DNA of 64,000 bases from Methanothrix sp. (GTDB lineage: Archaea; Halobacteriota; Methanosarcinia; Methanotrichales; Methanotrichaceae): NCBI RefSeq assembly GCF_030055635.1, contig NZ_JASFYM010000011.1:1-64000 (forward strand), in the 5' to 3' direction. This document shows, piece after piece, positions 1 to 64,000 of the stretch. The notes under the pieces are model-generated. The model saw nothing but the letters and a program-made list of their open reading frames with translations. It had not been told where the DNA came from and did not search any database. Both the position numbers and the translations under genes were made by a program. Within the stretch, counting starts at the first letter, position 1, and every line of letters begins with the position of its first letter.

Positions 1-417
1 ATCGTCTCCTGAGTCGCCGCAGGTTGCCGGTACAGTGGTCATGTGGAGTGCGAGTGCATCAGATCCTGACGGAGATGCGCTTGAGTACCAGTTCGTGCTT
101 GACGGCAGCGTTGTTAGGGACTGGTCACCTGATAACACATGGGCATGGTCGACGACTGAGGGAGAAGCAGGATCGCACAATGTGACGGTTGCTGTCAGGG
201 ATAATAAGAACGAGTCTGTATCGACATCAGCACAGTACATCATAGAGGCGAGGGTTGTACCGAACAATCCGCCAGTGATCGAGAGTCTGGTATCGTCTCC
301 TGAGTCGCCGCAGGTTGCCGGTACAGTGGTCATGTGGAGTGCGAGTGCATCAGATCCTGACGGAGATGCGCTTGAGTACCAGTTCTTGCTCGATGGCAGC
401 GTTGTTAGGGACTGGTC
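1..417 (+). repeat. Tandem 291-bp (97-codon) repeat in the surface protein gene
   Basis: The first bases of the window recur at 292 in the same frame. Bases 1-126 and 292-417 are nearly identical, and the copies diverge further downstream. This suggests recent duplication of an Ig-like module, and the array probably continues to the left of the window. Confidence 0.85.
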
Positions 418-3400
418 ATCTGATAGCACATGGGCATGGTCTACAACAGAGCAGGATATCGGGGTGCATGCGATAGCTGCAGGAGTCAGGGACAACAGGC
501 ATGCTACAAACGGCACCGCTGACAGCACAGTTGCTGAGGAGTATGAGATTCTGAGAGCTGCGGCTCCAGAGAATGTTACCGCGCCTGCCAATGTAACAGA
601 GAACGTGACTGCTCCCGTGAACGTAACAGTTCCGATAAATGTGACGCCTCCTGTCACAGAGGAGAATGTGGTTCTGCCGGTGATGAGCATATCCGGCTAC
701 AAGTTCAATGATCTGAACGGGAACGGCGTTATGGACTCAGGCGAGGCTGGCCTGGACGGATGGACGATCGTTCTTACGATGCCAAACCAGACTGAGATCC
801 AGACCACGACCGGATTCGACGGCTACTACAGGTTCGATGGTCTCTCGCCAGGGTTGTACACTGTGAGGGAGCTTGCAAAAGCTGGCTGGGATCCGACCAC
901 CTCTGAGAACCAGCAGGTGAACCTGACCGATTCAGATGTGACAGGCATCAACTTCGGCAACAGGGCCAGAGCGTACTCAATAAGCGGCACTTTGTTCGAT
1001 GATAAGAACAACAACGGCGTCAATGACGGTGAGCCGGGCGTGAAGGGATGGGAGGTGCGCCTGACGAGACCTGATGCCACAGAGAGCGTTGTGACGACCG
1101 GAGACGATGGCACGTACAGATTCGAGAATCTGACGCCCGGCGTCTATACGCTCCGGGTTGTTCTCCAGGCCGGATGGAACGCAAGCGCTTCAACTAGAGA
1201 GGTCAGCATCACAGACTCCGATCAGAGCGGTGTGGACTTCGGATTACAGATGATCGGGTTCACGATATCCGGCAGGGTCTTCAGCGATCTCAATGCGAAC
1301 GGCGCCAACGATGGCGAGCCCGGGCTTTCAGGATGGACAGTGAAGCTGACGATGCCAGATGGAAGCGAGCAGACTGCGGTCACAGCGGATGACGGATTCT
1401 ACTCCTTCGACCGTCTCTTGCCCGGCACCTACAGGGTCGAGGCTGTGAAACAGGAAGGCTGGAGCCAGACCGCGCCAAAGGCCGGAGCGCACACGGTGGA
1501 GGTCAAGGACTCAAGCGTGCCACACATCGATTTCGGATATGCAGGTTTAAGATCGATATCAGGGGTGGTATTCAACGACATCAACGCCAACGGTCTCAGG
1601 GAGGAGGGCGAGGGTGGAGTCAAGGGCTGGAGCGTGACCCTCGTGCAGGGCGGAAATGTCACCGCCATGACCGAGACGGGAGCGGATGGATCGTACAAAT
1701 TCGAGGGTCTCTCGCCTGGCACCTACAGGGTGGAGCTGATCCCGCAGGACGGCTGGAAGGCGACGACAGAGAGCAAGGAGATAAAGCTCGAAACTTCTGA
1801 TGTGAGCTTCGATATTGGCGTTGCCGGAAGCCTGTCCATAAAGGGTATGAAGTACTACGATCTGAACGCGAACAAGGTCAGGGACGAGGGCGAGCCTGGA
1901 ATTCCGGGGAGCGATGTGAACCTGATCGAGAACGGGAAGGTCGTGAGGAGCACAAAGACAGCCGAGGATGGATCATACACATTCGACAATGTCGCACCTG
2001 GAACGTACACGATCAGCGATCCGCTGCCTGAGGGCTATGTGGTTGTGACGTCATCGACTATAACTGTAACAGTGACCACGAGCACAGTCCTTGATGCCAG
2101 CTTCGGTATAGCAGGCGTTTACACCATCTCAGGAAAGAAGTTCAACGATCTTAACGGAGATGGAAGTGATGCTGGCGATCCCGGGATCCCGGGATGGGGC
2201 ATAGTACTGGATGGCACCACAAGTCTGGGCGTGCACATAACGGAAACGCAGTACACGGGCTCTGATGGATCGTATACTTTCGATCACGTAGCGCCTGGCA
2301 CGTACAAGATCAGCGAGCTCTCCAGACCTGGCTGGACGCAGACATATCCAGGAGGGGATGGATCCCACACGGTCACAATCACCAGCTCAAGCGTATCAGG
2401 AAAGAACTTCGGCAACAGGTACGTCTCGACGAAGGCCTCTGTCTGGGGAACCAAGTTCAACGATAAGAACAACAACGGTGTCAGGGATGCTGGAGAGCAG
2501 GGCCTTCCGGGATGGGAGATAAAGATAAGCAACAGCACCTACACCAGGACAGCGATCACAGACAGCGACGGATGGTACAACTTCACGGGTCTTGATGCCG
2601 GAACATACACAGTCACAGAGACCCTGAAGCCGGGCTGGAGCAATACAAAGCCCAGCGGCGGATCCTACACGATAACGCTCAGCTCAGGCGAGACAAAGAC
2701 CGGCGTCGACTTCGGCAACTTCAAGTCCCTTCCGACGGGCGCAACGCTGACGTCTGATAAACCCAGTCCGCAGAACGTCGGAACGACGATAGTCTGGACC
2801 GCGAGCGCCACATCCACTGTGCCACTGGAGTACAGCTTCTGGCTCAAGGGGCCATCGACATCAGGGCTCTGGCAGGAGCGCAGGAGCTGGTCGTCTGACA
2901 ACACATGGTCCTGGAACACGGCTGGACTGCAGCCAGGCACATATGATGTGCGCGTATGGATAAGGGACAACTACTACAGCGATACCGGTGATATCCAGGT
3001 CACGAAGAGCTTCACTCTCAAGGAGACCAACAGGCCGCCGCACCTGAGGCTGATAATGGTCGACAGGCCGAGCCCGCAGTACCCCGGCGCATGGGTCAGC
3101 TTCAGAGCAGTAGCGCATGATCCTGAGAGGGATCCGCTGCAGTACAAGTTCCTGCTGAAAGGACCCTCGACGGGATACACGTGGGTGGAGATGACATCCT
3201 GGACATCCAGGGACATCTGGACTTGGAGGACATCGTTCTTCGATATCGGTTACAACGAGATAATGGTCTACGTCAAGGACGGCAAGCACTCTACGGATTA
3301 TGACGACAAGAAGATCTGCGGCTACATGATCCTGGGGTTCGTACCGCGCCCCAACCTGCCGCCTGTGATCACGAGCTTCGGCTCAAGCCTGCCGAGCCCG

Positions 3401-5173
3401 CAGTATGCAGGGAGCACGGTGACATGGAGCGCTACAGCGATCGATCCCGAGGGCTACCAGGTCTACTACAGGTTCATGCTGAACGGCCCGTCGACAGGCT
3501 ACACATGGAGGGTTGTGCAGGACTGGTCTCTCTCGAATACATGGACCTGGAGGACATCCGATATTGACATCGGAAGATCCCAGGTAATCGTCCAGATCAG
3601 GGACGGTCTGCATGCTCCACCGACAGGATGGGATGACCAGGCCAGCGCTGCGTTCAGCATTATAGCGAAGCCGAACCTGCCGCCTGTGATAACATCGCTC
3701 ACAGCAGACAAACCGAGCCCGCAGTACAGCGGAACCCAGATCAAATGGACCGCAGTGGCCACAGATCCAGACAGGGACCCGGTCTACTACAGGTTCTGGC
3801 TGAAGGGCCCATCGACCGGTAACACGTGGCAGATAGTCAGGGACTGGTCGACCTCGAACACCTGGACCTGGAGCCCGGATCTTGGAGATGTGGGCGATTA
3901 CACGGTCTTCGTCTACGCCAGGGATGGAAAGCATGCTACACCGAACTCCTACGACAGCGCAAAGGGTCAGGTCTACAGGCTGCTCCAGCCGAGGCTGGAT
4001 ATTGTGACAGGAGCACAGCTCAGGGACCAGATCAAGGACTCGCCCAGGCTCATATCCACAGACAGGGGATTCGTGCTGGTCTGCCAGTCATGGGAGCGCG
4101 GCAGGAGCAGCAACGGTGACATCAGGATACAGACATATGACGCATCGATGAAGCAGCTGGGCAGCAAGCTTCTGACAAGTGACGCAGCTTACCAGGACAG
4201 GCCCTCAGTTGTCTACGACGGAAAGAACTACTATGTTGTTTACGTCTCCAAAGAGAAGGGCAACATGGACATCTTCATGAAGAAGCTCGACCTGAGCCTG
4301 AACGTGCTGGAGACCAGACAGCTCACAACATCTCCAAGCGATCAGGACTCTCCGGCGCTGCTGAAGGTGGGTGAGGATTTCTTCCTGGCATACCAGTCAT
4401 GGGAGGGTGGAAGGCAGACAAGCGGTGACATCTACATCACACGCTTCGACTCCACATGGAAGCCCCTCAGGAGCGTGAGGCTCACAGCCGACAGCTACTA
4501 CCAGGATATGCCCTCCATCGTCCTGGCCAGCGGCTACATCTACGTCTCTTATGTGTCAGAGGATCGCGGGAATCTCGATGTGGTCGTCAAGAAGCTCGAC
4601 ACGAACCTCAACCTGCTGGACACAAGAAGGCTTACGTCCGGATCAGTGGATGAGGATCAGCCGTACATGCTCTGGAGCAATGGGGAGTTCATGCTGGTGT
4701 ACAAGAGTGAAGAGGGGGTAATGCTGGAGAGGTACAGGCGCGACTGGAGCAGCATCGAGAAGAGCCTCGTGCTGAGCGGAGATCTCGACTGGCCATCCAT
4801 CGCTTATGGTGGCGGGCGCTACTGGTTATCATACGTAGATGGCAACAGCATCTACGCCACGCCCCTGAAGATAACAAGCGCTCTGCCGCCCTGTGATGTC
4901 AGGGCTAGCTTCAGCTCGAGAAGGGCGAACAGGGATTACCTGATGACCCTCAGGTTCTACAACAACTACGGTGAGCTCACCGACCCGACGTCGCTGAGGA
5001 TGACCTGGAGCCCGCAGGATGCAGCCAGGCAGGGAAGCACCCTCAGCAGGATTGCAACAGGCATGTACAGGATGCGCTCGAAGTTCGGCGCTCCGGGGGA
5101 GAAGAGCTTCAGGATAACGGCGACAATCGATGGAAGCCAGCTCGACAAGACCATCAGGGTCACAGTGAGATGA
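2..5173 (+). CDS. Giant repeat-rich cell-surface protein (5' end outside the window)
   Basis: The frame is open from the first base, so the N-terminus with its signal peptide lies upstream; 1723 residues are visible. In order: two Ig/PKD-like repeats (about residues 1-180), a Thr/Pro/Val linker rich in NVT sequons (about 187-227), seven SdrD-B/Cna-B-like repeats each opening with SISG-type strands and a DLNGNG-type calcium loop (about 229-910), four further Ig-like repeats containing SPQY and a Trp-rich strand (about 914-1330), a propeller-like region with repeated DRPSVVYDG/YVVYVS units (about 1334-1624), and a final Ig-like domain. There is no C-terminal membrane helix or sortase motif. From family knowledge such beta-repeat proteins are extracellular stalks, adhesins or S-layer/sheath components. 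The exact role is not known. A hairpin terminator follows the stop. Confidence 0.85.
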   Translation, partial: SSPESPQVAGTVVMWSASASDPDGDALEYQFVLDGSVVRDWSPDNTWAWSTTEGEAGSHNVTVAVRDNKNESVSTSAQYIIEARVVPNNPPVIESLVSSPESPQVAGTVVMWSASASDPDGDALEYQFLLDGSVVRDWSSDSTWAWSTTEQDIGVHAIAAGVRDNRHATNGTADSTVAEEYEILRAAAPENVTAPANVTENVTAPVNVTVPINVTPPVTEENVVLPVMSISGYKFNDLNGNGVMDSGEAGLDGWTIVLTMPNQTEIQTTTGFDGYYRFDGLSPGLYTVRELAKAGWDPTTSENQQVNLTDSDVTGINFGNRARAYSISGTLFDDKNNNGVNDGEPGVKGWEVRLTRPDATESVVTTGDDGTYRFENLTPGVYTLRVVLQAGWNASASTREVSITDSDQSGVDFGLQMIGFTISGRVFSDLNANGANDGEPGLSGWTVKLTMPDGSEQTAVTADDGFYSFDRLLPGTYRVEAVKQEGWSQTAPKAGAHTVEVKDSSVPHIDFGYAGLRSISGVVFNDINANGLREEGEGGVKGWSVTLVQGGNVTAMTETGADGSYKFEGLSPGTYRVELIPQDGWKATTESKEIKLETSDVSFDIGVAGSLSIKGMKYYDLNANKVRDEGEPGIPGSDVNLIENGKVVRSTKTAEDGSYTFDNVAPGTYTISDPLPEGYVVVTSSTITVTVTTSTVLDASFGIAGVYTISGKKFNDLNGDGSDAGDPGIPGWGIVLDGTTSLGVHITETQYTGSDGSYTFDHVAPGTYKISELSRPGWTQTYPGGDGSHTVTITSSSVSGKNFGNRYVSTKASVWGTKFNDKNNNGVRDAGEQGLPGWEIKISNSTYTRTAITDSDGWYNFTGLDAGTYTVTETLKPGWSNTKPSGGSYTITLSSGETKTGVDFGNFKSLPTGATLTSDKPSPQNVGTTIVWTASATSTVPLEYSFWLKGPSTSGLWQERRSWSSDNTWSWNTAGLQPGTYDVRVWIRDNYYSDTGDIQVTKSFTLKETNRPPHLRLIMVDRPSPQYPGAWVSFRAVAHDPERDPLQYKFLLKGPSTGYTWVEMTSWTSRDIWTWRTSFFDIGYNEIMVYVKDGKHSTDYDDKKICGYMILGFVPRPNLPPVITSFGSSLPSPQYAGSTVTWSATAIDPEGYQVYYRFMLNGPSTGYTWRVVQDWSLSNTWTWRTSDIDIGRSQVIVQIRDGLHAPPTGWDDQASAAFSIIAKPNLPPVITSLTADKPSPQYSGTQIKWTAVATDPDRDPVYYRFWLKGPSTGNTWQIVRDWSTSNTWTWSPDLGDVGDYTVFVYARDGKHATPNSYDSAKGQVYRLLQPRLDIVTGAQLRDQIKDSPRLISTDRGFVLVCQSWERGRSSNGDIRIQTYDASMKQLGSKLLTSDAAYQDRPSVVYDGKNYYVVYVSKEKGNMDIFMKKLDLSLNVLETRQLTTSPSDQDSPALLKVGEDFFLAYQSWEGGRQTSGDIYITRFDSTWKPLRSVRLTADSYYQDMPSIVLASGYIYVSYVSEDRGNLDVVVKKLDTNLNLLDTRRLTSGSVDEDQPYMLWSNGEFMLVYKSEEGVMLERYRRDWSSIEKSLVLSGDLDWPSIAYGGGRYWLSYVDGNSIYATPLKITSALPPCDVRASFSSRRANRDYLMTLRFYNNYGELTDPTSLRMTWSPQDAARQGSTLSRIATGMYRMRSKFGAPGEKSFRITATIDGSQLDKTIRVTVR

Positions 5174-5176
5174 AAT

Positions 5177-5210
5177 ATCCGGGAGAGAATCCCGGATTTC
5201 CATTTTTGTG
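5177..5210 (+). terminator. Hairpin terminator after the surface protein gene
   Basis: Immediately after the TGA, an 8-bp perfect stem ATCCGGGA/TCCCGGAT with a 5-base loop is followed by a T-rich tract. This suits transcription termination or a stabilised 3' end. Confidence 0.6.
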
Positions 5211-5293
5211 AATTTTCACCCTGCTGCATTGGAATTTCAAGAACCATCTCGGTTCGGAAATCTCTTTATCCATCGCATCCATACCATCATCAT

Positions 5294-6082
5294 GTGAAAG
5301 GGCTTCGTGATATTCTTGAGAGGTTCTCGAGGGGAGAGATCGATCTGGAGGAGGCGCTGAGCGGCATAAGGCTTCTGAGCTACAGGGAGGTCGGATCTAT
5401 CGCAAAGATAGATCACAGGCGCGAGGACCGGATAGATGTGCCTGAGGCGGTTCTGGCCGAGGGGAAGAGGCCAGAGGATCTGGCACGTATCGCGCTGGAG
5501 CATCTCGAATCCGCTGGCAAGGTCATAGTGACAAGGGTCTCAGAGGAGCATCTGAACGCGCTGAGATCTGTGGAGCTTCCAGAGAACGCTGAGATGGTCT
5601 GGTACGAGCATGCGAGGGCGGTTCTTCTGAAATCAGGCCGCATTGAGCTCACGGGCGGGAGGGTCGGAATACTCAGCGCGGGAACCGCGGACATACCTGT
5701 CGCTGAGGAGGCTAGGGTCACAGCAGAGGCCATGGGCTGCGAGGTCGTGACAGAATACGATGTTGGGGTTGCAGGCATCCACCGCCTCTTCCCGGCGATG
5801 GAGCGCATGGCAGGTGTGGATGCGATGGTCGTCGCTGCTGGCCGTGAGGGGACGCTTCCGGCCGTTGTTGCGGGCCTGACGGACGCTCCGGTGATAGGAC
5901 TCCCTGTCTCCACAGGATACGGTGCCGGCGGAGGCGGGCTCGCAGCGCTCCACTCGATGCTCCAGTCCTGCTCTGTGCTGGCGGTGGTGAACATAGATGC
6001 CGGCTTCGTCGCGGGCGCTTTTGCAGCGAGGATAGCAAACAGGATCGCCAGGAGAAAACTTTCCAGAGCCAGGCAGCATTGA
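5294..6082 (+). CDS. larB: LarB, nickel-pincer nucleotide cofactor biosynthesis (PurE-like carboxylase)
   Basis: The 262-residue product matches LarB: an N-terminal helical region (about 1-120), then a PurE/AIR-carboxylase-like domain with GRVGILSAGTADIPVAEEA and a Gly-rich GYGAGGGGL loop. LarB carboxylates and hydrolyses nicotinic acid adenine dinucleotide at the start of nickel-pincer cofactor synthesis, used by lactate racemase-like enzymes. The start is GTG, because the ATG two bases earlier runs straight into a stop. No ribosome binding site is visible, and a TATA-like CTTTAT lies about 30 bases upstream, so the mRNA is probably leaderless. No larC or larE is nearby. Confidence 0.9.
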   Translation: MKGLRDILERFSRGEIDLEEALSGIRLLSYREVGSIAKIDHRREDRIDVPEAVLAEGKRPEDLARIALEHLESAGKVIVTRVSEEHLNALRSVELPENAEMVWYEHARAVLLKSGRIELTGGRVGILSAGTADIPVAEEARVTAEAMGCEVVTEYDVGVAGIHRLFPAMERMAGVDAMVVAAGREGTLPAVVAGLTDAPVIGLPVSTGYGAGGGGLAALHSMLQSCSVLAVVNIDAGFVAGAFAARIANRIARRKLSRARQH

Positions 6083-6139
6083 GAAAAGTTATTTATACGA
6101 TCAATGCGCTGAGGCATCGCTGAGCGGGTACACTTGTTG

Positions 6140-6688
6140 TCATAATAACCCCCACTCCCCTACCCGCTCCATGCCTTTCATTTTACAGCATCTGTTCGCA
6201 GGATGTCTGCTCTCGCTCTGCTCGACCGCGAGCAGCTGCAGCTTGATGTCGATCCCCTGGCTGTAGCCGCCGGGTCCGTTCGATGCCACAACGCGGTGGC
6301 ATGGTATCATGATCGGAAAGGGGTTACAGCGCAGGGCGCTGCCGACGGCCCTTGCGGCCCCGGGCCTTCCCGCGGCTTTCGCGACATCACCGTAGGTCGC
6401 GGTCGATCCGCGGGGGATGAGGAGAACAGCGCTGTAAACCGCCATCTGGAAGTCCGTGCAGCTGCCTGTATCAAGATCGAGCTGAGGGCGCGGTCCACCC
6501 ATTATGTGGTCTGCTATTCGCGCTGCAGTCTCTGAGAACTCCGCGTCTGGGGCTGCCCTGGAGAGGCGTATGCGTTTTACGGTTCCCCCTGACTCCTCGA
6601 CGATGATGTGAAGATCGAGATCATCCAGATACGCGGCCCCTGTGCTGCACTTTTTTATTTCTGGAGTATCTCCCTGAAAGTCTCGCAC
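6140..6688 (-). CDS. ogt: Methylated-DNA--protein-cysteine methyltransferase
   Basis: This suicide repair enzyme removes alkyl groups from O6-alkylguanine. The active-site PCHRV motif (Cys at about residue 130) is present, with the GSTATYGDVA segment and the helix-turn-helix arginine region (AARAVGSALR) characteristic of the family. The 182-residue length is normal. The GTG start has GGGAGG directly before it and overlaps the 3' end of the upstream metallophosphoesterase gene by 34 bases, so the start is less certain than the gene. The two genes look co-transcribed. The last 20 or so residues are unlike the family core. Confidence 0.88.
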   Translation of the reverse strand: MRDFQGDTPEIKKCSTGAAYLDDLDLHIIVEESGGTVKRIRLSRAAPDAEFSETAARIADHIMGGPRPQLDLDTGSCTDFQMAVYSAVLLIPRGSTATYGDVAKAAGRPGAARAVGSALRCNPFPIMIPCHRVVASNGPGGYSQGIDIKLQLLAVEQSESRHPANRCCKMKGMERVGEWGLL

Positions 6689-7185
6689 CTCCCGAGCTCG
6701 ATGATCTCGACCTCCGTCGTTGAGGTGTCCATTACCGCAACGCTCCTGATACCGGTCAGATGACCCCAGATCTCCCCGGGGTTCACCACAAGGGTTCTTC
6801 CCTCGCGGCGGACCTCTGCCCGGTGAGTGTGCCCGCGGACAACGATGTCGTACAGACCGGAGGCCACCACTGCCCTTACGAGAGACTCCTCAGTTCCGTG
6901 GAGCATGGCGATCTTCAGCCCGTCCACCTCCAGCTCGCCGAAGTCGCCGAGGTACTCGCCACCGAACCTCTCGAAGTATCTTGAAAGACCGACGCGGTCG
7001 CCGTCGTTGTTCCCGTACACAAGCCTCACCGGAATACCGCAGCCATCGAAGAGATAGGCGTTCCCGGAGCCGATCACGTCTCCGGCATGCAGCACCAGCT
7101 TCACATCTCTTCTGGAGAAGACGTCAAGAGCTTCCTTGATGCCACGGAAGTTATCGTGAGAGTCTGACATTATCCCTATGAGCAT
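6655..7185 (-). CDS. YfcE/MJ0936-type metallophosphoesterase
   Basis: A 176-residue calcineurin-like phosphodiesterase. Its metal ligands are visible in order: SDSHDN near residue 8, HAGD near 35, GNND near 60, HGTE near 95 and GHTH near 118. Relatives hydrolyse phosphodiester model substrates, and the physiological substrate is unknown. The open frame extends upstream into the CRISPR array, but that extension is only translated repeat sequence. The true start is the ATG at 7185, preceded by GGGTGATC at good spacing. It lies 88 bases from the distal end of the CRISPR array and overlaps the ogt gene. Confidence 0.88.
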   Translation of the reverse strand: MLIGIMSDSHDNFRGIKEALDVFSRRDVKLVLHAGDVIGSGNAYLFDGCGIPVRLVYGNNDGDRVGLSRYFERFGGEYLGDFGELEVDGLKIAMLHGTEESLVRAVVASGLYDIVVRGHTHRAEVRREGRTLVVNPGEIWGHLTGIRSVAVMDTSTTEVEIIELGRCETFREILQK

Positions 7186-7273
7186 GCGATCACCCTGGCA
7201 TGGAGGAACCTGGGCGTACAAGAAATTAACCTGTGGTACGTAGTGACTCAGGGCAGTCGGAACCTGCCGCTCT

Positions 7274-9962
7274 GTTTCAATCCTTGTTTTCCTGGAACTC
7301 GCTCTTCGACCCAAAAAATCCGTCTGATTTGAGTTTCTAACGATTGTTTCAATCCTTGTTTTCCTGGAACTCGCTCTTCGACCTCCAAGGTCAATCGCTC
7401 CATCTCCAAAGTCGTTTTGTTTCAATCCTTGTTTTCCTGGAACTCGCTCTTCGACTCGATTACTATATCGATGGAGAAGAATTGCTCAGGGGTTTCAATC
7501 CTTGTTTTCCTGGAACTCGCTCTTCGACTTTGCAATAGTTGAATTCGAAAACAGAATGTATTGTAGATGTTTCAATCCTTGTTTTCCTGGAACTCGCTCT
7601 TCGACTTTGTGTGGGGGTTTCTGGTTCAATTCCGGAAATCCCCGTTTCAATCCTTGTTTTCCTGGAACTCGCTCTTCGACATTTTTCATAGAAACTAATT
7701 AATTTATTAAAATATGGTTTCAATCCTTGTTTTCCTGGAACTCGCTCTTCGACTTGGCCAACCTTCACCAGGCCGTCTCACAGTCATCTGGTTTCAATCC
7801 TTGTTTTCCTGGAACTCGCTCTTCGACACTCGCACCAAGGAAGTAGCGCGGAAGTGCCCATGGTTTCAATCCTTGTTTTCCTGGAACTCGCTCTTCGACC
7901 TTTCTCACTCCTGGCGATTCATATCGCCACAAGAGTTTCAATCCTTGTTTTCCTGGAACTCGCTCTTCGACTTCGCGCGAAAAAAAAAGAGAATACATAT
8001 TTTAAGGTTTCAATCCTTGTTTTCCTGGAACTCGCTCTTCGACACGGTGCTTTGGTCGTTAAGTTGCACCCAGATATACACTCGTTTCAATCCTTGTTTT
8101 CCTGGAACTCGCTCTTCGACCGCGCCCGGGCTGCAGGATACCCCTTTCGCGCCCGGTGGAGGGTTTCAATCCTTGTTTTCCTGGAACTCGCTCTTCGACC
8201 ACGTATATCTCCGCGAGTTCCTCGCCAGAGAAAGTTTCAATCCTTGTTTTCCTGGAACTCGCTCTTCGACCCTTACCTCGTCTATTTTCCAGACGGGGTA
8301 CACGCCACGTTTCAATCCTTGTTTTCCTGGAACTCGCTCTTCGACACTGAGCTGCTTGATGCCATAGAATCACAAACCGAGTTTCAATCCTTGTTTTCCT
8401 GGAACTCGCTCTTCGACCAGATTTGGTATGCCAAGCTCGGCCCTTACTCGGTCGTTTCAATCCTTGTTTTCCTGGAACTCGCTCTTCGACGCGAGCTCAA
8501 GATTTTAACCGAGCTGCTTGATGCTAGTTTCAATCCTTGTTTTCCTGGAACTCGCTCTTCGACATGACATCATCCACCGCCGCTCTTTTTTGTGAGTGTT
8601 TCAATCCTTGTTTTCCTGGAACTCGCTCTTCGACAGTATGCGTCGTTGTACTCAGTCCTTCAAAATGTTTGTTTCAATCCTTGTTTTCCTGGAACTCGCT
8701 CTTCGACAGCAAGAAGTACGGTCATTTCCGGGAGTGTTCCGTGGGTTTCAATCCTTGTTTTCCTGGAACTCGCTCTTCGACAATACGGGCACTTCAAGGA
8801 GTGTTCCGTGGTAACGGGTTTCAATCCTTGTTTTCCTGGAACTCGCTCTTCGACAACCCGGGGCGTGGAGGTCGAGAAAAATGATAGTAGAGTTTCAATC
8901 CTTGTTTTCCTGGAACTCGCTCTTCGACAACCCGGGGCGTGGAGGTCGAGAAAAATGATAGTAGAGTTTCAATCCTTGTTTTCCTGGAACTCGCTCTTCG
9001 ACCGAGCAGCTTGAAGAGATAAAGATACTTAAAGCTGTGGTTTCAATCCTTGTTTTCCTGGAACTCGCTCTTCGACAATCCGGAATGTCCGGCCCAAATG
9101 GGCGCTGGATATGTTTCAATCCTTGTTTTCCTGGAACTCGCTCTTCGACTTTACTCTCACAAGCGAAGTAGCTCGGAAATGCCCATGGTTTCAATCCTTG
9201 TTTTCCTGGAACTCGCTCTTCGACGGTCTCGCTCTGCAACATATGATACCTGCGCATATTGTTTCAATCCTTGTTTTCCTGGAACTCGCTCTTCGACCTG
9301 CCCGCTGGGGTTCCACTCCAACGGGCAACCGGGTTTCAATCCTTGTTTTCCTGGAACTCGCTCTTCGACGCGAGAAGGCAATACGTGAGAAATATACCAG
9401 CGAGGGTTTCAATCCTTGTTTTCCTGGAACTCGCTCTTCGACACTAAAGAGAGAACTTTACGAGCAGCTAGAAGAAAGTTTCAATCCTTGTTTTCCTGGA
9501 ACTCGCTCTTCGACCAGTTCAATCGTCCGAGTTACCATCCCGTACCTAGGACGTTTCAATCCTTGTTTTCCTGGAACTCGCTCTTCGACCAGTGGACAAC
9601 TACCTACGGGGGTCTAGCGATAACGAGGGGTTTCAATCCTTGTTTTCCTGGAACTCGCTCTTCGACCTCGGTCGTAACGGTGACAGTGCCATGGAGATCT
9701 CTGTGTTTCAATCCTTGTTTTCCTGGAACTCGCTCTTCGACCCTCGACCTACCAAGAAACGCACCGGGACTTTGGAGTTTCAATCCTTGTTTTCCTGGAA
9801 CTCGCTCTTCGACGCGAAGCTTGGGAGTTGTTGAGGCCCTACGGTAGGTTCGGTTTCAATCCTTGTTTTCCTGGAACTCGCTCTTCGACTGCCGATCAGT
9901 TGTATCGTGTCGTGTGATGTCCAGAGTTTCAATCCTTGTTTTCCTGGAACTCGCTCTTCGAC
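7274..9962 (-). CRISPR. CRISPR array, 37 repeats and 36 spacers
   Basis: The 37-bp repeat begins GTTTCAATCCTTG and ends CTCGCTCTTCGAC on the plus strand. I counted 37 copies and saw no variant. Spacers are 34-42 bases, mostly 35-38. Read on the minus strand the repeat ends in ATTGAAAC, the usual 8-base crRNA handle of type I-A/I-B/III systems, so the array is transcribed leftwards and the leader is on the right, next to cas6. By that polarity the newest spacers lie near 9925 and the oldest near 7311. Spacers 8855-8891 and 8929-8965 are identical, and several others form related groups. All open frames inside the array are artefacts of the repeat. Confidence 0.99.
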
Positions 9963-10064
9963 AGCGGGGATTTTTCGTCCTTTTTGGCAGACCTCCCCTC
10001 GAAGGGCTCCTTTTCAGGGGGGGTATCCGGCATGAGTGGAATTTATTGGACCCTTTATAAATTC
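9963..10064 (-). promoter_or_regulatory. Probable CRISPR leader and its TATA box
   Basis: On the minus strand GAATTTATAAAG (10053-10064) is a good archaeal TATA box. Transcription would start near 10030, giving a leader of about 68 bases before the first repeat at 9962. The box lies within the last codons of cas6, so cas operon read-through and a dedicated promoter could both feed the array. Confidence 0.55.
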
Positions 10065-10766
10065 ATTCCGCTCCGTCACCCCCGGCTCTATCTGCTCTCT
10101 TCGCCTGCCGTTCACAACCCCCACGGCCCCAAAGCCTCTTGAAACAGACTTCCCCAGACCCATCAGATCCGGAATGTGAAAGTTCGCCAGAAACTCACAT
10201 CTTATGCCTGTGACCATCACACCCTTTAATGTGCAGATCTCGTCTCTCACCCTTCCAAGATCAAGACGGATCCGCTCATCTACAGTATACCCGAGACCCT
10301 TCGCAGCAGAGAGTATGTTCCCGACCAGGATCCTTCTCAGAAGCTCCCTCCTCTCATCCCAGGAAGATGCATCCACATAACGCCCGTAGTTCTCCTGGTT
10401 GAGAGCCAGCCACGGAGTGACAAACCTGTACGCATGAAGCTCGCCAGCACACCCAAACCTCTCCCTTCTCAGGCATATGTGCCTCTCAACAACAGAATAG
10501 CTCCGATCCCCCAGCCGTATCTCGCCGAACTTATCGTACAGGTCCTTGAGAATGTCTGCACCCTCATTTATCCCCAGGATGACCGGCACACCCCTTATGA
10601 TCTTGTACTGGATGAGAGGATACCTGTAGATCAGCCTGTCAGTGAAATGATGGTGCAGCAGCATCTGGTCATTGAAGCTCGTGGCGAAGAAGCCGCGCAG
10701 CTTCGCCGCATCCTCCCGGACCGGCGAATCAGAGCGCAACCTCAGCCGCAGAATCCTGAGATCCAT
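10014..10766 (-). CDS. cas6: Cas6, pre-crRNA processing endoribonuclease
   Basis: A 250-residue RAMP-family nuclease that cuts the repeat transcript to leave the 8-base 5' handle. It has the KLRGFF segment near the N-terminus, the HHHFTDRLIYRYPLIQYK region typical of this Cas6 group, and a C-terminal glycine-rich loop (GLGKSVSRGFGAVG). It is the last gene of the cas operon, 6 bases after cas3 and immediately before the array leader. The final residues overlap the probable leader promoter. Confidence 0.92.
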   Translation of the reverse strand: MDLRILRLRLRSDSPVREDAAKLRGFFATSFNDQMLLHHHFTDRLIYRYPLIQYKIIRGVPVILGINEGADILKDLYDKFGEIRLGDRSYSVVERHICLRRERFGCAGELHAYRFVTPWLALNQENYGRYVDASSWDERRELLRRILVGNILSAAKGLGYTVDERIRLDLGRVRDEICTLKGVMVTGIRCEFLANFHIPDLMGLGKSVSRGFGAVGVVNGRRREQIEPGVTERNEFIKGPINSTHAGYPP

Positions 10767-10772
10767 AGCACC

Positions 10773-13187
10773 TCAGATTATCATCGAGCCCTCGCCGGCA
10801 TCCTCCACCTTGAACCCTGTCTTACGATCATAGTATTGGGGGAGCTCATCCATCGATATGTAGCCGAGGCCCTGATCCTCCATGAGGAGGTTTTTGGCTA
10901 TCCTCCTGGGGACGGAGATCACGTAATCGCTCAGCGCGTTCCTCATGCTCAGATACCTCCTTCTCCTCTCCCAGATATCCCTCTCTGATCTCAGATCCCT
11001 GTACATCCTCCAGACCTCCGCAGCCCTCTCATCAACCTCCACAAACACATCCACCCTGGGCTCGTCCTCCTCTATGAGCCTGAAACTCTCCCCGAGATCA
11101 CCAAACTCCAGGCCTGACAGCATTTTCATACACTCCCTCGAGGTCTCATCGCTCATCCCGCTCCGCAGCGCCCTGAAGTACCTGCTGCTGAGCTCCAGTA
11201 TCTCCCTCTCCTCTATGCATCTCCCGCACGACCGGAGCACATCAAGGGTTTTCGAGATCAGAAAGCCATCGTAGATGTACTTCCAGAGCTCCATTCTCTC
11301 ATCCCTGAGAACGACCACCGAGACACGCCCCCTCTCCCTGGAGAGGTTCCTGTTGCACCTTCCAGCAACCTGGTTTATCGAGTCCAGGGGTGCGAGATCT
11401 CTGAACACTACATCAGCATCGATATCAACACCCGCCTCTATGAGCTGCGTGCTCACCGTGACCTTCCTGCGCTCTCCCCTCTCCTCCCTGATCCTGCGTA
11501 TGCGGTCCATCCGGTCCCTGGGGACGACATGTGTTGAGAGGTAGAAGAGATCTGTATCATCCAGATCGAGCGCTTCTATCGCTCTATAAACGTTCCTTGC
11601 TGATCGTATCGTGTTCATCACGATCAGGAAATCCCTATCCGGATTACCGTGAAGCTCTCCCGCCAGAAGCCCCTCGAAATCCTCAAGGCGCATTGGAGCA
11701 TCGATCATTGGATGCAACTCGATCCTGTTGAGCGCCCTGAAGTACCGCTCCTTGTTGCTCACAGCCTCCCCGATCTCGCCGTTCTCCTCGTTGAAGATGA
11801 GCGGCTGGGTCGCGGTTACTAGTATCAGATAGCTGTTGAACCTCTCGCAGAGCGTTCTCAGAGCATCACGCATCAGAAGCCAGTACCTGTGGGGCACCGC
11901 CTGGACCTCATCCAGAATTATTATGGAGTTCGCAAGCCTGCTGAACTTCCTGATTCTCCTGTTCCTGTTCGAGAAGATCGTGTGGAACAGCTGCCAGAAT
12001 GTAGTCACCACGATCTCCGAGTTCCACCCCTCAAGGAGCAGAAGGCTCACGTCAGGCTCGTACTCCTCCTCTCCCTTTCTGTATGCGATATCTGAGAGAT
12101 GATGGTGCTTCAGAAGCACTCCTGAGTCAGCCCTGATGCCTGCGCTCTCCAGCACATCCTCGAAGACATCGCATGTCTGATCGATGATGCTCAGAAACGG
12201 CAGCGCGTAGATTATCCTGGGCATGATCCCGCATTGGTCCATCAGCCTGCTCCGGAGCCGCAGCGCCATCGCCAGGGATGTGAGCGTCTTGCCTGTGCCC
12301 GTGGGAACGTTCAGCGATATTATCCTGCTGTTCAAATCCCATACAGAGATCCGGCCGACAGCATCATTGTATATCTCGTTCCTCATGCCGTTGATGCCAT
12401 CCCTGCTCTCAGAGAACCCGCGCGCCTCCCTGTACCTGTCCACGAGATCTGAGGGAATCTCCACCCTGCGCAGGTCCACTCCCTCCAGCCCCGCATCGGT
12501 CTTGTCCGCATCCAGGAGCGCGGAGTAGAGAAGCTGAGCAACGAAGTACAGCAGGATGTCATTTCTCTTGCTGAGAATCCTGACGAAGTGCTTCTCATGC
12601 CTCACATCCTTCAGGGCATCTCTGAGGATGTAAGCAATCAGATGATCTAAATCCAAATCGACCACATCGCCGAGAAGGGCTCTGAGCATCTCCCTGCATT
12701 CTTTTCTATCAATCCTGGAGATCTGCTCCTCCAAAACAGGCAGAATTCTCTCCCGTTCAGCGTAGATCTCCGAGATCTCGTCCAGCGCGTTCGTCAGATC
12801 TCCGTGATGCCGCCTCACGGCGATGAACGAGATCAGAGGAAGGGCTCCTGATGTATCGCTTTTTCCCTTCTCTAAATATTTTCTCACAACTGCATACGTG
12901 AAGAGCGATGATAGCAGGCCGTGCTTTGTGGTCTCCCTCGATCTCAGGATCTGCTTCTTCCTCTCATCCATCTCCCCCAGATACTCCTGGAAGAACCCGG
13001 TCGCCTTCCCGAGATCGTGGGTCGCTCCGATGATGTATGCGACATCCTCCAGAACCCTCACGTTATCGAGGTTCCGCGCGCTTTCAGCCACAGTCCCTCT
13101 GCACATCTCCCCGACTTTTCTGAGGTGATCCACAAGTAGCTTATCAGGATGTGATCTAAGCTTAAATGAAAACGATCCGCTCGCCAT
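10773..13187 (-). CDS. cas3: Cas3, HD nuclease-helicase
   Basis: A single polypeptide of about 804 residues carrying both type I effector activities. The N-terminal HD nuclease has GATHDLGK near residue 57. The superfamily 2 helicase has Walker A NVPTGTGKT near 295, DEVQ near 427, and motif VI with QVAGRCNRN. Cas3 is recruited by Cascade and degrades target DNA 3' to 5'. The open frame permits an ATG at 13205, but the ATG at 13187 has GGAG eight or nine bases upstream and is preferred. It overlaps the end of cas5 by 26 bases, suggesting translational coupling. Confidence 0.94.
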   Translation of the reverse strand: MASGSFSFKLRSHPDKLLVDHLRKVGEMCRGTVAESARNLDNVRVLEDVAYIIGATHDLGKATGFFQEYLGEMDERKKQILRSRETTKHGLLSSLFTYAVVRKYLEKGKSDTSGALPLISFIAVRRHHGDLTNALDEISEIYAERERILPVLEEQISRIDRKECREMLRALLGDVVDLDLDHLIAYILRDALKDVRHEKHFVRILSKRNDILLYFVAQLLYSALLDADKTDAGLEGVDLRRVEIPSDLVDRYREARGFSESRDGINGMRNEIYNDAVGRISVWDLNSRIISLNVPTGTGKTLTSLAMALRLRSRLMDQCGIMPRIIYALPFLSIIDQTCDVFEDVLESAGIRADSGVLLKHHHLSDIAYRKGEEEYEPDVSLLLLEGWNSEIVVTTFWQLFHTIFSNRNRRIRKFSRLANSIIILDEVQAVPHRYWLLMRDALRTLCERFNSYLILVTATQPLIFNEENGEIGEAVSNKERYFRALNRIELHPMIDAPMRLEDFEGLLAGELHGNPDRDFLIVMNTIRSARNVYRAIEALDLDDTDLFYLSTHVVPRDRMDRIRRIREERGERRKVTVSTQLIEAGVDIDADVVFRDLAPLDSINQVAGRCNRNLSRERGRVSVVVLRDERMELWKYIYDGFLISKTLDVLRSCGRCIEEREILELSSRYFRALRSGMSDETSRECMKMLSGLEFGDLGESFRLIEEDEPRVDVFVEVDERAAEVWRMYRDLRSERDIWERRRRYLSMRNALSDYVISVPRRIAKNLLMEDQGLGYISMDELPQYYDRKTGFKVEDAGEGSMII

Positions 13188-13863
13188 TCTCGAGCTCCCA
13201 GGCATCCCTTGTTCTGGCCTTTATGCTCCCGCCGTTCCTCTCGTAGAGTATCTCGCTGTAATCCATGACCTCCCGCCCCTCGCCCATCACACATGGCATC
13301 ACCTCAGAGAAGTACTCCCGCCCCTCCTCGAACTCCGGCGGCTCCAGAAGTGATCTCAGAGGCACAACGCTGTTTATCTCCTGGAATTCATCGCCACATC
13401 TTCTCATGCTCCACTCACCGACAAATTTGAAGTTGCAGACCAGCTGGCTCAGGCCCAGGCACGGGGTGTAAACGCACCTGTGCTCCTCGAGCAGCTCCCT
13501 GAGATCCCTGAAGAGACGTCCGTCAGAGTGCCCGAAGTATATCCTGTACACCGGATCCTTCAGGAACTCAAACCTGATCTGAGTTCTGTTGATGATCCTT
13601 TGCATGCTTTTCTTGGTGTCGATCAGGTTCTCGCCTATACGCACCTTCTTCACAGGCTCCAGGATTCTGCATCCTATGCTCGCCCGATCCCTGAAAAAGT
13701 ATCTGAAGTACTCATCCTTGCTGAGCCCTGCTATGGCTCCCACGATCCCCGATATCGCTGTTCTAGGAGGAAATGAGTACGTGAGGGGGGATGTTGTGGT
13801 GTATATCTTCCTGAAGTGCGCGTAATCCCCCCACACATCGAAGACCAAGACTCTATCCTGCAT
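13162..13863 (-). CDS. cas5: Cas5b, Cascade subunit
   Basis: A 233-residue RAMP protein of the Cas5 type that caps the 5' handle of the crRNA in Cascade. The N-terminal VFDVWGDYAHFRK strand and the SYSFPPRTAISGIVGAI segment are diagnostic of Cas5 of subtype I-B. It lies 21 bases after cas7 and overlaps cas3. Confidence 0.92.
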   Translation of the reverse strand: MQDRVLVFDVWGDYAHFRKIYTTTSPLTYSFPPRTAISGIVGAIAGLSKDEYFRYFFRDRASIGCRILEPVKKVRIGENLIDTKKSMQRIINRTQIRFEFLKDPVYRIYFGHSDGRLFRDLRELLEEHRCVYTPCLGLSQLVCNFKFVGEWSMRRCGDEFQEINSVVPLRSLLEPPEFEEGREYFSEVMPCVMGEGREVMDYSEILYERNGGSIKARTRDAWELENGERIVFI

Positions 13864-13884
13864 CGAAGACCTTCTGGAGACCTT

Positions 13885-14802
13885 CTAGAATGCAATCGGC
13901 CGTACCTCTATGCCAGTCGCTTCCTTCAGCATCTCCATCGAGAACTCAGATCCGTCCACGATGAACCTGAGCCGTCTGTCGAAGCAGAGCTCAATATCCC
14001 TTATCGAGCCGTTCTCAGCCTTGAGCCTGCTCACAAGCTCGGAGACGTCGAGGCAGAAATCCTCAGGCCCTCTGATCGCCTCATGCTGCATCTCCGATAC
14101 CAGCTTCACCATCCTGTCGAGATCCCCGATGTGGTAATTCTGCTTGCTGTAGTTGACCTTGAGAAGCAGCCTCGGCACCTGGCCAGCTTTCGTTCTGGAT
14201 ATCAGGCTCTTCGTCCCGTTCCACATGCCCTCGAGGAGAAGCTTCACATCATCCTCTGTGAGGTTTGTATGCTTTGCAGCATTCTCGTTTATTATGCCGT
14301 AGAAGAGTATCAGCGAGTACGGAAGAACATATTCCTCCCGGAATGTCGCCTGCTTCGATTTTTCCCCGGAAGCGAACGCTCCAGTGCCCTTTATGTGCTT
14401 CAGCGTTACTCTGTGGAGCGAGCGCCCCATCTTGAACTGCACAGGGCCTGTGTAGGTTATCGAGTCCTCCTTCAGTGGAATCACGCCGCCGAACAGCCTT
14501 ATATCTATGCACTCCCTCAGAATCCTTTCTGCATCTTCTCCGAAATCCTTCGCCCGCATCTTTCCGTCCTGGATGTACCTGTTCTCCGCATCGTAGACTA
14601 TCTCCCTCACGAATATCTCAAGCCCCTTGAAGTCGTGGAGGTAATCCCTTATGGTCCTCTTGAGCCGCACGTCGGTTACCAGGTTTACCCCTGTCTCCTC
14701 GTCTATGCGCGGCTTGTTCTCGTCCATCGGATCCCCATTCGGATTCCCGTCTCTTATATCGTAGATGAACAGCAGCTCGGATCTGTTTCCAACAGTGGTC
14801 AT
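13885..14802 (-). CDS. cas7: Cas7b (Csh2), Cascade backbone subunit
   Basis: A 305-residue Csh2-family protein. The N-terminal FIYDIRDGNPNGDP motif is the family signature. Multiple copies line the crRNA guide in the type I-B Cascade. Its ATG overlaps the stop codon of cas8b (ATGA), which usually means coupled translation. Confidence 0.94.
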   Translation of the reverse strand: MTTVGNRSELLFIYDIRDGNPNGDPMDENKPRIDEETGVNLVTDVRLKRTIRDYLHDFKGLEIFVREIVYDAENRYIQDGKMRAKDFGEDAERILRECIDIRLFGGVIPLKEDSITYTGPVQFKMGRSLHRVTLKHIKGTGAFASGEKSKQATFREEYVLPYSLILFYGIINENAAKHTNLTEDDVKLLLEGMWNGTKSLISRTKAGQVPRLLLKVNYSKQNYHIGDLDRMVKLVSEMQHEAIRGPEDFCLDVSELVSRLKAENGSIRDIELCFDRRLRFIVDGSEFSMEMLKEATGIEVRPIAF

Positions 14803-16655
14803 GCTGTTTCCTCCATCTCCTTTTCCTCAATCTCCTTATCCACCTTGAAGATCTTGTGGAGGTTCATGCCGAGCACGAAGTAGAAGCTCAGCTCATCGTC
14901 CGTCTCCTTCCACCTCTGCCCTGAAAGAACGAAATGCTTCGCGATGATCTCCTCGAGCTCCCTGTAGTAGTTCTTCCCGTACTCTTCGAGCTTGTTCTGT
15001 ATCTCCGGAAGAAGCCTTTTGATCATAGCCTCGTTCAGCCTGAGCCCGTGCAGCTTTGTGTAGAACGGCCTCGCCTTCTTCTCCGTCCACTGGATGTTCA
15101 GAAGCTTCTGCGCAAGCACCCCTTCCAGAAACGTCGCCTTCTTCGCATCGCTGTCGAAGAATTCTCTGTTCGCCTCGAAGAACCTCTCGATCCTCTCATC
15201 CAGAGGAAGCGCTTCAAGCTCCTCTCTTTTGAGAATAATTCCTGACATTTTGCCTACCTCAAGATCCTTCAGAAGATTCAGCTCCCTCAGATAGTGAAGA
15301 AGCAGAAATCCGTTGAGCGTGTTCATCTGCGTGGACTGTTCATGCACGAAATCATCTCTGATTCTCTTCATGATGAAGGAGATCAGCAGATGCCGATCCA
15401 CGGCCCTCCCCACGAATATACTGTTAACGATCTCCAGGAACATCTTATCGTGAGTTACGCTTCCTGATTCCCTGGGGAAGAACCGTCTCAGCACGCCGAA
15501 ATCAAACCGCATCTCGATTTTCTTGTCTTTCTCATCGGAGAGCACCATCTCATTGTATATGCCGAAGAGACCCTCGACCCTCTCCTTGGCCTCGAAGAGC
15601 CTTCTCAGCCTTGACGGTAGAATGCCATCGATGTGGAGAAGTATCCTGTACGCGGAGTTATCCTTCCTGTAAAACAGGAGGCTGTTGCTGAAGAAGTCCT
15701 TCTGATCCTTGACCACATCCAGGATATCATCCTCATCATCGGTTATGCGATTCCTGGTCTTACCGCTCATCTTCAGCTCTTTCTTCATGCCGCTCAGGAT
15801 ATCGAGTATCTCCTTGTAGTCATCGCCGATGACGAGCTTGGGTATGAGAAGGTATCTGAAACCATAGAAGCTGAAATCCAGGTTCTCCTCGATGTACTTC
15901 TTTCCAGCATCGAGGTTTGTCGCGCAGTTGAAGCAGACAGGCGTGTTCTTCCATGCATCCGACTGTCTGAATCCGCCGGCTATGAATCCTGGCTTGTCGA
16001 AGGTGTGGAACGGCCACGGTATGGCATAAGCGTAAACCTCATCCTTCTGCTCCTTACACACAGAGCAGAGAGCATCGATCCCCCTGGACTCGCCGCCGTA
16101 TTTCATGAAGTATCGATCGCAGCTCTTTTTGAGGAGAGCGTTTCTGAAAACCGCGTAGTCCGCCAGGTATCTCATATCACCGTCCTTCAGAACTCCGATG
16201 GTTATTATGCAGTTCTCTGTGGATTTGAGATGCGATCGCTTCTCCTTGAGATCCTCGAGTATTTTATCTTTGTTCGAGAATATCACATCCTTCATCCTCT
16301 CCAGCGTGGTGCTCTCCTCCACGCTGATGCTTGAATGATCGGCAGTCTCAAACCATCTCAGAAACTTTCTGTTGAATGTTGTCTCGATGTCCTTTGCTAT
16401 CTTGCATGTCGGGGTGGCATCGGTGGCGTTCCCCTTCTTCCCCTTGTAGAGATACCTCCTGTAATCCTTGAGCTCCTCCAGCTCCACGCCCCTGTAAGAG
16501 AAGTCTCCGTTCCTATCCTCGAGTGTGACAACAAGGGCATGTCTGTATCTGCCGTTGCTGTTTGGATTCTCCACAATGGCATCCAGGAGATCCGCACACC
16601 CGCTCTGAGCATGCTCTCCAATTCTTGATACAGCCTCTATCACGTGTATCACCAT
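14799..16655 (-). CDS. cas8b: Cas8b (Csh1/TM1802-type), Cascade large subunit
   Basis: A 618-residue large subunit. Two CxxC pairs, CSVC near residue 195 and CFNC near 240, form the zinc-finger region typical of TM1802-type Cas8b. The family recognises the PAM and recruits Cas3. The sequence is otherwise divergent, as is usual for large subunits. Position between cas4 and cas7 and the order of the operon support subtype I-B. The start is 3 bases after the cas4 stop. Confidence 0.88.
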   Translation of the reverse strand: MVIHVIEAVSRIGEHAQSGCADLLDAIVENPNSNGRYRHALVVTLEDRNGDFSYRGVELEELKDYRRYLYKGKKGNATDATPTCKIAKDIETTFNRKFLRWFETADHSSISVEESTTLERMKDVIFSNKDKILEDLKEKRSHLKSTENCIITIGVLKDGDMRYLADYAVFRNALLKKSCDRYFMKYGGESRGIDALCSVCKEQKDEVYAYAIPWPFHTFDKPGFIAGGFRQSDAWKNTPVCFNCATNLDAGKKYIEENLDFSFYGFRYLLIPKLVIGDDYKEILDILSGMKKELKMSGKTRNRITDDEDDILDVVKDQKDFFSNSLLFYRKDNSAYRILLHIDGILPSRLRRLFEAKERVEGLFGIYNEMVLSDEKDKKIEMRFDFGVLRRFFPRESGSVTHDKMFLEIVNSIFVGRAVDRHLLISFIMKRIRDDFVHEQSTQMNTLNGFLLLHYLRELNLLKDLEVGKMSGIILKREELEALPLDERIERFFEANREFFDSDAKKATFLEGVLAQKLLNIQWTEKKARPFYTKLHGLRLNEAMIKRLLPEIQNKLEEYGKNYYRELEEIIAKHFVLSGQRWKETDDELSFYFVLGMNLHKIFKVDKEIEEKEMEETA

Positions 16656-16658
16656 GCA

Positions 16659-17234
16659 TCAGTCACATATGTTTCTGTACGTGCAGTCCACGCACCTGGC
16701 CTTCTGTTTCGTCCCCTCCGGATAGTAACCGTACTGAACTGTTCTAAGTATCTCGTTTACTGTATCGATAGCAGCATCATAATCTTTTTGGCGGAAGATC
16801 ACTTCCTCCACGTGGTGGTTGCTGCGGGTGTAGCATATGTACCCCCGGTTCACAGGAACTTCAAAGTGCTCCATTATCAGCAGCCCGTAAAGAGCGAGCT
16901 GGTACCTGTGCGTTCTGTGAACCACACCGCTGTATTCAGCGTACTTGTAATCCATGGGGGCAGCTGTGCCGTCATCGAGAAAGAGCACCTCATCCACCTC
17001 TCCCTTTATCCGGTACCTGCGGGATGTCAGATAGACGGAGACCTCCTTTCTGACGCACTTGAGCCTCTTTCTCACGTAGCTGGTGTTGACCTTCTCACGG
17101 CTCTCGTGAAGCTCCCTGCCCCTCAGGACCTTGTAGTACCTCTCCTCCCTCTGTGGGATGTTGAGACAGTGCATGAAGAATATGAACCTGGGGCAGAATA
17201 GGTACTCGATGACATCCGAGACTGTTATGAACAC
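16659..17234 (-). CDS. cas4: Cas4, adaptation exonuclease
   Basis: A 191-residue RecB-like PD-(D/E)xK nuclease with a 4Fe-4S cluster. The N-terminal cysteine (Cys14) and the C-terminal CVDCTYRNIC cluster are present, and the nuclease core shows GEVDEV followed by DYKYAE. Cas4 trims prespacers and selects PAM and orientation. It lies downstream of cas2. Confidence 0.93.
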   Translation of the reverse strand: MFITVSDVIEYLFCPRFIFFMHCLNIPQREERYYKVLRGRELHESREKVNTSYVRKRLKCVRKEVSVYLTSRRYRIKGEVDEVLFLDDGTAAPMDYKYAEYSGVVHRTHRYQLALYGLLIMEHFEVPVNRGYICYTRSNHHVEEVIFRQKDYDAAIDTVNEILRTVQYGYYPEGTKQKARCVDCTYRNICD

Positions 17235-17273
17235 ATCCTCATCGAGCGATTTCTCGATAAAAGAGACCTCCTT

Positions 17274-18609
<1,336 letters not shown>

Positions 18610-18740
18610 CCAGATCGACCCTGCATCAAATCATATTACAAAATAATTTCTGAAGATATACCTGCACCTCGAATACAAGACCATCTCTGCGCATTTTTCA
18701 TATCACAAATCTTCATAACATTTAAGAAAACATCTCAAAT

Positions 18741-18778
18741 ATCTATAAATCTTTTTCTCTGCGACTCTCCTCTGGAGG
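18741..18778 (+). promoter_or_regulatory. glnA promoter and ribosome binding site
   Basis: ATCTATAAAT (18741-18750) is a TATA box and GGAGG (18774-18778) a strong ribosome binding site ahead of the ATG at 18784. I looked for the GGAA-N6-TTCC operator of the methanogen nitrogen repressor NrpR and did not see one. Confidence 0.6.
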
Positions 18779-18783
18779 CTTCG

Positions 18784-20118
18784 ATGATGAATGCCCCTAT
18801 GACGGAAGACGATGTCTTTGAGGCCATAGATAAGCACAACGTGAGATTTGTCAGGATATGGTTCACCGATATCCTCGGCATCCCGAAGAGCTTTGCCATC
18901 AACACCAACCAGCTGGATGGAGCGTTTTCAGAGGGTATGGGATTTGATGGCTCCTCTGTGAGAGGTTTCGCCAGGATATACGAGTCGGATCTGATCGCCA
19001 AGCCGGACCCCTCTACATTCAGAATCATCCCGTGGCGCCAGCAGGAGAATGCTGTGGCGAGGATGTTCTGCGACATTCTGAATCCGGATGGAACTCCCTA
19101 CGAGGGCGACCCGAGGTATGTTCTTAAGAGAAACCTCTCCCGTCTCAGGGAGAAGGGCTACCAGTTCATGGTCGGACCTGAGCTGGAGTTCTTCTACTTC
19201 AAGAGCGATTGCTCAACGGAGATACTCGACACCGGAGGGTACTTCGATCTCACGACGCTGGATGTCGCATCTGATCTGAGAAGAGACACAATCCTGGCGC
19301 TGGATGCGATGGGTATAGATGTTGAGTACAGCCACCATGAGGTCGCGCCATCGCAGCACGAGATCGATTTGAGGTATGCTGATGCACTGACCATGGCGGA
19401 CAACGTGATAACATACAAGATAACGGTCAAGGAGATCGCAAAGAAGCACGGGTGCTATGCGACATTCATGCCGAAGCCGATCTTCGGGGTGAACGGAAGC
19501 GGGATGCACGTCCACCAGTCTCTCTTCCAGGGGAAGAGGAACGTGATGTTCGACCCGGCTGATGAGTACCATCTGTCGGATGAGGCGAAGTGCTACATCG
19601 CAGGCCTGCTCAGGCACGCGCCTGAGATAACAGCGGTGACGAACCAGTGGGTCAACTCCTACAAGAGGCTCGTGCCCGGATACGAGGCGCCGGTCTACAT
19701 CAGCTGGGCGAGGAGGAACAGGTCCGCGCTAGTCAGGGTCCCGATGTACAAGCCCGGCAAGGAGGCAGCCACGAGGATCGAGTACAGGAGCCCGGATCCT
19801 GGAGCGAACCCGTATCTGGCGTTCTCGGTGATGCTCGTCGCCGGCCTTGCGGGCATCGCAAACAAGTACGAGCTCCCGCCGCCGCAGGAGCGCGACATAT
19901 ACCACATGAGCGAGGAGGAGAAGAGAGCCGCGGGCATAAGCTCCCTTCCGGGAAGCCTCAACGAGGCCATCCAGCTCGCTGAGCGGAGCTACATTGTACG
20001 TGAGGCTCTGGGCGATCACGTCTTCGAGAACTTCATGGCGATCAAGAAGGCGGAGTGGGACGAGTACCGGACGAATGTGAGCCAGTGGGAGCTGGAGAGG
20101 TACCTGCCTCTCCTTTAA
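18784..20118 (+). CDS. glnA: Glutamine synthetase, type I
   Basis: The enzyme condenses ammonia and glutamate with ATP. The 444-residue length and motifs are those of class I: GFDGSSVRGF, the metal site VGPELEFFYF, NGSGMHVHQSL and RIEYRSPDPGANPYL. The region where GSI-beta enzymes carry the adenylylated Tyr is replaced by a different sequence (YHMSEEEKRAAG), so it resembles GSI-alpha, regulated allosterically rather than by adenylylation. It starts with ATGATG after a strong ribosome binding site and is divergent from the cas operon. Confidence 0.96.
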   Translation: MMNAPMTEDDVFEAIDKHNVRFVRIWFTDILGIPKSFAINTNQLDGAFSEGMGFDGSSVRGFARIYESDLIAKPDPSTFRIIPWRQQENAVARMFCDILNPDGTPYEGDPRYVLKRNLSRLREKGYQFMVGPELEFFYFKSDCSTEILDTGGYFDLTTLDVASDLRRDTILALDAMGIDVEYSHHEVAPSQHEIDLRYADALTMADNVITYKITVKEIAKKHGCYATFMPKPIFGVNGSGMHVHQSLFQGKRNVMFDPADEYHLSDEAKCYIAGLLRHAPEITAVTNQWVNSYKRLVPGYEAPVYISWARRNRSALVRVPMYKPGKEAATRIEYRSPDPGANPYLAFSVMLVAGLAGIANKYELPPPQERDIYHMSEEEKRAAGISSLPGSLNEAIQLAERSYIVREALGDHVFENFMAIKKAEWDEYRTNVSQWELERYLPLL

Positions 20119-20293
20119 ATATTTTTATAATTTCAAATATTTATCCATCCGGGCAGAGCCGTATTTTTGATCTCAAACAGCCGCGCTACATAGGCATATT
20201 ATATGCGGATGGGGAATGATTGATATACTCTGAGTTAATCTACCACGCTACGGCGTGGCAGATCACGCTGCATCAAATCATCAGGGTAGTAAC

Positions 20294-21592
20294 ATGGCAT
20301 TCTGGCAACCTAAGTTGGAGCTCATGGAGAGGTCTGAGCTGGAGGAACTCCAGCTTCGAAGACTTAGAAAGACCGTGGAGCAGGTTTACAGGAACGTTCC
20401 ATTTTATCACAGAAAGATGACCGAGATGGGCATCACCCCACATGATATAAACAGCTTGAGGAATATCGAGAAGCTCCCCATGACCCGCAAGACCGACCTC
20501 AGGGATAACTATCCGTTCGGGCTCTTCGCTGTTCCTAAAGAGGATATTGTGAGGGTGCATGCCTCCTCCGGAACAACAGGGAAGCCCACGGTGGTCGGCT
20601 ACACAAAGAACGACATAGAGACATGGTCTGATATGATGGCCAGGGACTTCGTCATGGTCGGGGTGACCAGGAACGACATATTCCAGAACGCTGTGAACTA
20701 TGGTTTCTTCACTGGCGGGCTGGGCGTTCACTACGGCATAGAGCGTATCGGCGCGATGGCAGTTCCTTCCGGCACGGGCAACACCGAGAGGCAGCTCGAG
20801 ATCATGGCGGATTTCGGGGTGACGGTGCTGCACTGCACACCATCGTATGCGCTCTACCTGGCGGAGACAGCGAAGGCGAAGGGAATCATGGAGAAGCTGA
20901 AGCTCAGGATAGGCTGCTTCGGAGCCGAGCCCTGGTCGGATGAGGCGCGCCAGGAGCTCGAGGAGGCTTTCGGCATAAAGGCCTACGACTCATACGGGCT
21001 CTCTGAGATGTTCGGGCCGGGCGTCGCCTTCGAGTGCCAGGAGCAGAACGGGCTGCACATCTGGGAGGATCACTTCATTGTGGAGATTATCGACAGGGAT
21101 GGGAACCCGTGCGCCCCGGGAGAGCGCGGCGAGCTTGTGCTCACATCTCTGACCAAAGAGGCGATGCCGCTGATAAGGTACAGGACCGGGGATGTGACTT
21201 ACCTTCTGGAGGACGGCTGCAGCTGCGGGCGCACGAGCCGGAAGCTCCACAGGTTCCTGGGGAGAGCCGACGATATGCTCGTCGTGAGGGGCATAAACGT
21301 CTTCCCGAGCCAGATAGAGGATGTGCTTCTCTCGATACCCGAGATCGGGGATTACTTCCAGGTCATAGTCGACAGAAAGCATCACGGTCTGGATGAGCTC
21401 ACGATCCAGGTCGAGATGAAGGACGAGGCGTTCACAGGGGAGCTCGCAGATCTCGCGCGTCTCCAGAAAAAGGTCGAGGAGAGGCTCAAGGCAGTGCTCA
21501 ACATCCGGAGCAAGGTGGAGCTCGTCGAGAAGGGCACGATCCCGAGGACGGCAGGCAAATCGAAGAAGGTGGTGGATCTGAGAAAGATCTGA
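20294..21592 (+). CDS. Phenylacetate--CoA ligase family AMP-forming ligase
   Basis: An adenylate-forming enzyme of about 432 residues. The AMP-binding loop VHASSGTTGKPTVVGYT and the later YDSYGLSEMFGPG, RYRTGDVTYL and GRADDMLVVRGINVFPSQ motifs match PaaK. In methanogens these ligases activate aryl-acetates for aromatic amino acid or CoA-thioester metabolism, but the substrate here is not shown by the sequence. The ATG at 20294 is preferred over an earlier in-frame start at 20255 because it begins the conserved MAFWQPKLELM region. An A/T-rich promoter region (CATATTATATGC) lies about 95 bases upstream. Confidence 0.88.
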   Translation: MAFWQPKLELMERSELEELQLRRLRKTVEQVYRNVPFYHRKMTEMGITPHDINSLRNIEKLPMTRKTDLRDNYPFGLFAVPKEDIVRVHASSGTTGKPTVVGYTKNDIETWSDMMARDFVMVGVTRNDIFQNAVNYGFFTGGLGVHYGIERIGAMAVPSGTGNTERQLEIMADFGVTVLHCTPSYALYLAETAKAKGIMEKLKLRIGCFGAEPWSDEARQELEEAFGIKAYDSYGLSEMFGPGVAFECQEQNGLHIWEDHFIVEIIDRDGNPCAPGERGELVLTSLTKEAMPLIRYRTGDVTYLLEDGCSCGRTSRKLHRFLGRADDMLVVRGINVFPSQIEDVLLSIPEIGDYFQVIVDRKHHGLDELTIQVEMKDEAFTGELADLARLQKKVEERLKAVLNIRSKVELVEKGTIPRTAGKSKKVVDLRKI

Positions 21593-21720
21593 ACTATTTT
21601 ACCTCAAACATTTTCCAGCAAACCACTCGACACCTGCGCCCCTCTGCGGCCTTTGTGATGGCATGATCCAGAACATATTCTGTAGTTGTGCCTTCACAGC
21701 AGCGAAGCAGAGTTTCCGAG

Positions 21721-22026
21721 TCATATCGATTTCGGTATCTCTGTGAGCAGCGCGTATATGATAAAGCCTATCATGCCGATCAGGAAGATCCCTGTGATCG
21801 ATACCTTCCCGATCATCATGAACTCCTCCCTGGTCGGCTTCCTTGCGAGCTTCAGAACACGTATGTACTCGCCCAGATCCATCGATGGGGCCTCGATGCC
21901 GATATCATCGAGCATCTCTGTGAGATCGCTCTTCGTATCCCTGCCCTTCTTCTCAGCCCTCTTCTCAGATCTGCCAACACCCAGCTTTCCCTTAAGCTGG
22001 TCCATCTTCGTCTCTGCCGCCTTCAT
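21721..22026 (-). CDS. secE: SecE/Sec61-gamma, preprotein translocase subunit
   Basis: The last 60 residues are a standard archaeal SecE: an amphipathic helix with LKLARKPTREEF followed by one membrane helix. They are preceded by about 40 charged residues (Lys, Glu and Arg rich) not normal in archaeal SecE. The start is uncertain: TTG at 22044, ATG at 22026 or ATG at 22005. SecE usually stands next to spt5/nusG and ribosomal L11 genes; here it is alone. Confidence 0.85.
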   Translation of the reverse strand: MKAAETKMDQLKGKLGVGRSEKRAEKKGRDTKSDLTEMLDDIGIEAPSMDLGEYIRVLKLARKPTREEFMMIGKVSITGIFLIGMIGFIIYALLTEIPKSI

Positions 22027-22266
22027 TCCCTGTGGCGAACGCAATACGATCTAAAAAAGGTTTCGGAGGCAGAGCGGGGGCACACAGGAGGAAGAGCTGG
22101 ATCGAGATCATACGGAATGCTTCCATGGCACATCCCAGTGATCTGGCGGATCGGTAAACCTTGCAGAAAAAGGCGACGTCGACTGCTTTAGGTTACCAGA
22201 GCTAGCCTAGGCGATTCGACAGCATGAGCCGCTTCCATATCCGGCTCGCTCCAGTCACCTCTGCTC

Positions 22267-22890
22267 ATGCCAGGGGCTGCACCGCAGGATTCATTACGGA
22301 TACGATCTCACGCCTTCAGCATGATAGCATCCCGATCTGCTGCCGTTCTGCTCATCCTGCTTTCAGCGGTCACGCTCTTGCAGGATGCATCATCTGAGCC
22401 TGTTGTCAGGGAGCTGGGCCCATTCCGGGTATCTTTCGATCTGAACACGAGCATTCCATACACGGTCGTGGTTGATGAGCCTGTGAGGAGCCTCGTGAAG
22501 GGCAGGAGCTACATCACATACGGTCTTGGTGTTAGAGGGCAGGACTGCTCCATATGGATATTCGTAACAGACTACATTGGCATGGAATACGGCAAGAAGC
22601 TCGTGGAGGTTCCGCTCGACAACGACTGGAAGCTTGTTAACGATTTTCTCACTGAGCAGGGATGCAGCCGCATAAACATCACGGAGACGTTGATCGATGG
22701 GACCGTGGGTGCTCTAGGCGGCGGGGTCCTTCCATCGGGCAAGATAATATTCTGCGCGAGCTATGCGCCTGAGGGTGTGTTTGTGCAGGGGAGGCATCTG
22801 GTCACAACGAACTGCAAGCTCTTCTCCACGTTCCCTGCGGATGAGACTGTGAGCCTGCTGGAGAGCATACATGTGGAGAGAAGACTGTGA
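22267..22890 (+). CDS. Predicted secreted protein of unknown function
   Basis: I do not recognise a family. A signal peptide is visible (about residues 19-45, a hydrophobic stretch ending in DASSEP). It is followed by a beta-rich domain of about 165 residues with two Cys in the C-terminal half and three possible N-glycosylation sites. The start may be the ATG at 22321, which gives a shorter and more normal signal peptide. A strong hairpin and T-run terminator follows at 22961. Confidence 0.65.
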   Translation: MPGAAPQDSLRIRSHAFSMIASRSAAVLLILLSAVTLLQDASSEPVVRELGPFRVSFDLNTSIPYTVVVDEPVRSLVKGRSYITYGLGVRGQDCSIWIFVTDYIGMEYGKKLVEVPLDNDWKLVNDFLTEQGCSRINITETLIDGTVGALGGGVLPSGKIIFCASYAPEGVFVQGRHLVTTNCKLFSTFPADETVSLLESIHVERRL

Positions 22891-22960
22891 TGTCAGGAAG
22901 ATTATGTGCGAAAAAGGCAGTTTGAAATGCATGCTGAACAAACCGAACATCGCACATCCT

Positions 22961-22990
22961 GATGCGGTGGGTGACTGCCGCATCTTTTTT
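22961..22990 (+). terminator. Hairpin terminator with T-run
   Basis: A 7-bp stem GATGCGG/CCGCATC with a 10-base loop is followed by six T residues, 70 bases after the secreted protein gene. Confidence 0.7.
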
Positions 22991-23070
22991 AAGGTGCAAA
23001 GTGGCGAGCTGCATGCTTTCACAGCAGTGCACAGAGCTGCCCATGTCTGCAAAACATTTAATTTGTTCTG

Positions 23071-25209
23071 ATGCACACTTTTCGATGCATGTCAGCATCC
23101 GTCGACAAGCGCATACTGATTGCGACCTCTGCGTTTGCGTTTCTCATAGCGGCACATCTGCTTCTGATAACGGTATTTCGAGATGCGGACGTGTTTCTTC
23201 TCGTGGAGGATGTTCTCTTTGTGATGGCATCAGCCATCGCAGCATTCTGCTTCCTCCATGCGTTCAAACACTCCACAGACAGAGCCAGGACTGCCTGGCT
23301 GGCGATGCTTCTTGCAATGGTTTTCAACACTCTGGGAGAGCTCGCATGGCTTGTGATGGAGGTATTCCTCAAAACAGAACCGTTTCCGTCCGTTGCTGAC
23401 ATCGGATACCTTGCCTTCTATCCGTTCTTTGCAGCAGGCATCTTCCTTCTTCCATCTGTGCCGCTCTCAGCAAACGAGAGATCCAGGCTGCTGCTGGATG
23501 AATGCATAGCTCTGATAGCAACCCTTCTGATCCTCTGGATCTACATCCTTCCTGAGCTGTATGAGGAGGATTTAGCGGCCACGCTGGTATCGATCGCCTA
23601 TGTGCTCATGGATCTTCTCCTGGTCATCGCGCTGATGGATATACTCTTCAGAGAGCACGAGGCACCCGAGGACTGGCCAGCGTTCCTCCTGATCCTCGGA
23701 ATGGGTGTCATGATAGCGACAGATCTTGGCTATGCCTATCAGGAGATTCAGGGGACATACGTCTCAGGGAGCCTGATCGATACCGGATGGCTTGCAGCCT
23801 ACATGCTCATGGGCATCGCCCCTCTGCTCTGGCTTCGTCCTCCTTCATGGAGCCCAATCAGCCTCAAGAGGATCTCTTACTACATCCCTGTCGTATGGCT
23901 TGGCCTCGCGCTCATCCTTGCGCTCATCAAGGGACATGGCTCTATATCGAATGCAGCAGCCCTGGCAGCATCCATAGCCGGCATAATCGGCCTGATGCTG
24001 CTGCGCGAGAAGCAGTCTGTGAGGATGATGAGCGATATGCTCGCAGTCCTGCGGGAGGAGGCTGAGCGGAGGGCCGCCGCCGAGATGAGCCTTGCTGAGA
24101 GCAAGAACCTCCTGGAGAGCATACTGACCCAGGCGCAGTGCGGCATTCTTGTTCTGGATGCCGATGGAAAAATACTGTTCAGCAACGATTCGGCAAGGCG
24201 GATACTGGGGAGAGTTCCCGGGGAGCATGTTGATGGTGATATGTGCAGGCATGTGTACAGTGGAAGCGGTGAGCGAATTCCGGAGTGGGATCTCTGCATA
24301 TCGAGGGCTCTCAGGGGAGCGATCACGGAGGGCAGGGAGGAGCGTGTGGTCGTTGATGGCAGGTCGTTCGATCTCCTCCTCAACTCTGCGCCGCTGAGGG
24401 ACAGCTCCGGAGCGATAGTCGGTGCTTTGGTGACATTCATGGACATCACCGAGAGGAAGAGGCTGGAGGATGAGCTCCAGAGGCACACCACAGAGCTCGA
24501 GAGGATTGTTGAGGAGAGAACGAAGGAGATCGAGAGGAAGAACGCGGAGATGGAGAGGTTTGTCTACACCGTCTCTCATGATCTCAGATCCCCTCTGATA
24601 ACGATACTCGGATTTCTCGGGTACCTCAGGGAGGATCTGAGAGCAGGCCAGAGCGACAAGGTCGAGAGCGATATACGTTACATAGAGAACTCCGTGCTCA
24701 AAATGGACAGGCTCCTCACCAACACCCTGGAGCTGAGCAGGGTCGGGAGGGTGATCAATCCCCCAGAGGACGTGCGGTTCTCAGATATCGTGAGGGAAGT
24801 GCTCTCTGATATGAACGCGAAGCTCAACGGCGTTGAGGTCGTGGTTGCAGATGATATGCCTGTTGTGCACGTCGACAGGATGCGTATAGGAGAGATGCTC
24901 GCGAATCTCATCGATAACAGCATCAAGTACACAAAGGATGTTGATTATCCCAGAATAGAGATCGGCTGGCGGGATGATCCGGAAGGCGCGGTATTCTTCG
25001 TGAAGGATAACGGAGCTGGCATAGACCCGATGTACCATGAAAAGGTCTTCGAGCTGTTCTACAAGATAGACCGCAGCACCCCAGGCACGGGCGCAGGCCT
25101 CGCGATAGCAAAGAAGATCGTCGAGGTTCACGGCGGAAGGATCTGGATAGAGTCTGAGGCAGGAATGGGCTGCACGGTCTGCTTCACACTTCCGGTAAGG
25201 CGCGATTGA
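23071..25209 (+). CDS. Membrane sensor histidine kinase with PAS domain
   Basis: About 712 residues. The first 310 form some eight to ten membrane helices of a type seen in membrane-bound sensors, including the PSVADIGYLAFYP segment. They are followed by a short coiled region, a PAS domain (about 345-465), a coiled coil, a HisKA dimerisation domain with SHDLRSP (His near 503), and a HATPase domain ending in GTGAGLAIAKK. It autophosphorylates on His in response to an unknown signal. No response regulator is adjacent. An ATG at 23089 is an alternative start: a TATA-like ATTTAAT at about 23056 would make that one nearly leaderless. Confidence 0.85.
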   Translation: MHTFRCMSASVDKRILIATSAFAFLIAAHLLLITVFRDADVFLLVEDVLFVMASAIAAFCFLHAFKHSTDRARTAWLAMLLAMVFNTLGELAWLVMEVFLKTEPFPSVADIGYLAFYPFFAAGIFLLPSVPLSANERSRLLLDECIALIATLLILWIYILPELYEEDLAATLVSIAYVLMDLLLVIALMDILFREHEAPEDWPAFLLILGMGVMIATDLGYAYQEIQGTYVSGSLIDTGWLAAYMLMGIAPLLWLRPPSWSPISLKRISYYIPVVWLGLALILALIKGHGSISNAAALAASIAGIIGLMLLREKQSVRMMSDMLAVLREEAERRAAAEMSLAESKNLLESILTQAQCGILVLDADGKILFSNDSARRILGRVPGEHVDGDMCRHVYSGSGERIPEWDLCISRALRGAITEGREERVVVDGRSFDLLLNSAPLRDSSGAIVGALVTFMDITERKRLEDELQRHTTELERIVEERTKEIERKNAEMERFVYTVSHDLRSPLITILGFLGYLREDLRAGQSDKVESDIRYIENSVLKMDRLLTNTLELSRVGRVINPPEDVRFSDIVREVLSDMNAKLNGVEVVVADDMPVVHVDRMRIGEMLANLIDNSIKYTKDVDYPRIEIGWRDDPEGAVFFVKDNGAGIDPMYHEKVFELFYKIDRSTPGTGAGLAIAKKIVEVHGGRIWIESEAGMGCTVCFTLPVRRD

Positions 25210-25277
25210 ACAGATCAGGCAAATCCTCCATCGCAAGGCTGATAAATTAATGGATGCAATTTATTTATGGTGATTTG

Positions 25278-25715
25278 ATGGCTGTCATATCCCCAGAGGA
25301 CATAAGATGGTTCCAGAAGAGAATAAACCGCATGCTTGAGGAGATGGGCATCGATTCGAAGGAGATGCGGAGGTTTCAGGAGCGCCTGACCGGCCTGATG
25401 GAGGAGATGGGGGAGGTTCCACCGGTCGACATCGAGGAGAGGGATGATGATGTTGTGATAACAGTCGACCTCCCCGGCGTCGACAAGAAGGATGTGGAGG
25501 TCACGATAACGGAGGATGGCCTGAGGCTCAAGGCTAGAAGGGAGCTGAAGGAGGGCAGCTACTTCCTGAGGGAGAGGCGCGGGAGCTTCGAGAGGCTCAT
25601 AACCCTTCCGGGCGAGGTCAGGGCCGAGGAGGCGAAGGCGAAGCTCAAGGACGGCATCCTGGAGATCGTGGTACCAAAGCTCGTATCCGCGAAGAAGAGG
25701 ATATCGATAGAGTAG
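25278..25715 (+). CDS. hsp20: Hsp20/alpha-crystallin small heat-shock protein
   Basis: A 145-residue chaperone. The N-terminal helical part (MEEMG repeats) precedes the alpha-crystallin domain (about 55-145) with VDLPGVDKKDVEVTI and the LKDGILEIVVPK strand. It holds unfolded proteins in oligomers. The ATG at 25278 has GGTGAT at the right spacing. The earlier ATG at 25254 lacks this and is rejected. A long hairpin follows the stop. Confidence 0.93.
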   Translation: MAVISPEDIRWFQKRINRMLEEMGIDSKEMRRFQERLTGLMEEMGEVPPVDIEERDDDVVITVDLPGVDKKDVEVTITEDGLRLKARRELKEGSYFLRERRGSFERLITLPGEVRAEEAKAKLKDGILEIVVPKLVSAKKRISIE

Positions 25716-25745
25716 ATCTCATCTCCTCATGGCCGGAGATGAGAT
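25716..25745. terminator. Strong hairpin between convergent hsp20 and ribBA
   Basis: A perfect 11-bp stem (ATCTCATCTCC/GGAGATGAGAT, 8-base loop) starts directly after the hsp20 stop, in a 59-base gap shared with the ribBA stop on the other strand. It could terminate both genes. No T-run follows. Confidence 0.6.
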
Positions 25746-25774
25746 AGAGCCGACGAGGCTGTGGTGCTCTTCCT

Positions 25775-26992
25775 CTACGATCCCTTACGGGGATCTGAGA
25801 GGAGCAGCATGTGGTGGAGCTTGTCCCTCTTCGTCTCGAGGTAGTGCCTGTTGATCTCGTTCGGCTCGACCTCGAGAGGAACCCTCTCCACTATCTCCAG
25901 CCCGTATCCCTGCAGGCCCACGATCTTCCTGGGGTTGTTTGTCAGGAGCCTCATTTTTCTTATCCCCAGATCCAGGAGTATCTGGGCGCCTATCCCATAG
26001 TCCCTCAGATCCGCGGGATATCCGAGCTTGTGGTTCGCCTCGACCGTATCGCTGCCGTTATCTTGGAGCTCGTAGGCTCTCAGCTTGTTCGCAAGCCCTA
26101 TGCCGCGCCCCTCCTGGTTCATGTACACAAGAACTCCATTCCCGTTCTTGCTTATCATCCGCAGCGCCCTGCTGAGCTGCTCGCCGCAGTCGCATCTCTT
26201 CGATCTGAATGTGTCCCCTGTAAGGCACTGCGAGTGCACCCTGACGAGTGCATCATCAGCTGCAGGATCTCCGGCCACAAGCGCAACGTGGCACTGGCCG
26301 TCGAGCATGCTCTCGTACCCTATCGCCCTGAATTCTCCGTATTCGGTGGGCATCTCGACCTCAGCGATTCTTCTCACAAGCCGCTCCCTTCTGATCCTGT
26401 ATCTTATCAGATCCTCTATTGTCACCATCTTTAGGCCGTGCTTCTCCGCGAACCTCTCGAGCTCAGGAAGCCGCGCCATGGTGCCGTCATCGGCCATGAT
26501 CTCGCATATCACGCCTGCCGGGTACAGACCTGCGAGCCGCGCAAGGTCCACTGCAGCCTCTGTATGCCCCGCGCGCCTCAGGACTCCTCCGTCGAGCGCC
26601 TGGAGCGGGAATGTGTGTCCGGGGGTCGCGAGGTCAGCCCTTGTTGTGGATGGGTCTATCAGCGTCCGGATCGTCGTCGCGCGATCAAACGCCGAGATTC
26701 CGGTGGTGACACCGCGCCTGGCATCCACAGATACCGTGAACGCAGTTCCCATGCTCTCCGTGTTCTGCTGTGTCATCATCGGGAGCTCCAGCTGGCGGAT
26801 GCGCTCAGCAGTTAGTGGAACGCAGATCAGGCCACGTGCATGCTTCGCCATGAAGTTTATGGCCTCCGGTGTGACCTTCTCAGCTGCCATCACCAGATCT
26901 CCCTCGTTCTCCCTGGATTCGTCATCCAGCACTATCACGAACTTTCCATCGCGAATGTCCTTTATCGCCTCATCCACTGTAGAGAAAGGCAT
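25775..26992 (-). CDS. ribBA: RibBA, DHBP synthase fused to GTP cyclohydrolase II
   Basis: A 405-residue bifunctional riboflavin enzyme. Residues 1-205 are 3,4-dihydroxy-2-butanone 4-phosphate synthase ([23 protein letters not shown]). Residues 206-405 are GTP cyclohydrolase II, with the zinc site [14 protein letters not shown] near 256-268 and NQEGRGIGL. Both domains look intact. The long upstream open frame is not coding. The ATG at 26992 begins at the conserved STVDEAI. A TATA-like TTTAAGTATT lies about 25 bases upstream and there is no ribosome binding site, so the mRNA is probably leaderless. The fusion is a bacterial arrangement; most archaea use a separate GTP cyclohydrolase III, so transfer is likely. 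Confidence 0.94.
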
Positions 26993-27132
26993 GATACTGC
27001 GGAGGTGGTGAAAAATACTTAAACTCTTGGGAGGCGTCCTGAAAGACTGATCGGGTGATCCGGCGGATCGGTAATGGAGTCTATAGGTGACAGGATTTAC
27101 CAGAGCTCTCCGACGGTTCGACTGCATCAGCA

Positions 27133-27247
27133 GGTTGTGTGCTCGAATAGCTGAATGATTCTGATGTATTCGAGAGCCATGGGCAAGATATCCCATGAGT
27201 CCTGCTGGACTGAGTGCTGCGGATTTCAATGATGCAAGTACACGACC
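27133..27247. repeat. Dispersed hairpin element, copy A
   Basis: 115 bases bounded by imperfect inverted ends (GGTTGTGTGCT at the left, AGTACACGACC at the right). An internal hairpin pairs CATGGG with CCCATG. It is related along its length to copy B at 34337-34449. Confidence 0.5.
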
Positions 27248-27315
27248 GATGGGATCTCTTGATCCATCCTCTCCTGTCCATCAAGCGCGATCCGCCGCGC
27301 GGGTCCTGCAAAAGG

Positions 27316-27323
27316 GTTTTATA
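27316..27323 (+). promoter_or_regulatory. TATA box of the initiator tRNA gene
   Basis: TTTTATAC lies about 35-42 bases before the first base of the tRNA, the usual distance for an archaeal tRNA promoter with a short 5' leader. Confidence 0.5.
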
Positions 27324-27357
27324 CCGGATCTGCGATCTTTAGCTTGTATCCCACAGA

Positions 27358-27432
27358 AGCGGGGTGGGGTAGCCAGGAAATCCCGACGGGCTCATAACCC
27401 GTAGATCAGTAGTTCAAATCTACTCCCCGCTA
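27358..27432 (+). tRNA. Initiator tRNA-Met (CAU)
   Basis: A complete cloverleaf: acceptor AGCGGGG/CCCCGCT, anticodon stem ACGGG/CCCGT with loop CTCATAA (anticodon CAT), and T stem AGTAG/CTACT with loop TTCAAAT. The A1:T72 pair and three consecutive G:C pairs next to the anticodon loop mark it as the initiator. CCA is not encoded and there is no intron. Confidence 0.96.
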
Positions 27433-27943
27433 CTTCTCATTGCGGTATCTCGCAGACTGCTCCTTTGAAGTTGGTCCAATCTCAACCGTCCCATGGAATC
27501 CTGCAGATGCCGATGTAACTCGCCTCAAGAGTGTACAGCAATCGTTGATACAGCGCATCCGATTTTCGGGTAGTCTACCTTCATTGAGTTGATCTTGATG
27601 GACCGGCTCCCTCAGGCGTGTTTATTTTGAACGATGTCTGCATGGAGATCAAGATCCTGGGACATGTTAATACTCGTCCGATGCCCTGCAGCATGGTTGA
27701 AGGCTACGAATCGCCTGGAGCTATTGCTTTTGCACTTATCCACGCGTCGTAGGTAGACTACCGATTTTCGGGACCTGGGCTATAATCCAGCACTTAGGTT
27801 ATTTTGGGAGAGTCGTCAAGACCTGCTCAAGAGCTGCACTTCTGGAAGCATGAGGCTCCTCCGATCCAACCGCGTGATTCGATCCTGCGGGCAAAGTTAT
27901 AATATCAGGTTTATCAATCAGTCCTACCACCTGGAGGGATTGC
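27433..27943. other. 511-base intergenic region with a distant inverted repeat
   Basis: No convincing gene. Two copies of a small hairpin CCGATTTTCGG sit at about 27570 and 27762, next to GGTAGTCTACCT and its reverse complement AGGTAGACTACC, about 170 bases apart. The pgk promoter (GTTATAATATC, about 27896) is at the right end. Confidence 0.5.
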
Positions 27944-29158
27944 GTGAAGGATTACCTCACCATGGATGATCTCATACTGGAGAACAAACGGGTGCTGGTG
28001 AGAGTTGACATCAACTCCCCGATGGACCCCACGGGAAAGATTCTGGACGACAAGAGGCTCAGGAGCCATCTGGAGACGTTGAAGGCACTGGAGGACTCGA
28101 AGGTCGTTCTGATGGCCCATCAGTCCAGGCCTGGCAAGAAGGACTTCTCCACCATGGAGCCGCACGCCAGACAGCTATCAAAGCTTTTGAGGAAGGATGT
28201 GAACTACGTCGACGATATCTTCGGCAGCACGGCCAGGGATGCGATACGCTCCCTCGAGTCGGGGGAGGTCCTGCTGCTGGAGAACACCAGATTCTATGCT
28301 GAGGAGAGCCTCTCGAGGAGCCCTGCAGATCACGCAAAGAGCCATATGGTGCAGAAGCTCGCCCCGCTATTCGATGTTTTCATAAATGATGCTTTTGCTG
28401 TATCACACAGATCTCATCTCTCTGTTGTTGGCTTCACAGAGGTCCTGCCGAGCGCAGCCGGAATTCTCATGGATAAGGAGATTCAGGCGCTTGATAAGGG
28501 TCTGAAGGCCAGCGAGCATCCGTGCGTCTTCGCACTCGGCGGCGCGAAGGTCGACGACTCCATAAAGGTCGCACAGAACGTGCTAAGGCGCGGTGCAGAT
28601 GCTGTCCTCGCTCTGGGTCTCGTCTCGGTTGTATTTCTTATGGCTGCTGGGGTGAATGTGGGCGAGACGAACCGCAGGTTTGTGGATAGCCAGGGGTACT
28701 CTGATCAGGTCGAGATCGCTCAGAAGATCCTGAATGAGCACCCCGGAAAGGTCGTTCTACCAAGGGATATCGCTGTCGATAAGGATGGCGAGAGGCTCGA
28801 GGTGGGCGTGGATAACATACCCGACTACCCCATCTCAGATATCGGGCTTGAGACGATAGTTGAGTTCTCGAAGATCCTTAAATCGGCGAAGATTGCGGTG
28901 CTCAACGGGCCTGCAGGCATAACAGAAAAGGAGCGGTTCGTTCTCGGGACAGCCGAGATCCTGAAGGCTGCGACAGAAGCAGGCTATTCGATAGCCGGAG
29001 GAGGCCATACGGTCGCAGCAATCGAGAAGCTGGGCCTTGAGTCTAGGTTCTCGCATGTGAGCATGGGCGGCGGCGCGAGCATAACATACCTCTCCGGAGA
29101 GCCGATGCCAGGAATCGAGGCGCTGAAGAGCGCAGCAGCGAGGTACAGGAAGCTGTGA
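27944..29158 (+). CDS. pgk: Phosphoglycerate kinase
   Basis: A 404-residue enzyme interconverting 1,3-bisphosphoglycerate and 3-phosphoglycerate, used here mainly in gluconeogenesis. VRVDINSPMD near the N-terminus, MAHQSRPGK, LENTRFY and the C-terminal nucleotide loop AGGGHTVAAI followed by SMGGGASI are the family motifs. GTG start with GGAGG eight bases upstream, and a TATA box at about 27896. It is not in an operon with other glycolytic genes, though a GAPDH-like gene and an aldolase lie within 12 kb. Confidence 0.96.
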   Translation: MKDYLTMDDLILENKRVLVRVDINSPMDPTGKILDDKRLRSHLETLKALEDSKVVLMAHQSRPGKKDFSTMEPHARQLSKLLRKDVNYVDDIFGSTARDAIRSLESGEVLLLENTRFYAEESLSRSPADHAKSHMVQKLAPLFDVFINDAFAVSHRSHLSVVGFTEVLPSAAGILMDKEIQALDKGLKASEHPCVFALGGAKVDDSIKVAQNVLRRGADAVLALGLVSVVFLMAAGVNVGETNRRFVDSQGYSDQVEIAQKILNEHPGKVVLPRDIAVDKDGERLEVGVDNIPDYPISDIGLETIVEFSKILKSAKIAVLNGPAGITEKERFVLGTAEILKAATEAGYSIAGGGHTVAAIEKLGLESRFSHVSMGGGASITYLSGEPMPGIEALKSAAARYRKL

Positions 29159-29261
29159 TATCGTAGAAAGTTGCAGAATCTGATGCAAACAAAGAGCATC
29201 CCCGGAATCCAGATTGTGTCAACCCTGCAGAAATTGATGGTCACGCGCAGGTGAAGTGGGT

Positions 29262-30209
29262 CTAGACATTCAGCCTCTCAAACGCAGCCTCAGCCAGCTC
29301 TGCCAGCAGCCTCCCTGCGGGATGGCGGACCTCCATTGCTGCAGCCCCGCGGTGGCCGCCGCCGCTCCCGCCGTGCGATCTTGCGATGCTCTTCATCAGA
29401 TCCGCGAGGTCGATGCCAGCCTGAACGGCCCTGAAGCTGGCCCTCCCGCTCACCCTGCAAACTCCGCCTTGGCTGCTGGCGGCAAACGCGACATCTGCGC
29501 CAAGGTCGAGAAGCGCCATGGCGGAGGATCCCTCAAACGCGCTCACCTCTGTGCACGCGATTATCCACTCTCCCCTCCAGGATATCTCCGCTCTGCTCGC
29601 GGCCTTGAGCACCGCCACCCGCTGCGAGAAGTCCAGGGGAGCTCTGGAGAGAACCTCCATGACCTCGCCGTAATCCACATCACCTGCCTCCAGGATCTCG
29701 TGCACGCATCTGAACGTCTCTGCTGATGCATGCCTGAACCTCCCTGTGTCAGAGACCATGCCTGCGAGGAGGGCAAGAGCGACCTCTCTGGGGATCCTTC
29801 CCGCTCTGCCTGAGCTCTTTATGATGTCCCACACGATCTGAGCGGTCGAATCCGCCTCACGCTGGATGTAGAACTCCGCGTTCTCCAGGAGATCTCTATC
29901 GAGATGGTGGTCTATGACGCCGTACCGCCGCAGCATCGCGCCGCCTATCTGGGAGCTCACAGAGGTATCAACAAGAACGACCATATCGTAGGAGTCTAGA
30001 TCCGGATCTATTATGGGCTTTATTCCTATCGAGTCTGCAAGCTGAACTGCAGCCCTGCTCAGATCACCGACGGCCCCGATATCACCGCCGAAAAGCCAGC
30101 TGAGAGCGAATGCGCTCCCTATCGCATCCGGGTCTGCGTTCCTGTGGCAGAGGTATATCTTTCTCAGATCGATGAGGTTTTTTAAGACATCGTATTCGAG
30201 AATGTGCAT
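29262..30209 (-). CDS. DHH/DHHA1-family phosphoesterase
   Basis: A 315-residue protein. The N-terminal HRNADPDAIGSA motif and the later DHHLD give the two-metal DHH site, and GGSGGGHRGAAAM is the DHHA1 substrate-binding motif. Relatives (NrnA/RecJ-like) hydrolyse short oligonucleotides or cyclic dinucleotides. The substrate here is not evident. It is convergent with pgk and divergent from trkA. Confidence 0.88.
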   Translation of the reverse strand: MHILEYDVLKNLIDLRKIYLCHRNADPDAIGSAFALSWLFGGDIGAVGDLSRAAVQLADSIGIKPIIDPDLDSYDMVVLVDTSVSSQIGGAMLRRYGVIDHHLDRDLLENAEFYIQREADSTAQIVWDIIKSSGRAGRIPREVALALLAGMVSDTGRFRHASAETFRCVHEILEAGDVDYGEVMEVLSRAPLDFSQRVAVLKAASRAEISWRGEWIIACTEVSAFEGSSAMALLDLGADVAFAASSQGGVCRVSGRASFRAVQAGIDLADLMKSIARSHGGSGGGHRGAAAMEVRHPAGRLLAELAEAAFERLNV

Positions 30210-30326
30210 GGTTGTGCAGATCTTCTCCTTCTTTTATGCTCCGTTCGAAGGTTGCGGAACAGAAAACAGTGGTACGGTGTGCGCCTTATAGAAATCTTTT
30301 TCCCAGAGCATATCCGATAAGGGATC

Positions 30327-31640
30327 ATGCGTGTACTCATAACCGGCGCCGGTGAGATCGGCTACCGGCTTGCAGAGGCGATGGTGGCAGAGCACGATGT
30401 GACTGTGATTGACAGGGACATCGCCGCACTGAGCCGCTTCGAGGGAATGGACCTGAAGCCACGGGAGGGAAACGCGGCAAATGCGAGGCTGCTCGAGGAA
30501 CTCGATGTCAGGGATATGGATCTGGTTATGGCGGTCACAGGCAGCGATGAGATAAACATAATCACATGCATAATAGCCAGCAGGCTTGGTGTGAAGCACA
30601 CCATAGCCAGGGTCAGGAACCCAGACTATATCGATCAGCCGGTGAAGCCTCTCAGGGAGCTGGGAATAGAGTACATGATCTGCCCGGAGCTTGTCATGGT
30701 CGAGGATCTGGCCAGCACGATCTCTTTTCCAGCTGCTCTGATGAACAGGAGGCTCGCCGGCGGGATGCTCGAGCTGATCGAGCTCAAGGTGAGCGAGGGC
30801 ATGCCGCTCGTCGGCCAGGTCAGGGATTTGAACATGCCGAGAGGCTCGAGGATCGTGGCGGTCAAGAGCAATGGCAGGGTCAGGCTCGGTGATCCGAATA
30901 TCACAATAAAACCAAATGATCATGTGACAATGCTGATAGATCCGAGGAGCGTCACGGAGCTGAGGCGGAGCATACATGAGGAGGCCAGGGACGAGAAGGT
31001 GGTCATAGTCGGCGGTGGACTCGTGGGCTTCTATCTGGCCAAACGGCTGGAGGCCATGGGCATCGATCTCAAGCTCATCGAGATCGACAACCAGAGGTGC
31101 AGGGAGATCTCAACGTATCTCTCGGATACCATGATCCTGAACGGGGATGGGACAGATATCTCCCTGCTGGCCGAGGAGGGTGTGGGGGATGCGGATGTTG
31201 TGTTTGCGGTCACAGGGATTGACGAGAAGAACCTTCTGAGCTCACTTCTCTCCAGACAGCTCGGCGCTAAGAAGATAATCTCGAGGGCGAACAGAAGCTA
31301 TTACGTAAAGCTCTTTGAGCGTGTTGGCATAGACAGGGCTGTAAGCCCCGGGCAGGTCACCGCGGATGCGGTTCTCTGGCTTGCCATGGGAAGCGAGGAG
31401 ATGGTGACGCTGAGCGATGAGGGCATGACACTGATGGATTTCGCGGTCAGGGCCAACTCCAGGCTCGCGGGCAGACAGATCATGAAGGAGCTGCCATCAG
31501 GCGCGATTGCCGGTATGATCCTCAGGAACGGTCTTCCGCTGGTCCCCGATGAGCACACGATCCTGGAGGAGGGGGACAGAGTGTTCGTCGTCTCATATCA
31601 GTCGTCCATCTCCAGGGTCAAGAAGATCTTCGCCTCATGA
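30327..31640 (+). CDS. trkA: TrkA, K+ uptake regulatory NAD-binding protein
   Basis: A 437-residue peripheral subunit with a duplicated architecture. Two Rossmann RCK-N domains (ITGAGEIGYRLAEA at 5; VGGGLVGFYLAKRL near 228) each precede a TrkA-C domain (about 140-220 and 360-437). It gates a TrkH-type channel according to nucleotides. No trkH gene lies in the window. Confidence 0.94.
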   Translation: MRVLITGAGEIGYRLAEAMVAEHDVTVIDRDIAALSRFEGMDLKPREGNAANARLLEELDVRDMDLVMAVTGSDEINIITCIIASRLGVKHTIARVRNPDYIDQPVKPLRELGIEYMICPELVMVEDLASTISFPAALMNRRLAGGMLELIELKVSEGMPLVGQVRDLNMPRGSRIVAVKSNGRVRLGDPNITIKPNDHVTMLIDPRSVTELRRSIHEEARDEKVVIVGGGLVGFYLAKRLEAMGIDLKLIEIDNQRCREISTYLSDTMILNGDGTDISLLAEEGVGDADVVFAVTGIDEKNLLSSLLSRQLGAKKIISRANRSYYVKLFERVGIDRAVSPGQVTADAVLWLAMGSEEMVTLSDEGMTLMDFAVRANSRLAGRQIMKELPSGAIAGMILRNGLPLVPDEHTILEEGDRVFVVSYQSSISRVKKIFAS

Positions 31641-31995
31641 GAGCCCACGGTCATCATCGGATCTCTGAGAGTATGATGCAGCTTACGGCATCCAGCCGCT
31701 CTTCATGGATGAGGATTCCTATTTAAATTTTCATGCATCAATTGGCTTTGATTGCTTGGTTGTGACCAAAAAACCAGCAGCATGTAACCCCGTATCGATA
31801 TATTGTGCTGGAGATCGTCGATTCCTCAAATACGATGCATCGACCCGTGCCCACAGCCACAGGTGACCTCCTCTCTGGGGAGGAGAGTTTGCGCCCTGTT
31901 GCTCTCTATCAGAGCGTTTGAGACTTCAATGATACAGGCACGCGACCTTCGTGTACCCTGCTCAGCATCGCATCCGTGCTCCTGTACAGGAGATC
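31641..31995. other. 355-base intergenic region between convergent trkA and endA
   Basis: No gene supported. It contains a small hairpin CTCCTC/GAGGAG near 31869-31888 and, at 31925-31947, a sequence resembling the right end of the dispersed element seen at 27225-27247. A TATA-like TATTTAAATTT is near 31720. Confidence 0.4.
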
Positions 31996-33051
31996 TCACG
32001 GCTTGAGCCGTCTGATCTCCACGTACTCCACCCCGCCGTTGCTGTATGCGAATACCATCATCTTGCGCACGCTGTGAGCCAGACGAACTGCTCTGGAGAG
32101 CACGGGAAGGTGAAATACGTGATCCCCCCTCACGGTATGCACCAGGTACTCTGAGTGCGTGCCCCTCTTTTCCGCGTCTACGCTCTTGTACACCCTGAAG
32201 TGCGTACCGAACTTGAAGCCTGTCTTGACAACAAGCCTTCTGTCCCTCAGGTCCCTGTAGACGCGGTACTTCATATCGAAGTCGCCCTCGATCTCTGACG
32301 CTCTTTTCATCAGCTCTTCAAGGGGGACAGGAGCGCCTGATCGGTCCACAAGCTGGATCATGCCCCTCTCGAGAAGGTACGCGGTCTCCACAAGTGATAG
32401 CTGTAGCCTCTCCCCGATCATCTTTCCATAAAAGCCGTGCGTGTGCAGCCGCTCCGATGCCGCCGGATCCCATAGCACCACCCTGTCGTCAAGAAGCGTC
32501 GCCTGCCCGCCCGGCTCTCCAGCCTCTGTCCTGCCTGTGGGATTCGATTCCCTCACCTCATAGTACGTTATATCGCTCTCCTCATCGACCACAGCGAGCA
32601 TGAGCCGTCTTCGCATCTGGCTTGAGAGCCTCAGCGGCTCGATGATCCTCTCAAGCGGCAATGGCGTCCTCTCAGAGACTACGAGCACGTAGAACTCAGC
32701 TGGCGTCTTTCCCGGGTGACCGCCGCGCGGGTAGACCCTGAAGTCCGGGATTCCGGGCTGGACGTAATAACCCCTCTCCCTCAGGTCCTTGTACACGACA
32801 TACCTGAACTCGAAGCCCTTCTCAAAAGAGGACGCTAGCTCGAAGAAGCTCCGAAAGCTCAGGATCTGCCCATCAGACTCGACCCTCAATTTCGATCTGT
32901 CGAGAAGATATGCGGCCTCGACGAGCGTCAGCTCAAGCCCGTCCTCAAGAGGCCGCCCAAAGTAGCCCTGATCGTAGAGGGCCTTCACAGCATCTTTTCC
33001 AAGATGCACCTTTCCAGACTCAAGCCTTCCGAGCAGCGAGTCCTCTGACAT
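31996..33051 (-). CDS. endA: tRNA-splicing endonuclease, fused two-copy form
   Basis: A 351-residue enzyme that excises introns at bulge-helix-bulge sites. It is a tandem fusion of two endonuclease units. The second half keeps the triad: Tyr in FRVY (about 288), His in HSEYLVH (about 298) and Lys in SVRKMMV (about 330). In the first half the His and Lys are lost (AEFYVLVV, MRRRLML), so it is structural. This is the fused archaeal form that works as a dimer. The ATG at 33051 is preferred over 33078 because it overlaps the upstream gene less; the genes are adjacent and probably co-transcribed. Confidence 0.92.
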   Translation of the reverse strand: MSEDSLLGRLESGKVHLGKDAVKALYDQGYFGRPLEDGLELTLVEAAYLLDRSKLRVESDGQILSFRSFFELASSFEKGFEFRYVVYKDLRERGYYVQPGIPDFRVYPRGGHPGKTPAEFYVLVVSERTPLPLERIIEPLRLSSQMRRRLMLAVVDEESDITYYEVRESNPTGRTEAGEPGGQATLLDDRVVLWDPAASERLHTHGFYGKMIGERLQLSLVETAYLLERGMIQLVDRSGAPVPLEELMKRASEIEGDFDMKYRVYRDLRDRRLVVKTGFKFGTHFRVYKSVDAEKRGTHSEYLVHTVRGDHVFHLPVLSRAVRLAHSVRKMMVFAYSNGGVEYVEIRRLKP

Positions 33052-33053
33052 GC

Positions 33054-34208
33054 TCAGATGCTCAGCCTGTCCGGCCATATGCCATGGACCACTCCGATGG
33101 CCCTGTCCACCGTCTCGTGCACATCAGCAGCGGGATAGCCGCATGATAGCATGTACGCTTCCACGTGGTTCGGCACAGCTATCGACATCTGCTCAACCAT
33201 TGAGACGGTCTGCATGATCGTGTAATCGCCGAGCTCGAATGGTATTATCGCATCTGATACGAGAAGCTCGAATATCTCCGGAGAGATCGGCCTCTCAAAG
33301 CCTGACAGGAACGCCTCGAGTATCTCGCTCGTCCACTCATGCCGCCTTCCGCCCGCGTCCTGGTAGGGTATCACGACAACCTCGCGCGTGCTGGCGAGCC
33401 TCTCGACAAGCTCCTGCGGTGTCGGGTGTCCCTTGAATATCAGGTTGAGAAAGTTCGTGTGCGGTATCGTCGTCGGCACCTTAGAGGCGCGTATCGAGAA
33501 CTTTACATCCTTGAATATGGTGCCAGCATCAGCTCCCTGATGACCTGCGCCCCTTCCGAACTGTATGGCGCTTGGCGATGCGCGCACGACAGTGTGCGGA
33601 TCTCCGTGCCTTCTGTCGATGTTCCCGATCATGCCGCAGAGCCCGAGAGGTCGCGCGGCATATGCAAGCCTGCTCAGTCCTGTCGTGTTGCAGCTCGTGC
33701 ACTGCACGACCTTCGGCTTCGCATTAAGAAACCTCCCGTAGTTCTCGAGCCCGAAGAAGAACTCCCTCCTGAGATCCTCCCTCACATCGTCTGTCAGCGG
33801 AAAGCCCTCCTCCTCGAGCCCCTTCTGGAGCTCGTCCCTGTGGGCTCCGCCCATCAGCGCGACGAAGCAGCCGTGCTCCAGCCCTGATTTCAGGTACGGC
33901 AGCTCCTCATCCCCTGGCGTGCCGATCATGACGAACTCTGAGCTCTCGAAGAAATCCCTGTATCCGCCATCCAGCTTGAACCCAGCACTCTCCCACTTTG
34001 CCCTGTCCTCGTCGCTGCTGGCATACGCCCTGACACCGCAGATCCTGATCATCTTCCTCAGCATCGATACAGCTCTGGCGTGCGGCTTTCTCACGAGCAC
34101 ATTTATATCGCCGCCGATGCCGGCTGCCTGCTTAACGGCATGAAGGGCGAATATGGTCCTCTTGCTCTCCGTTCCATCAAAACCCACAAAGCCAGCATTC
34201 TTATTCAA
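33054..34208 (-). CDS. Divergent archaeal GAPDH-like dehydrogenase
   Basis: A 384-residue protein related to type II (archaeal) glyceraldehyde-3-phosphate dehydrogenase. The active-site signature SCNTTGLSR is present (Cys near 172), followed by RRHGDPHTV and a VPTTIPHTN segment aligning with the catalytic domain. The N-terminus (VGFDGTESKRTIFALHAV) departs from the usual GINGYGTIGKR nucleotide loop, and it is longer than usual GAPDHs (about 335-340). It may be a specialised paralogue rather than the main glycolytic enzyme. It lies directly upstream of endA. Confidence 0.7.
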   Translation of the reverse strand: MNKNAGFVGFDGTESKRTIFALHAVKQAAGIGGDINVLVRKPHARAVSMLRKMIRICGVRAYASSDEDRAKWESAGFKLDGGYRDFFESSEFVMIGTPGDEELPYLKSGLEHGCFVALMGGAHRDELQKGLEEEGFPLTDDVREDLRREFFFGLENYGRFLNAKPKVVQCTSCNTTGLSRLAYAARPLGLCGMIGNIDRRHGDPHTVVRASPSAIQFGRGAGHQGADAGTIFKDVKFSIRASKVPTTIPHTNFLNLIFKGHPTPQELVERLASTREVVVIPYQDAGGRRHEWTSEILEAFLSGFERPISPEIFELLVSDAIIPFELGDYTIMQTVSMVEQMSIAVPNHVEAYMLSCGYPAADVHETVDRAIGVVHGIWPDRLSI

Positions 34209-34565
34209 GTACCATCACTTCCTGCGCGGAGTTGAGAGTGCACCGTATTTAAGATTCTCGGAATGATTGCAGCAGGCCATCACACACCGCAGCTGACGAT
34301 TGCTTATAAAAAACAACCTGCGGAACCACATTGCAGCGGTCGTGCGCTTGAATCACTGAATGGAACTTCAGGAATATGCACTGGCAAATCAGGTGGCATA
34401 TCCTGCGATGTCACATGCTGCTGATTTCACGGATCTGATTACACGACCGAGTACACGACCGCATGCGACATCGAATGCCTACGAGTCAATACAGATCACA
34501 CAATCCGCTTGCAGACCAGCATCGCTCTCTCCCAAAGGTTAATATACCGCTCATTAGAATGGCAT
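34209..34565. other. Intergenic region with hairpin element copy B
   Basis: Holds the GAPDH-like gene promoter, copy B of a dispersed element (34337-34449) and the promoter (TTAATATACC, about 34540) of a small hydrophobic-protein gene. No other gene is supported. Confidence 0.5.
34337..34449. repeat. Dispersed hairpin element, copy B
   Basis: 113 bases between perfect 8-base inverted ends CGGTCGTG and CACGACCG, with an internal ATATGC/GCATAT hairpin. The right end is repeated once more (ACACGACCG) 11 bases on. It is related to copy A at 27133. Confidence 0.55.
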
Positions 34566-34682
34566 ATGGTGGTGGATCGTATGGGAGGAAATAGCTTCGC
34601 GATTGCGGTGATGGTGCTGGGTTTCCTGATCGCATTCATGTTCCCGATATATCTGCTGTCGGCACTCTTTGGTCTGATGTAG
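34566..34682 (+). CDS. Possible 38-residue membrane miniprotein
   Basis: An ATG frame encodes MVVDRMGGNSFAIAVMVLGF followed by a second hydrophobic half ending LFGLM: one membrane helix with a short polar N-terminus. A TATA-like TTAATATA lies about 25 bases upstream, which suits a nearly leaderless mRNA. The second Met (34581) could be the real start. No family recognised, and nothing proves translation. Confidence 0.45.
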   Translation: MVVDRMGGNSFAIAVMVLGFLIAFMFPIYLLSALFGLM

Positions 34683-34818
34683 TGCCGGTGCAGCACAATT
34701 TTATTTCATCTGTCGACGCTCAGCCGCATTGAGGGGCGGCCCGGCAGTCTGTTGGGGCTTCGAAATGTGCGGGTGTGGCCCGGGCTGGCTGCCCGTGTAT
34801 AGGTTCTACATGCTGTCC

Positions 34819-35697
34819 TCACTTGCTGCTCTCATTCTCGACTGGAAATGATCTGTAGAGCTCCTTCCTCCTGGCCTCCAGCAGATCAGGCGTTCTGCCG
34901 GTGAGCTCTGCAGCGCTCAGCACTCTCACATCAGCATCTTCAGCGCTCCTGTAGACCTCAGGGATTCTCTCAGCGTAACCTATGTCCCTCATGAAGTGAT
35001 GATCGATGACGATGGTTTTGATGGACGTGTCACTTATTATTTTTATTATATTCTCCACAGATCTTCTCAGATCCTCCTCTGCGTAACGGTAGCCGAGCAG
35101 ATATGTCATCGGGCCATCGAGGATCAGGGTCCTGGGATCCTCCTCAAGTATGAAAGCGACCTGATCGTCCATTGCTGGCCCCTCGACATCGCTGGTGTAC
35201 AGCACCCTATCCTCCCCGCATGATACGGAAGTCTCAATAACATAACCGAGCCTGTTCCCTGTGCCGTGGTACACCGGCTGGGAGAACCTTATCGTGAGCG
35301 GCCCGTGGCTGAACTCTCCTCCATCCGCGATCCGTATATCAGCGCCCTCGATCCTGCCCAGGAAGTAATGGGCGCGACGCTTCTGACTGAAATTGATCCT
35401 GTTCTTTGGATCCTTGATGTAAACGATCTTTCCTCTGTAGATGTCAGGATCATCGGGGTTATGATGGTCGTAGTGATAATGCGTGACGATGATTATATCG
35501 CTGGATTCCGCGATACCTCTGACCTCCTGCCATGCTGCATTGAGCCGGTCTATCTCGACGGGATGCGGCGGCAGGCCGTATCTTCTTGGGCCAAGAGAGA
35601 CAGCAGGATCTATCATTACTCTGAGACCTCCGGCCTCAAGGCATGTGGCCATCGATCTCACGCCAAGGCTGTCGAAAGCAATGGGGATCAGGTTCAT
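34819..35697 (-). CDS. UPF0282-family metallo-beta-lactamase-fold protein
   Basis: A 292-residue metallo-hydrolase. The metal motif appears as [10 protein letters not shown] near residue 75, with further ligands in [10 protein letters not shown] and VIDHHFMRD. The archaeal UPF0282 group has no assigned reaction. A 28-codon frame starting MCGCGPGWLP at 34765 on the other strand overlaps its 3' end but is weakly supported. Confidence 0.85.
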
Positions 35698-36038
35698 AGC
35701 GCCTCCAGGCTGCTGGAAAGCTCTGGCTCACTCCGGAGCACATGATGTTTAACGGTAGAAGCTTATCAGAGTTAGATCTTCCGATACAACAGAAGAGCGC
35801 CTAAGTTCCCCTTAGGCACATCTCCGCAAATTATCGGAGATCTGGATTGAGCAGAGTTTTAGGGGCCGGTGGATCCGTCATTCTCTGCTGATCCGCTAAT
35901 TCAGCTGGATGAGCCTCCAAGTTGGGCTCGACTGAAGAGATCGTCAGGATTCAGCGTGCAGTGGCGTAATGCTCTGAATCCAACAGGAATCCACACCAGT
36001 TCCCACACTTTGACTGAAATCCAGTTGGATCGTCTCCA
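35698..36038. other. Intergenic region with three stem-loops
   Basis: Between two minus-strand genes. Three perfect stems are visible: GCCTAAG/CTTAGGC (35799-35817), ATCTCCG/CGGAGAT (35820-35841) and GGATTCAG/CTGAATCC (35947-35981). The last could end the ATPase transcript, and the others sit upstream of the UPF0282 gene. No coding potential recognised. Confidence 0.5.
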
Positions 36039-38705
36039 TCATTCTCCTGGTGAACCTACCGATCCTTGAGAGTTTGTTTTCATCGACCTCTTAAGCACCT
36101 CTGCTACAACTATCACTATCGTCGAGACCAGCCAGACCTGGAGCCAGGAGTCCAGGGTCAGCGGCAGCGTCTCGAAGGCCCTCTGGAACACCGGAATGTA
36201 TATGACCATCACAACGGACGCGAGCGAGGCCACGATCCCTGCGAGCAGCTTCACGTTCCCCGTGGGATTCATCTGCAGCACAGAATGATGGAACGATCTG
36301 CTGCTGTATGCATTGTATATCGCGCATATGCCCAGGGATGCGAATGCCACAGTTCTCGCGTAGCCGAGCCCATCATCAAGGTTGAGGAGAAACAGCCCCA
36401 GTGTCCCGATAAGCATCGCAGCGGACGTGCCGATTGTGTACACAAGAACATCTCTCGAGAGGATCGGCTCCTTTGGGTTTCTTGGGCGCTCGTTCATCAG
36501 CCCGGGCCTCGCAGGCTCCACAGCAAGGCCTATCGCGGGAAAGTCCTCAGCGACCACATTGATCCAGAGTATCTGAAGAGCGAGGAGCGGAGCGGGGAGG
36601 CCGACAAGCACTGCCATCAGAATGACAGCGACCTCTGCGAACGTCACAGCTAACATGTATGCTGACGCCTTCCTTATGTTCTCGTAGATCCTCCTGCCCT
36701 CCTCGACGGCTGCGACTATTGTGGCAAAGTTGTCGTCTGCCAGCACCATGTCCGAGGCCTCCTTGCTGACATCGGTGCCGGTCCGGCCCATCGCGATCCC
36801 GATATCAGCTGACCTCAAAGCAGGGGCATCGTTCACACCATCCCCGGTCATTGCAACTACGTGGCCGTGCTCCTTCAGCGCCTTTATTATCCTCATCTTG
36901 TGCTCTGCCGTTGCCCTTGAGAACACGGATATGCTCTCGATGCGATCGCTGAGCTCCTGATCGCTCATCCTGTCGAGCTCAGAGCCGTCCAGAACTCCCC
37001 CGTTGAGCATGCGAAGCTCTCCTGCGATCGCCTCAGCGGTGCGCTTGTGATCTCCTGTGATCATCACCGGTCTTATGCCGGCTCTCTTGCACACATCTAT
37101 CGCTCCGCATACCTCCTCACGCGGCGGATCCATCATCCCGAAGAGGCCTGTGAAGATCATATCCCTCTCCAGGAAATCCCTGCTCAGATCTCCGGATTCG
37201 ATCTGTTTGAATGCAGCCGCCAGAACTCGCAGAGCCCTGCCTGCCATCACGTCCGCGATCTCCAGAATTCTCTTCCTGTCCGCATCTGAAAGAGGTCTCA
37301 GACCGCTGTGGTCCATCACGTAGGAACATCTCTCCACGACAACCTCGACCGCGCCCTTCATCGAGACCCGGAGATCGTTGCCGCATTGATGGACTGTGGT
37401 CATCCTTCTCGTATCCGATGCGAACGGGTACTCGGTGACCTCTCTGCATCTCTCGCGGATATCAAGACCTGCCTTTTTTGCGAGCACGATAAGGGCACCC
37501 TCTGTGGGATCGCCGACGATCTGCCATCCATCCTCAAATGCAACCTCTGAGTTGTTGCACAGAGCACCTGTGATTATGGTCTCCCTTAAAGCATCAAAAG
37601 CTCCCGGATCGATCTCAGATCCATCGACTTTGAATACACCCTCAGGCACATACCCCGAGCCAGTCACCTCGACCCTGCGGCCGCACCAGATCTCCCTGAC
37701 CGTCATCTCTCCCCTGGTCAGGGTGCCGGTCTTGTCGGTGCAGATCACAGTCGTGGATCCGAGGGTCTCGACCGCTGGAAGCCTCCTCACTATCGCATTT
37801 CTCCTGGCCATGCTCTGCGTCCCATATGCCAGAGCCAGTGTCACAACGAATGGGAGCGCCTCAGGTATGCCGGCGACCGCGAGAGCTGCGGCTATGAGAA
37901 GCGTGTCGAGAACAGGATTGCCCCTGTAGACCTGGATCGAGAAGACCAGAATAGCTGCGATGAATACCATAACCGCAAGGCTTTTGGAGAGCTGCTGGAG
38001 CCGGATCTTGAGCGGAGGCTCTGCGGGGGTCTCCTGTATCATCCCTGAGATCCTTCCGAGCTCTGTATCGGAGCCGGTGGATGTCACAACGGCCCTTCCG
38101 TTGCCGTAGGTGACCATTGTGCCCATGAAGAGCATGCTGCTCCGATCTGCCAGAGGCGCGTCCTCCCTCACAGGATCTGGGCTCTTTCTCACAGGGTTGG
38201 ATTCACCGGTCAGAGACGACTCCACTGCCTCCAGCGCAGATGCATCGAGTATTCTCGCATCCGCAGGGACTATATCGCCGGCCTCCACGTAGATTACATC
38301 CCCGGGCACGAGGTTTCCTGCCGGGAGGGTGACCAGCCTGCCGCCCCTGAAGACCCTTGCCTCAGGGGCCACCATCTTCCTGAGCGCCTCCATTGCCCTC
38401 TCGGCTCTGTACTCCTGGACGAATCCCAGGATGGCTATGAAGAGCAGGATTCCCAGAACAACGATCGCATTCGATTTTTCTCCTGAGAGCCAGGAGATCA
38501 CTGCGGCAGCTAGGAGCACCAGGACCATGTAGTTCTCGAACTGCCTGAGGAGGATCCTGACCGGGCCGGGTCCGGAGATCCTGGCGAGATCGTTCGGCCC
38601 GAACCTCTCAAGACGGGATGCGGCCTCATCCTCGGAGAGACCATCAGATCCGGAGTTCAGCAGCTTCAGAGCCTCTTCCGGCGGCAGAGCATGCCAGTTC
38701 GCCAT
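36039..38705 (-). CDS. P2-type cation-transporting ATPase
   Basis: An 888-residue P-type ATPase. The N-terminal cation-ATPase domain is followed by TGES in the actuator domain, the phosphorylated Asp in CTDKTGTLT (near 325), and GDGVNDAPALRSADIGIAMG in the P domain. Membrane helices flank GIPEALP in M4 and NVVAEDFPAIG in M6. The overall layout is that of SERCA/PMR1-like calcium pumps, but Na+ or H+ transport cannot be excluded from sequence alone. It is divergent from the aldolase gene. Confidence 0.9.
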   Translation of the reverse strand: MANWHALPPEEALKLLNSGSDGLSEDEAASRLERFGPNDLARISGPGPVRILLRQFENYMVLVLLAAAVISWLSGEKSNAIVVLGILLFIAILGFVQEYRAERAMEALRKMVAPEARVFRGGRLVTLPAGNLVPGDVIYVEAGDIVPADARILDASALEAVESSLTGESNPVRKSPDPVREDAPLADRSSMLFMGTMVTYGNGRAVVTSTGSDTELGRISGMIQETPAEPPLKIRLQQLSKSLAVMVFIAAILVFSIQVYRGNPVLDTLLIAAALAVAGIPEALPFVVTLALAYGTQSMARRNAIVRRLPAVETLGSTTVICTDKTGTLTRGEMTVREIWCGRRVEVTGSGYVPEGVFKVDGSEIDPGAFDALRETIITGALCNNSEVAFEDGWQIVGDPTEGALIVLAKKAGLDIRERCREVTEYPFASDTRRMTTVHQCGNDLRVSMKGAVEVVVERCSYVMDHSGLRPLSDADRKRILEIADVMAGRALRVLAAAFKQIESGDLSRDFLERDMIFTGLFGMMDPPREEVCGAIDVCKRAGIRPVMITGDHKRTAEAIAGELRMLNGGVLDGSELDRMSDQELSDRIESISVFSRATAEHKMRIIKALKEHGHVVAMTGDGVNDAPALRSADIGIAMGRTGTDVSKEASDMVLADDNFATIVAAVEEGRRIYENIRKASAYMLAVTFAEVAVILMAVLVGLPAPLLALQILWINVVAEDFPAIGLAVEPARPGLMNERPRNPKEPILSRDVLVYTIGTSAAMLIGTLGLFLLNLDDGLGYARTVAFASLGICAIYNAYSSRSFHHSVLQMNPTGNVKLLAGIVASLASVVMVIYIPVFQRAFETLPLTLDSWLQVWLVSTIVIVVAEVLKRSMKTNSQGSVGSPGE

Positions 38706-38849
38706 AAGGCTGCAGTCTGCGATCGGTGGTATTAACCCTTGTGATCGCAGGATATCCGATGTCGATTCTCCTCACCAGCTCATCCCGCAGTGCAGCAAAG
38801 GATTAAGGGGGAGAAAAGCGAAAAACTGCAACGTATTGGGGGCGTGTGA

Positions 38850-39743
38850 ATGGATCTGAAGGTGCCGCTTGATGTTCCAAGGAATGCCAGGGATGAGTAC
38901 ATAAGAAACTACACGGAGATCACGAGGGGCTCTGGCAGGCTGATGCTGTTTGCAGGCGATCAGAAGGTCGAGCATCTGAACGACGACTTCTACGGCCAGG
39001 GGATAGCAGAGGATGATGCGGATCCCGAGCATCTCTTCAGGATAGCCAGCCAGGGCAGGATAGGCGTCTTTGCGACGCAGCTGGGCCTGATTGCCAGATA
39101 CGGCATGGACTATCCGGACGTTCCTTATCTGGTGAAGCTGAACTCCAAGACGAATCTGATAAAGACATCACAGGCAGATCCCCTGAGCAGGGCGTGGATT
39201 GATGTCCCTCAGGTCGTGGAGTTCAGAAGGGAGACAGGGCTCAGGATACTTGGCGTCGGCTACACGGTCTACCCCGGGAGCGAGCATGAGGCTGTGATGC
39301 TGAGAGAGGCGGCTCAGGTGGTGCATGAAGCTCACAGGCACGGGCTTGTTGTGGTTTTATGGATGTATCCGAGGGGCAAGGCTGTGAAGGACGAGCATGA
39401 CCCGCATCTGATCGCCGGCGCATGCGGGGTTGCAGCCGCGCTGGGAAGCGATTTCGTGAAAGTGAACTACCCCAGAGCTGAGAATCCGGCTCTGGCATTC
39501 AGGGAGGCTGTGATGGCGGCCGGCAGAACAAAGGTGATATGCGCCGGCGGATCGAGCGAGGATCCCGATGCGTTTCTCAGAAGGCTCCACGACCAGATCC
39601 ACATCTCAGGCGCATCCGGAAATGCGACGGGAAGGAACATACACCAGAAGAGCCTCAGGGAGGCGATCAGGATGTGCAACGCGATATATGCCATAACCGT
39701 CGAGAACAGATCTCTCGATGAGGCGCTGCGCATTCTGCGGTGA
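38850..39743 (+). CDS. Archaeal class I fructose-bisphosphate aldolase (DhnA family)
   Basis: A 297-residue TIM-barrel aldolase making fructose 1,6-bisphosphate in gluconeogenesis. FAGDQKVEHL corresponds to the conserved N-terminal Asp region, and the Schiff-base Lys lies in DFVKVNYPRA (near 207). The GASGNATGRNIHQ segment at the C-terminus replaces the usual phosphate-binding GRNVFQ. A paralogue, probably ADH synthase, is at 50187. ATG follows GGGGGCGTGTGA. Confidence 0.85.
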   Translation: MDLKVPLDVPRNARDEYIRNYTEITRGSGRLMLFAGDQKVEHLNDDFYGQGIAEDDADPEHLFRIASQGRIGVFATQLGLIARYGMDYPDVPYLVKLNSKTNLIKTSQADPLSRAWIDVPQVVEFRRETGLRILGVGYTVYPGSEHEAVMLREAAQVVHEAHRHGLVVVLWMYPRGKAVKDEHDPHLIAGACGVAAALGSDFVKVNYPRAENPALAFREAVMAAGRTKVICAGGSSEDPDAFLRRLHDQIHISGASGNATGRNIHQKSLREAIRMCNAIYAITVENRSLDEALRILR

Positions 39744-39956
39744 GTCCTGATCTTCTATGGGTGCACATGCAGACGGTGCTATCTTCGCAAATTTCAGAGA
39801 TAAATCCAGTGTACAGCATTTACAGCTGTGAGATCCGCATTTCATCTTTCAGAGATGCTAACAGGATGAAAAGCGCCTTGCACCTCATCATTTTAGAGAT
39901 AACATCGTCGCCGGATATCATAACAGAAGCCCAGCAGCAGCGGAGCTCTATCAGAC

Positions 39957-40691
39957 ATGACGATAAAATTTAAATCAAGTAATGATGATATTTCATGTGA
40001 AGGGGGTATAAAGACGAGACTTCTCATTCTCATGGCTGTGCTCATGGCGATCGGCTCAGCTGCTGGAGACCCGAGCTACGGCTCCAAGGTCCTGCCGTAT
40101 GATGCTGATGAGTCGAGAGCGCTCAGCGCGTTTTCATCTGCGCCTGTGTTCGCCTACTCGGATGCGAACATACGTGGGGTCTTCGATATCTCAGATCCCG
40201 TTTACATAGATGTGGATCCCTCAGATGATGCGGTCAACGAGAACGATGTGAGACTGACGCCTTTCGGAACATATCCTGCTGGAAGCCAGGTCAGGCTCGG
40301 CGATCAGGATTACGGATACAAGCTCACGCCCTTCGGCATCGGTGGCATGCCTGGCGCACAGCTTGTCTACTTCGATGTGGATGGCGATGGAGCATACAGC
40401 ATCGTGGACCCTGTTTACCTCGATGTGGGGCCGGAGTATGGCAGGATTGATGCCGGAGATGTGCGCATAACAGGCTACATGACGCTTCAGGCGGGAAGCA
40501 GGGTCAGGGATTCGGATCCTGACAACGACAAGCCCGCGCCTGTGCTGCCAGGGCTGCTGTGCTTCATGAACCTGAACGGGAACATAAACAGCGGTGGGTG
40601 GGCGATCTACGACCAGGGAGACCGCATATATGTCGATACGCAGTATCCGTTCTATACAGTGACCGTGAACGACATCAGGCTCTTCATATGA
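39957..40691 (+). CDS. Secreted protein with dockerin/EF-hand-like calcium repeats
   Basis: Up to 244 residues. A signal peptide (LLILMAVLMAIGSAAG) is followed by three loop-bearing repeats of the form D-x-D-G-D-x-x-x-S-x-x-DPVYLDV, resembling dockerin-like calcium loops; the clearest is DVDGDGAYSIVDPVYLDV. Such proteins bind surface partners. The ATG at 39957 gives an unusually long, polar region before the signal, and a TATA-like AAATTTAAAT lies just inside the frame, so the real start may be further in; a GGGGGT stretch at about 40003 fits that. Confidence 0.65.
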   Translation: MTIKFKSSNDDISCEGGIKTRLLILMAVLMAIGSAAGDPSYGSKVLPYDADESRALSAFSSAPVFAYSDANIRGVFDISDPVYIDVDPSDDAVNENDVRLTPFGTYPAGSQVRLGDQDYGYKLTPFGIGGMPGAQLVYFDVDGDGAYSIVDPVYLDVGPEYGRIDAGDVRITGYMTLQAGSRVRDSDPDNDKPAPVLPGLLCFMNLNGNINSGGWAIYDQGDRIYVDTQYPFYTVTVNDIRLFI

Positions 40692-40854
40692 GCTTACGAG
40701 CTGCATATGAACATGCACTTTCAGCGCGGACCAGGATCGCGGGCATCTGGGGATGCGATTGCATGATCTCCCGGTAATAGCACTCCGAAAAGCTGGCCTG
40801 CGATCCCTGCTCTGCAATGGCAAATATTAATATTAGCAGATAGACCTGGTATCT

Positions 40855-41496
40855 ATGCTCAGATGCCACAGGTCTCATGCTGCCCTTCTGGCTGTGCTCA
40901 TTGTTTTCTGTACATCCGGAGGGATGGCTCAGAACGCAACCGCCGATCAGCCTGCCCTCGAGGGCATATGGAGGCTGTCGCTCGGCCAGAATGCCGTGAC
41001 CATGGTCCTCCATCAGTTCGAGGGCCAGATCTTCGGATCTGCCAGCTCCTCTGAGGAATCATGGAACGGCGTTGTTATGGGGTCCGCCGACAACAGCAGC
41101 CTGGAGCTGACGATCACGTTCTTAAGGGAGAACGGTCTTTCTGAAATAAGGCTGATCGGCAGCTTTGCGAACGAGGAGATGCGCGGAACATTCTACAGAT
41201 CTGACAGCATCGGAAACGCAGAGAATGGAGAGTTCGAGGCTATCCTGATAAATCCCGATACCTCTGCATACACGCCCGTCAAGGAGACGCTGCCGGAGAT
41301 CAGCACCTCACAGCCCGCACTCACAACCACATCTGACAACACCTCAGGCACATCGCCCTCTGAGACTCAGGGCACCGGCGCCCAGAGCAGGTACACCGAT
41401 GTGCACTCCCTGGCGCATCTCGTGCCTCCGGCGGCCGGTGTGATTCCGCCGGGCATCAACATGGGCGGAGCTGGCGGCATGGGGATGATGGGATAG
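40855..41496 (+). CDS. Predicted secreted protein with Gly/Met-rich C-terminus
   Basis: A 213-residue protein of unrecognised family. A signal peptide ends near SGGMAQN. A beta-rich domain with several NxS/T sites follows, then a Ser/Thr linker (about 140-180) and a C-terminus GGAGGMGMMG. The stop is directly followed by the ATG of the cyclase gene (TAGATG), so they are probably co-transcribed. Confidence 0.6.
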   Translation: MLRCHRSHAALLAVLIVFCTSGGMAQNATADQPALEGIWRLSLGQNAVTMVLHQFEGQIFGSASSSEESWNGVVMGSADNSSLELTITFLRENGLSEIRLIGSFANEEMRGTFYRSDSIGNAENGEFEAILINPDTSAYTPVKETLPEISTSQPALTTTSDNTSGTSPSETQGTGAQSRYTDVHSLAHLVPPAAGVIPPGINMGGAGGMGMMG

Positions 41497-42090
41497 ATGC
41501 CATCTCCTATCAGGATTTACGATGTAACACACACGATTAACAGCAGGCTGCCTGTATACCCAGGAGATCCGGGTTTCTCCAGAGAGGTGCTGAAAAGCCT
41601 GGAGTGGGGAGATCCGTACACGCTCTCCGCTCTCCACCTCAGCGCACATGCAGGCACGCACCTCGACGCGCCCTCTCATTACATCAGTAGCGGCAGATCC
41701 GTTCACGAGATACCGATCGAGAGCCTGATCATGATTGTGGATCTCATCGATGCTGGAATGGTTGTGCGTCCTGATGCTCTATCGGGTTTGAACCCTCGCG
41801 CAGAGGGCGTCATCTTCAGAACAGGATCTCTCAGGGGATGCATCTCAGAGAGCGCTGCCAGGGCATGTGCCGATCTCAAATTGAAACTGATCGGAACAGA
41901 TGCGCTGTCAGTGGACAGCTCGGAGGAAGATGTGGTGCACAGGATGCTGCTGTCGAATGACATACTGATCCTGGAGGGGCTGTATCTGGAGGGCGTTCCG
42001 GCCGGCATTTACACGCTTCTCTGCATGCCGCTCAAGATCGAGGGCGCGGAGGCATCTCCGGTGAGAGCCATCCTGGCCCCGTCTGAGTGA
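41497..42090 (+). CDS. Cyclase-family metal hydrolase (kynurenine formamidase-like)
   Basis: A 197-residue protein with the family signature HAGTHLDAPSHY (about 50-61) and the later GTDALSVDSSEEDV. The family includes arylformamidases and isatin hydrolase, which use zinc or manganese to open amide or lactone bonds. The substrate is unknown. It follows the secreted protein gene with no gap. Confidence 0.85.
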   Translation: MPSPIRIYDVTHTINSRLPVYPGDPGFSREVLKSLEWGDPYTLSALHLSAHAGTHLDAPSHYISSGRSVHEIPIESLIMIVDLIDAGMVVRPDALSGLNPRAEGVIFRTGSLRGCISESAARACADLKLKLIGTDALSVDSSEEDVVHRMLLSNDILILEGLYLEGVPAGIYTLLCMPLKIEGAEASPVRAILAPSE

Positions 42091-42144
42091 TCAGGAACTT
42101 CTGGGAATACGTCTTCAGGTCGATGCAGATCATGAGGGAATGGT

Positions 42145-45100
42145 ATGGATGCTGATCAACCAGCAGTATATGTATTCGATGAAAAGGGTCGTGTCAGATA
42201 CCTGAGCAGGACCGCTGAAATGCTGTCGGGGAGAATCACGGGATGCAGATCCATCTACGAGGTCCTGGGGGTATCATGCAGCGACGCCCTGGCCTCTGCC
42301 GTTGCATCTGGTGCTCCCTCCCGGATCAGGGCGCGGCTGGGCTGCTCAGATTCTGAGATTCCCCTCTCTGTTATTCCCCTCAGGGATGCCGACGGCTCCA
42401 GGGGGCTGATGCTCATATCAGACCCCACAGGTTCTTTTGGAGATGATAGGGAGAAGCTGTGGTACAGGACAGCGCTCGACAGATGCAGTGATGCTGTATT
42501 TTTTGTGGAGGCTGAAAGCAGAAGGATCCTAGATGCAAATGCAGCCTTCCAGGAGCTGCTGGGGTATCCTCCGGAGGAGATTCAGTCCCTCACGCTCTAC
42601 GACATAATGGAGCAGGACAGGGAGGAGATCGATGAGATCATCAGGCATGCGATGTGCCGGGAGATAGAGTGTGTCCAGGCATACAGATCCGTCGACGGCT
42701 CGAGCATCCAGATCAGGGGAAGGTTCAGCCCGATCGAGGGCGATGGGACGCTCTGCGTGATACTCTCTCCAGATGAGAATCATGATGATTACATCCAGAA
42801 GAGAGATGTCCTCCTCGCTGGCGTGGCCATGGCTGCGAACCAGCTCCTCACAGTGGATGGATTTGATAAAAGTTTGACGAGCGCTCTCGAGTTCCTCGGA
42901 TCCGCAGCGGATGTCGATCGTGTTTACGTGTATCAGAACAGTGAGTCCGGGGAGGAGGCTGTGCTCAGGTTCAGGTGGGAGAGGGGCAGCGCCCATGCGA
43001 GCCTGGGTGACAGGATTAGATACGACGAGCTGCCGCGCTGGCGCGAGCGTTTCCTGAACGACAGGCCTGTCCATGGAATAGTGGATGAGATGCCTCCTCA
43101 GGAGCGGGATCTGCTGAAATGCCGCGGCGCCCGATCAGTCCTGATCTTTCCCATAACAATAGCGGACAGGCTGTGGGGTTTCATAGGGTTCGAGGACTGC
43201 GAGCGCGAGCGATCCTGGAGCTGGAACGAGATATCAGTGCTCATGCTTGGTGTGGCCAGCATAGGCGGCGCGATAGCGAGAAGTGAGGCAGAGGAGAGCC
43301 TCCGCAGGAGCGAGGAGAGGTACAGGGAGCTCGTCGAGAGCGCGAACAGCATAATCCTGAGGCTTGACAGAAGAGGGAATGTGAGGTTCATCAACGGGTT
43401 CGCCCAGCGGTTCTTCGGCTACTCGGAGAGCGAGATCCTGGGAAAGTGCGTGATGGGCACGCTCGTCCCCGAGATCGAGTCGACGGGGCGGGATCTGAGG
43501 GGGATGATCGCGGAGATACTCAAAGCGCCTGAGGACTACAGGACGAATGTGAATGAGAACATGAAAAAGAGCGGAGAGCGCGTCTGGATCGCATGGACGA
43601 ACAGGCCCATCGTCTCTGAGAGCGGGGAGATGGAGATCCTGTGTGTCGGGAATGATATAACAGAGCTCAGGCGCGCGAAGGAGCGTCTCGAATCGATGAA
43701 CCAGAGGCTTCTCGAGATCATAGAGTTCCTCCCAGATGCGACACTTGTAATAGACGCTGATGGCAGGGTTGTGGCCTGGAACAGGGCGATGGAGGAGATG
43801 ACAGGAATACAGAAGAGCGAGATTCTCGGGAGGGGAAATTTTGCATATGCCCTGCCCTTCCACGGATGCCGGAGGCCTATGCTCATAGATCTTGTCATGA
43901 GATACGATGAGCACATCGCATCCCTCTACGAGCATCTTGAGAGGAGGGGTGATACGCTCTACGCCCATGTCCACGTGCCATCGCTCTACGGTGGCCGCGG
44001 TGCATACCTGTGGGTCAAGGCCTCCCCGCTCAGGGACAGCGATGGCAGGATTGTGGGTGCGATCGAGTCGATGAGGGACATCACTGAGCATAGGGTAGCT
44101 GAGATGGAACTGATGAGGAGGGATCATCTTCTTGCCGGCTCAGCTCTTGCGATAAACAGCCTTCTCTCGGGAGAGGACTATGAGTCATCTATAAACGAGG
44201 CTCTGCAGATCCTGGGGCTCATCTCAGAGGTGGATCGCGTCTACGTCTTCGAGAACCATGAGGGGGATGAGCCAGAGCTATGCATGCGGTTCGAGTGGTG
44301 CAGGGATGGTATCAGGAGCAGAATAGACAATCCGATCTTCGGGGGTCTCTCTTACAGCAGGTTCTTCCCGGGATGGTACGAGATCCTCAGCTCTGGCAAG
44401 GTCATAAAGGGCCTTGTGCGCGATCTTCCGCCTTCAGTGAGAGAGATCCTCGAGCCGTATGGAGTCCTGTCCATCCTTATCGTTCCTATCACTGTCGGTG
44501 GGAGGTTCTGGGGATTCGTCGGATTCGATGATACAACCTGTGAGAGAGTGTGGACCGATGCCGAGGTCTCGATACTGGTAGCCTCTGCGAGCACCATAGG
44601 AGAGGCGGTGGCGAAAAATGATGCCATAGAGCGGATGAGGCTCCTCGAGTCCGCGGTGGTCAACAGCAACGATGCGATCGTAATAGCCGCTCCCGATCCA
44701 TCTGACGGGATGCCCAAGATCGTTTACGTGAACGATGCGTTCACCAGGATGACGGGATATGCAAGAGAGGAGGTGCTGGGGAGGTATCCGGATTTCCTTG
44801 AGGGGCCGGAGACTGAAAGATCGAAGACCCTGGAGATCCTGGAGGCGGTCAGGAAGGAGCAGTCTGTGAACCAGGAGCTCGTCAACTACAGGAAGGATGG
44901 CTCCAAGTTCTGGGTCGAGCTGAACATATTCCCTGTGAGGGATCAGAGGGGCGAGGTCACACACTGGGTATCGATACAGAGGGACACGACCGAGAGGAGG
45001 CTCGCCGAGGAGCGCCTCCGCTGGAGTGAGCTCCTGATGAGATCGATGACAGAGAGCATACCATTTGGATTCTATGTGCTCGACAGGGCTACGGGGAGGA

Positions 45101-47223
45101 GCCTTTACCTCAACCACAGGTTCTGCGAGCTTCTGGGCGTTGAGGATCTCGAGGAGGATTTAAGATCTGGAAGGCTGGATGGCAGCGATCTCTTCTCGTG
45201 GATAGGCTCAATGCATTCAGAGGCGGGGGATGCTCTCAGAGAGATATACAATCGTGATGACGATGTTGAGATCGAGATCAGAACAGCAGATGGCAGGATG
45301 ATAAAGGTTTTCGCGACAGATATCAGGGAGAGATACGGCAGGTACTTCGGCAGGCTGGGCATCTTCGAGGACGTGACCCAGGACATAAAGGCTGCTGAGG
45401 AGCTCAGAAGAGCTAAGGAGGCTGCTGAGGAGGCGGCGAGATCGAAGGCGGAGTTCCTCGCGAACATGAGCCATGAGATCAGGACACCTCTGAATGCGAT
45501 CATAGGCATGTCAGGGCTACTCCTGAGAACTAGCGTCACCCCGGAGCAGAGGTCTTATGTCAGCGCGATAGAGAGCAGTGGAAATGCGCTGCTCGAGATG
45601 CTCGCTGACATACTGGATCTCTCGAAGATCGAGGAGGGGAAGCTCGAGCTCGACTCAAGCCCGTTCAGCATCATGGAGTGCGTCGAGACATGCGTGGACA
45701 TCCTCTCTGTAAAAGCAAGCGAGAAGCAGATCGAGCTGGTCTATCTCATAGACGAGGATGTGCCTGAGCTTGTCCTGGGTGATGTCACAAGGGTCAGACA
45801 GGTGCTGGTCAACCTTCTGGAGAATGCGATCAAGTTCACCGAGAGAGGAGAGGTCTTCCTGAGGGTGAGCTGCCAGCATATGGATGAGGATCTGTCAGAG
45901 CTCCATTTCGCCGTGAGGGATACCGGCATAGGGATTCCTGCGGAGAAGATGGACAGGCTCTTCCAGACATTCAGCCAGGTTGACTCCTCGATTACAAGGA
46001 GATACGGCGGTACAGGTCTCGGTCTGGCCATCAGCAAGCATCTTGTTGAGCTGATGGGCGGCAGGATCTGGGCTGAGAGCGTCCCTGGAAAGGGCTCGAC
46101 CTTCCACTTCACGATAAAGGCAAGGGTCTCAGAGCAACCGCAGGATAGAGGCGATCTGCTGGAGGGATGTCGCGCCCTGCTGATCTACAGAAACGATACT
46201 GCGAGGTATGTGCTCAAAACAGTGCTCCTCGCTCACAAGATCGATGTCGTGGATGCGCCCCGTCTCGATGAGTCCATCCTGAAGGAAAAATTCGATTTTG
46301 TGCTTGTGGAATCTTCTGACATCAATGATATCGCGAAGATAAAATCTGCTCTGCCAGGCGCACGCATTCTCGCAATCACAGATCTGCTGAAGCCCACAGT
46401 CTCGCCAGATACTCCGGCGATCCCGAAGCCTGTGAAGCACTCGCAGCTGATCTCAGCGATGATAAGCACCATCATGGGGGAATCAAAGGAGACGCTTGCA
46501 CCAGAGGAGTTTGGGAGGAGCGATCTCAGAATCCTTGTCGCTGAGGATAATCCTGTGAACCTGAGGGTGGTGCTCATGATGCTCTCACATCTAGGCTACA
46601 GTGCAGACACCGCGCACAACGGGCTTGAGGTTCTCAGGGCCCTCGAGCATCGCGATTACGATCTCGTGCTCATGGACATACAGATGCCTGATATGGATGG
46701 CCTGGAGGCGGCCCGCAGGATAAGGGAGATGAAGGGGTATGAGAGGCCGCGTATCGTGGCGATAACTGCCTATGCGCTCGAAGGAGATCGGGAGAGGTGC
46801 ATCGCAGCGGGAATGAATGATTACATAAGCAAGCCTGTGACGCTGGAGAAGCTGAGGGCTGCGATAGAGAGGGAGGAGGATGTTCTGGATCCCGCGACCC
46901 TCTCCGGGCTAAGGGAGCTCCAGGAGCCAGGCGAGCCGGATGTGGTCGCGGAGCTGGGGGCGATATTTCTGAGCAACGCCCCGTCGAGAATCGCATCGAT
47001 GCACGAGGCTCTTGAGGGAAGTGATCCGGAGGCGCTCCGCAGGGCAGCCCACAGCATGAAGTCGGCCAGCGCAAGCATAGGGGCTCTCCACCTCTCCAGG
47101 ATCTGCGCGGAGATCGAGGCGCTCGGGCGAGAGGCGAAGCTCGATGAGGTTAAGGGGATGATGAGAGCGCTGGATGCGGAGTTCGAGAGGGTCAGAAGGG
47201 AACTGGAGAGGATTGCGGGGTGA
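42145..47223 (+). CDS. Giant hybrid histidine kinase: PAS/GAF array, HisKA, two receivers, Hpt
   Basis: 1692 residues with no membrane segment. In order: PAS (5-100), PAS (105-215), GAF-like (219-372), two PAS (389-645), a second GAF-like domain (655-825) clearly duplicated from the first (both open RDxLLAG), two PAS (829-1085), HisKA with [15 protein letters not shown] (about 1105), HATPase ending [11 protein letters not shown], a degenerate receiver with Glu in place of the phospho-Asp (LVESSD, about 1335-1445), a complete receiver ([13 protein letters not shown], about 1458-1575) and an Hpt domain with AHSMKSAS (about 1635). It can therefore run a full phosphorelay on one chain. No output partner is adjacent. 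Archaeal kinases of this complexity are uncommon. Confidence 0.94.
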
Positions 47224-47361
47224 GATCTCCTGCCAGCAGAGTTCGGAGTCGCATGTTTTCATATCCTGTGAAGTGAAGGCTCATGGTGCTCTCCTGTCCG
47301 CCAGACATCCGTCTGTATGCCTTCTGAGGAGTCTGATGGGATTTTGTCCCATTTGCACCCG

Positions 47362-47375
47362 AAGTTGCACAACTT
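47362..47375. promoter_or_regulatory. Inverted repeat upstream of cobQ
   Basis: AAGTTG-CA-CAACTT is a perfect 6-bp dyad 45 bases upstream of the cobQ ATG, next to a GGGA/TCCC hairpin (47338-47350). It could be an operator. The binding factor is unknown. Confidence 0.4.
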
Positions 47376-47419
47376 GGAGAGATAAGTGACAAATACAACG
47401 ATCTCGTGAATTCTGGTGG

Positions 47420-48883
47420 ATGACTAAGTATCTGATCATTCTGGGCACAACATCCCACTCTGGAAAGAGCATACTGGTCACAGCCCTCTGCAGGATACTC
47501 AAAAACCGCGGGCTTCGCGTCGCTCCGTTCAAGTCGCAGAACATGAGCCTGAACTCGTGGGTGACCTCCTCCGGCGGGGAGATGGGTATTGCCCAGGCGG
47601 TGCAGGCATGGGCAGCCGGCCTGGAGCCTTCTGTGCTCATGAACCCCATACTGCTCAAGCCGAAGGGTGACCGCACATCTCAGGTCATAATAATGGGAAG
47701 ACCGGTGGCAGATAAGTCGGCAGCTGAGTACTATAAGGATATAGAGAGCCTGAAGGGAATCGTCGATTCTGCGATCGAGGAGCTGAGCAGAGATTATGAT
47801 TACATAATCGTTGAGGGTGCAGGCGGCGCGGCTGAGATAAACCTCTTCGACAGGGATATCGCGAACATATACGTCGCATCCAGGCTCAGAGCCCCCATAA
47901 TACTCGTGGGGGACATCGAGAGGGGCGGGGTCTTCGCGAGCCTTTATGGAACTGTGAAGCTCCTCCCGCCTGAGATAAGAGATCTCGTGAAGGGATTGGT
48001 CATAAACAAGTTCCGCGGGGATCCCACGATACTCCAGCCGGGTATAAAAATGCTCGAGGATATGACCGGCATACCTGTGCTTGGGATTCTCCCCTACTTG
48101 GATGTAGAGATACCCTCTGAGGATTCTGTCTCGCTCTCGGACAAGAGGCTCTCGCAAAAGGAGGATGTGCCGGAGATCGCGATCATAAGGCTACCCAGGA
48201 TATCGAACTTCACAGACTTCGAGCCGCTGGAGCGACACGCCAGGGTCAGATACGTCGATCTCCGGGACGATCTCGGAAGTCCGGATGCTGTTATAATCCC
48301 GGGCACGAAGAACACAGTATCGGATCTGGCCGAGATGAGGAGGCACGGTATGGATCGCAGGATCCTCGCCCTGAGAAACGTTCCGATAATCGGCATCTGT
48401 GGCGGGTATCAGATTCTGGGGAGGGAGATAATCGACTGCGGGATAGAGGATATCTGCGGATCTGTTCCGGGGCTGGGGCTCATCGATGCTGTGACGCGCT
48501 TCGACGCATACGAGAAGAGAACCGTGCAGGTGATAAAGGAGGTCACGGGTGACGGCCCAATACTGGGAAGGATAAAGGGTGAGCGCGTGAGGGGATACGA
48601 GATACACATGGGGATCACAGAGTCCAGGGAGGTGAGCGCCTTCGGGGATGACGGTGCTGTCACCAGGGACGGAATGGTGATAGGCACATACCTCCACGGG
48701 CTCTTCGAGAACGAGAACTTCAGGAACGCCTTCCTCGATTACCTCTACGAGCGGAGGGGGCTCAGGCGCCAGGAGATCTCGAGCGAAGACGGCTTCGACG
48801 TCCTCGCAGAGTCAGTGGAGAGGCATCTCGACATGAAGAGAATACTGGATATGCTGGAGCTTGACGCCTCGACCATTAAATGA
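47420..48883 (+). CDS. cobQ: Cobyric acid synthase
   Basis: A 487-residue amidotransferase adding four amides to adenosylcobyric acid a,c-diamide in corrinoid synthesis. The N-terminal ATP-binding domain carries GTTSHSGKS and the C-terminal class I glutaminase has Cys in GICGGYQILG (about 327) and His in YEIHMG. The cofactor is needed by methanogen methyltransferases. No other cob genes are adjacent. Confidence 0.95.
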   Translation: MTKYLIILGTTSHSGKSILVTALCRILKNRGLRVAPFKSQNMSLNSWVTSSGGEMGIAQAVQAWAAGLEPSVLMNPILLKPKGDRTSQVIIMGRPVADKSAAEYYKDIESLKGIVDSAIEELSRDYDYIIVEGAGGAAEINLFDRDIANIYVASRLRAPIILVGDIERGGVFASLYGTVKLLPPEIRDLVKGLVINKFRGDPTILQPGIKMLEDMTGIPVLGILPYLDVEIPSEDSVSLSDKRLSQKEDVPEIAIIRLPRISNFTDFEPLERHARVRYVDLRDDLGSPDAVIIPGTKNTVSDLAEMRRHGMDRRILALRNVPIIGICGGYQILGREIIDCGIEDICGSVPGLGLIDAVTRFDAYEKRTVQVIKEVTGDGPILGRIKGERVRGYEIHMGITESREVSAFGDDGAVTRDGMVIGTYLHGLFENENFRNAFLDYLYERRGLRRQEISSEDGFDVLAESVERHLDMKRILDMLELDASTIK

Positions 48884-48929
48884 GGGCCAGATGGAGATGC
48901 AGCACAGATGCATCACGCAATGGTGAAAC

Positions 48930-50078
48930 ATGTTCAGGAAGCTGTCATCCGTCGGTTACGCGCTTGAGATGCTCCTCGATCTGTGCACCCCTGTGGATGA
49001 GAGAGAGAGGATCCCGATCGAGGACGCGTGCGGGAGGGTTCTCGCATCCGATGCTCTGTCGCCTGAGGACCTGCCGTCGTTCAACAGGGCCGCCATGGAT
49101 GGATATGCTGTCAGGTCTCATGAGACTAGAGGGGCATCCCAGAGCTCACCAGTCCGGATAACAGAGTACGCCAGGGTGAGAACAGGCGCCGCTCTCCCTG
49201 AGGGGTTCGATGCGGTTTCGATGCTTGAGGACTCGTTTTTGCGCGGTAACGTCCTTGAGGTCACAGCCGAGCTCACCCCCTACAGGAACGTCTCCAGGAT
49301 CGGAGAGGATGTGAGAGCCGGGGATGTGGTTCTCGGCCGAGAGCACATGCTTCGACCACCAGACATTGCGCTCCTCGGGGCGGTCGGCATCGATGAGGTT
49401 GAGGTCTTCACCAGACCGCGTGTCGCTGTTATACCAACAGGAGACGAGCTCGTCCCCAGGAGCTGCGTGCCCGCGCCGGGCGAGGCTAGGGAGATCAACA
49501 GCCTGATGATATGCAGCTACGTGAAGCTCTGGGGCGGTGAGCCGCAGCTCTCCGGAGTAATACCTGATGACAGGGATGCGATAAAGGAGGCAATAAAGAG
49601 CTGTCTGGATGCGGATCTGATACTGATCTCAGGTGGAACCTCTGTCGGCGAAAGAGACTATGCTCCGGGCGTGCTGGAGGAGCTGGGTGAGCTGATGGTT
49701 CACGGGATCAGGCTGAGCCCTGGCAGGCCCACAGCCCTGGGCTCCATCAGCGGCACGCCGGTTGTATGCCTTCCGGGATACCCTGTGGCTGCCCTGGCCT
49801 CGCTCTACCTGCTTGTGAGGCCTGCGGTAAAGAGGCTCGCACACCTCAGCGATGATGTTCCACGGAGGGATGCGAAGCTATTGAGAAAGATCCCGTCCAG
49901 GCCAGGCTACATCACATTCGCAAGGGTCTCGCTCAGGGATGGAACCGCTGATCCTGTCATGATCAGCGGAGCGGGCATACTGAGCTCGGTGGCGCGGGCC
50001 GACGGCTTCGTTCTGGTGCCGGAGGACCTGGAGGGGCTGGACGAGGGAGAGCGGGTAGAGGTGCACATCTTCGAGTGA
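48930..50078 (+). CDS. moeA: MoeA, molybdopterin molybdenumtransferase
   Basis: A 382-residue enzyme that inserts molybdate or tungstate into adenylated molybdopterin, needed here for formylmethanofuran dehydrogenase-type enzymes. Motifs: FNRAAMDGYAVR near the N-terminus, PTGDEL, SGGTSVGERDY and the C-terminal domain IV. It lies 46 bases after cobQ and may share its transcript. Confidence 0.94.
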   Translation: MFRKLSSVGYALEMLLDLCTPVDERERIPIEDACGRVLASDALSPEDLPSFNRAAMDGYAVRSHETRGASQSSPVRITEYARVRTGAALPEGFDAVSMLEDSFLRGNVLEVTAELTPYRNVSRIGEDVRAGDVVLGREHMLRPPDIALLGAVGIDEVEVFTRPRVAVIPTGDELVPRSCVPAPGEAREINSLMICSYVKLWGGEPQLSGVIPDDRDAIKEAIKSCLDADLILISGGTSVGERDYAPGVLEELGELMVHGIRLSPGRPTALGSISGTPVVCLPGYPVAALASLYLLVRPAVKRLAHLSDDVPRRDAKLLRKIPSRPGYITFARVSLRDGTADPVMISGAGILSSVARADGFVLVPEDLEGLDEGERVEVHIFE

Positions 50079-50186
50079 AGGGCCACATCTCTGCATTGAA
50101 AAGTGTAGCGTTCGTCTCTCAAATCGTCGGAACTCCTCGTCGTAATGCTTTTCGCGCGTCGACCAGGAGCTCCAAAAGATCAAGTG

Positions 50187-50990
50187 TTAGATCTCGCTCA
50201 GTATTCTCGCCGCCTCCTCTGCGCTCCTGCCTTGATGCACTATTGCGCATATCGCTCTGGTCATGCGCGTCGGATCCCTGTGCTGGAAGACGTTTCTGCC
50301 TATGGCGACGCCCTTCGCGCCCGCCTTCATCGCGCCCTCGATCATCTGCAGGAACTCCAGGTCTGTCGCTGTCTTCGGGCCGCCTGCTATGACCACAGGC
50401 ACCGGACATCCTTCAACAACCTCCCTGAAGCTCTCCGGAGATCCTGTGTAGTTCGTCTTTATGATGTCGGCGCCGAGCTCGGCGCCTGCCCTTGCGGCGT
50501 GCGCCACCACGTCCGGAGCGTTCGGGTTTGTTATATCCTTGCCGCGGGGATACATCATCGCGACCAGCGGCATGCCCCAGAAGTCGCACCTCTCCGAGAC
50601 CATCCCGAGGAAGTGAAGCTGCTCCGCCTCGGTCTCAGAGCCGATATTTATGTGAACGCTCACCGCGTCTGCGCCGAGCTTTATCGCCTCCTCCACCATC
50701 GCAACCTGGACCTTGTTGTTCGGATCAGGACCGAGGGATGTGGATGCGGACATGTGGACGATCAGGCCTATATCCCTGCCGTAGCCGCGGTGCCCGTGCC
50801 TGACCATGCCCTTCTGCTGCAGCACCGCATTTGCTCCTCCCTTCGCGACCTTATCAACCATCTCAGGCAGGTTCGCAAGCCCCTGTATCGGGCCGACTGA
50901 TATCCCGTGATCAAGAGGTATTATCACGGTGTTCCCGCTGTCCCTGTCCATGATCCTCTCCATTCGAACGCGTTTACCAATCTCGCTCAT
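50187..50990 (-). CDS. 2-amino-3,7-dideoxy-D-threo-hept-6-ulosonate (ADH) synthase
   Basis: A 267-residue DhnA-family TIM-barrel enzyme that starts the archaeal route to 3-dehydroquinate and aromatic amino acids, condensing L-aspartate semialdehyde with a 6-deoxy-5-ketofructose phosphate. [14 protein letters not shown] and the Schiff-base Lys in IIKTNYTG (near 178) agree with MJ0400-like enzymes, as do [10 protein letters not shown] and the short length. A clear TATA box and an inverted repeat lie upstream on the minus strand. Confidence 0.9.
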
Positions 50991-51249
50991 AGCGATCTCC
51001 TAATGTTAACGTGGTACATGCTAGCAAATAGCATATATAAAAAGATGGCGGTCGCCCATCTGCTGTGCCTTGAAGTGATCAAAAGACGAATAACAAGTAG
51101 CCTCGGAGGGTAAGATGGTATTTGTCATAGGTTGAAGGGACCGCCCAGATCATTGAACCCACCATCATGTGACATCGCATGATTTGTGATCTGTCGCGCC
51201 TGTGAATGCCGATTCCCGAATGCAATGCTTCAAGTCCACAACCTGGCTC
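50991..51249. other. Intergenic region upstream of ADH synthase
   Basis: Contains the ADH synthase promoter and inverted repeat, and to the right a stretch at 51222-51243 weakly resembling the end of the dispersed hairpin element. No gene is supported. Confidence 0.45.
51018..51044 (-). promoter_or_regulatory. ADH synthase promoter with overlapping inverted repeat
   Basis: On the minus strand CTTTTTATATATG (51032-51044) is a TATA box. Just downstream, around the expected transcription start, ATGCTA-N5-TAGCAT (51018-51034) forms a perfect dyad that could be an operator. Confidence 0.5.
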
Positions 51250-51948
51250 TTAGGCCTCGCCTCTCAACTCGCCCATGACAACCGGCACGCTTGGAGCGAA
51301 TGGGCTTCTGTAGATGCTTGCCCTCACCTGGAAGATCCTTGGTGCGAACCCCATCGATCTCAGCCTGCTGGCGACCTGGAGGTCCTCAGCGGGGAAGTGA
51401 TATGCTGCGATCGCTATCTTTCTGCAGCGCATGCTCTCAGCACAGCTCAGGATCTTCAGCGCTGCACCCTCGGCATCGATCTTGACAACATCCGGCATTA
51501 TCCCGAGCTCCTCGATTAGTCCATCCATGGTATTGACCTGAACTTCATCCCACGATGCGCTCCTCCTGAATATCAGAGAATGAGCGACGGTGCCCTCTGC
51601 GAGAAAGAGCCTGCCGGTGCCCTTAAAATCAGACAGAGCCATGCGGAGCGGGACGATGTTGCCCATTCTCTCCGCATTCATCCTGAGAATCTCGTAGTTG
51701 CTCGGCTCCGGCTCCACAGCGACCACAAGCCCATCCTTCCCCACCATCCCTGCAGCCCTCAGCGCGAACGATCCGATATGTGCACCAACATCGAAAACCA
51801 CGTCACCCGGGCGTATCTCCAGGAGATCATATTGCCTGTGCTGGTATACATCCCTTATCATATCAGCATCTCCCTCGGAGAACGGCCGGAATCTGATCTG
51901 AGTGCCATCGGGAAGCTCTGCATCCAGCACAATTCGATCCAGTTCCAT
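51250..51948 (-). CDS. FkbM-family methyltransferase
   Basis: A 232-residue SAM-dependent methyltransferase. VFDVGAHIGSFALRAA is the SAM-binding motif I, followed by VEPEPSNYEILRMNAE, and VVKIDAEGAALKIL is typical of FkbM. Targets in the family are sugars and small molecules, including surface glycans; the one here is unknown. Confidence 0.85.
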   Translation of the reverse strand: MELDRIVLDAELPDGTQIRFRPFSEGDADMIRDVYQHRQYDLLEIRPGDVVFDVGAHIGSFALRAAGMVGKDGLVVAVEPEPSNYEILRMNAERMGNIVPLRMALSDFKGTGRLFLAEGTVAHSLIFRRSASWDEVQVNTMDGLIEELGIMPDVVKIDAEGAALKILSCAESMRCRKIAIAAYHFPAEDLQVASRLRSMGFAPRIFQVRASIYRSPFAPSVPVVMGELRGEA

Positions 51949-52033
51949 ACATGTACCAGCGAGGCTGAGCGCATAAAACCTCCGCAGGTAAAATTAATTA
52001 AGTCAGCCCTGAATTGAGCATGAGGGGTGCCTT

Positions 52034-53917
52034 ATGGAGCTCATGCAGCAAGATTACAGAGAGATGAGGGCGAAGTGGCCGGAGAAGTTCGTCTCGCTGG
52101 ATAGGGCGTTCAGCCACATACACGCAGGCGACAGGATCTTCATAGGCACCGGCTGTGGCGAGCCTCAGTTCCTGGTCCAGGCGCTCGCCGATTACGTGAG
52201 GGAGCATCCGAAGGCCTTCTTCGACACCGAGATACTCCACGTATGGACGCTGGGCGCTGCTCCTTACACAGACATCAAGTTTAAGGAAAACTTCAGGCTG
52301 AACACATTCTTCATAGGCAGAAGCACGCGCGATGCTGTGAACAAGGAGCTCGCGGACTACACCCCGATATTCTTCTCAGCGATACCGGATCTGATCTACA
52401 GGGGGCGCATACCCATAGATGTCGCGCTCATACAGACGACACCGCCGGATCGGCACGGTTACCTGAACCTGGGGATAAGCGTTGACATCGTGAAGGCCGC
52501 TGTGGAGAAGGCATCGGTTGTCATAGCGCAGATAAACTCGAACATGCCCAGGGTTCAGGGAGACGGCTTCATTCACATGGATGACGTGAGCTTTGTGATA
52601 CCACACGACGAGCCCCTTCTCGAGTACGTGGAGAGCGTGCCGACAGAGCTTGCGCAGCAGATTGGGAGATACGTGGCGAGGATAGTCGAGGACGGATCCA
52701 CGATCGAGGTCGGCTACGGCATGATACCGAATGCAGTCCTCGCGAACCTGAAGCACAAGAAGCACCTCGGCATTCACACGTCGCTTCTCACAGATGGCTT
52801 CATAGAGCTCATGAAGGTGGGGGCGGTCGACAACTCGATGAAGACGATAGACAGGTACAAGACCATAGCCTCATTCTGCATGGGCACGCGGAAGACGTAC
52901 GAGTACATACACGACAATCCAGCAATAGAGTTCAAGACAATCGATTACACGAACAACCCCCTCATCATAGCAAAGAACCGGAACATGGTATCGATAAACA
53001 GCGCGATGGAGGTCGATCTCACAGGCCAGGCCACCGCTGAATCTCTCGGAACATTCTTCCATAGCGGCATTGGGGGACAGGCGGACTTCATGCGCGGCGC
53101 CGTCCTCTCGCCCGGAGGCAAGGCGATTCTCGCGCTGCCATCGACCGCTGAGAACGGGAGGATATCGAGGATAGTTCCCATGCTCAGGGAGGGCGCCGGC
53201 GTCACGCTGACTAGAGGGGACCTGCATTATGTCGTCACAGAGTATGGAATCGCTTACCTCCACGGCAAGAACGTCAGGGAGCGCGCGATGGATCTCATAG
53301 CCCTGGCGCACCCGAAGTTCCGGTTGTGGCTCCTGGAGGAGGCGAAGCGGCTCTCGCTCATCTATCCAGACCAGCAGTTCATACCCGGCGAGAAGGGCGA
53401 GTACCCCGAGCATCTGGAGACCTACAGGACGACGAAGACCGGGATCAACATACTCCTCAGGCCTGTGAGGATAACAGACGAGCCGCTCCTGAAGGATTTC
53501 TTCTACTCTCTATCAGATGAGACGATGTATCAGAGGTTCGCATCCGCACGCAAGGGCATGAGCCACAAGCAGCTTCAGGATTTTGTTGTCATAGATTACA
53601 CCAGGGAGATGGTGATCCTCGCTGTGGTCGAGGAGGATGAGAGGGAGGTGGTAGTCGGTCTAGGACAGTACAGCATCGCAGAGGGGACGCATACCGCAGA
53701 GGTGGCTATAGTCGTAAGAGATGACTATCAGAGGAAGGGTGTGGGCATGGAGATTCTCTCCTATCTGGTATACCTTGCGAGAAAGCAGGGGCTGTTCTAC
53801 CTGAACGCTGAGGTCCTGGTGGAGAACCAGGCGGTCCTGAGGATGTTCGAGCGGCTGAACCTCCGGACGGAGAGGAAGCTGGAGGGGGGCGTCTATTCTG
53901 TTAAGATATACCTGTAA
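52034..53917 (+). CDS. Acetyl-CoA hydrolase/transferase domain fused to GNAT acetyltransferase
   Basis: A 627-residue fusion. Residues 1-445 are a class I CoA-transferase of the acetate/4-hydroxybutyrate type with the GYGMIPNAVL loop. About 466-627 is a GNAT domain with the RDDYQRKGVGMEILSYL acetyl-CoA loop. In the transferase half, the place where relatives have HTE (catalytic Glu) reads GIHTSLLTDG, so residue 250 is Ser. The transferase reaction may therefore be lost, leaving CoA binding or a regulatory role; the GNAT half looks intact. ATG start shortly after a purine-rich region; no co-transcribed neighbour is obvious. Confidence 0.85.
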   Translation: MELMQQDYREMRAKWPEKFVSLDRAFSHIHAGDRIFIGTGCGEPQFLVQALADYVREHPKAFFDTEILHVWTLGAAPYTDIKFKENFRLNTFFIGRSTRDAVNKELADYTPIFFSAIPDLIYRGRIPIDVALIQTTPPDRHGYLNLGISVDIVKAAVEKASVVIAQINSNMPRVQGDGFIHMDDVSFVIPHDEPLLEYVESVPTELAQQIGRYVARIVEDGSTIEVGYGMIPNAVLANLKHKKHLGIHTSLLTDGFIELMKVGAVDNSMKTIDRYKTIASFCMGTRKTYEYIHDNPAIEFKTIDYTNNPLIIAKNRNMVSINSAMEVDLTGQATAESLGTFFHSGIGGQADFMRGAVLSPGGKAILALPSTAENGRISRIVPMLREGAGVTLTRGDLHYVVTEYGIAYLHGKNVRERAMDLIALAHPKFRLWLLEEAKRLSLIYPDQQFIPGEKGEYPEHLETYRTTKTGINILLRPVRITDEPLLKDFFYSLSDETMYQRFASARKGMSHKQLQDFVVIDYTREMVILAVVEEDEREVVVGLGQYSIAEGTHTAEVAIVVRDDYQRKGVGMEILSYLVYLARKQGLFYLNAEVLVENQAVLRMFERLNLRTERKLEGGVYSVKIYL

Positions 53918-54000
53918 CAACCTGCTAGCCTGAATGTTGGACTGAAAGATGTCGCCATCTGCGTTCAACCCCATGCTGCCAGATAAAATGTCAGTGCAGA

Positions 54001-55011
54001 TCACGATTTGTGGAGCTGGGCATGTGTCATATTGATGGTGAACTCGCCGATGTTCTTTATGTGATCCAGGAACCTCGCGATGCTGCTAGACACCACCATT
54101 CTCATCATGATCTCCTCCTGGTTCACCTCTGTTGAGGATCTGGATATCACGGGCTCGAGGTTCCTCATCGCCTCCTCGCGTATCTCCTCGGTCCGCTCTA
54201 TTATCGAGTTCGCCGTCTCCGTGTTTCTGTTGAGCAGCGCCGATATCGACTCATCTATGAGACCGCTGATTATCGATGAGATCCTCGAGAGCTCCAGAGC
54301 CATTTCATCGGGGACTGACATACTGTGCTCGATGACCAGGCTTGCTATGGCGTGTGCATGATCTGCGATCCTCTCCAGGTTGGATGCAGCGAGCGCGTAG
54401 TTGAAGGCGGTGATGACATCGATAGAACTCTGAGATAGCGCGCCGGTCCTGAGCATCTCGGTGAACTGGCGTGATACGAGCAGATTGAGTCTGTCCACGT
54501 CGTCATCGCGCTGTAACACATCCTGTGCGAGGTTCTTCTTCATCCCTATCAGAGAGTCTATCGCGTCCTGTACCATCGATCTCACGACTGTCCTGAGCCG
54601 CCTGAGTGCCCTGTCCGAGGGGAGCTCCTCAGAGTTAAGGAGATCATGAATCAGAACCTTGTTCCCCGTCTCCTCGAGTATCTCAGGACCGATCAGCTTG
54701 CTCACGATCTGGTGTAGGTCCCTCTTCTGCTCCGGCGTCATGTAGGGGGAGACCACCTCGATCGTTCTGTACCCTGAAAGATAGCATCCGATGATTTCTC
54801 TGATCAAAGCCTCTCCAGACTTCTCCCCGATATCCAGCTTCACCTTCAGGTTCTGGCTCGTCCGCTCAGGCGAGAGTATGAGATCCCCGCTCTCACCCTG
54901 TGTGATGTAGATTATGGACCCTGGCTTGATGTTGTTTCTCACAGCCCAGCCCTTCGGGAGTGAGACTATGAACGTCGATTTCCCGGTCCTCTGAACCTTT
55001 CTTGTCTCCAT
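54001..55011 (-). CDS. SpoVT/AbrB-domain PhoU-family regulator
   Basis: A 336-residue protein. The N-terminal 50 residues (KVQRTGKSTFIVSLPKGWA) form an AbrB-like DNA-binding fold, and the rest is made of two PhoU-type helical repeats. Such proteins are common in archaea and are linked to phosphate control. It follows phoU by 5 bases and probably belongs to its operon. Confidence 0.9.
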   Translation of the reverse strand: METRKVQRTGKSTFIVSLPKGWAVRNNIKPGSIIYITQGESGDLILSPERTSQNLKVKLDIGEKSGEALIREIIGCYLSGYRTIEVVSPYMTPEQKRDLHQIVSKLIGPEILEETGNKVLIHDLLNSEELPSDRALRRLRTVVRSMVQDAIDSLIGMKKNLAQDVLQRDDDVDRLNLLVSRQFTEMLRTGALSQSSIDVITAFNYALAASNLERIADHAHAIASLVIEHSMSVPDEMALELSRISSIISGLIDESISALLNRNTETANSIIERTEEIREEAMRNLEPVISRSSTEVNQEEIMMRMVVSSSIARFLDHIKNIGEFTINMTHAQLHKS

Positions 55012-55016
55012 GCCGA

Positions 55017-55685
55017 TCAGTTCAAATGCTCTCTCTTCCCTTCGATCATATAAACTATGGACTCGCAGATGTTGCAGATGTGATCCCCGATCCTCTCGAG
55101 GTGCCTGTTCACCATGAGCATTGGAATCGTCTGGTCCATGAGGCTCATGTTCTCAGCTGTCATCTTCATGAGCGAATCACGCACCTTGACGTAAAGAGAA
55201 TCGATCTCGTAATCATGCTTCGTCACATTCCTCGCCATCTCCGGATCCCCTTTCTCGAGGGCCTCCATCGCACCTGACAGCATCTCAACCGCGATGCCGG
55301 CCATCCTCGAGATGCCATCCGGAATCTCTATGTGGTCCTTGTCCTTCGTCTGGATCACAGCCCTTGCTATGTCCACTGAGAGATCCCCGGCGCGCTCGAG
55401 ATCTATACCTATCTTCAGTATGCCTATTATCATCCTCAGGTCCTTCGCCATCGGCTGCTGAAGTGCCAGGAGCTCCATGCACTTGCTCTCCAGCTTCACG
55501 CTCAGATCGTCGACCGCGTAGTCCCCCTGAACGACCTCCCTGGCCAGGATGGCATCGTTCCTGCAGAGCGCATCCACAGATCTCTCTATCGAGGAGGAGA
55601 CGAGAGCTGACAGCTCCTCGGTCATCGCTCTGAGCGTCTCCAGATCTCTGTGGTATTTCTCTCTGTACGGACTCACAACCCCCAC
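55017..55685 (-). CDS. phoU: PhoU, phosphate transport regulator
   Basis: A 222-residue protein with two PhoU repeats carrying the ExxxD metal-cluster signatures (around ERAGDLSVDIA and ERIGDHICNI). It silences phosphate uptake in complex with PstB. It lies 9 bases downstream of pstB. Confidence 0.92.
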   Translation of the reverse strand: MGVVSPYREKYHRDLETLRAMTEELSALVSSSIERSVDALCRNDAILAREVVQGDYAVDDLSVKLESKCMELLALQQPMAKDLRMIIGILKIGIDLERAGDLSVDIARAVIQTKDKDHIEIPDGISRMAGIAVEMLSGAMEALEKGDPEMARNVTKHDYEIDSLYVKVRDSLMKMTAENMSLMDQTIPMLMVNRHLERIGDHICNICESIVYMIEGKREHLN

Positions 55686-55694
55686 CCCCCAAAC

Positions 55695-56504
55695 TCAACC
55701 AAACCTTCCGGTGATGTAATCCTCCGTGCTCCTCTCCCTGGGATTCTCGAAGATCTGCTTCGTCTCCCCGAACTCTATCATCTCTCCCATGTAGAAGTAG
55801 GCGGTGTAATCAGAGACCCTCGCGGCCTGCTGCATGTTATGCGTCACTATTATCTGTGTGTACCTGCCCCTGAGAGATTCCATGAGACCCTCTATGCGTG
55901 CAGTCGATATCGGATCGAGCGCGCTGCACGGCTCGTCGAATAGAATGACCTCAGGCTTCATGGCCAGCGCCCTTGCTATGCAGAGCCTCTGCTGCTGCCC
56001 ACCGCTCAGGCCCATGGCCGGCTGATCGAGCCTGTCCTGCACCTCCTCCCAGAGCGCGGCGTCCTTCAGGCTCTGCTCCACGATCCTGTCGATATTCCTG
56101 TAGCCGTGAATCCTCGGGCCGTATGCAACGTTATCGTAGATCGACATCGGGAAGGGGTTCGGCTTCTGAAATACCATGCCTATCTTCTTTCTGAGAGAGA
56201 CGACATCCATGTCCTTATCGTATATGTTCTTTCCATCGTACAGGATCTCCCCCTCGATTCTGACGCCTGCTATGAGATCGTTCATCCTGTTGATGCACCT
56301 GATGAATGTCGATTTTCCGCATCCGGATGGACCTATGAGGGCTGTTATCCTGTTCTCAGGAATCCCCAGGGTTATGTTCTTCAGAGCCTGCTTACTTCCA
56401 TACCAGAGCGATAGGTTCCTCGACTCTATCTTGAACAAGCAAGATACCTCCTGCCGCCCACGGCTCGCGCTGAGCGGAACAGGCACACTGACCGCATTGG
56501 ACAT
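55695..56504 (-). CDS. pstB: PstB, phosphate ABC transporter ATPase
   Basis: A 269-residue ABC ATPase. Walker A (GPSGCGKST), Q-loop [10 protein letters not shown], signature LSGGQQQRL and Walker B VILFDEP are intact, and the phosphate-family KNIYD loop is present. Two starts are plausible: the ATG at 56504 (with AGGAG upstream and a TATA box at about 56555) and a TTG at 56438 preceded by a perfect GGAGGT, which would start directly at [13 protein letters not shown]. pstS, pstC and pstA are not upstream. Confidence 0.93.
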
Positions 56505-56832
56505 CGGGTGATCTCCTGTGTCAAATGGAGATACTGGGCTTCTGGGATCTATTTATATTTTCTCAGGTTTACATGCCGACAGTCAATCACGCTCAGCGGG
56601 GCACCGGAACCAGATCGAGAACCCTGGTTCCTGCGCCTGGCCGGATACCAGCGATATCTAGCGCCTTCCGTCTGAATGATCCCCGTGCAGTAGATACATC
56701 TGCAGGGATCGATGCAGCCGTGAGCTGGCCCGAAACCGCAGCGCCTCTGAGGCCCAGCCGCGCATGCACGCTGCGGTTTTGGGGCAGCATTCGATCATGC
56801 TTCTGAGGAAATGAACAACCGTATCGCTGTGA
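56505..56832. other. 328-base intergenic region between aspS and pstB
   Basis: Contains the pstB promoter (AAAATATAAATAG on the minus strand, about 56551-56562), a long GC-rich hairpin and no supported gene. Confidence 0.6.
56733..56779 (-). terminator. Long hairpin downstream of aspS
   Basis: A perfect 11-bp stem (AAACCGCAGCG/CGCTGCGGTTT) with a 25-base loop, about 55 bases after the aspS stop. It probably protects or terminates the aspS transcript. Confidence 0.5.
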
Positions 56833-58137
56833 TCAGGGGACCAGTCTCCGCCGGTCTCTCGGAAAGAGCACCGCATCCCTGATGTTCTCAAGCCCTAGCA
56901 TCGTCTGGACGAGGCGCGCCAGGCCCAGGCCCCATCCAGCATGCGGCGGCATTCCGTACCTGAATGGCTTGAGATAGAACTCGAAGCTCTCCGGGTTCAG
57001 CCCCTTCTCCTTTATCCTTCTGACAAGCAGATCGTAATCATGGACACGCTGCGCCCCGCTCGCGAGCTCCATCGACGGATGCATCAGATCGAAACCCTTG
57101 CATATCTCAGGCCTATCCTCATATGGCTGTGTGTAGTACGGCTTCACAGAGCTCGGCCAGTCTGTAAGGAAGTAGTGCTCTCCTATAACAGATCCGAGGT
57201 AGTGCTCTGTCTCAGTATCTATGTCATCGCCCCATTCCATGCTCTTCCTTCCGGACTCGCTTGCCATCTCAAGTGCCTCTGTGTATGTGATCCTGCGGAA
57301 GGGGGTCCTGGGCACATCCAGCTCCACTCCGAGTATGCGGAGTTCCCTCTCGCAGCTCTCCGAGACGTATCTGTAGGCCGAAGAAACAGCGTTCTCCAGG
57401 AGCGACATCACATCCTCGTGATCCGCGTAGCTCACCTCAACATCCACCGATATCGCCTCGTTGAGGTGTCTCCTTGTGTCATGCTCCTCCGCGCGGAATA
57501 TCGGACCTATCTCGAAGACCCTGTCTAGGCCTGTGGCCATCAGCATCTGCTTGTAGAGCTGAGGGCTCTGGTTCAGGAACGCCTCCCGCTCGAAGTAGCT
57601 TATCGGGAAGAGCGCTGTGCCCCCCTCAGTCGCGGTCGCCACGATCTTTGGCGTGCAGACCTCGATGAACCCGTTCTCGTAGAAGGTGTTCCTCAGGCTT
57701 CTCATAACAGCCGACTCTATCTTGAAGACCGCCATGGACGCGGGTCTTCTCAGATCGAGGAACCTGGCATCCAGCCTGGTATCGAGCTCCGCGCCGACCT
57801 TGCCAGTGGGATCGAGCGGGAGGGGCGAATCCGCTCTTGAGAGCACCTCCACAGCATCAGGAAGAATCTCGAAGCCGTTCGGCGCCTTGGGCTCAGACTT
57901 GACCCTGCCGCGAACGAGAACCACGCTCTCCCTGCTCACCCCGCGCACCGTCTCAACAAGCTTCCTGTCAGCCCTCTTCGTGAGAACCGTCACCTGCGCG
58001 AGCCCCTCTCTGTCCCTCAGCACGAGAAAGCATATACCACCCAGATCCCTGATCTCGTGGACATGTCCTGCGAGCGTGACCTCTGATCCGTCCATCTCGG
58101 GACCGATCTCACCGGAATAATGAGTTCTGAGAATCAA
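56833..58137 (-). CDS. aspS: Aspartyl-tRNA synthetase (archaeal type)
   Basis: A 434-residue class IIb synthetase. An OB-fold anticodon-binding domain (about 20-105) precedes the catalytic core with motif 2 ([14 protein letters not shown]) and motif 3 ([11 protein letters not shown]). The frame opens 53 codons earlier, but the TTG at 58137 gives the standard RTHYSGEIG beginning and has GGGTGAG seven bases upstream. Whether it is discriminating (Asp only) or also makes Asp-tRNA-Asn cannot be read with certainty. Confidence 0.94.
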
Positions 58138-58198
58138 TGGAATCTCACCCTTCGAAAGATTGGCTCCGGGTATAAAAGCAGTCCGGAATGGTGGATGC

Positions 58199-58843
58199 TC
58201 ATGGATCGGTGCATCCAGGCCCGAGCGCGATCTCCAGAAGCACCTTCGCCCATCTGAGCTTCTTCGACTTTCTCGGCGTGACGCTCTGATCATCAAGATC
58301 GAACCCGATCAGTTTGATGCTTTTGGGCATGAGCTCCAGCGCCAGAAACACGGCCCTGTCGCCATCGGTGAATCCCCCGAAGTTGTGGACGTTCTTCAGT
58401 GGAGATGACTGTGTCGTTCCAAGAACCCGCCTCAGATGGGGCACGTGCTCCTTCAGCTTGTCGATGTTATCCCCGTGCGCGTGCACCACAACTGCAGAGC
58501 CGCGGCGATTGGATTCGATTATATCGGGGATGCATCCATCGAGATCTGTCACTATGATGTCGGGGATCAGACCATGCTCGAGAAGCACTGAGGTGGCGCC
58601 GTCTGCTGCCACAACAGCATCAGACGGTTTTATTTTTTTGACCTCATCTCTCAGGCGGGGAGCGTTGCCGCAGACCACCACATCCCTGCCTCGGATGGTA
58701 TCCTGGAGCTCGCTCAGTGTGATCCGCTCAATTGATTCAAGAAGAGATGAGAGAACATATGCTGCCTCCTCATCCCTGGATCTGGAAAATCCGAAGTCCT
58801 CCAGGATCCTCTTGTACATTATCTCCCAGTCCTCGAAGCGCAT
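58199..58843 (-). CDS. mptE: 6-hydroxymethyl-7,8-dihydropterin pyrophosphokinase (MptE)
   Basis: A 214-residue DUF115 protein. [36 protein letters not shown] and the HAHGDN segment match the archaeal enzyme that activates the pterin in tetrahydromethanopterin biosynthesis. It is upstream of aspS with a 61-base gap and the same orientation. Confidence 0.9.
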
Positions 58844-58945
58844 CTCTGCTCATTTGGGCACAGGAGCAAAAAACCTTCTGCTGAGAATCAGAGAAACAGC
58901 ACAGTTGCTCAGAATAAAACAGAAATGATAGGGATGGATCCCTAT

Positions 58946-59947
58946 CTATGCCCACGCCTTGAAGGGCGGGTTCACATTAGTCGGTCCGTACATGCCGGCC
59001 CTGGCCTTCGAGAGGCAGGAGCAGTCGAATATGCCAGTAGCGTCCGATCCGAAGCCATACTTTCCGCGTGGGACATCAGCCCAGCCGCCAGAGCAGCACG
59101 GGAGCCAGTCCTCGCTCTTCTGGGTGAGCTTGTACGGCACGTTCAGGGTCATGTTCTTTGTTATGTCGTATGTGCCGAAGTAGTCCTCATCGATCTCGAT
59201 CGCGGGATTCTTGTACGCTCTTAATTCGCTAAACCAACTGCTCTTGTAGTCCGGGTACGCCGGGAAACCAGGCACGGATGCGTAGTCACCTGCGGCCTGG
59301 AGCACTCCGAAGTGGACCTTGCCGTTGTCGACATGCTCGTTGATCTTCATCTGTGTGTAACCTACTCCCTCCAAGAAGGGATCGTACTCTTTGAAGTACT
59401 TCTCCTTGGCCAGGACCTCAAGCTCCTTGTCTATGCCGTGAGCGTACTCGACCTCATGGTGCATCGAGGTTCCAGCGCGGTAGTTCTTTATCCAGGTCTT
59501 CTCCTTGAGCAGCGAGTCGAAGACGAGCGGGTTCACAGCGTAGTATCCTGCGCCGATCGCGAACTGGTACGGCGAGTAGACCATCACGTTGTCCTCCTTC
59601 ACGGAGATGCACGAGACGTTCTCATCGACCCAGTTGGCTTCTATTGGGTGGGTGTTCTTGTTGAGCTCCTGCGTGAACATCACGAACTCGTTGTCTATGG
59701 AGCCAGAGCCATGGACGTAGTCCTTAAAGGCGAGCGCGCCGGCCTTAGCATACCTGTATGTCATGAAGTAGCCGCTGCCCTGGACGTCCTGCTCGAAGTT
59801 GAAGGTCACATTCTTCTCTGCAACCTCATATGGTGCTGGCTTAAAAGGATCTTTTCCGTATTCATATGGCTGCAAAACCTCTGCTACCTTCGCTGAGGAC
59901 ATCCCTATAATAACCATAACTGCAAGCAGCAGTACAACTCTCTTCAA
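58946..59947 (-). CDS. Secreted Cys-containing surface protein, possible sheath or envelope component
   Basis: A 333-residue protein with a clear signal peptide (MKRVVLLLAVMVIIGMSSA). The start is taken as the TTG at 59947, because GGAGG lies seven bases upstream; a frame opening at 59965 has no such site. The mature part is rich in Tyr, Asp and Glu with few Arg, has several N-glycosylation sequons, and ends in a Cys/Gly region (WLPCCSGGW, FDCSCLSKAR). I cannot assign a family. Methanothrix filaments are encased in a protein sheath, and this is the kind of protein that could belong to it, but that is a guess. Confidence 0.65.
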   Translation of the reverse strand: MKRVVLLLAVMVIIGMSSAKVAEVLQPYEYGKDPFKPAPYEVAEKNVTFNFEQDVQGSGYFMTYRYAKAGALAFKDYVHGSGSIDNEFVMFTQELNKNTHPIEANWVDENVSCISVKEDNVMVYSPYQFAIGAGYYAVNPLVFDSLLKEKTWIKNYRAGTSMHHEVEYAHGIDKELEVLAKEKYFKEYDPFLEGVGYTQMKINEHVDNGKVHFGVLQAAGDYASVPGFPAYPDYKSSWFSELRAYKNPAIEIDEDYFGTYDITKNMTLNVPYKLTQKSEDWLPCCSGGWADVPRGKYGFGSDATGIFDCSCLSKARAGMYGPTNVNPPFKAWA

Positions 59948-60172
59948 ATCTTTCCCTCCATCCAAATTCGATACAGACTGAAACTGTTATCTTTTCTGTG
60001 AATCTCCTATTTTAATCTGTTGATCGAAACAACGCCGGAAGCGCCCCAGCAGAGCACAGGAACATTCTAAGATCTCGCATTGAGATGCTGATGGCCACAG
60101 AGATCTCAAGCATCCTTTAATGCCTGCCGCAATTCACCGGCTGGTCTCCACAGCGCATCAAATCGCCTGCAC

Positions 60173-61222
60173 TCACGATGCTGTTCCCCTCGGAATCCTG
60201 AAGCGCAGCAGCGCAGCCACGCCACCCAGCGCATCCAGCCTCTCTCCGGGCTCGAACTCTGAGCTGAATATCACGACCCTGCCGCGTCCGCCTGCGACAT
60301 CTCTTATCAGGCTCTCCATCTCGCCTCTGCGCACCAGACTGTCGACGATCATGAGCGTCTCGATCGCCCCGTAGTTCGCGGCCTCCCTGACCTCCCTGAT
60401 GCCATATGCTGCCCTTCCATCTGTCGCTATCTCCTTCATCAGATCGTCCATCAGCCTGGTCTCGCGCGAGATCCTGCTCGCCTCGACGATCCTGTCGACC
60501 GTTCCCCTCCTCAGAACCTCCTGGAATCCTGATCTTCCTGTCGAGGAGACATCATCCATGGTGAGCCGTTTCAGGAGATCCGGATGTCTCGACTCCATAA
60601 CCTTCCTGAGATCCTCCTTCGTGAACCCCGGACCTGCCAGGACGACATAAGCGTCATCGCCCGCTGAGTTCGCAATCTGATCCGCGACCTCTCTGAGAAA
60701 ATCATCCCTCACGCCTGCTCCTGAGCCCTTACCGCTCCCGCCCCTGATCTCCGCCACTGTCTGCACTCCGAACTGCCGAAGAACGCCTATCGTGGCCTCC
60801 CCCTCCTCGACGAGGGCCAGGACGACCCGCGGGCGGTTCGATTCCGCAACAGCCTCCTCGATCCTCTGAAGCTCGTCAGGTCGCCATCTCTTTATTATCG
60901 ATAGCTCCGATCCGGCCTCGATGTTCAGCGTGTGATACGATCCCACATCGACCCCTGACTTTATCACCCCGTGGATCCTGAGCCAGTTGGAGTATGTGTG
61001 GAACTCCACAGCCTCGACGGAGATGCCGAGCCTCACGGTCCTCCTCTCGGCCTTCTCCGGCCGGAGCTTGTCTGTGGCGCCTGAGATCTTGCGCTGCGTT
61101 GTGGCGAACACCAGATCTCCAGGAGATACGAGGTGCTTCAGGTGCCAGAGATCGTCAAGGCTCTCAGCAACGAGCGAGATCTCGCCCTCATCACCGCGAA
61201 GGTTTCTTTTTATGACGCGCAT
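60173..61222 (-). CDS. pelA: Pelota (Dom34), ribosome rescue factor
   Basis: A 349-residue eRF1-like protein with the three Pelota domains: an N-terminal Sm-like RNA-binding domain (residues 1-125), the central domain (AGPGFTKEDL) and the C-terminal eL30-like domain. With aEF1A it splits stalled ribosomes. The Met at 61222 (MRVIKRNLRG) is the conserved start, while the frame opens five codons earlier. GGT precedes it weakly. Confidence 0.95.
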   Translation of the reverse strand: MRVIKRNLRGDEGEISLVAESLDDLWHLKHLVSPGDLVFATTQRKISGATDKLRPEKAERRTVRLGISVEAVEFHTYSNWLRIHGVIKSGVDVGSYHTLNIEAGSELSIIKRWRPDELQRIEEAVAESNRPRVVLALVEEGEATIGVLRQFGVQTVAEIRGGSGKGSGAGVRDDFLREVADQIANSAGDDAYVVLAGPGFTKEDLRKVMESRHPDLLKRLTMDDVSSTGRSGFQEVLRRGTVDRIVEASRISRETRLMDDLMKEIATDGRAAYGIREVREAANYGAIETLMIVDSLVRRGEMESLIRDVAGGRGRVVIFSSEFEPGERLDALGGVAALLRFRIPRGTAS

Positions 61223-61351
61223 AACCAGGTAGATCAAATAGCATCGATTCCATCGCCTGAATCCAGCAGCTGGATCTGACAGCCTGCGCAGCGAGCCCTG
61301 AGCCCGTCTGCGTACAGATCGAAGCCACGCAGCAGGCCTGAATGGAGAGGA

Positions 61352-61657
61352 TCACTTTTTGAGCTTCGCCAGTATCTCCTCGACCTCCTTGTAGCCTTCT
61401 TTATACAGCTCCTCCTCGCGCGGCTCAAGCTCCTTCAGAAGCCTCAGGAACTCGCCGGCGTGCACGACCTCCTCATCAGCGATGTCGACGAGCACAGCCT
61501 TCGCGCGATCGTCATCTGTGGACTCTGCGAGCTGCATGTAGAGCTGTATAGCCTCATACTCAGCCGCGATGACATACCTTATCGCCCTCACAAGCTCCTG
61601 CTTGGTCAGCATGCGATCGCTGGCCATGCCCGCAAACGGTGTTGCAAACTCAGGCAT
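61352..61657 (-). CDS. Ferritin-like diiron protein (encapsulin-cargo type)
   Basis: A 101-residue two-helix ferritin-like protein. The iron ligands lie in AAEYEAIQLY and ADEEVVHAGEF, and the C-terminal EGYKEVEEIL helix resembles that fused in front of archaeal encapsulin shells. Alone, this form assembles as dimers of dimers or rings. It probably binds iron for storage or peroxide defence. No encapsulin shell gene is in the window. A GGTGAT ribosome binding site precedes the ATG. Confidence 0.8.
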   Translation of the reverse strand: MPEFATPFAGMASDRMLTKQELVRAIRYVIAAEYEAIQLYMQLAESTDDDRAKAVLVDIADEEVVHAGEFLRLLKELEPREEELYKEGYKEVEEILAKLKK

Positions 61658-61880
61658 CGAAAATCACCAATCTCTTTTTGGGGGATGGGCTGAAATAGTT
61701 GTCGGGAAAGAGGAGAAGCGGCGCGAAGATCACAGGCAGCCATCTTCGCATGTATTCATGATATAAATTTTATTAAAAACCATAGTATGAATAGTTCTGA
61801 GTGTCGTTTCATTTGGACGTATCCAAGAAAGAAATAAATATAGACTCAGTTACTTTATAACTATCCAATATGATATGACA

Positions 61881-61896
61881 TGGCCATTAATGGCCA
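61881..61896. promoter_or_regulatory. Perfect 16-bp palindrome upstream of a small gene
   Basis: TGGCCATTAATGGCCA is a perfect palindrome between a TATA-like ACTTTATAAC (about 61851) and the TTG of the small ORF at 61953. Its position near the expected transcription start fits a repressor site. Confidence 0.5.
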
Positions 61897-61952
61897 GTGA
61901 GAGATAAACTACGAAGGATGGCGATGCCGCAGCAACCATAGGAGGAGGAAAA

Positions 61953-62096
61953 TTGGTCAAGCGCTATGAAACAAAATTCAGGACCCAAAGAGAAGAGCGG
62001 TCGAGTTTAGATGCACTCCCATCCGATATCAGGGAGACCTATCAGGATATTATAAAACATCACAGCCAGCTCCTGGAACTGCTTGCTCAGGAGTAA
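61953..62096 (+). CDS. Possible 47-residue protein, tail-to-tail with the Doc-type gene
   Basis: A TTG frame with GGAGGAGG six bases upstream encodes a charged, mostly helical peptide beginning MVKRYETKFRTQ and ending QLLELLAQE. Its 3' end overlaps that of the Doc gene by 10 bases. The TATA-like box and palindrome upstream support a real gene. No family is recognised. Confidence 0.45.
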   Translation: MVKRYETKFRTQREERSSLDALPSDIRETYQDIIKHHSQLLELLAQE

Positions 62097-62512
62097 TCGT
62101 ATAGGGTTCTCTGCACAGTCGCCCACCAGCGCCTGCTCTTTTTCTTAAGCCATCGCTTGATATCTTCAACATCACATTCATGATCCGAATTGGAAATTTT
62201 ATGAAGAAGCTGATGAATCTCCTCCTCGTCCTGTTTTCCTATCCAGTACCTATAGATTCTTAGAATCATTGCTGCTAGGACAAAAGCGGTTCTTTTATTT
62301 CCATCATAAAATGGATGCAGCCGAGACATGTAGAGAGCCCAGGCGGCCTTTTCGAACACGTCATCAGCACCATTTATCTTATCTAATATATAATCAATTG
62401 TGCCTTCATCTCTTATACCACTTACCTCACCACCCCTTCTTATCAGATCTTCGTGGATTATTATAATTATCCCTTTTTTGAGATCGAATGCCATGGCATG
62501 GACTTTATCCAT
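62087..62512 (-). CDS. Doc/Fic-family toxin-like protein
   Basis: A 141-residue protein with the Fic signature HPFYDGNKRTAF (about 64-75), which places it with the Doc (death-on-curing) toxins of toxin-antitoxin loci. These transfer phosphate or AMP to targets such as EF-Tu. The ATG at 62512 is preferred over a TTG three codons earlier because GAGCTGAT lies eight bases upstream. No standard Phd antitoxin precedes it; the upstream minus-strand frame (MGVCRSIRINC, 34 codons) is poorly supported. Confidence 0.8.
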   Translation of the reverse strand: MDKVHAMAFDLKKGIIIIIHEDLIRRGGEVSGIRDEGTIDYILDKINGADDVFEKAAWALYMSRLHPFYDGNKRTAFVLAAMILRIYRYWIGKQDEEEIHQLLHKISNSDHECDVEDIKRWLKKKSRRWWATVQRTLYDYS

Positions 62513-62735
62513 ATCGAACAATCAGCTCATAAAATCTTCCATATCCGATGCCGATTCCCTCAAACGCCATTCAGTGATCGAAGCCCACGAACAGCAATTG
62601 ATTCTTATGCTTCGGCACACTCCCATGTAGCCCGTCAAAGTATCAGGTTGTGGGATGCTCGCGATTTGTTTATAAAGAGACGCCTCCAGATTCTACCATC
62701 GCATAGATGCATGTAAGAGATTGCAGGTAAGAGAG

Positions 62736-63377
62736 ATGCCAGAAGTGATATCATTCGATATGGACGGGACTCTGGTGAGCCCGAGGTACGTTGACAGGGT
62801 GTGGATGGAGGGGATCCCGGAGCTTTACGCGAAGCGTCACGGCGTGGATCCGGACAATGCAAAGGAGATCGTCATCGGAGAGTATCTTAAGATCGGAAGC
62901 GACAGGCTTGAGTGGTACGATCTCGGGTACTGGCTGGAGAAGTTCGATCTCAAGATCGATAAGTATGAGCTCCTCGAGATGTACAGATCTGAGATAGAGA
63001 TATATCCAGAGGTGGAGGAGGTCCTCGATTCTCTGAGAGATTCGGGCTATGAGCTCATAGTCACATCCAACGCAGCTAGGGAGTTCATAGAGATGGAGCT
63101 CGACGGGCTGATGGACAGGTTCAGCAGGGTATTCTCAGTGACCTCGGATTTCAGGGATGTTAAGAAGTCGCCCCGCTCGTACATTCTGGTCTGCAGGGCT
63201 CTAGGAAGAAAACCCCTGGAGGTTCTCCACATCGGGGATCACTACGTTTACGATTACGAGGCGCCGATCGAGGCAGGCCTGGACGCCCTCTTCCTAGACA
63301 GAAAGGGAAACAGAAGCGGCCCTGAGGTCGTGGGAGACCTGAGAGAGGCTGCTGACAGGATACTGAACGGGATGTAA
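62736..63377 (+). CDS. HAD-superfamily phosphatase
   Basis: A 213-residue HAD hydrolase with FDMDGTL at the N-terminus (nucleophile Asp), TSNAAR, Lys in DVKKSPRSY and GDHYVYDYE. The cap domain is helical and of the C1 type. The substrate is unknown. The ATG at 62736 has AGGTAA upstream and is preferred to the TTG at 62721. Confidence 0.85.
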   Translation: MPEVISFDMDGTLVSPRYVDRVWMEGIPELYAKRHGVDPDNAKEIVIGEYLKIGSDRLEWYDLGYWLEKFDLKIDKYELLEMYRSEIEIYPEVEEVLDSLRDSGYELIVTSNAAREFIEMELDGLMDRFSRVFSVTSDFRDVKKSPRSYILVCRALGRKPLEVLHIGDHYVYDYEAPIEAGLDALFLDRKGNRSGPEVVGDLREAADRILNGM

Positions 63378-63489
63378 ACGGCGCTGATCCATCGATCTGG
63401 TGCCACCGTAGATAGTATGGAAAAATCAAAAGGATTGCGATTGTTAGATTCATAGAGCTTTTGCACAACAAAGCGATTTGGAGGGTACA

Positions 63490-64000
63490 ATGAAGAAGAA
63501 CAGCAGACTCATTCTCGCTCTGGATGTTGCGTCCAGGGATAAGGCGTACAGCATAGCCTCAGATACAGAGGGGATCTTCGATGCGATCAAGGTCGGGTAT
63601 CCGCTGGTGCTCTCGGCAGGTCTCTCTGTCATAAAAGATCTCTCGGGCATCTCCCCCATCATAGCGGACCTGAAGATCGCGGATATCCCGAACACAAACC
63701 GCCTGATATGCGATCGCCTCTTCAGCGCGGGCGCTCAGGGGGTCATAGCGCATGCATTCACAGGAAGGGACAGCCTTGAGGCCTGCGTGGATGTGGCTAA
63801 GGGATATAACGGCGAGCTGTACGCGGTGACAGAGATGAGCCATCCGGGAGCGCTGGAGTTCATGGCTCCTGTCGCGGAGAGGATGGTCGTGCTCGCTCTC
63901 GAGGTGGGGGCATCAGGAATAGTGGCGCCTGCCACAAGGCCTGAGCGGCTAAAAGCTCTCAGGAGAACTGCAGGAGGCCTCACGATAATCTCCCCCGGCG
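63490..64000 (+). CDS. pyrF: Orotidine 5'-phosphate decarboxylase (3' end outside the window)
   Basis: The first 170 residues are visible and the frame is open to the window edge. LILALDVASRDKA, the catalytic IADLKIADIPNTN and HAFTGRD match PyrF, the last step of UMP synthesis. The ATG has GGAGGGT upstream. Confidence 0.93.
   Translation, partial: MKKNSRLILALDVASRDKAYSIASDTEGIFDAIKVGYPLVLSAGLSVIKDLSGISPIIADLKIADIPNTNRLICDRLFSAGAQGVIAHAFTGRDSLEACVDVAKGYNGELYAVTEMSHPGALEFMAPVAERMVVLALEVGASGIVAPATRPERLKALRRTAGGLTIISPG

Follow-up and report, generated by a model that had tools for sequence, protein, structure and literature searches.

Two diverged spacers in a Methanothrix type I-B CRISPR array point to repeated capture of one foreign coding sequence at one PAM position

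The window, the whole stretch of 64,000 nucleotides analysed here, comes from an archaeal genome (Methanothrix sp.) of 1.76 Mb that is 99.75% complete, and it carries a CRISPR array with an adjoining cas locus (Table 1). The array comprises 36 spacers, with spacers 8 and 26 at the coordinates given in the preliminary description, and 37 identical repeats of 37 nt; no Rfam match falls within it. Judged by PADLOC profile matches, the cas locus is a complete type I-B gene set, in which the effector genes cas8b, cas7b, cas5b, cas3 and cas6 are accompanied by cas1, cas2 and cas4. The flank to the right of the last repeat (AGCGGSGATTTTTCGT...TTTATAAATT) is conserved beside the arrays of sister genomes, one of which (G046) consists of one contig 1,879,471 bp long, whereas the left flank shows no conservation beside those arrays. 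We therefore take the right side to be the leader, which holds a TATA-box-like TTTATAAA at 10054-10061, and the minus strand to be the crRNA strand. In agreement with this leader position, the reverse complement of the repeat ends in ATTGAAAC, the crRNA 5' handle, a motif documented in PMC8482600. With the leader on the right and the handle on the minus strand, the seed of every spacer lies at its plus-strand 3' end. The effector set, the adaptation genes, the handle and a PAM on the 5' side of the protospacer in crRNA sense all conform to type I-B, the PAM side having been read from three spacer overlaps and from three protospacers of G046 spacers. A second array with the same repeat occurs in the same genome (L007 on contig C20 and L008 on contig C29) and is probably split over two contig ends, with its leader end on C20. 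A lone degenerate repeat-like sequence (TCCCTGCTTTCCTGGAACTCGCTCTTCGAC) also lies outside any array, on contig C19 (L101, 9520-9640).

Table 1. Features of the CRISPR-Cas locus, in window coordinates.
Feature	Position	Strand	Remarks
CRISPR array	7274..9962	- (transcribed)	37 repeats, 36 spacers
Spacer 8	7828..7862	-	35 nt, older of pair; minus strand encodes HGHFRATSLVR from seed end
Spacer 15	8346..8380	+	overlap with spacer 17 shows synonymous changes (TELLDA)
Spacer 17	8491..8526	+	pairs with spacer 15; PAM-side flank, read from spacer 15, is CTA
Spacer 20	8708..8744	+	pairs with spacer 21 (YGHFRECSV / YGHFKECSV); flank PAM TTA
Spacer 21	8782..8817	+	pairs with spacer 20, offset 6 nt further along
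Spacers 22 and 23 with intervening repeat	8855..8965		exact tandem duplication
Spacer 24	9003..9039	+	overlaps spacer 30 (EQLEE, synonymous)
Spacer 26	9150..9187	-	38 nt, newer of pair; minus strand encodes HGHFRATSLVRV
Spacer 30	9443..9477	+	pairs with spacer 24; flank PAM TTA
Leader	9963..10069	-	adjoins last repeat; kept in sister genomes
Type I-B cas genes	10014..18609	-	PADLOC profile matches
cas6	10014-10766	-	PADLOC, Cas6 E 1.3e-77
cas3	10773-13205	-	PADLOC, Cas3b E 1.4e-228
cas5b	13162-13863	-	PADLOC, Cas5b E 2.8e-79
cas7b	13885-14802	-	PADLOC, Cas7b E 7.3e-84
cas8b	14799-16655	-	PADLOC, Cas8b E 1.9e-167
cas4	16659-17234	-	PADLOC; adaptation gene adjoining locus
cas2	17274-17621	-	PADLOC; adaptation gene adjoining locus
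cas1	17539-18609	-	PADLOC; adaptation gene adjoining locus

Apart from exact copies, no two spacers in the array resemble each other as closely as spacers 8 and 26. They align without gaps and flush at their plus-strand 3' ends, as first described, with 29 of 35 positions identical and six differences; the ungapped score is 21.2, against a maximum of 12 among dinucleotide shuffles. The 3 nt by which spacer 26 exceeds spacer 8 lie at the non-seed end. That the flush end is the seed end, as the preliminary description also held, agrees with the leader, the handle and the YTA PAM described below. Counted from this end, the two spacers are identical at positions 1-8 and differ at positions 9, 15, 24, 25, 27 and 31.

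In a minus-strand frame both spacers encode HGHFRATSLVR, and all five of the changed codons are synonymous, including CGA/AGA for Arg and TTG/CTT for Leu. The probability that six random substitutions would all be synonymous is 6e-4 in this frame and 1.5e-3 in any frame, the second being the corrected value for a frame picked after inspecting six. The preliminary description had instead read a shared EVARKCPW on the plus strand. The two differences that it placed inside that peptide, GCG/GCT and AAG/AAA, are indeed synonymous, but the W codon (TGG) is completed by a final G from the repeat, and the overlap spans 35 nt rather than 24. Over the full overlap the plus frame reads TRTKEVARKCP versus TLTSEVARKCP; of the five codons that change, three are synonymous and two give radical replacements (R/L and K/S), as against no such replacement in the minus frame. 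Because the wobble positions coincide in the plus and minus frames, the plus frame gave the impression of being partly synonymous. Furthermore, most GTDB matches to the EVARKCP pattern come from bacteria and lie in antisense or non-coding frames. The coding peptide had thus been assigned to the wrong strand, and we consider it very unlikely that the same two captures were made from a plus-strand gene encoding EVARKCPW.

Could one of these spacers have arisen from the other by duplication within the array, followed by mutation? Such duplication does occur: spacers 22 and 23 are an example, as is a three-spacer block in G046 (41-43 = 52-54, L027). These known duplicates are exact, however, and the repeats show 0 changes in 1369 nt of the window array, nor is any repeat changed in the main sister arrays, whereas spacers 8 and 26 differ at 17% of sites. 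They are also of unequal length, their neighbouring spacers are unrelated, and their six differences are all synonymous in one frame. Duplication is thus highly improbable, as the preliminary description had argued. Spacers 22 and 23 contain GGAGGT...ATG, which resembles a gene start.

Three further same-strand related pairs are present in the array (15/17, 20/21 and 24/30), each with a largely synonymous frame, where 0 were expected in 20 shuffles. A pairing of unrelated spacers by chance, for which nothing speaks beyond the short length of spacers, is practically negligible given these additional pairs and a score for spacers 8 and 26 far above the shuffles. In the sister genome G045 there is likewise a flush same-site pair (C2_36/50), encoding VVAEIQ[RK]RDGRRR, and a weaker flush pair (C4_2/20). 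We also observed that spacer 35 (9814-9852) and a spacer-like contig end from another species (L029, G043:C101) have WE..RPYGRF in common at the protein level, with little DNA identity, which would represent cross-species memory of one protein family.

When two overlapping spacers are offset, one of them displays the flank of the other, and this was used to derive the PAM. In the window there are three such offset pairs, with flanks of TTA, CTA and TTA. Three G046 spacers match contig L099 of the sister genome G044, the match being perfect for two of them and carrying 2 mismatches over 37 positions for the third, and the PAMs at these protospacers are TTA, TTA and CTA; the density of YTA in L099 is 0.0095. 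The overlaps thus suggest that the PAM is 5'-YTA, and the three sister-genome protospacers confirm this motif at the sequence level. The PAM position of one sister spacer, which matches with two mismatches, reads GTA, and two overlap pairs in sister genomes give the flanks TTG and CCA; the sister genomes may therefore tolerate a less strict motif than YTA. A YTA PAM is predicted at the protospacers of spacers 8 and 26; a YTA codon ahead of HGHFRATSLVR would read Leu, leaving the frame open. The preliminary description's view that both captures were made at the same PAM position is borne out by the flush seed ends, with the YTA motif itself drawn from other targets.

Searches of viral contigs, phages, plasmids, GTDB genomes and relatives revealed no protospacer of spacer 8 or spacer 26; the source of the two is presumably a virus or plasmid. 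Pattern scans of viral contigs returned no match for EVARKCPW, the peptide for which the preliminary description had suggested such a search, nor for EVARKCP, KYGHF[RK]ECSV, ELKILTELLDA, HGHFRATSLVR or WE..RPYGRF. A match to HGHFRATSL in L086, apparently a bacterial phage contig of 65% GC, lies in a frame that overlaps other ORFs and was put down to chance. Among 394 genomes of the phylum, HGHFRATSL was found only in spacers 8 and 26 themselves. The 38 EVARKCP matches in GTDB, none from a methanogen or methanogen virus, were mostly EVASKCP in short or antisense frames of Chloroflexi and Actinobacteria. A concatenated-peptide search of viral contigs and phages confirmed nothing, and comparison of the whole array with phages and plasmids gave repeat-like or weak matches only. 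Against 50 genomes of the family, the best outside match was one of 21 nt between spacer 24 and a gene for a periplasmic-type protein of a relative, which we judged to be chance. At the protein level, matches of the window spacers to newly found viral contigs were not above the null.

Contig C11 of G045 (54.7 kb; L108, L109 and L111) encodes a terminase, a portal protein, baseplate J, an MCM helicase, an anaerobic ribonucleotide reductase (NrdD), a thymidylate synthase and a Mu F-like head protein fused to an ADP-ribosyltransferase domain. Its terminase, portal, baseplate and MCM genes identify it, on gene content, as a head-tailed virus or provirus hosted by a sister Methanothrix-like species. 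In G044, L099 on contig C6, which carries NrdD with an intein together with thymidylate synthase, and L110 on contig C98 are ~80% identical to the C11 virus across the region from NrdD to thymidylate synthase; contigs C6 and C98 have 141 identical bases in common. This relative of the C11 virus is targeted by spacers from two other species. Two matches appear only after translation: G046 spacer 30 with the NrdD of L099 (GYVQAISGWNE/GYLQAVSGWNE), and spacer 57 of the G045 C2 array with L108 (CEQCNRSGPFKID/CLGCDRAGPFKID). The window spacers do not match C11, and the pair 8/26 therefore documents a different target.

Taken together, we conclude with a probability of about 0.86 that spacers 8 and 26 were captured separately, and at the same PAM position, from versions of a single coding sequence that had diverged. 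The preliminary description's proposal of independent capture from diverged relatives of a gene under purifying selection therefore holds, with the peptide moved to the minus strand. Two co-existing relatives, or one lineage sampled at two times, would fit the diverged versions equally. With the leader on the right, spacer 8 is the older of the two; it would have been captured first, and spacer 26 would have been taken 18 acquisitions afterwards. Purifying selection on the foreign protein would have limited the differences to synonymous sites. Because these differences fall only outside the first eight seed-end positions, the old crRNA may have kept its ability to bind the new variant, and the eight matching bases would presumably let it engage that variant, for interference or for priming.

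In primed adaptation by type I systems, an old spacer with an intact seed and outer mismatches is followed by a newer spacer from a related target, and spacers 8 and 26 show the same layout of seed and mismatches. It is therefore conceivable that the crRNA of spacer 8 bound the mismatched variant and that the adaptation machinery re-acquired at the same PAM, updating the memory. The strand bias of related pairs across arrays, 9 same-strand versus 1 opposite with two hairpin-containing G046 pairs omitted from the count, also points in this direction. However, the interval of 17 spacers shows no sign of immediate priming, and same-site pairs show no clear excess: three of eight overlapping pairs are flush, against an expected fraction of 0.43-0.52 from PAM density alone. 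Same-site capture thus appears no commoner than PAM density predicts, and no special same-site mechanism is needed. Overlapping pairs are denser here than in the sister arrays (4/595 versus 5/9031, P 0.0014), an effect that a small target genome would equally give; this density would fit either an effective target of ~2-24 kb, provided that one lineage supplied most of the spacers, or capture hot spots. We consider priming an unlikely origin for the pair, and we also consider it unlikely that the array refreshes old memories, with partly matching spacers guiding capture of the drifted version of the same or an overlapping site. As two captures from diverged relatives, the pair is an ordinary, well-supported arms-race record of repeated capture.

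The window system can be set beside two that are better known. It resembles the type I-B system of Methanosarcina in its cas set, the ATTGAAAC handle and the PAM side, and its PAM is near-identical: that of Methanosarcina is TTA (PMC8482600), and that of the window, judging from few targets, also accepts CTA. In Sulfolobales arrays, spacers match variant or diverged viruses, and a single locus can contain several matches, some partial and others perfect, to genetic elements that are related (reviewed in PMC4390879, which cites Shah et al. 2009). Both there and here, related elements are recorded within one locus; unlike in the Sulfolobales, two spacers in one array here record the same site, and the foreign sequence is known from the spacers alone.

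Diverged spacer pairs of this kind are short alignments of unseen viruses or plasmids, and from them the coding strand, the selection acting on the foreign protein and the PAM can be read even when no foreign genome is available. Combined with the PAM, the peptides HGHFRATSLVR, YGHF[RK]ECSV and WE..RPYGRF provide signatures for recognising viruses of Methanothrix, a major methane producer, in metagenomes. If the refreshing of old memories were true, it would mean that type I-B archaea update their immunity in a sequence-specific way.

Follow-up and report, generated by a model that had tools for sequence, protein, structure and literature searches.

A Doc toxin gene facing a small convergent gene, probably for a tail-only antitoxin, in Methanothrix and other Methanosarcinia

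The Doc locus

Near the right end of the window (the whole 64,000-nt stretch of Methanothrix sp. DNA that was analysed), a Doc toxin gene and a 47-codon open reading frame (ORF) run towards each other and overlap tail to tail, with 10 bp (62087–62096) in common. The features are collected in Table 1. The original prediction had placed a Doc-like gene, a 47-codon convergent ORF and a 10-base 3′ overlap here, and all three are confirmed.

Table 1. Coordinates of the genes and sequence features at the Doc locus of the window
Feature	Position	Strand	Basis or remark
TATA-like TTTATAA preceding the small gene	61854–61860	+	Sequence; putative promoter
Perfect 16-bp palindrome TGGCCATTAATGGCCA, possible operator	61881–61896		Sequence; not conserved in relatives
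Ribosome-binding-site-like GGAGGAGGA before the TTG of the small ORF	61941–61949	+	Sequence
Small gene, putative tail-only antitoxin, convergent with Doc	61953–62096	+	47 aa; family alignments A1, A3 and A9
Codons of residues 24–47, conserved C-terminal part, like bacterial Doc antitoxin tails	62022–62093	+	hhalign aligned residues 25–47
Doc toxin gene (death-on-curing, Fic fold)	62087–62521	−	144 codons, 144 aa; TTG start at 62521

The Doc protein matches TIGR01550 with E 1.8e-13 and 50.8 bits (above the curated cut-off of 38.65) and the Fic family PF02661 with 40.6 (cut-off 24), it is the single PF02661 match in the whole genome, and it carries the catalytic motif HxFx(D/N)(A/G)NKR as HPFYDGNKR. 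Members of the Doc family are kinases that inactivate a translation elongation factor. The best PDB matches to the AF2 model of Doc (pLDDT 87.9) are the P1 Doc entries 3dd7 and 3k33, and the window and P1 proteins have the Doc fold in common (TM 0.70/0.81 to 3dd7, whose PDB title names P1 Doc in complex with the C-terminal domain of Phd). Doc could instead start at an in-frame ATG at 62512, and a HAD-like gene (recognized by eye) lies upstream of Doc and is divergent from it.

The small ORF probably starts at the TTG at 61953. The AF2 model of its product (pLDDT 74.7) has two helices, at residues 3–19 and 24–46, the second of which is the conserved one. Profile scans of Pfam and NCBIfam found no entry for the small family and no DNA-binding family match to the small protein. 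The window protein does not match the whole TIGR02609 (doc_partner) profile; the best NCBIfam hint for the family is a match of one member to TIGR02609 positions 36–74 (E 0.11), and a sequence search against solved antitoxin structures gave no credible match. The only plus-strand T5 run in 62000–62300 lies at 62139–62143, 43 nt beyond the small-gene stop and within lysine codons of Doc, and could terminate the antitoxin transcript. The nearby interval 61352–61657 encodes an encapsulin-type ferritin cargo protein (NF058679 EncB_fam, 97.5 bits against a cut-off of 90), a gene found in six of the six genomes of the genus.

The absence of an antitoxin upstream of Doc, as originally predicted, is borne out: a profile of bacterial Doc antitoxins run against 1754 ORFs of the window found nothing close to Doc, and a 38-codon ORF at 62522–62638, rejected as a Doc antitoxin, has no credible relative in other genomes when 241 loci are compared (best E 0.68). 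Run against the same 1754 ORFs, the small-family profile picks out the 47-codon ORF with E 5.1e-15, the runner-up having E 4.

Occurrence, selection and decay of the pair in relatives

With the window small protein as query, matches occur in 8 of 60 related genomes (16 of 60 with Doc as query), and of 50 genomes from the same taxonomic family, 11 match the small-family profile; Doc paralogs likewise face a small ORF, from a more distant subfamily. The joint alignment A3 extends the small family to 62 of the 237 genomes of the class Methanosarcinia, in 21 of 39 genera and four families. Counting from the antitoxin side, Doc or a Doc remnant is convergent in 60 of 81 loci (one place is included twice, as L158 and L211) and on the same strand in none; no Doc was detected in 20, and one has a small Doc-like fragment in another orientation. 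About 13 small-family loci have no adjacent Doc once false matches are removed, and the small ORF persists in two species where Doc has no match; the small ORF is therefore not strictly bound to Doc.

A census from the Doc side of the same 237 genomes gave, by manual tally, 66 full-length Doc places (matches covering 100 or more of the 122 profile positions with E ≤ 1e-8, shorter ones being left out). The small family is convergent at 47 of these, three of which carry a stop inside Doc; this answers the proposed check on co-occurrence of the 47-residue protein with Doc. At two places (L220 and L221) a small relative lies directly downstream on the same strand, 11 places, all in genus g18, have a conventional upstream antitoxin, and the remaining six belong to a more distant Doc group, several of them adjoining a HepT-like gene (by eye). 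In family f39, a HepT-like gene (by eye) lies directly upstream of the Doc-like genes of L235–L238, possibly a different toxin pairing. The small frame is thus kept with Doc across genera, as the original prediction needed, and since it is so conserved the pair is more than a chance juxtaposition. The distances among Doc proteins and among small proteins are correlated (Mantel r 0.79, reached in 0 of 2000 permutations), which indicates co-inheritance of the two, though not interaction.

Relatives show purifying selection on the small ORF: dN/dS is at most 0.33 in 9 of 11 pairs, which were hand-picked among close relatives and do not include the window's own sequence, and the two exceptions rest on five differences each. 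Among 11 loci of the same family, Doc is intact in three (G000, G009 and G072) and the small ORF is intact in all three; six have an open small ORF facing a broken Doc or a remnant, and two have both broken. The loci L006 (G020:C17) and L007 (G024:C71) have a common Doc deletion, the remnants being judged by eye, and between their small ORFs there are 6 nucleotide differences, 5 of them at third codon positions, so that few amino acids have changed. The antitoxin seems to have been kept after toxin loss in these two genomes, small as the numbers are, and their small ORFs are possible anti-addiction antitoxins.

At the site of the window pair, G004 and G005 have both flanks and no pair, and G001 has a relic of it. 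This patchy presence, together with a small ORF that outlives Doc in some genomes, would also suit a mobile cassette for a kinase and its inhibitor that is not a toxin-antitoxin system, with the small gene, for example, regulating a Doc kinase that acts on a non-toxic target. Such a cassette is very improbable in our view, given that decay is commoner in Doc than in the small ORF, that Doc retains the full HPFxDGNKR motif, and that the tested archaeal counterpart, from Sulfolobales, is toxic (PMC11065993).

Resemblance to known Doc antitoxins

In an hhalign comparison of the small family (A9) with bacterial Doc antitoxins (A8), the two profiles align over their final 23 columns (E 2e-5), whereas the best of 100 column shuffles gave 0.014 and the AbrB part alone 0.2. 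The bacterial partners are of the TIGR02609 AbrB/MazE type (16 of 16 hand-picked upstream antitoxins match that profile), and it is their C-terminal 23 residues that align with the small protein, both ending at the C-terminus. The bacterial proteins have an N-terminal DNA-binding head and are encoded upstream of Doc in the same orientation, whereas the methanogen small protein is head-less and convergent.

The likeness was also visible locus by locus. The 80 named Doc loci include 64 from bacteria, as judged by record title, and in 63 of the 64 an ORF immediately precedes Doc. Among the roughly 100 ORFs of a locus, this upstream ORF comes first with the archaeal profile in 25 of the 63 cases; 20 profiles with shuffled columns put it first in 0 to 7 loci, and the reversed profile does so in 3. 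The archaeal count of 12 of 16 (with a thirteenth, L058, by eye) is not independent, the profile having been built partly from the same species; the bacterial test is independent. The heads that precede such tails are MazE/AbrB and ParD-like, and VapB/DUF7557 in genus g18, where the conventional antitoxins upstream of Doc at L223–L232 have a VapB/DUF7557-like head and a tail end like EDKNILDALGRK. Short ORFs, of 31 residues counted from the probable Met, also lie upstream of Doc in the thaumarchaeal loci L118 (2343–2474) and L126 (266–382); a family scan of the one in L118 detected no DNA-binding head. Judging by the alignments, the methanogen small protein resembles a Doc-binding tail without the rest of the antitoxin; at 23 residues the match is short, and convergent evolution could explain it.

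Among characterized systems, P1 Phd has a DNA-binding N-terminus and a gene upstream of doc in the same operon, unlike the methanogen pair. The FicT-FicA and VbhT-VbhA systems are similar to it in joining a Fic-fold toxin to a small helical antitoxin that has no DNA-binding domain; they differ in their adenylylating Fic class, operon layout and inhibitory-helix motif. Complexes of this kind (3shg and 5jff) are among the PDB matches of the Doc model. Of the hallmarks of a type II Phd-Doc system, the methanogen locus has an adjacent, co-occurring small gene; its antitoxin candidate is neither upstream nor in the same operon, and for an N-terminal DNA-binding domain it offers 47 residues, two helices and no family match.

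The closest parallel in layout is the convergent Phd-Doc pair SiL_0730/SiL_0731 of Sulfolobales (arCOG10132), which has a viral homolog, SMV1 gp44 (Nat Commun 2024;15:3699, PMC11065993). In that study this archaeal Doc is toxic, it is rescued by the antitoxin and by the viral homolog, nonsense mutations in the antitoxin abolish rescue, and a pull-down is shown (PMC11065993). We took the viral gene to be CDF81371, since it has matches in SIRV7-10 and ATSV, both named in the paper. Of 300 genomes from the Sulfolobales phylum, 4 have gp44-like ORFs, at six loci in all, each of them convergent with a Doc match (a weak one in L132). The two systems thus have in common an archaeal Doc with a convergent small antitoxin gene. 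The methanogen family and arCOG10132 are not recognisably homologous by sequence: hhalign gave E 0.26, and a second run gave 0.0066 on nine N-terminal columns with 5.8% probability. The A3 profile ranks the gp44-like ORFs 1, 2, 5, 10, 4 and 6 among the 52–76 ORFs of each locus. The Sulfolobales antitoxin has about 25 extra C-terminal residues relative to the methanogen small protein, and it is carried by viruses, whereas two small-family queries against viral_contigs found no viral copy of the methanogen family; a Doc query there found one weak relative.

A probable tail-only antitoxin and its control

The locus very probably holds a type II toxin-antitoxin pair in which Doc is plugged by a convergent, free-standing, tail-only antitoxin. 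That the small protein is the Doc antitoxin, in a convergent arrangement, is the part of the original proposal that the census of Doc places and the Sulfolobales precedent support; the accompanying suggestions of palindrome binding and antisense control fare less well (below). In this antitoxin, in which no DNA-binding head was detected, a variable N-terminal part would be followed by a conserved C-terminal helix. The helix would be the counterpart of the tail with which bacterial antitoxins of the AbrB or ParD type bind Doc, and would itself bind Doc and block its active groove. Being transcribed towards each other, the two genes cannot be co-expressed as an operon; each would have its own promoter, the two promoters facing, and the antitoxin has no evident means of repressing transcription itself. 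For the methanogen pair the analysis establishes the arrangement, its conservation and co-occurrence, the selection seen in relatives, the likeness of the tails and the Doc fold; toxicity, neutralisation, binding mode, promoters, expression and regulation are what we infer.

The arrangement of the coding ends bears on whether RNA, rather than protein, is the real antitoxin, with the convergent transcript running into Doc as antisense RNA and the ORF incidental. In 40 intact pairs the stop-to-stop gap ranges from −23 to +21 nt, most commonly −15 (11 pairs, from all four families); seven of the 81 loci had been removed from this count, namely L158 (the same as L211), L193, L197 and L200 (matches within a long frame) and L208, L209 and L210 (partial matches). 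The convergent layout would give 3′-complementary transcripts, and the coding ends overlap in the window and in 22 of the 40 pairs; the other 18 have no overlap, selection on the small ORF acts at the codon level, the protein family is conserved in 21 genera, its tail resembles known protein antitoxins, and in Sulfolobales rescue is lost with nonsense mutations (PMC11065993). An RNA antitoxin is therefore very unlikely. Antisense control in addition to a protein antitoxin, as first suggested from the overlapping 3′ ends, is a weak possibility, and it is neither a defining nor a conserved feature of the coding ends, because these overlap in just 22 of the 40 intact pairs.

The 16-bp palindrome predicted near the likely promoter is exact and lies just downstream of TTTATAA. 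The 64-kb window contains three perfect palindromes of this length, so within the window as a whole this one does not stand out, and only its place just past the TATA-like sequence draws attention. In a survey of 38 loci listed by hand, a palindrome of at least 12 bp lies upstream of the small ORF in 5 and in none of the other 33, and a conserved operator was rejected, the longest upstream palindrome averaging 8.0 bp against 7.0 in shuffles of the 38 loci. Binding of the small protein to the palindrome, as had been proposed, is unlikely with no DNA-binding family match and so few loci having such a palindrome. That the small protein is at once antitoxin and its own repressor through this palindrome is highly doubtful on the same two grounds and because the palindrome has decayed in G001 (whose pair is also dead), in spite of its place directly after the TATA-like box and of the perfect 20-bp palindrome, ATAATATTGCGCAATATTAT, that two close relatives (L150 and L157) share some 89 nt before the small ORF.

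We return to the free-standing protein antitoxin. More tentatively, and with rather less confidence than we have in the pair itself, the Doc-neutralising tail may be an independent module, joined to AbrB/MazE, ParD-like or VapB/DUF7557 heads upstream of Doc and free-standing and convergent as its prevailing form in Methanosarcinia; that form would have neither operon coupling nor autorepression, its balance would be set by two facing promoters, and copies without Doc would be anti-addiction antitoxins.

Novelty is limited, since the convergent layout was reported for Sulfolobales in 2024 (PMC11065993); what is new is the methanogen family, its prevalence and its link to the bacterial tail, and searches of an open-access library found no published description of a methanogen convergent Doc pair. 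It is a probable antitoxin family, spread over methanogens and their relatives, that had no annotation, and it suggests a way in which DNA-binding heads and toxin-binding tails are reshuffled. The usual account of type II toxin-antitoxin control rests on operon order and antitoxin autorepression, and a widespread family that appears to do without both makes the balancing of such pairs directly testable.
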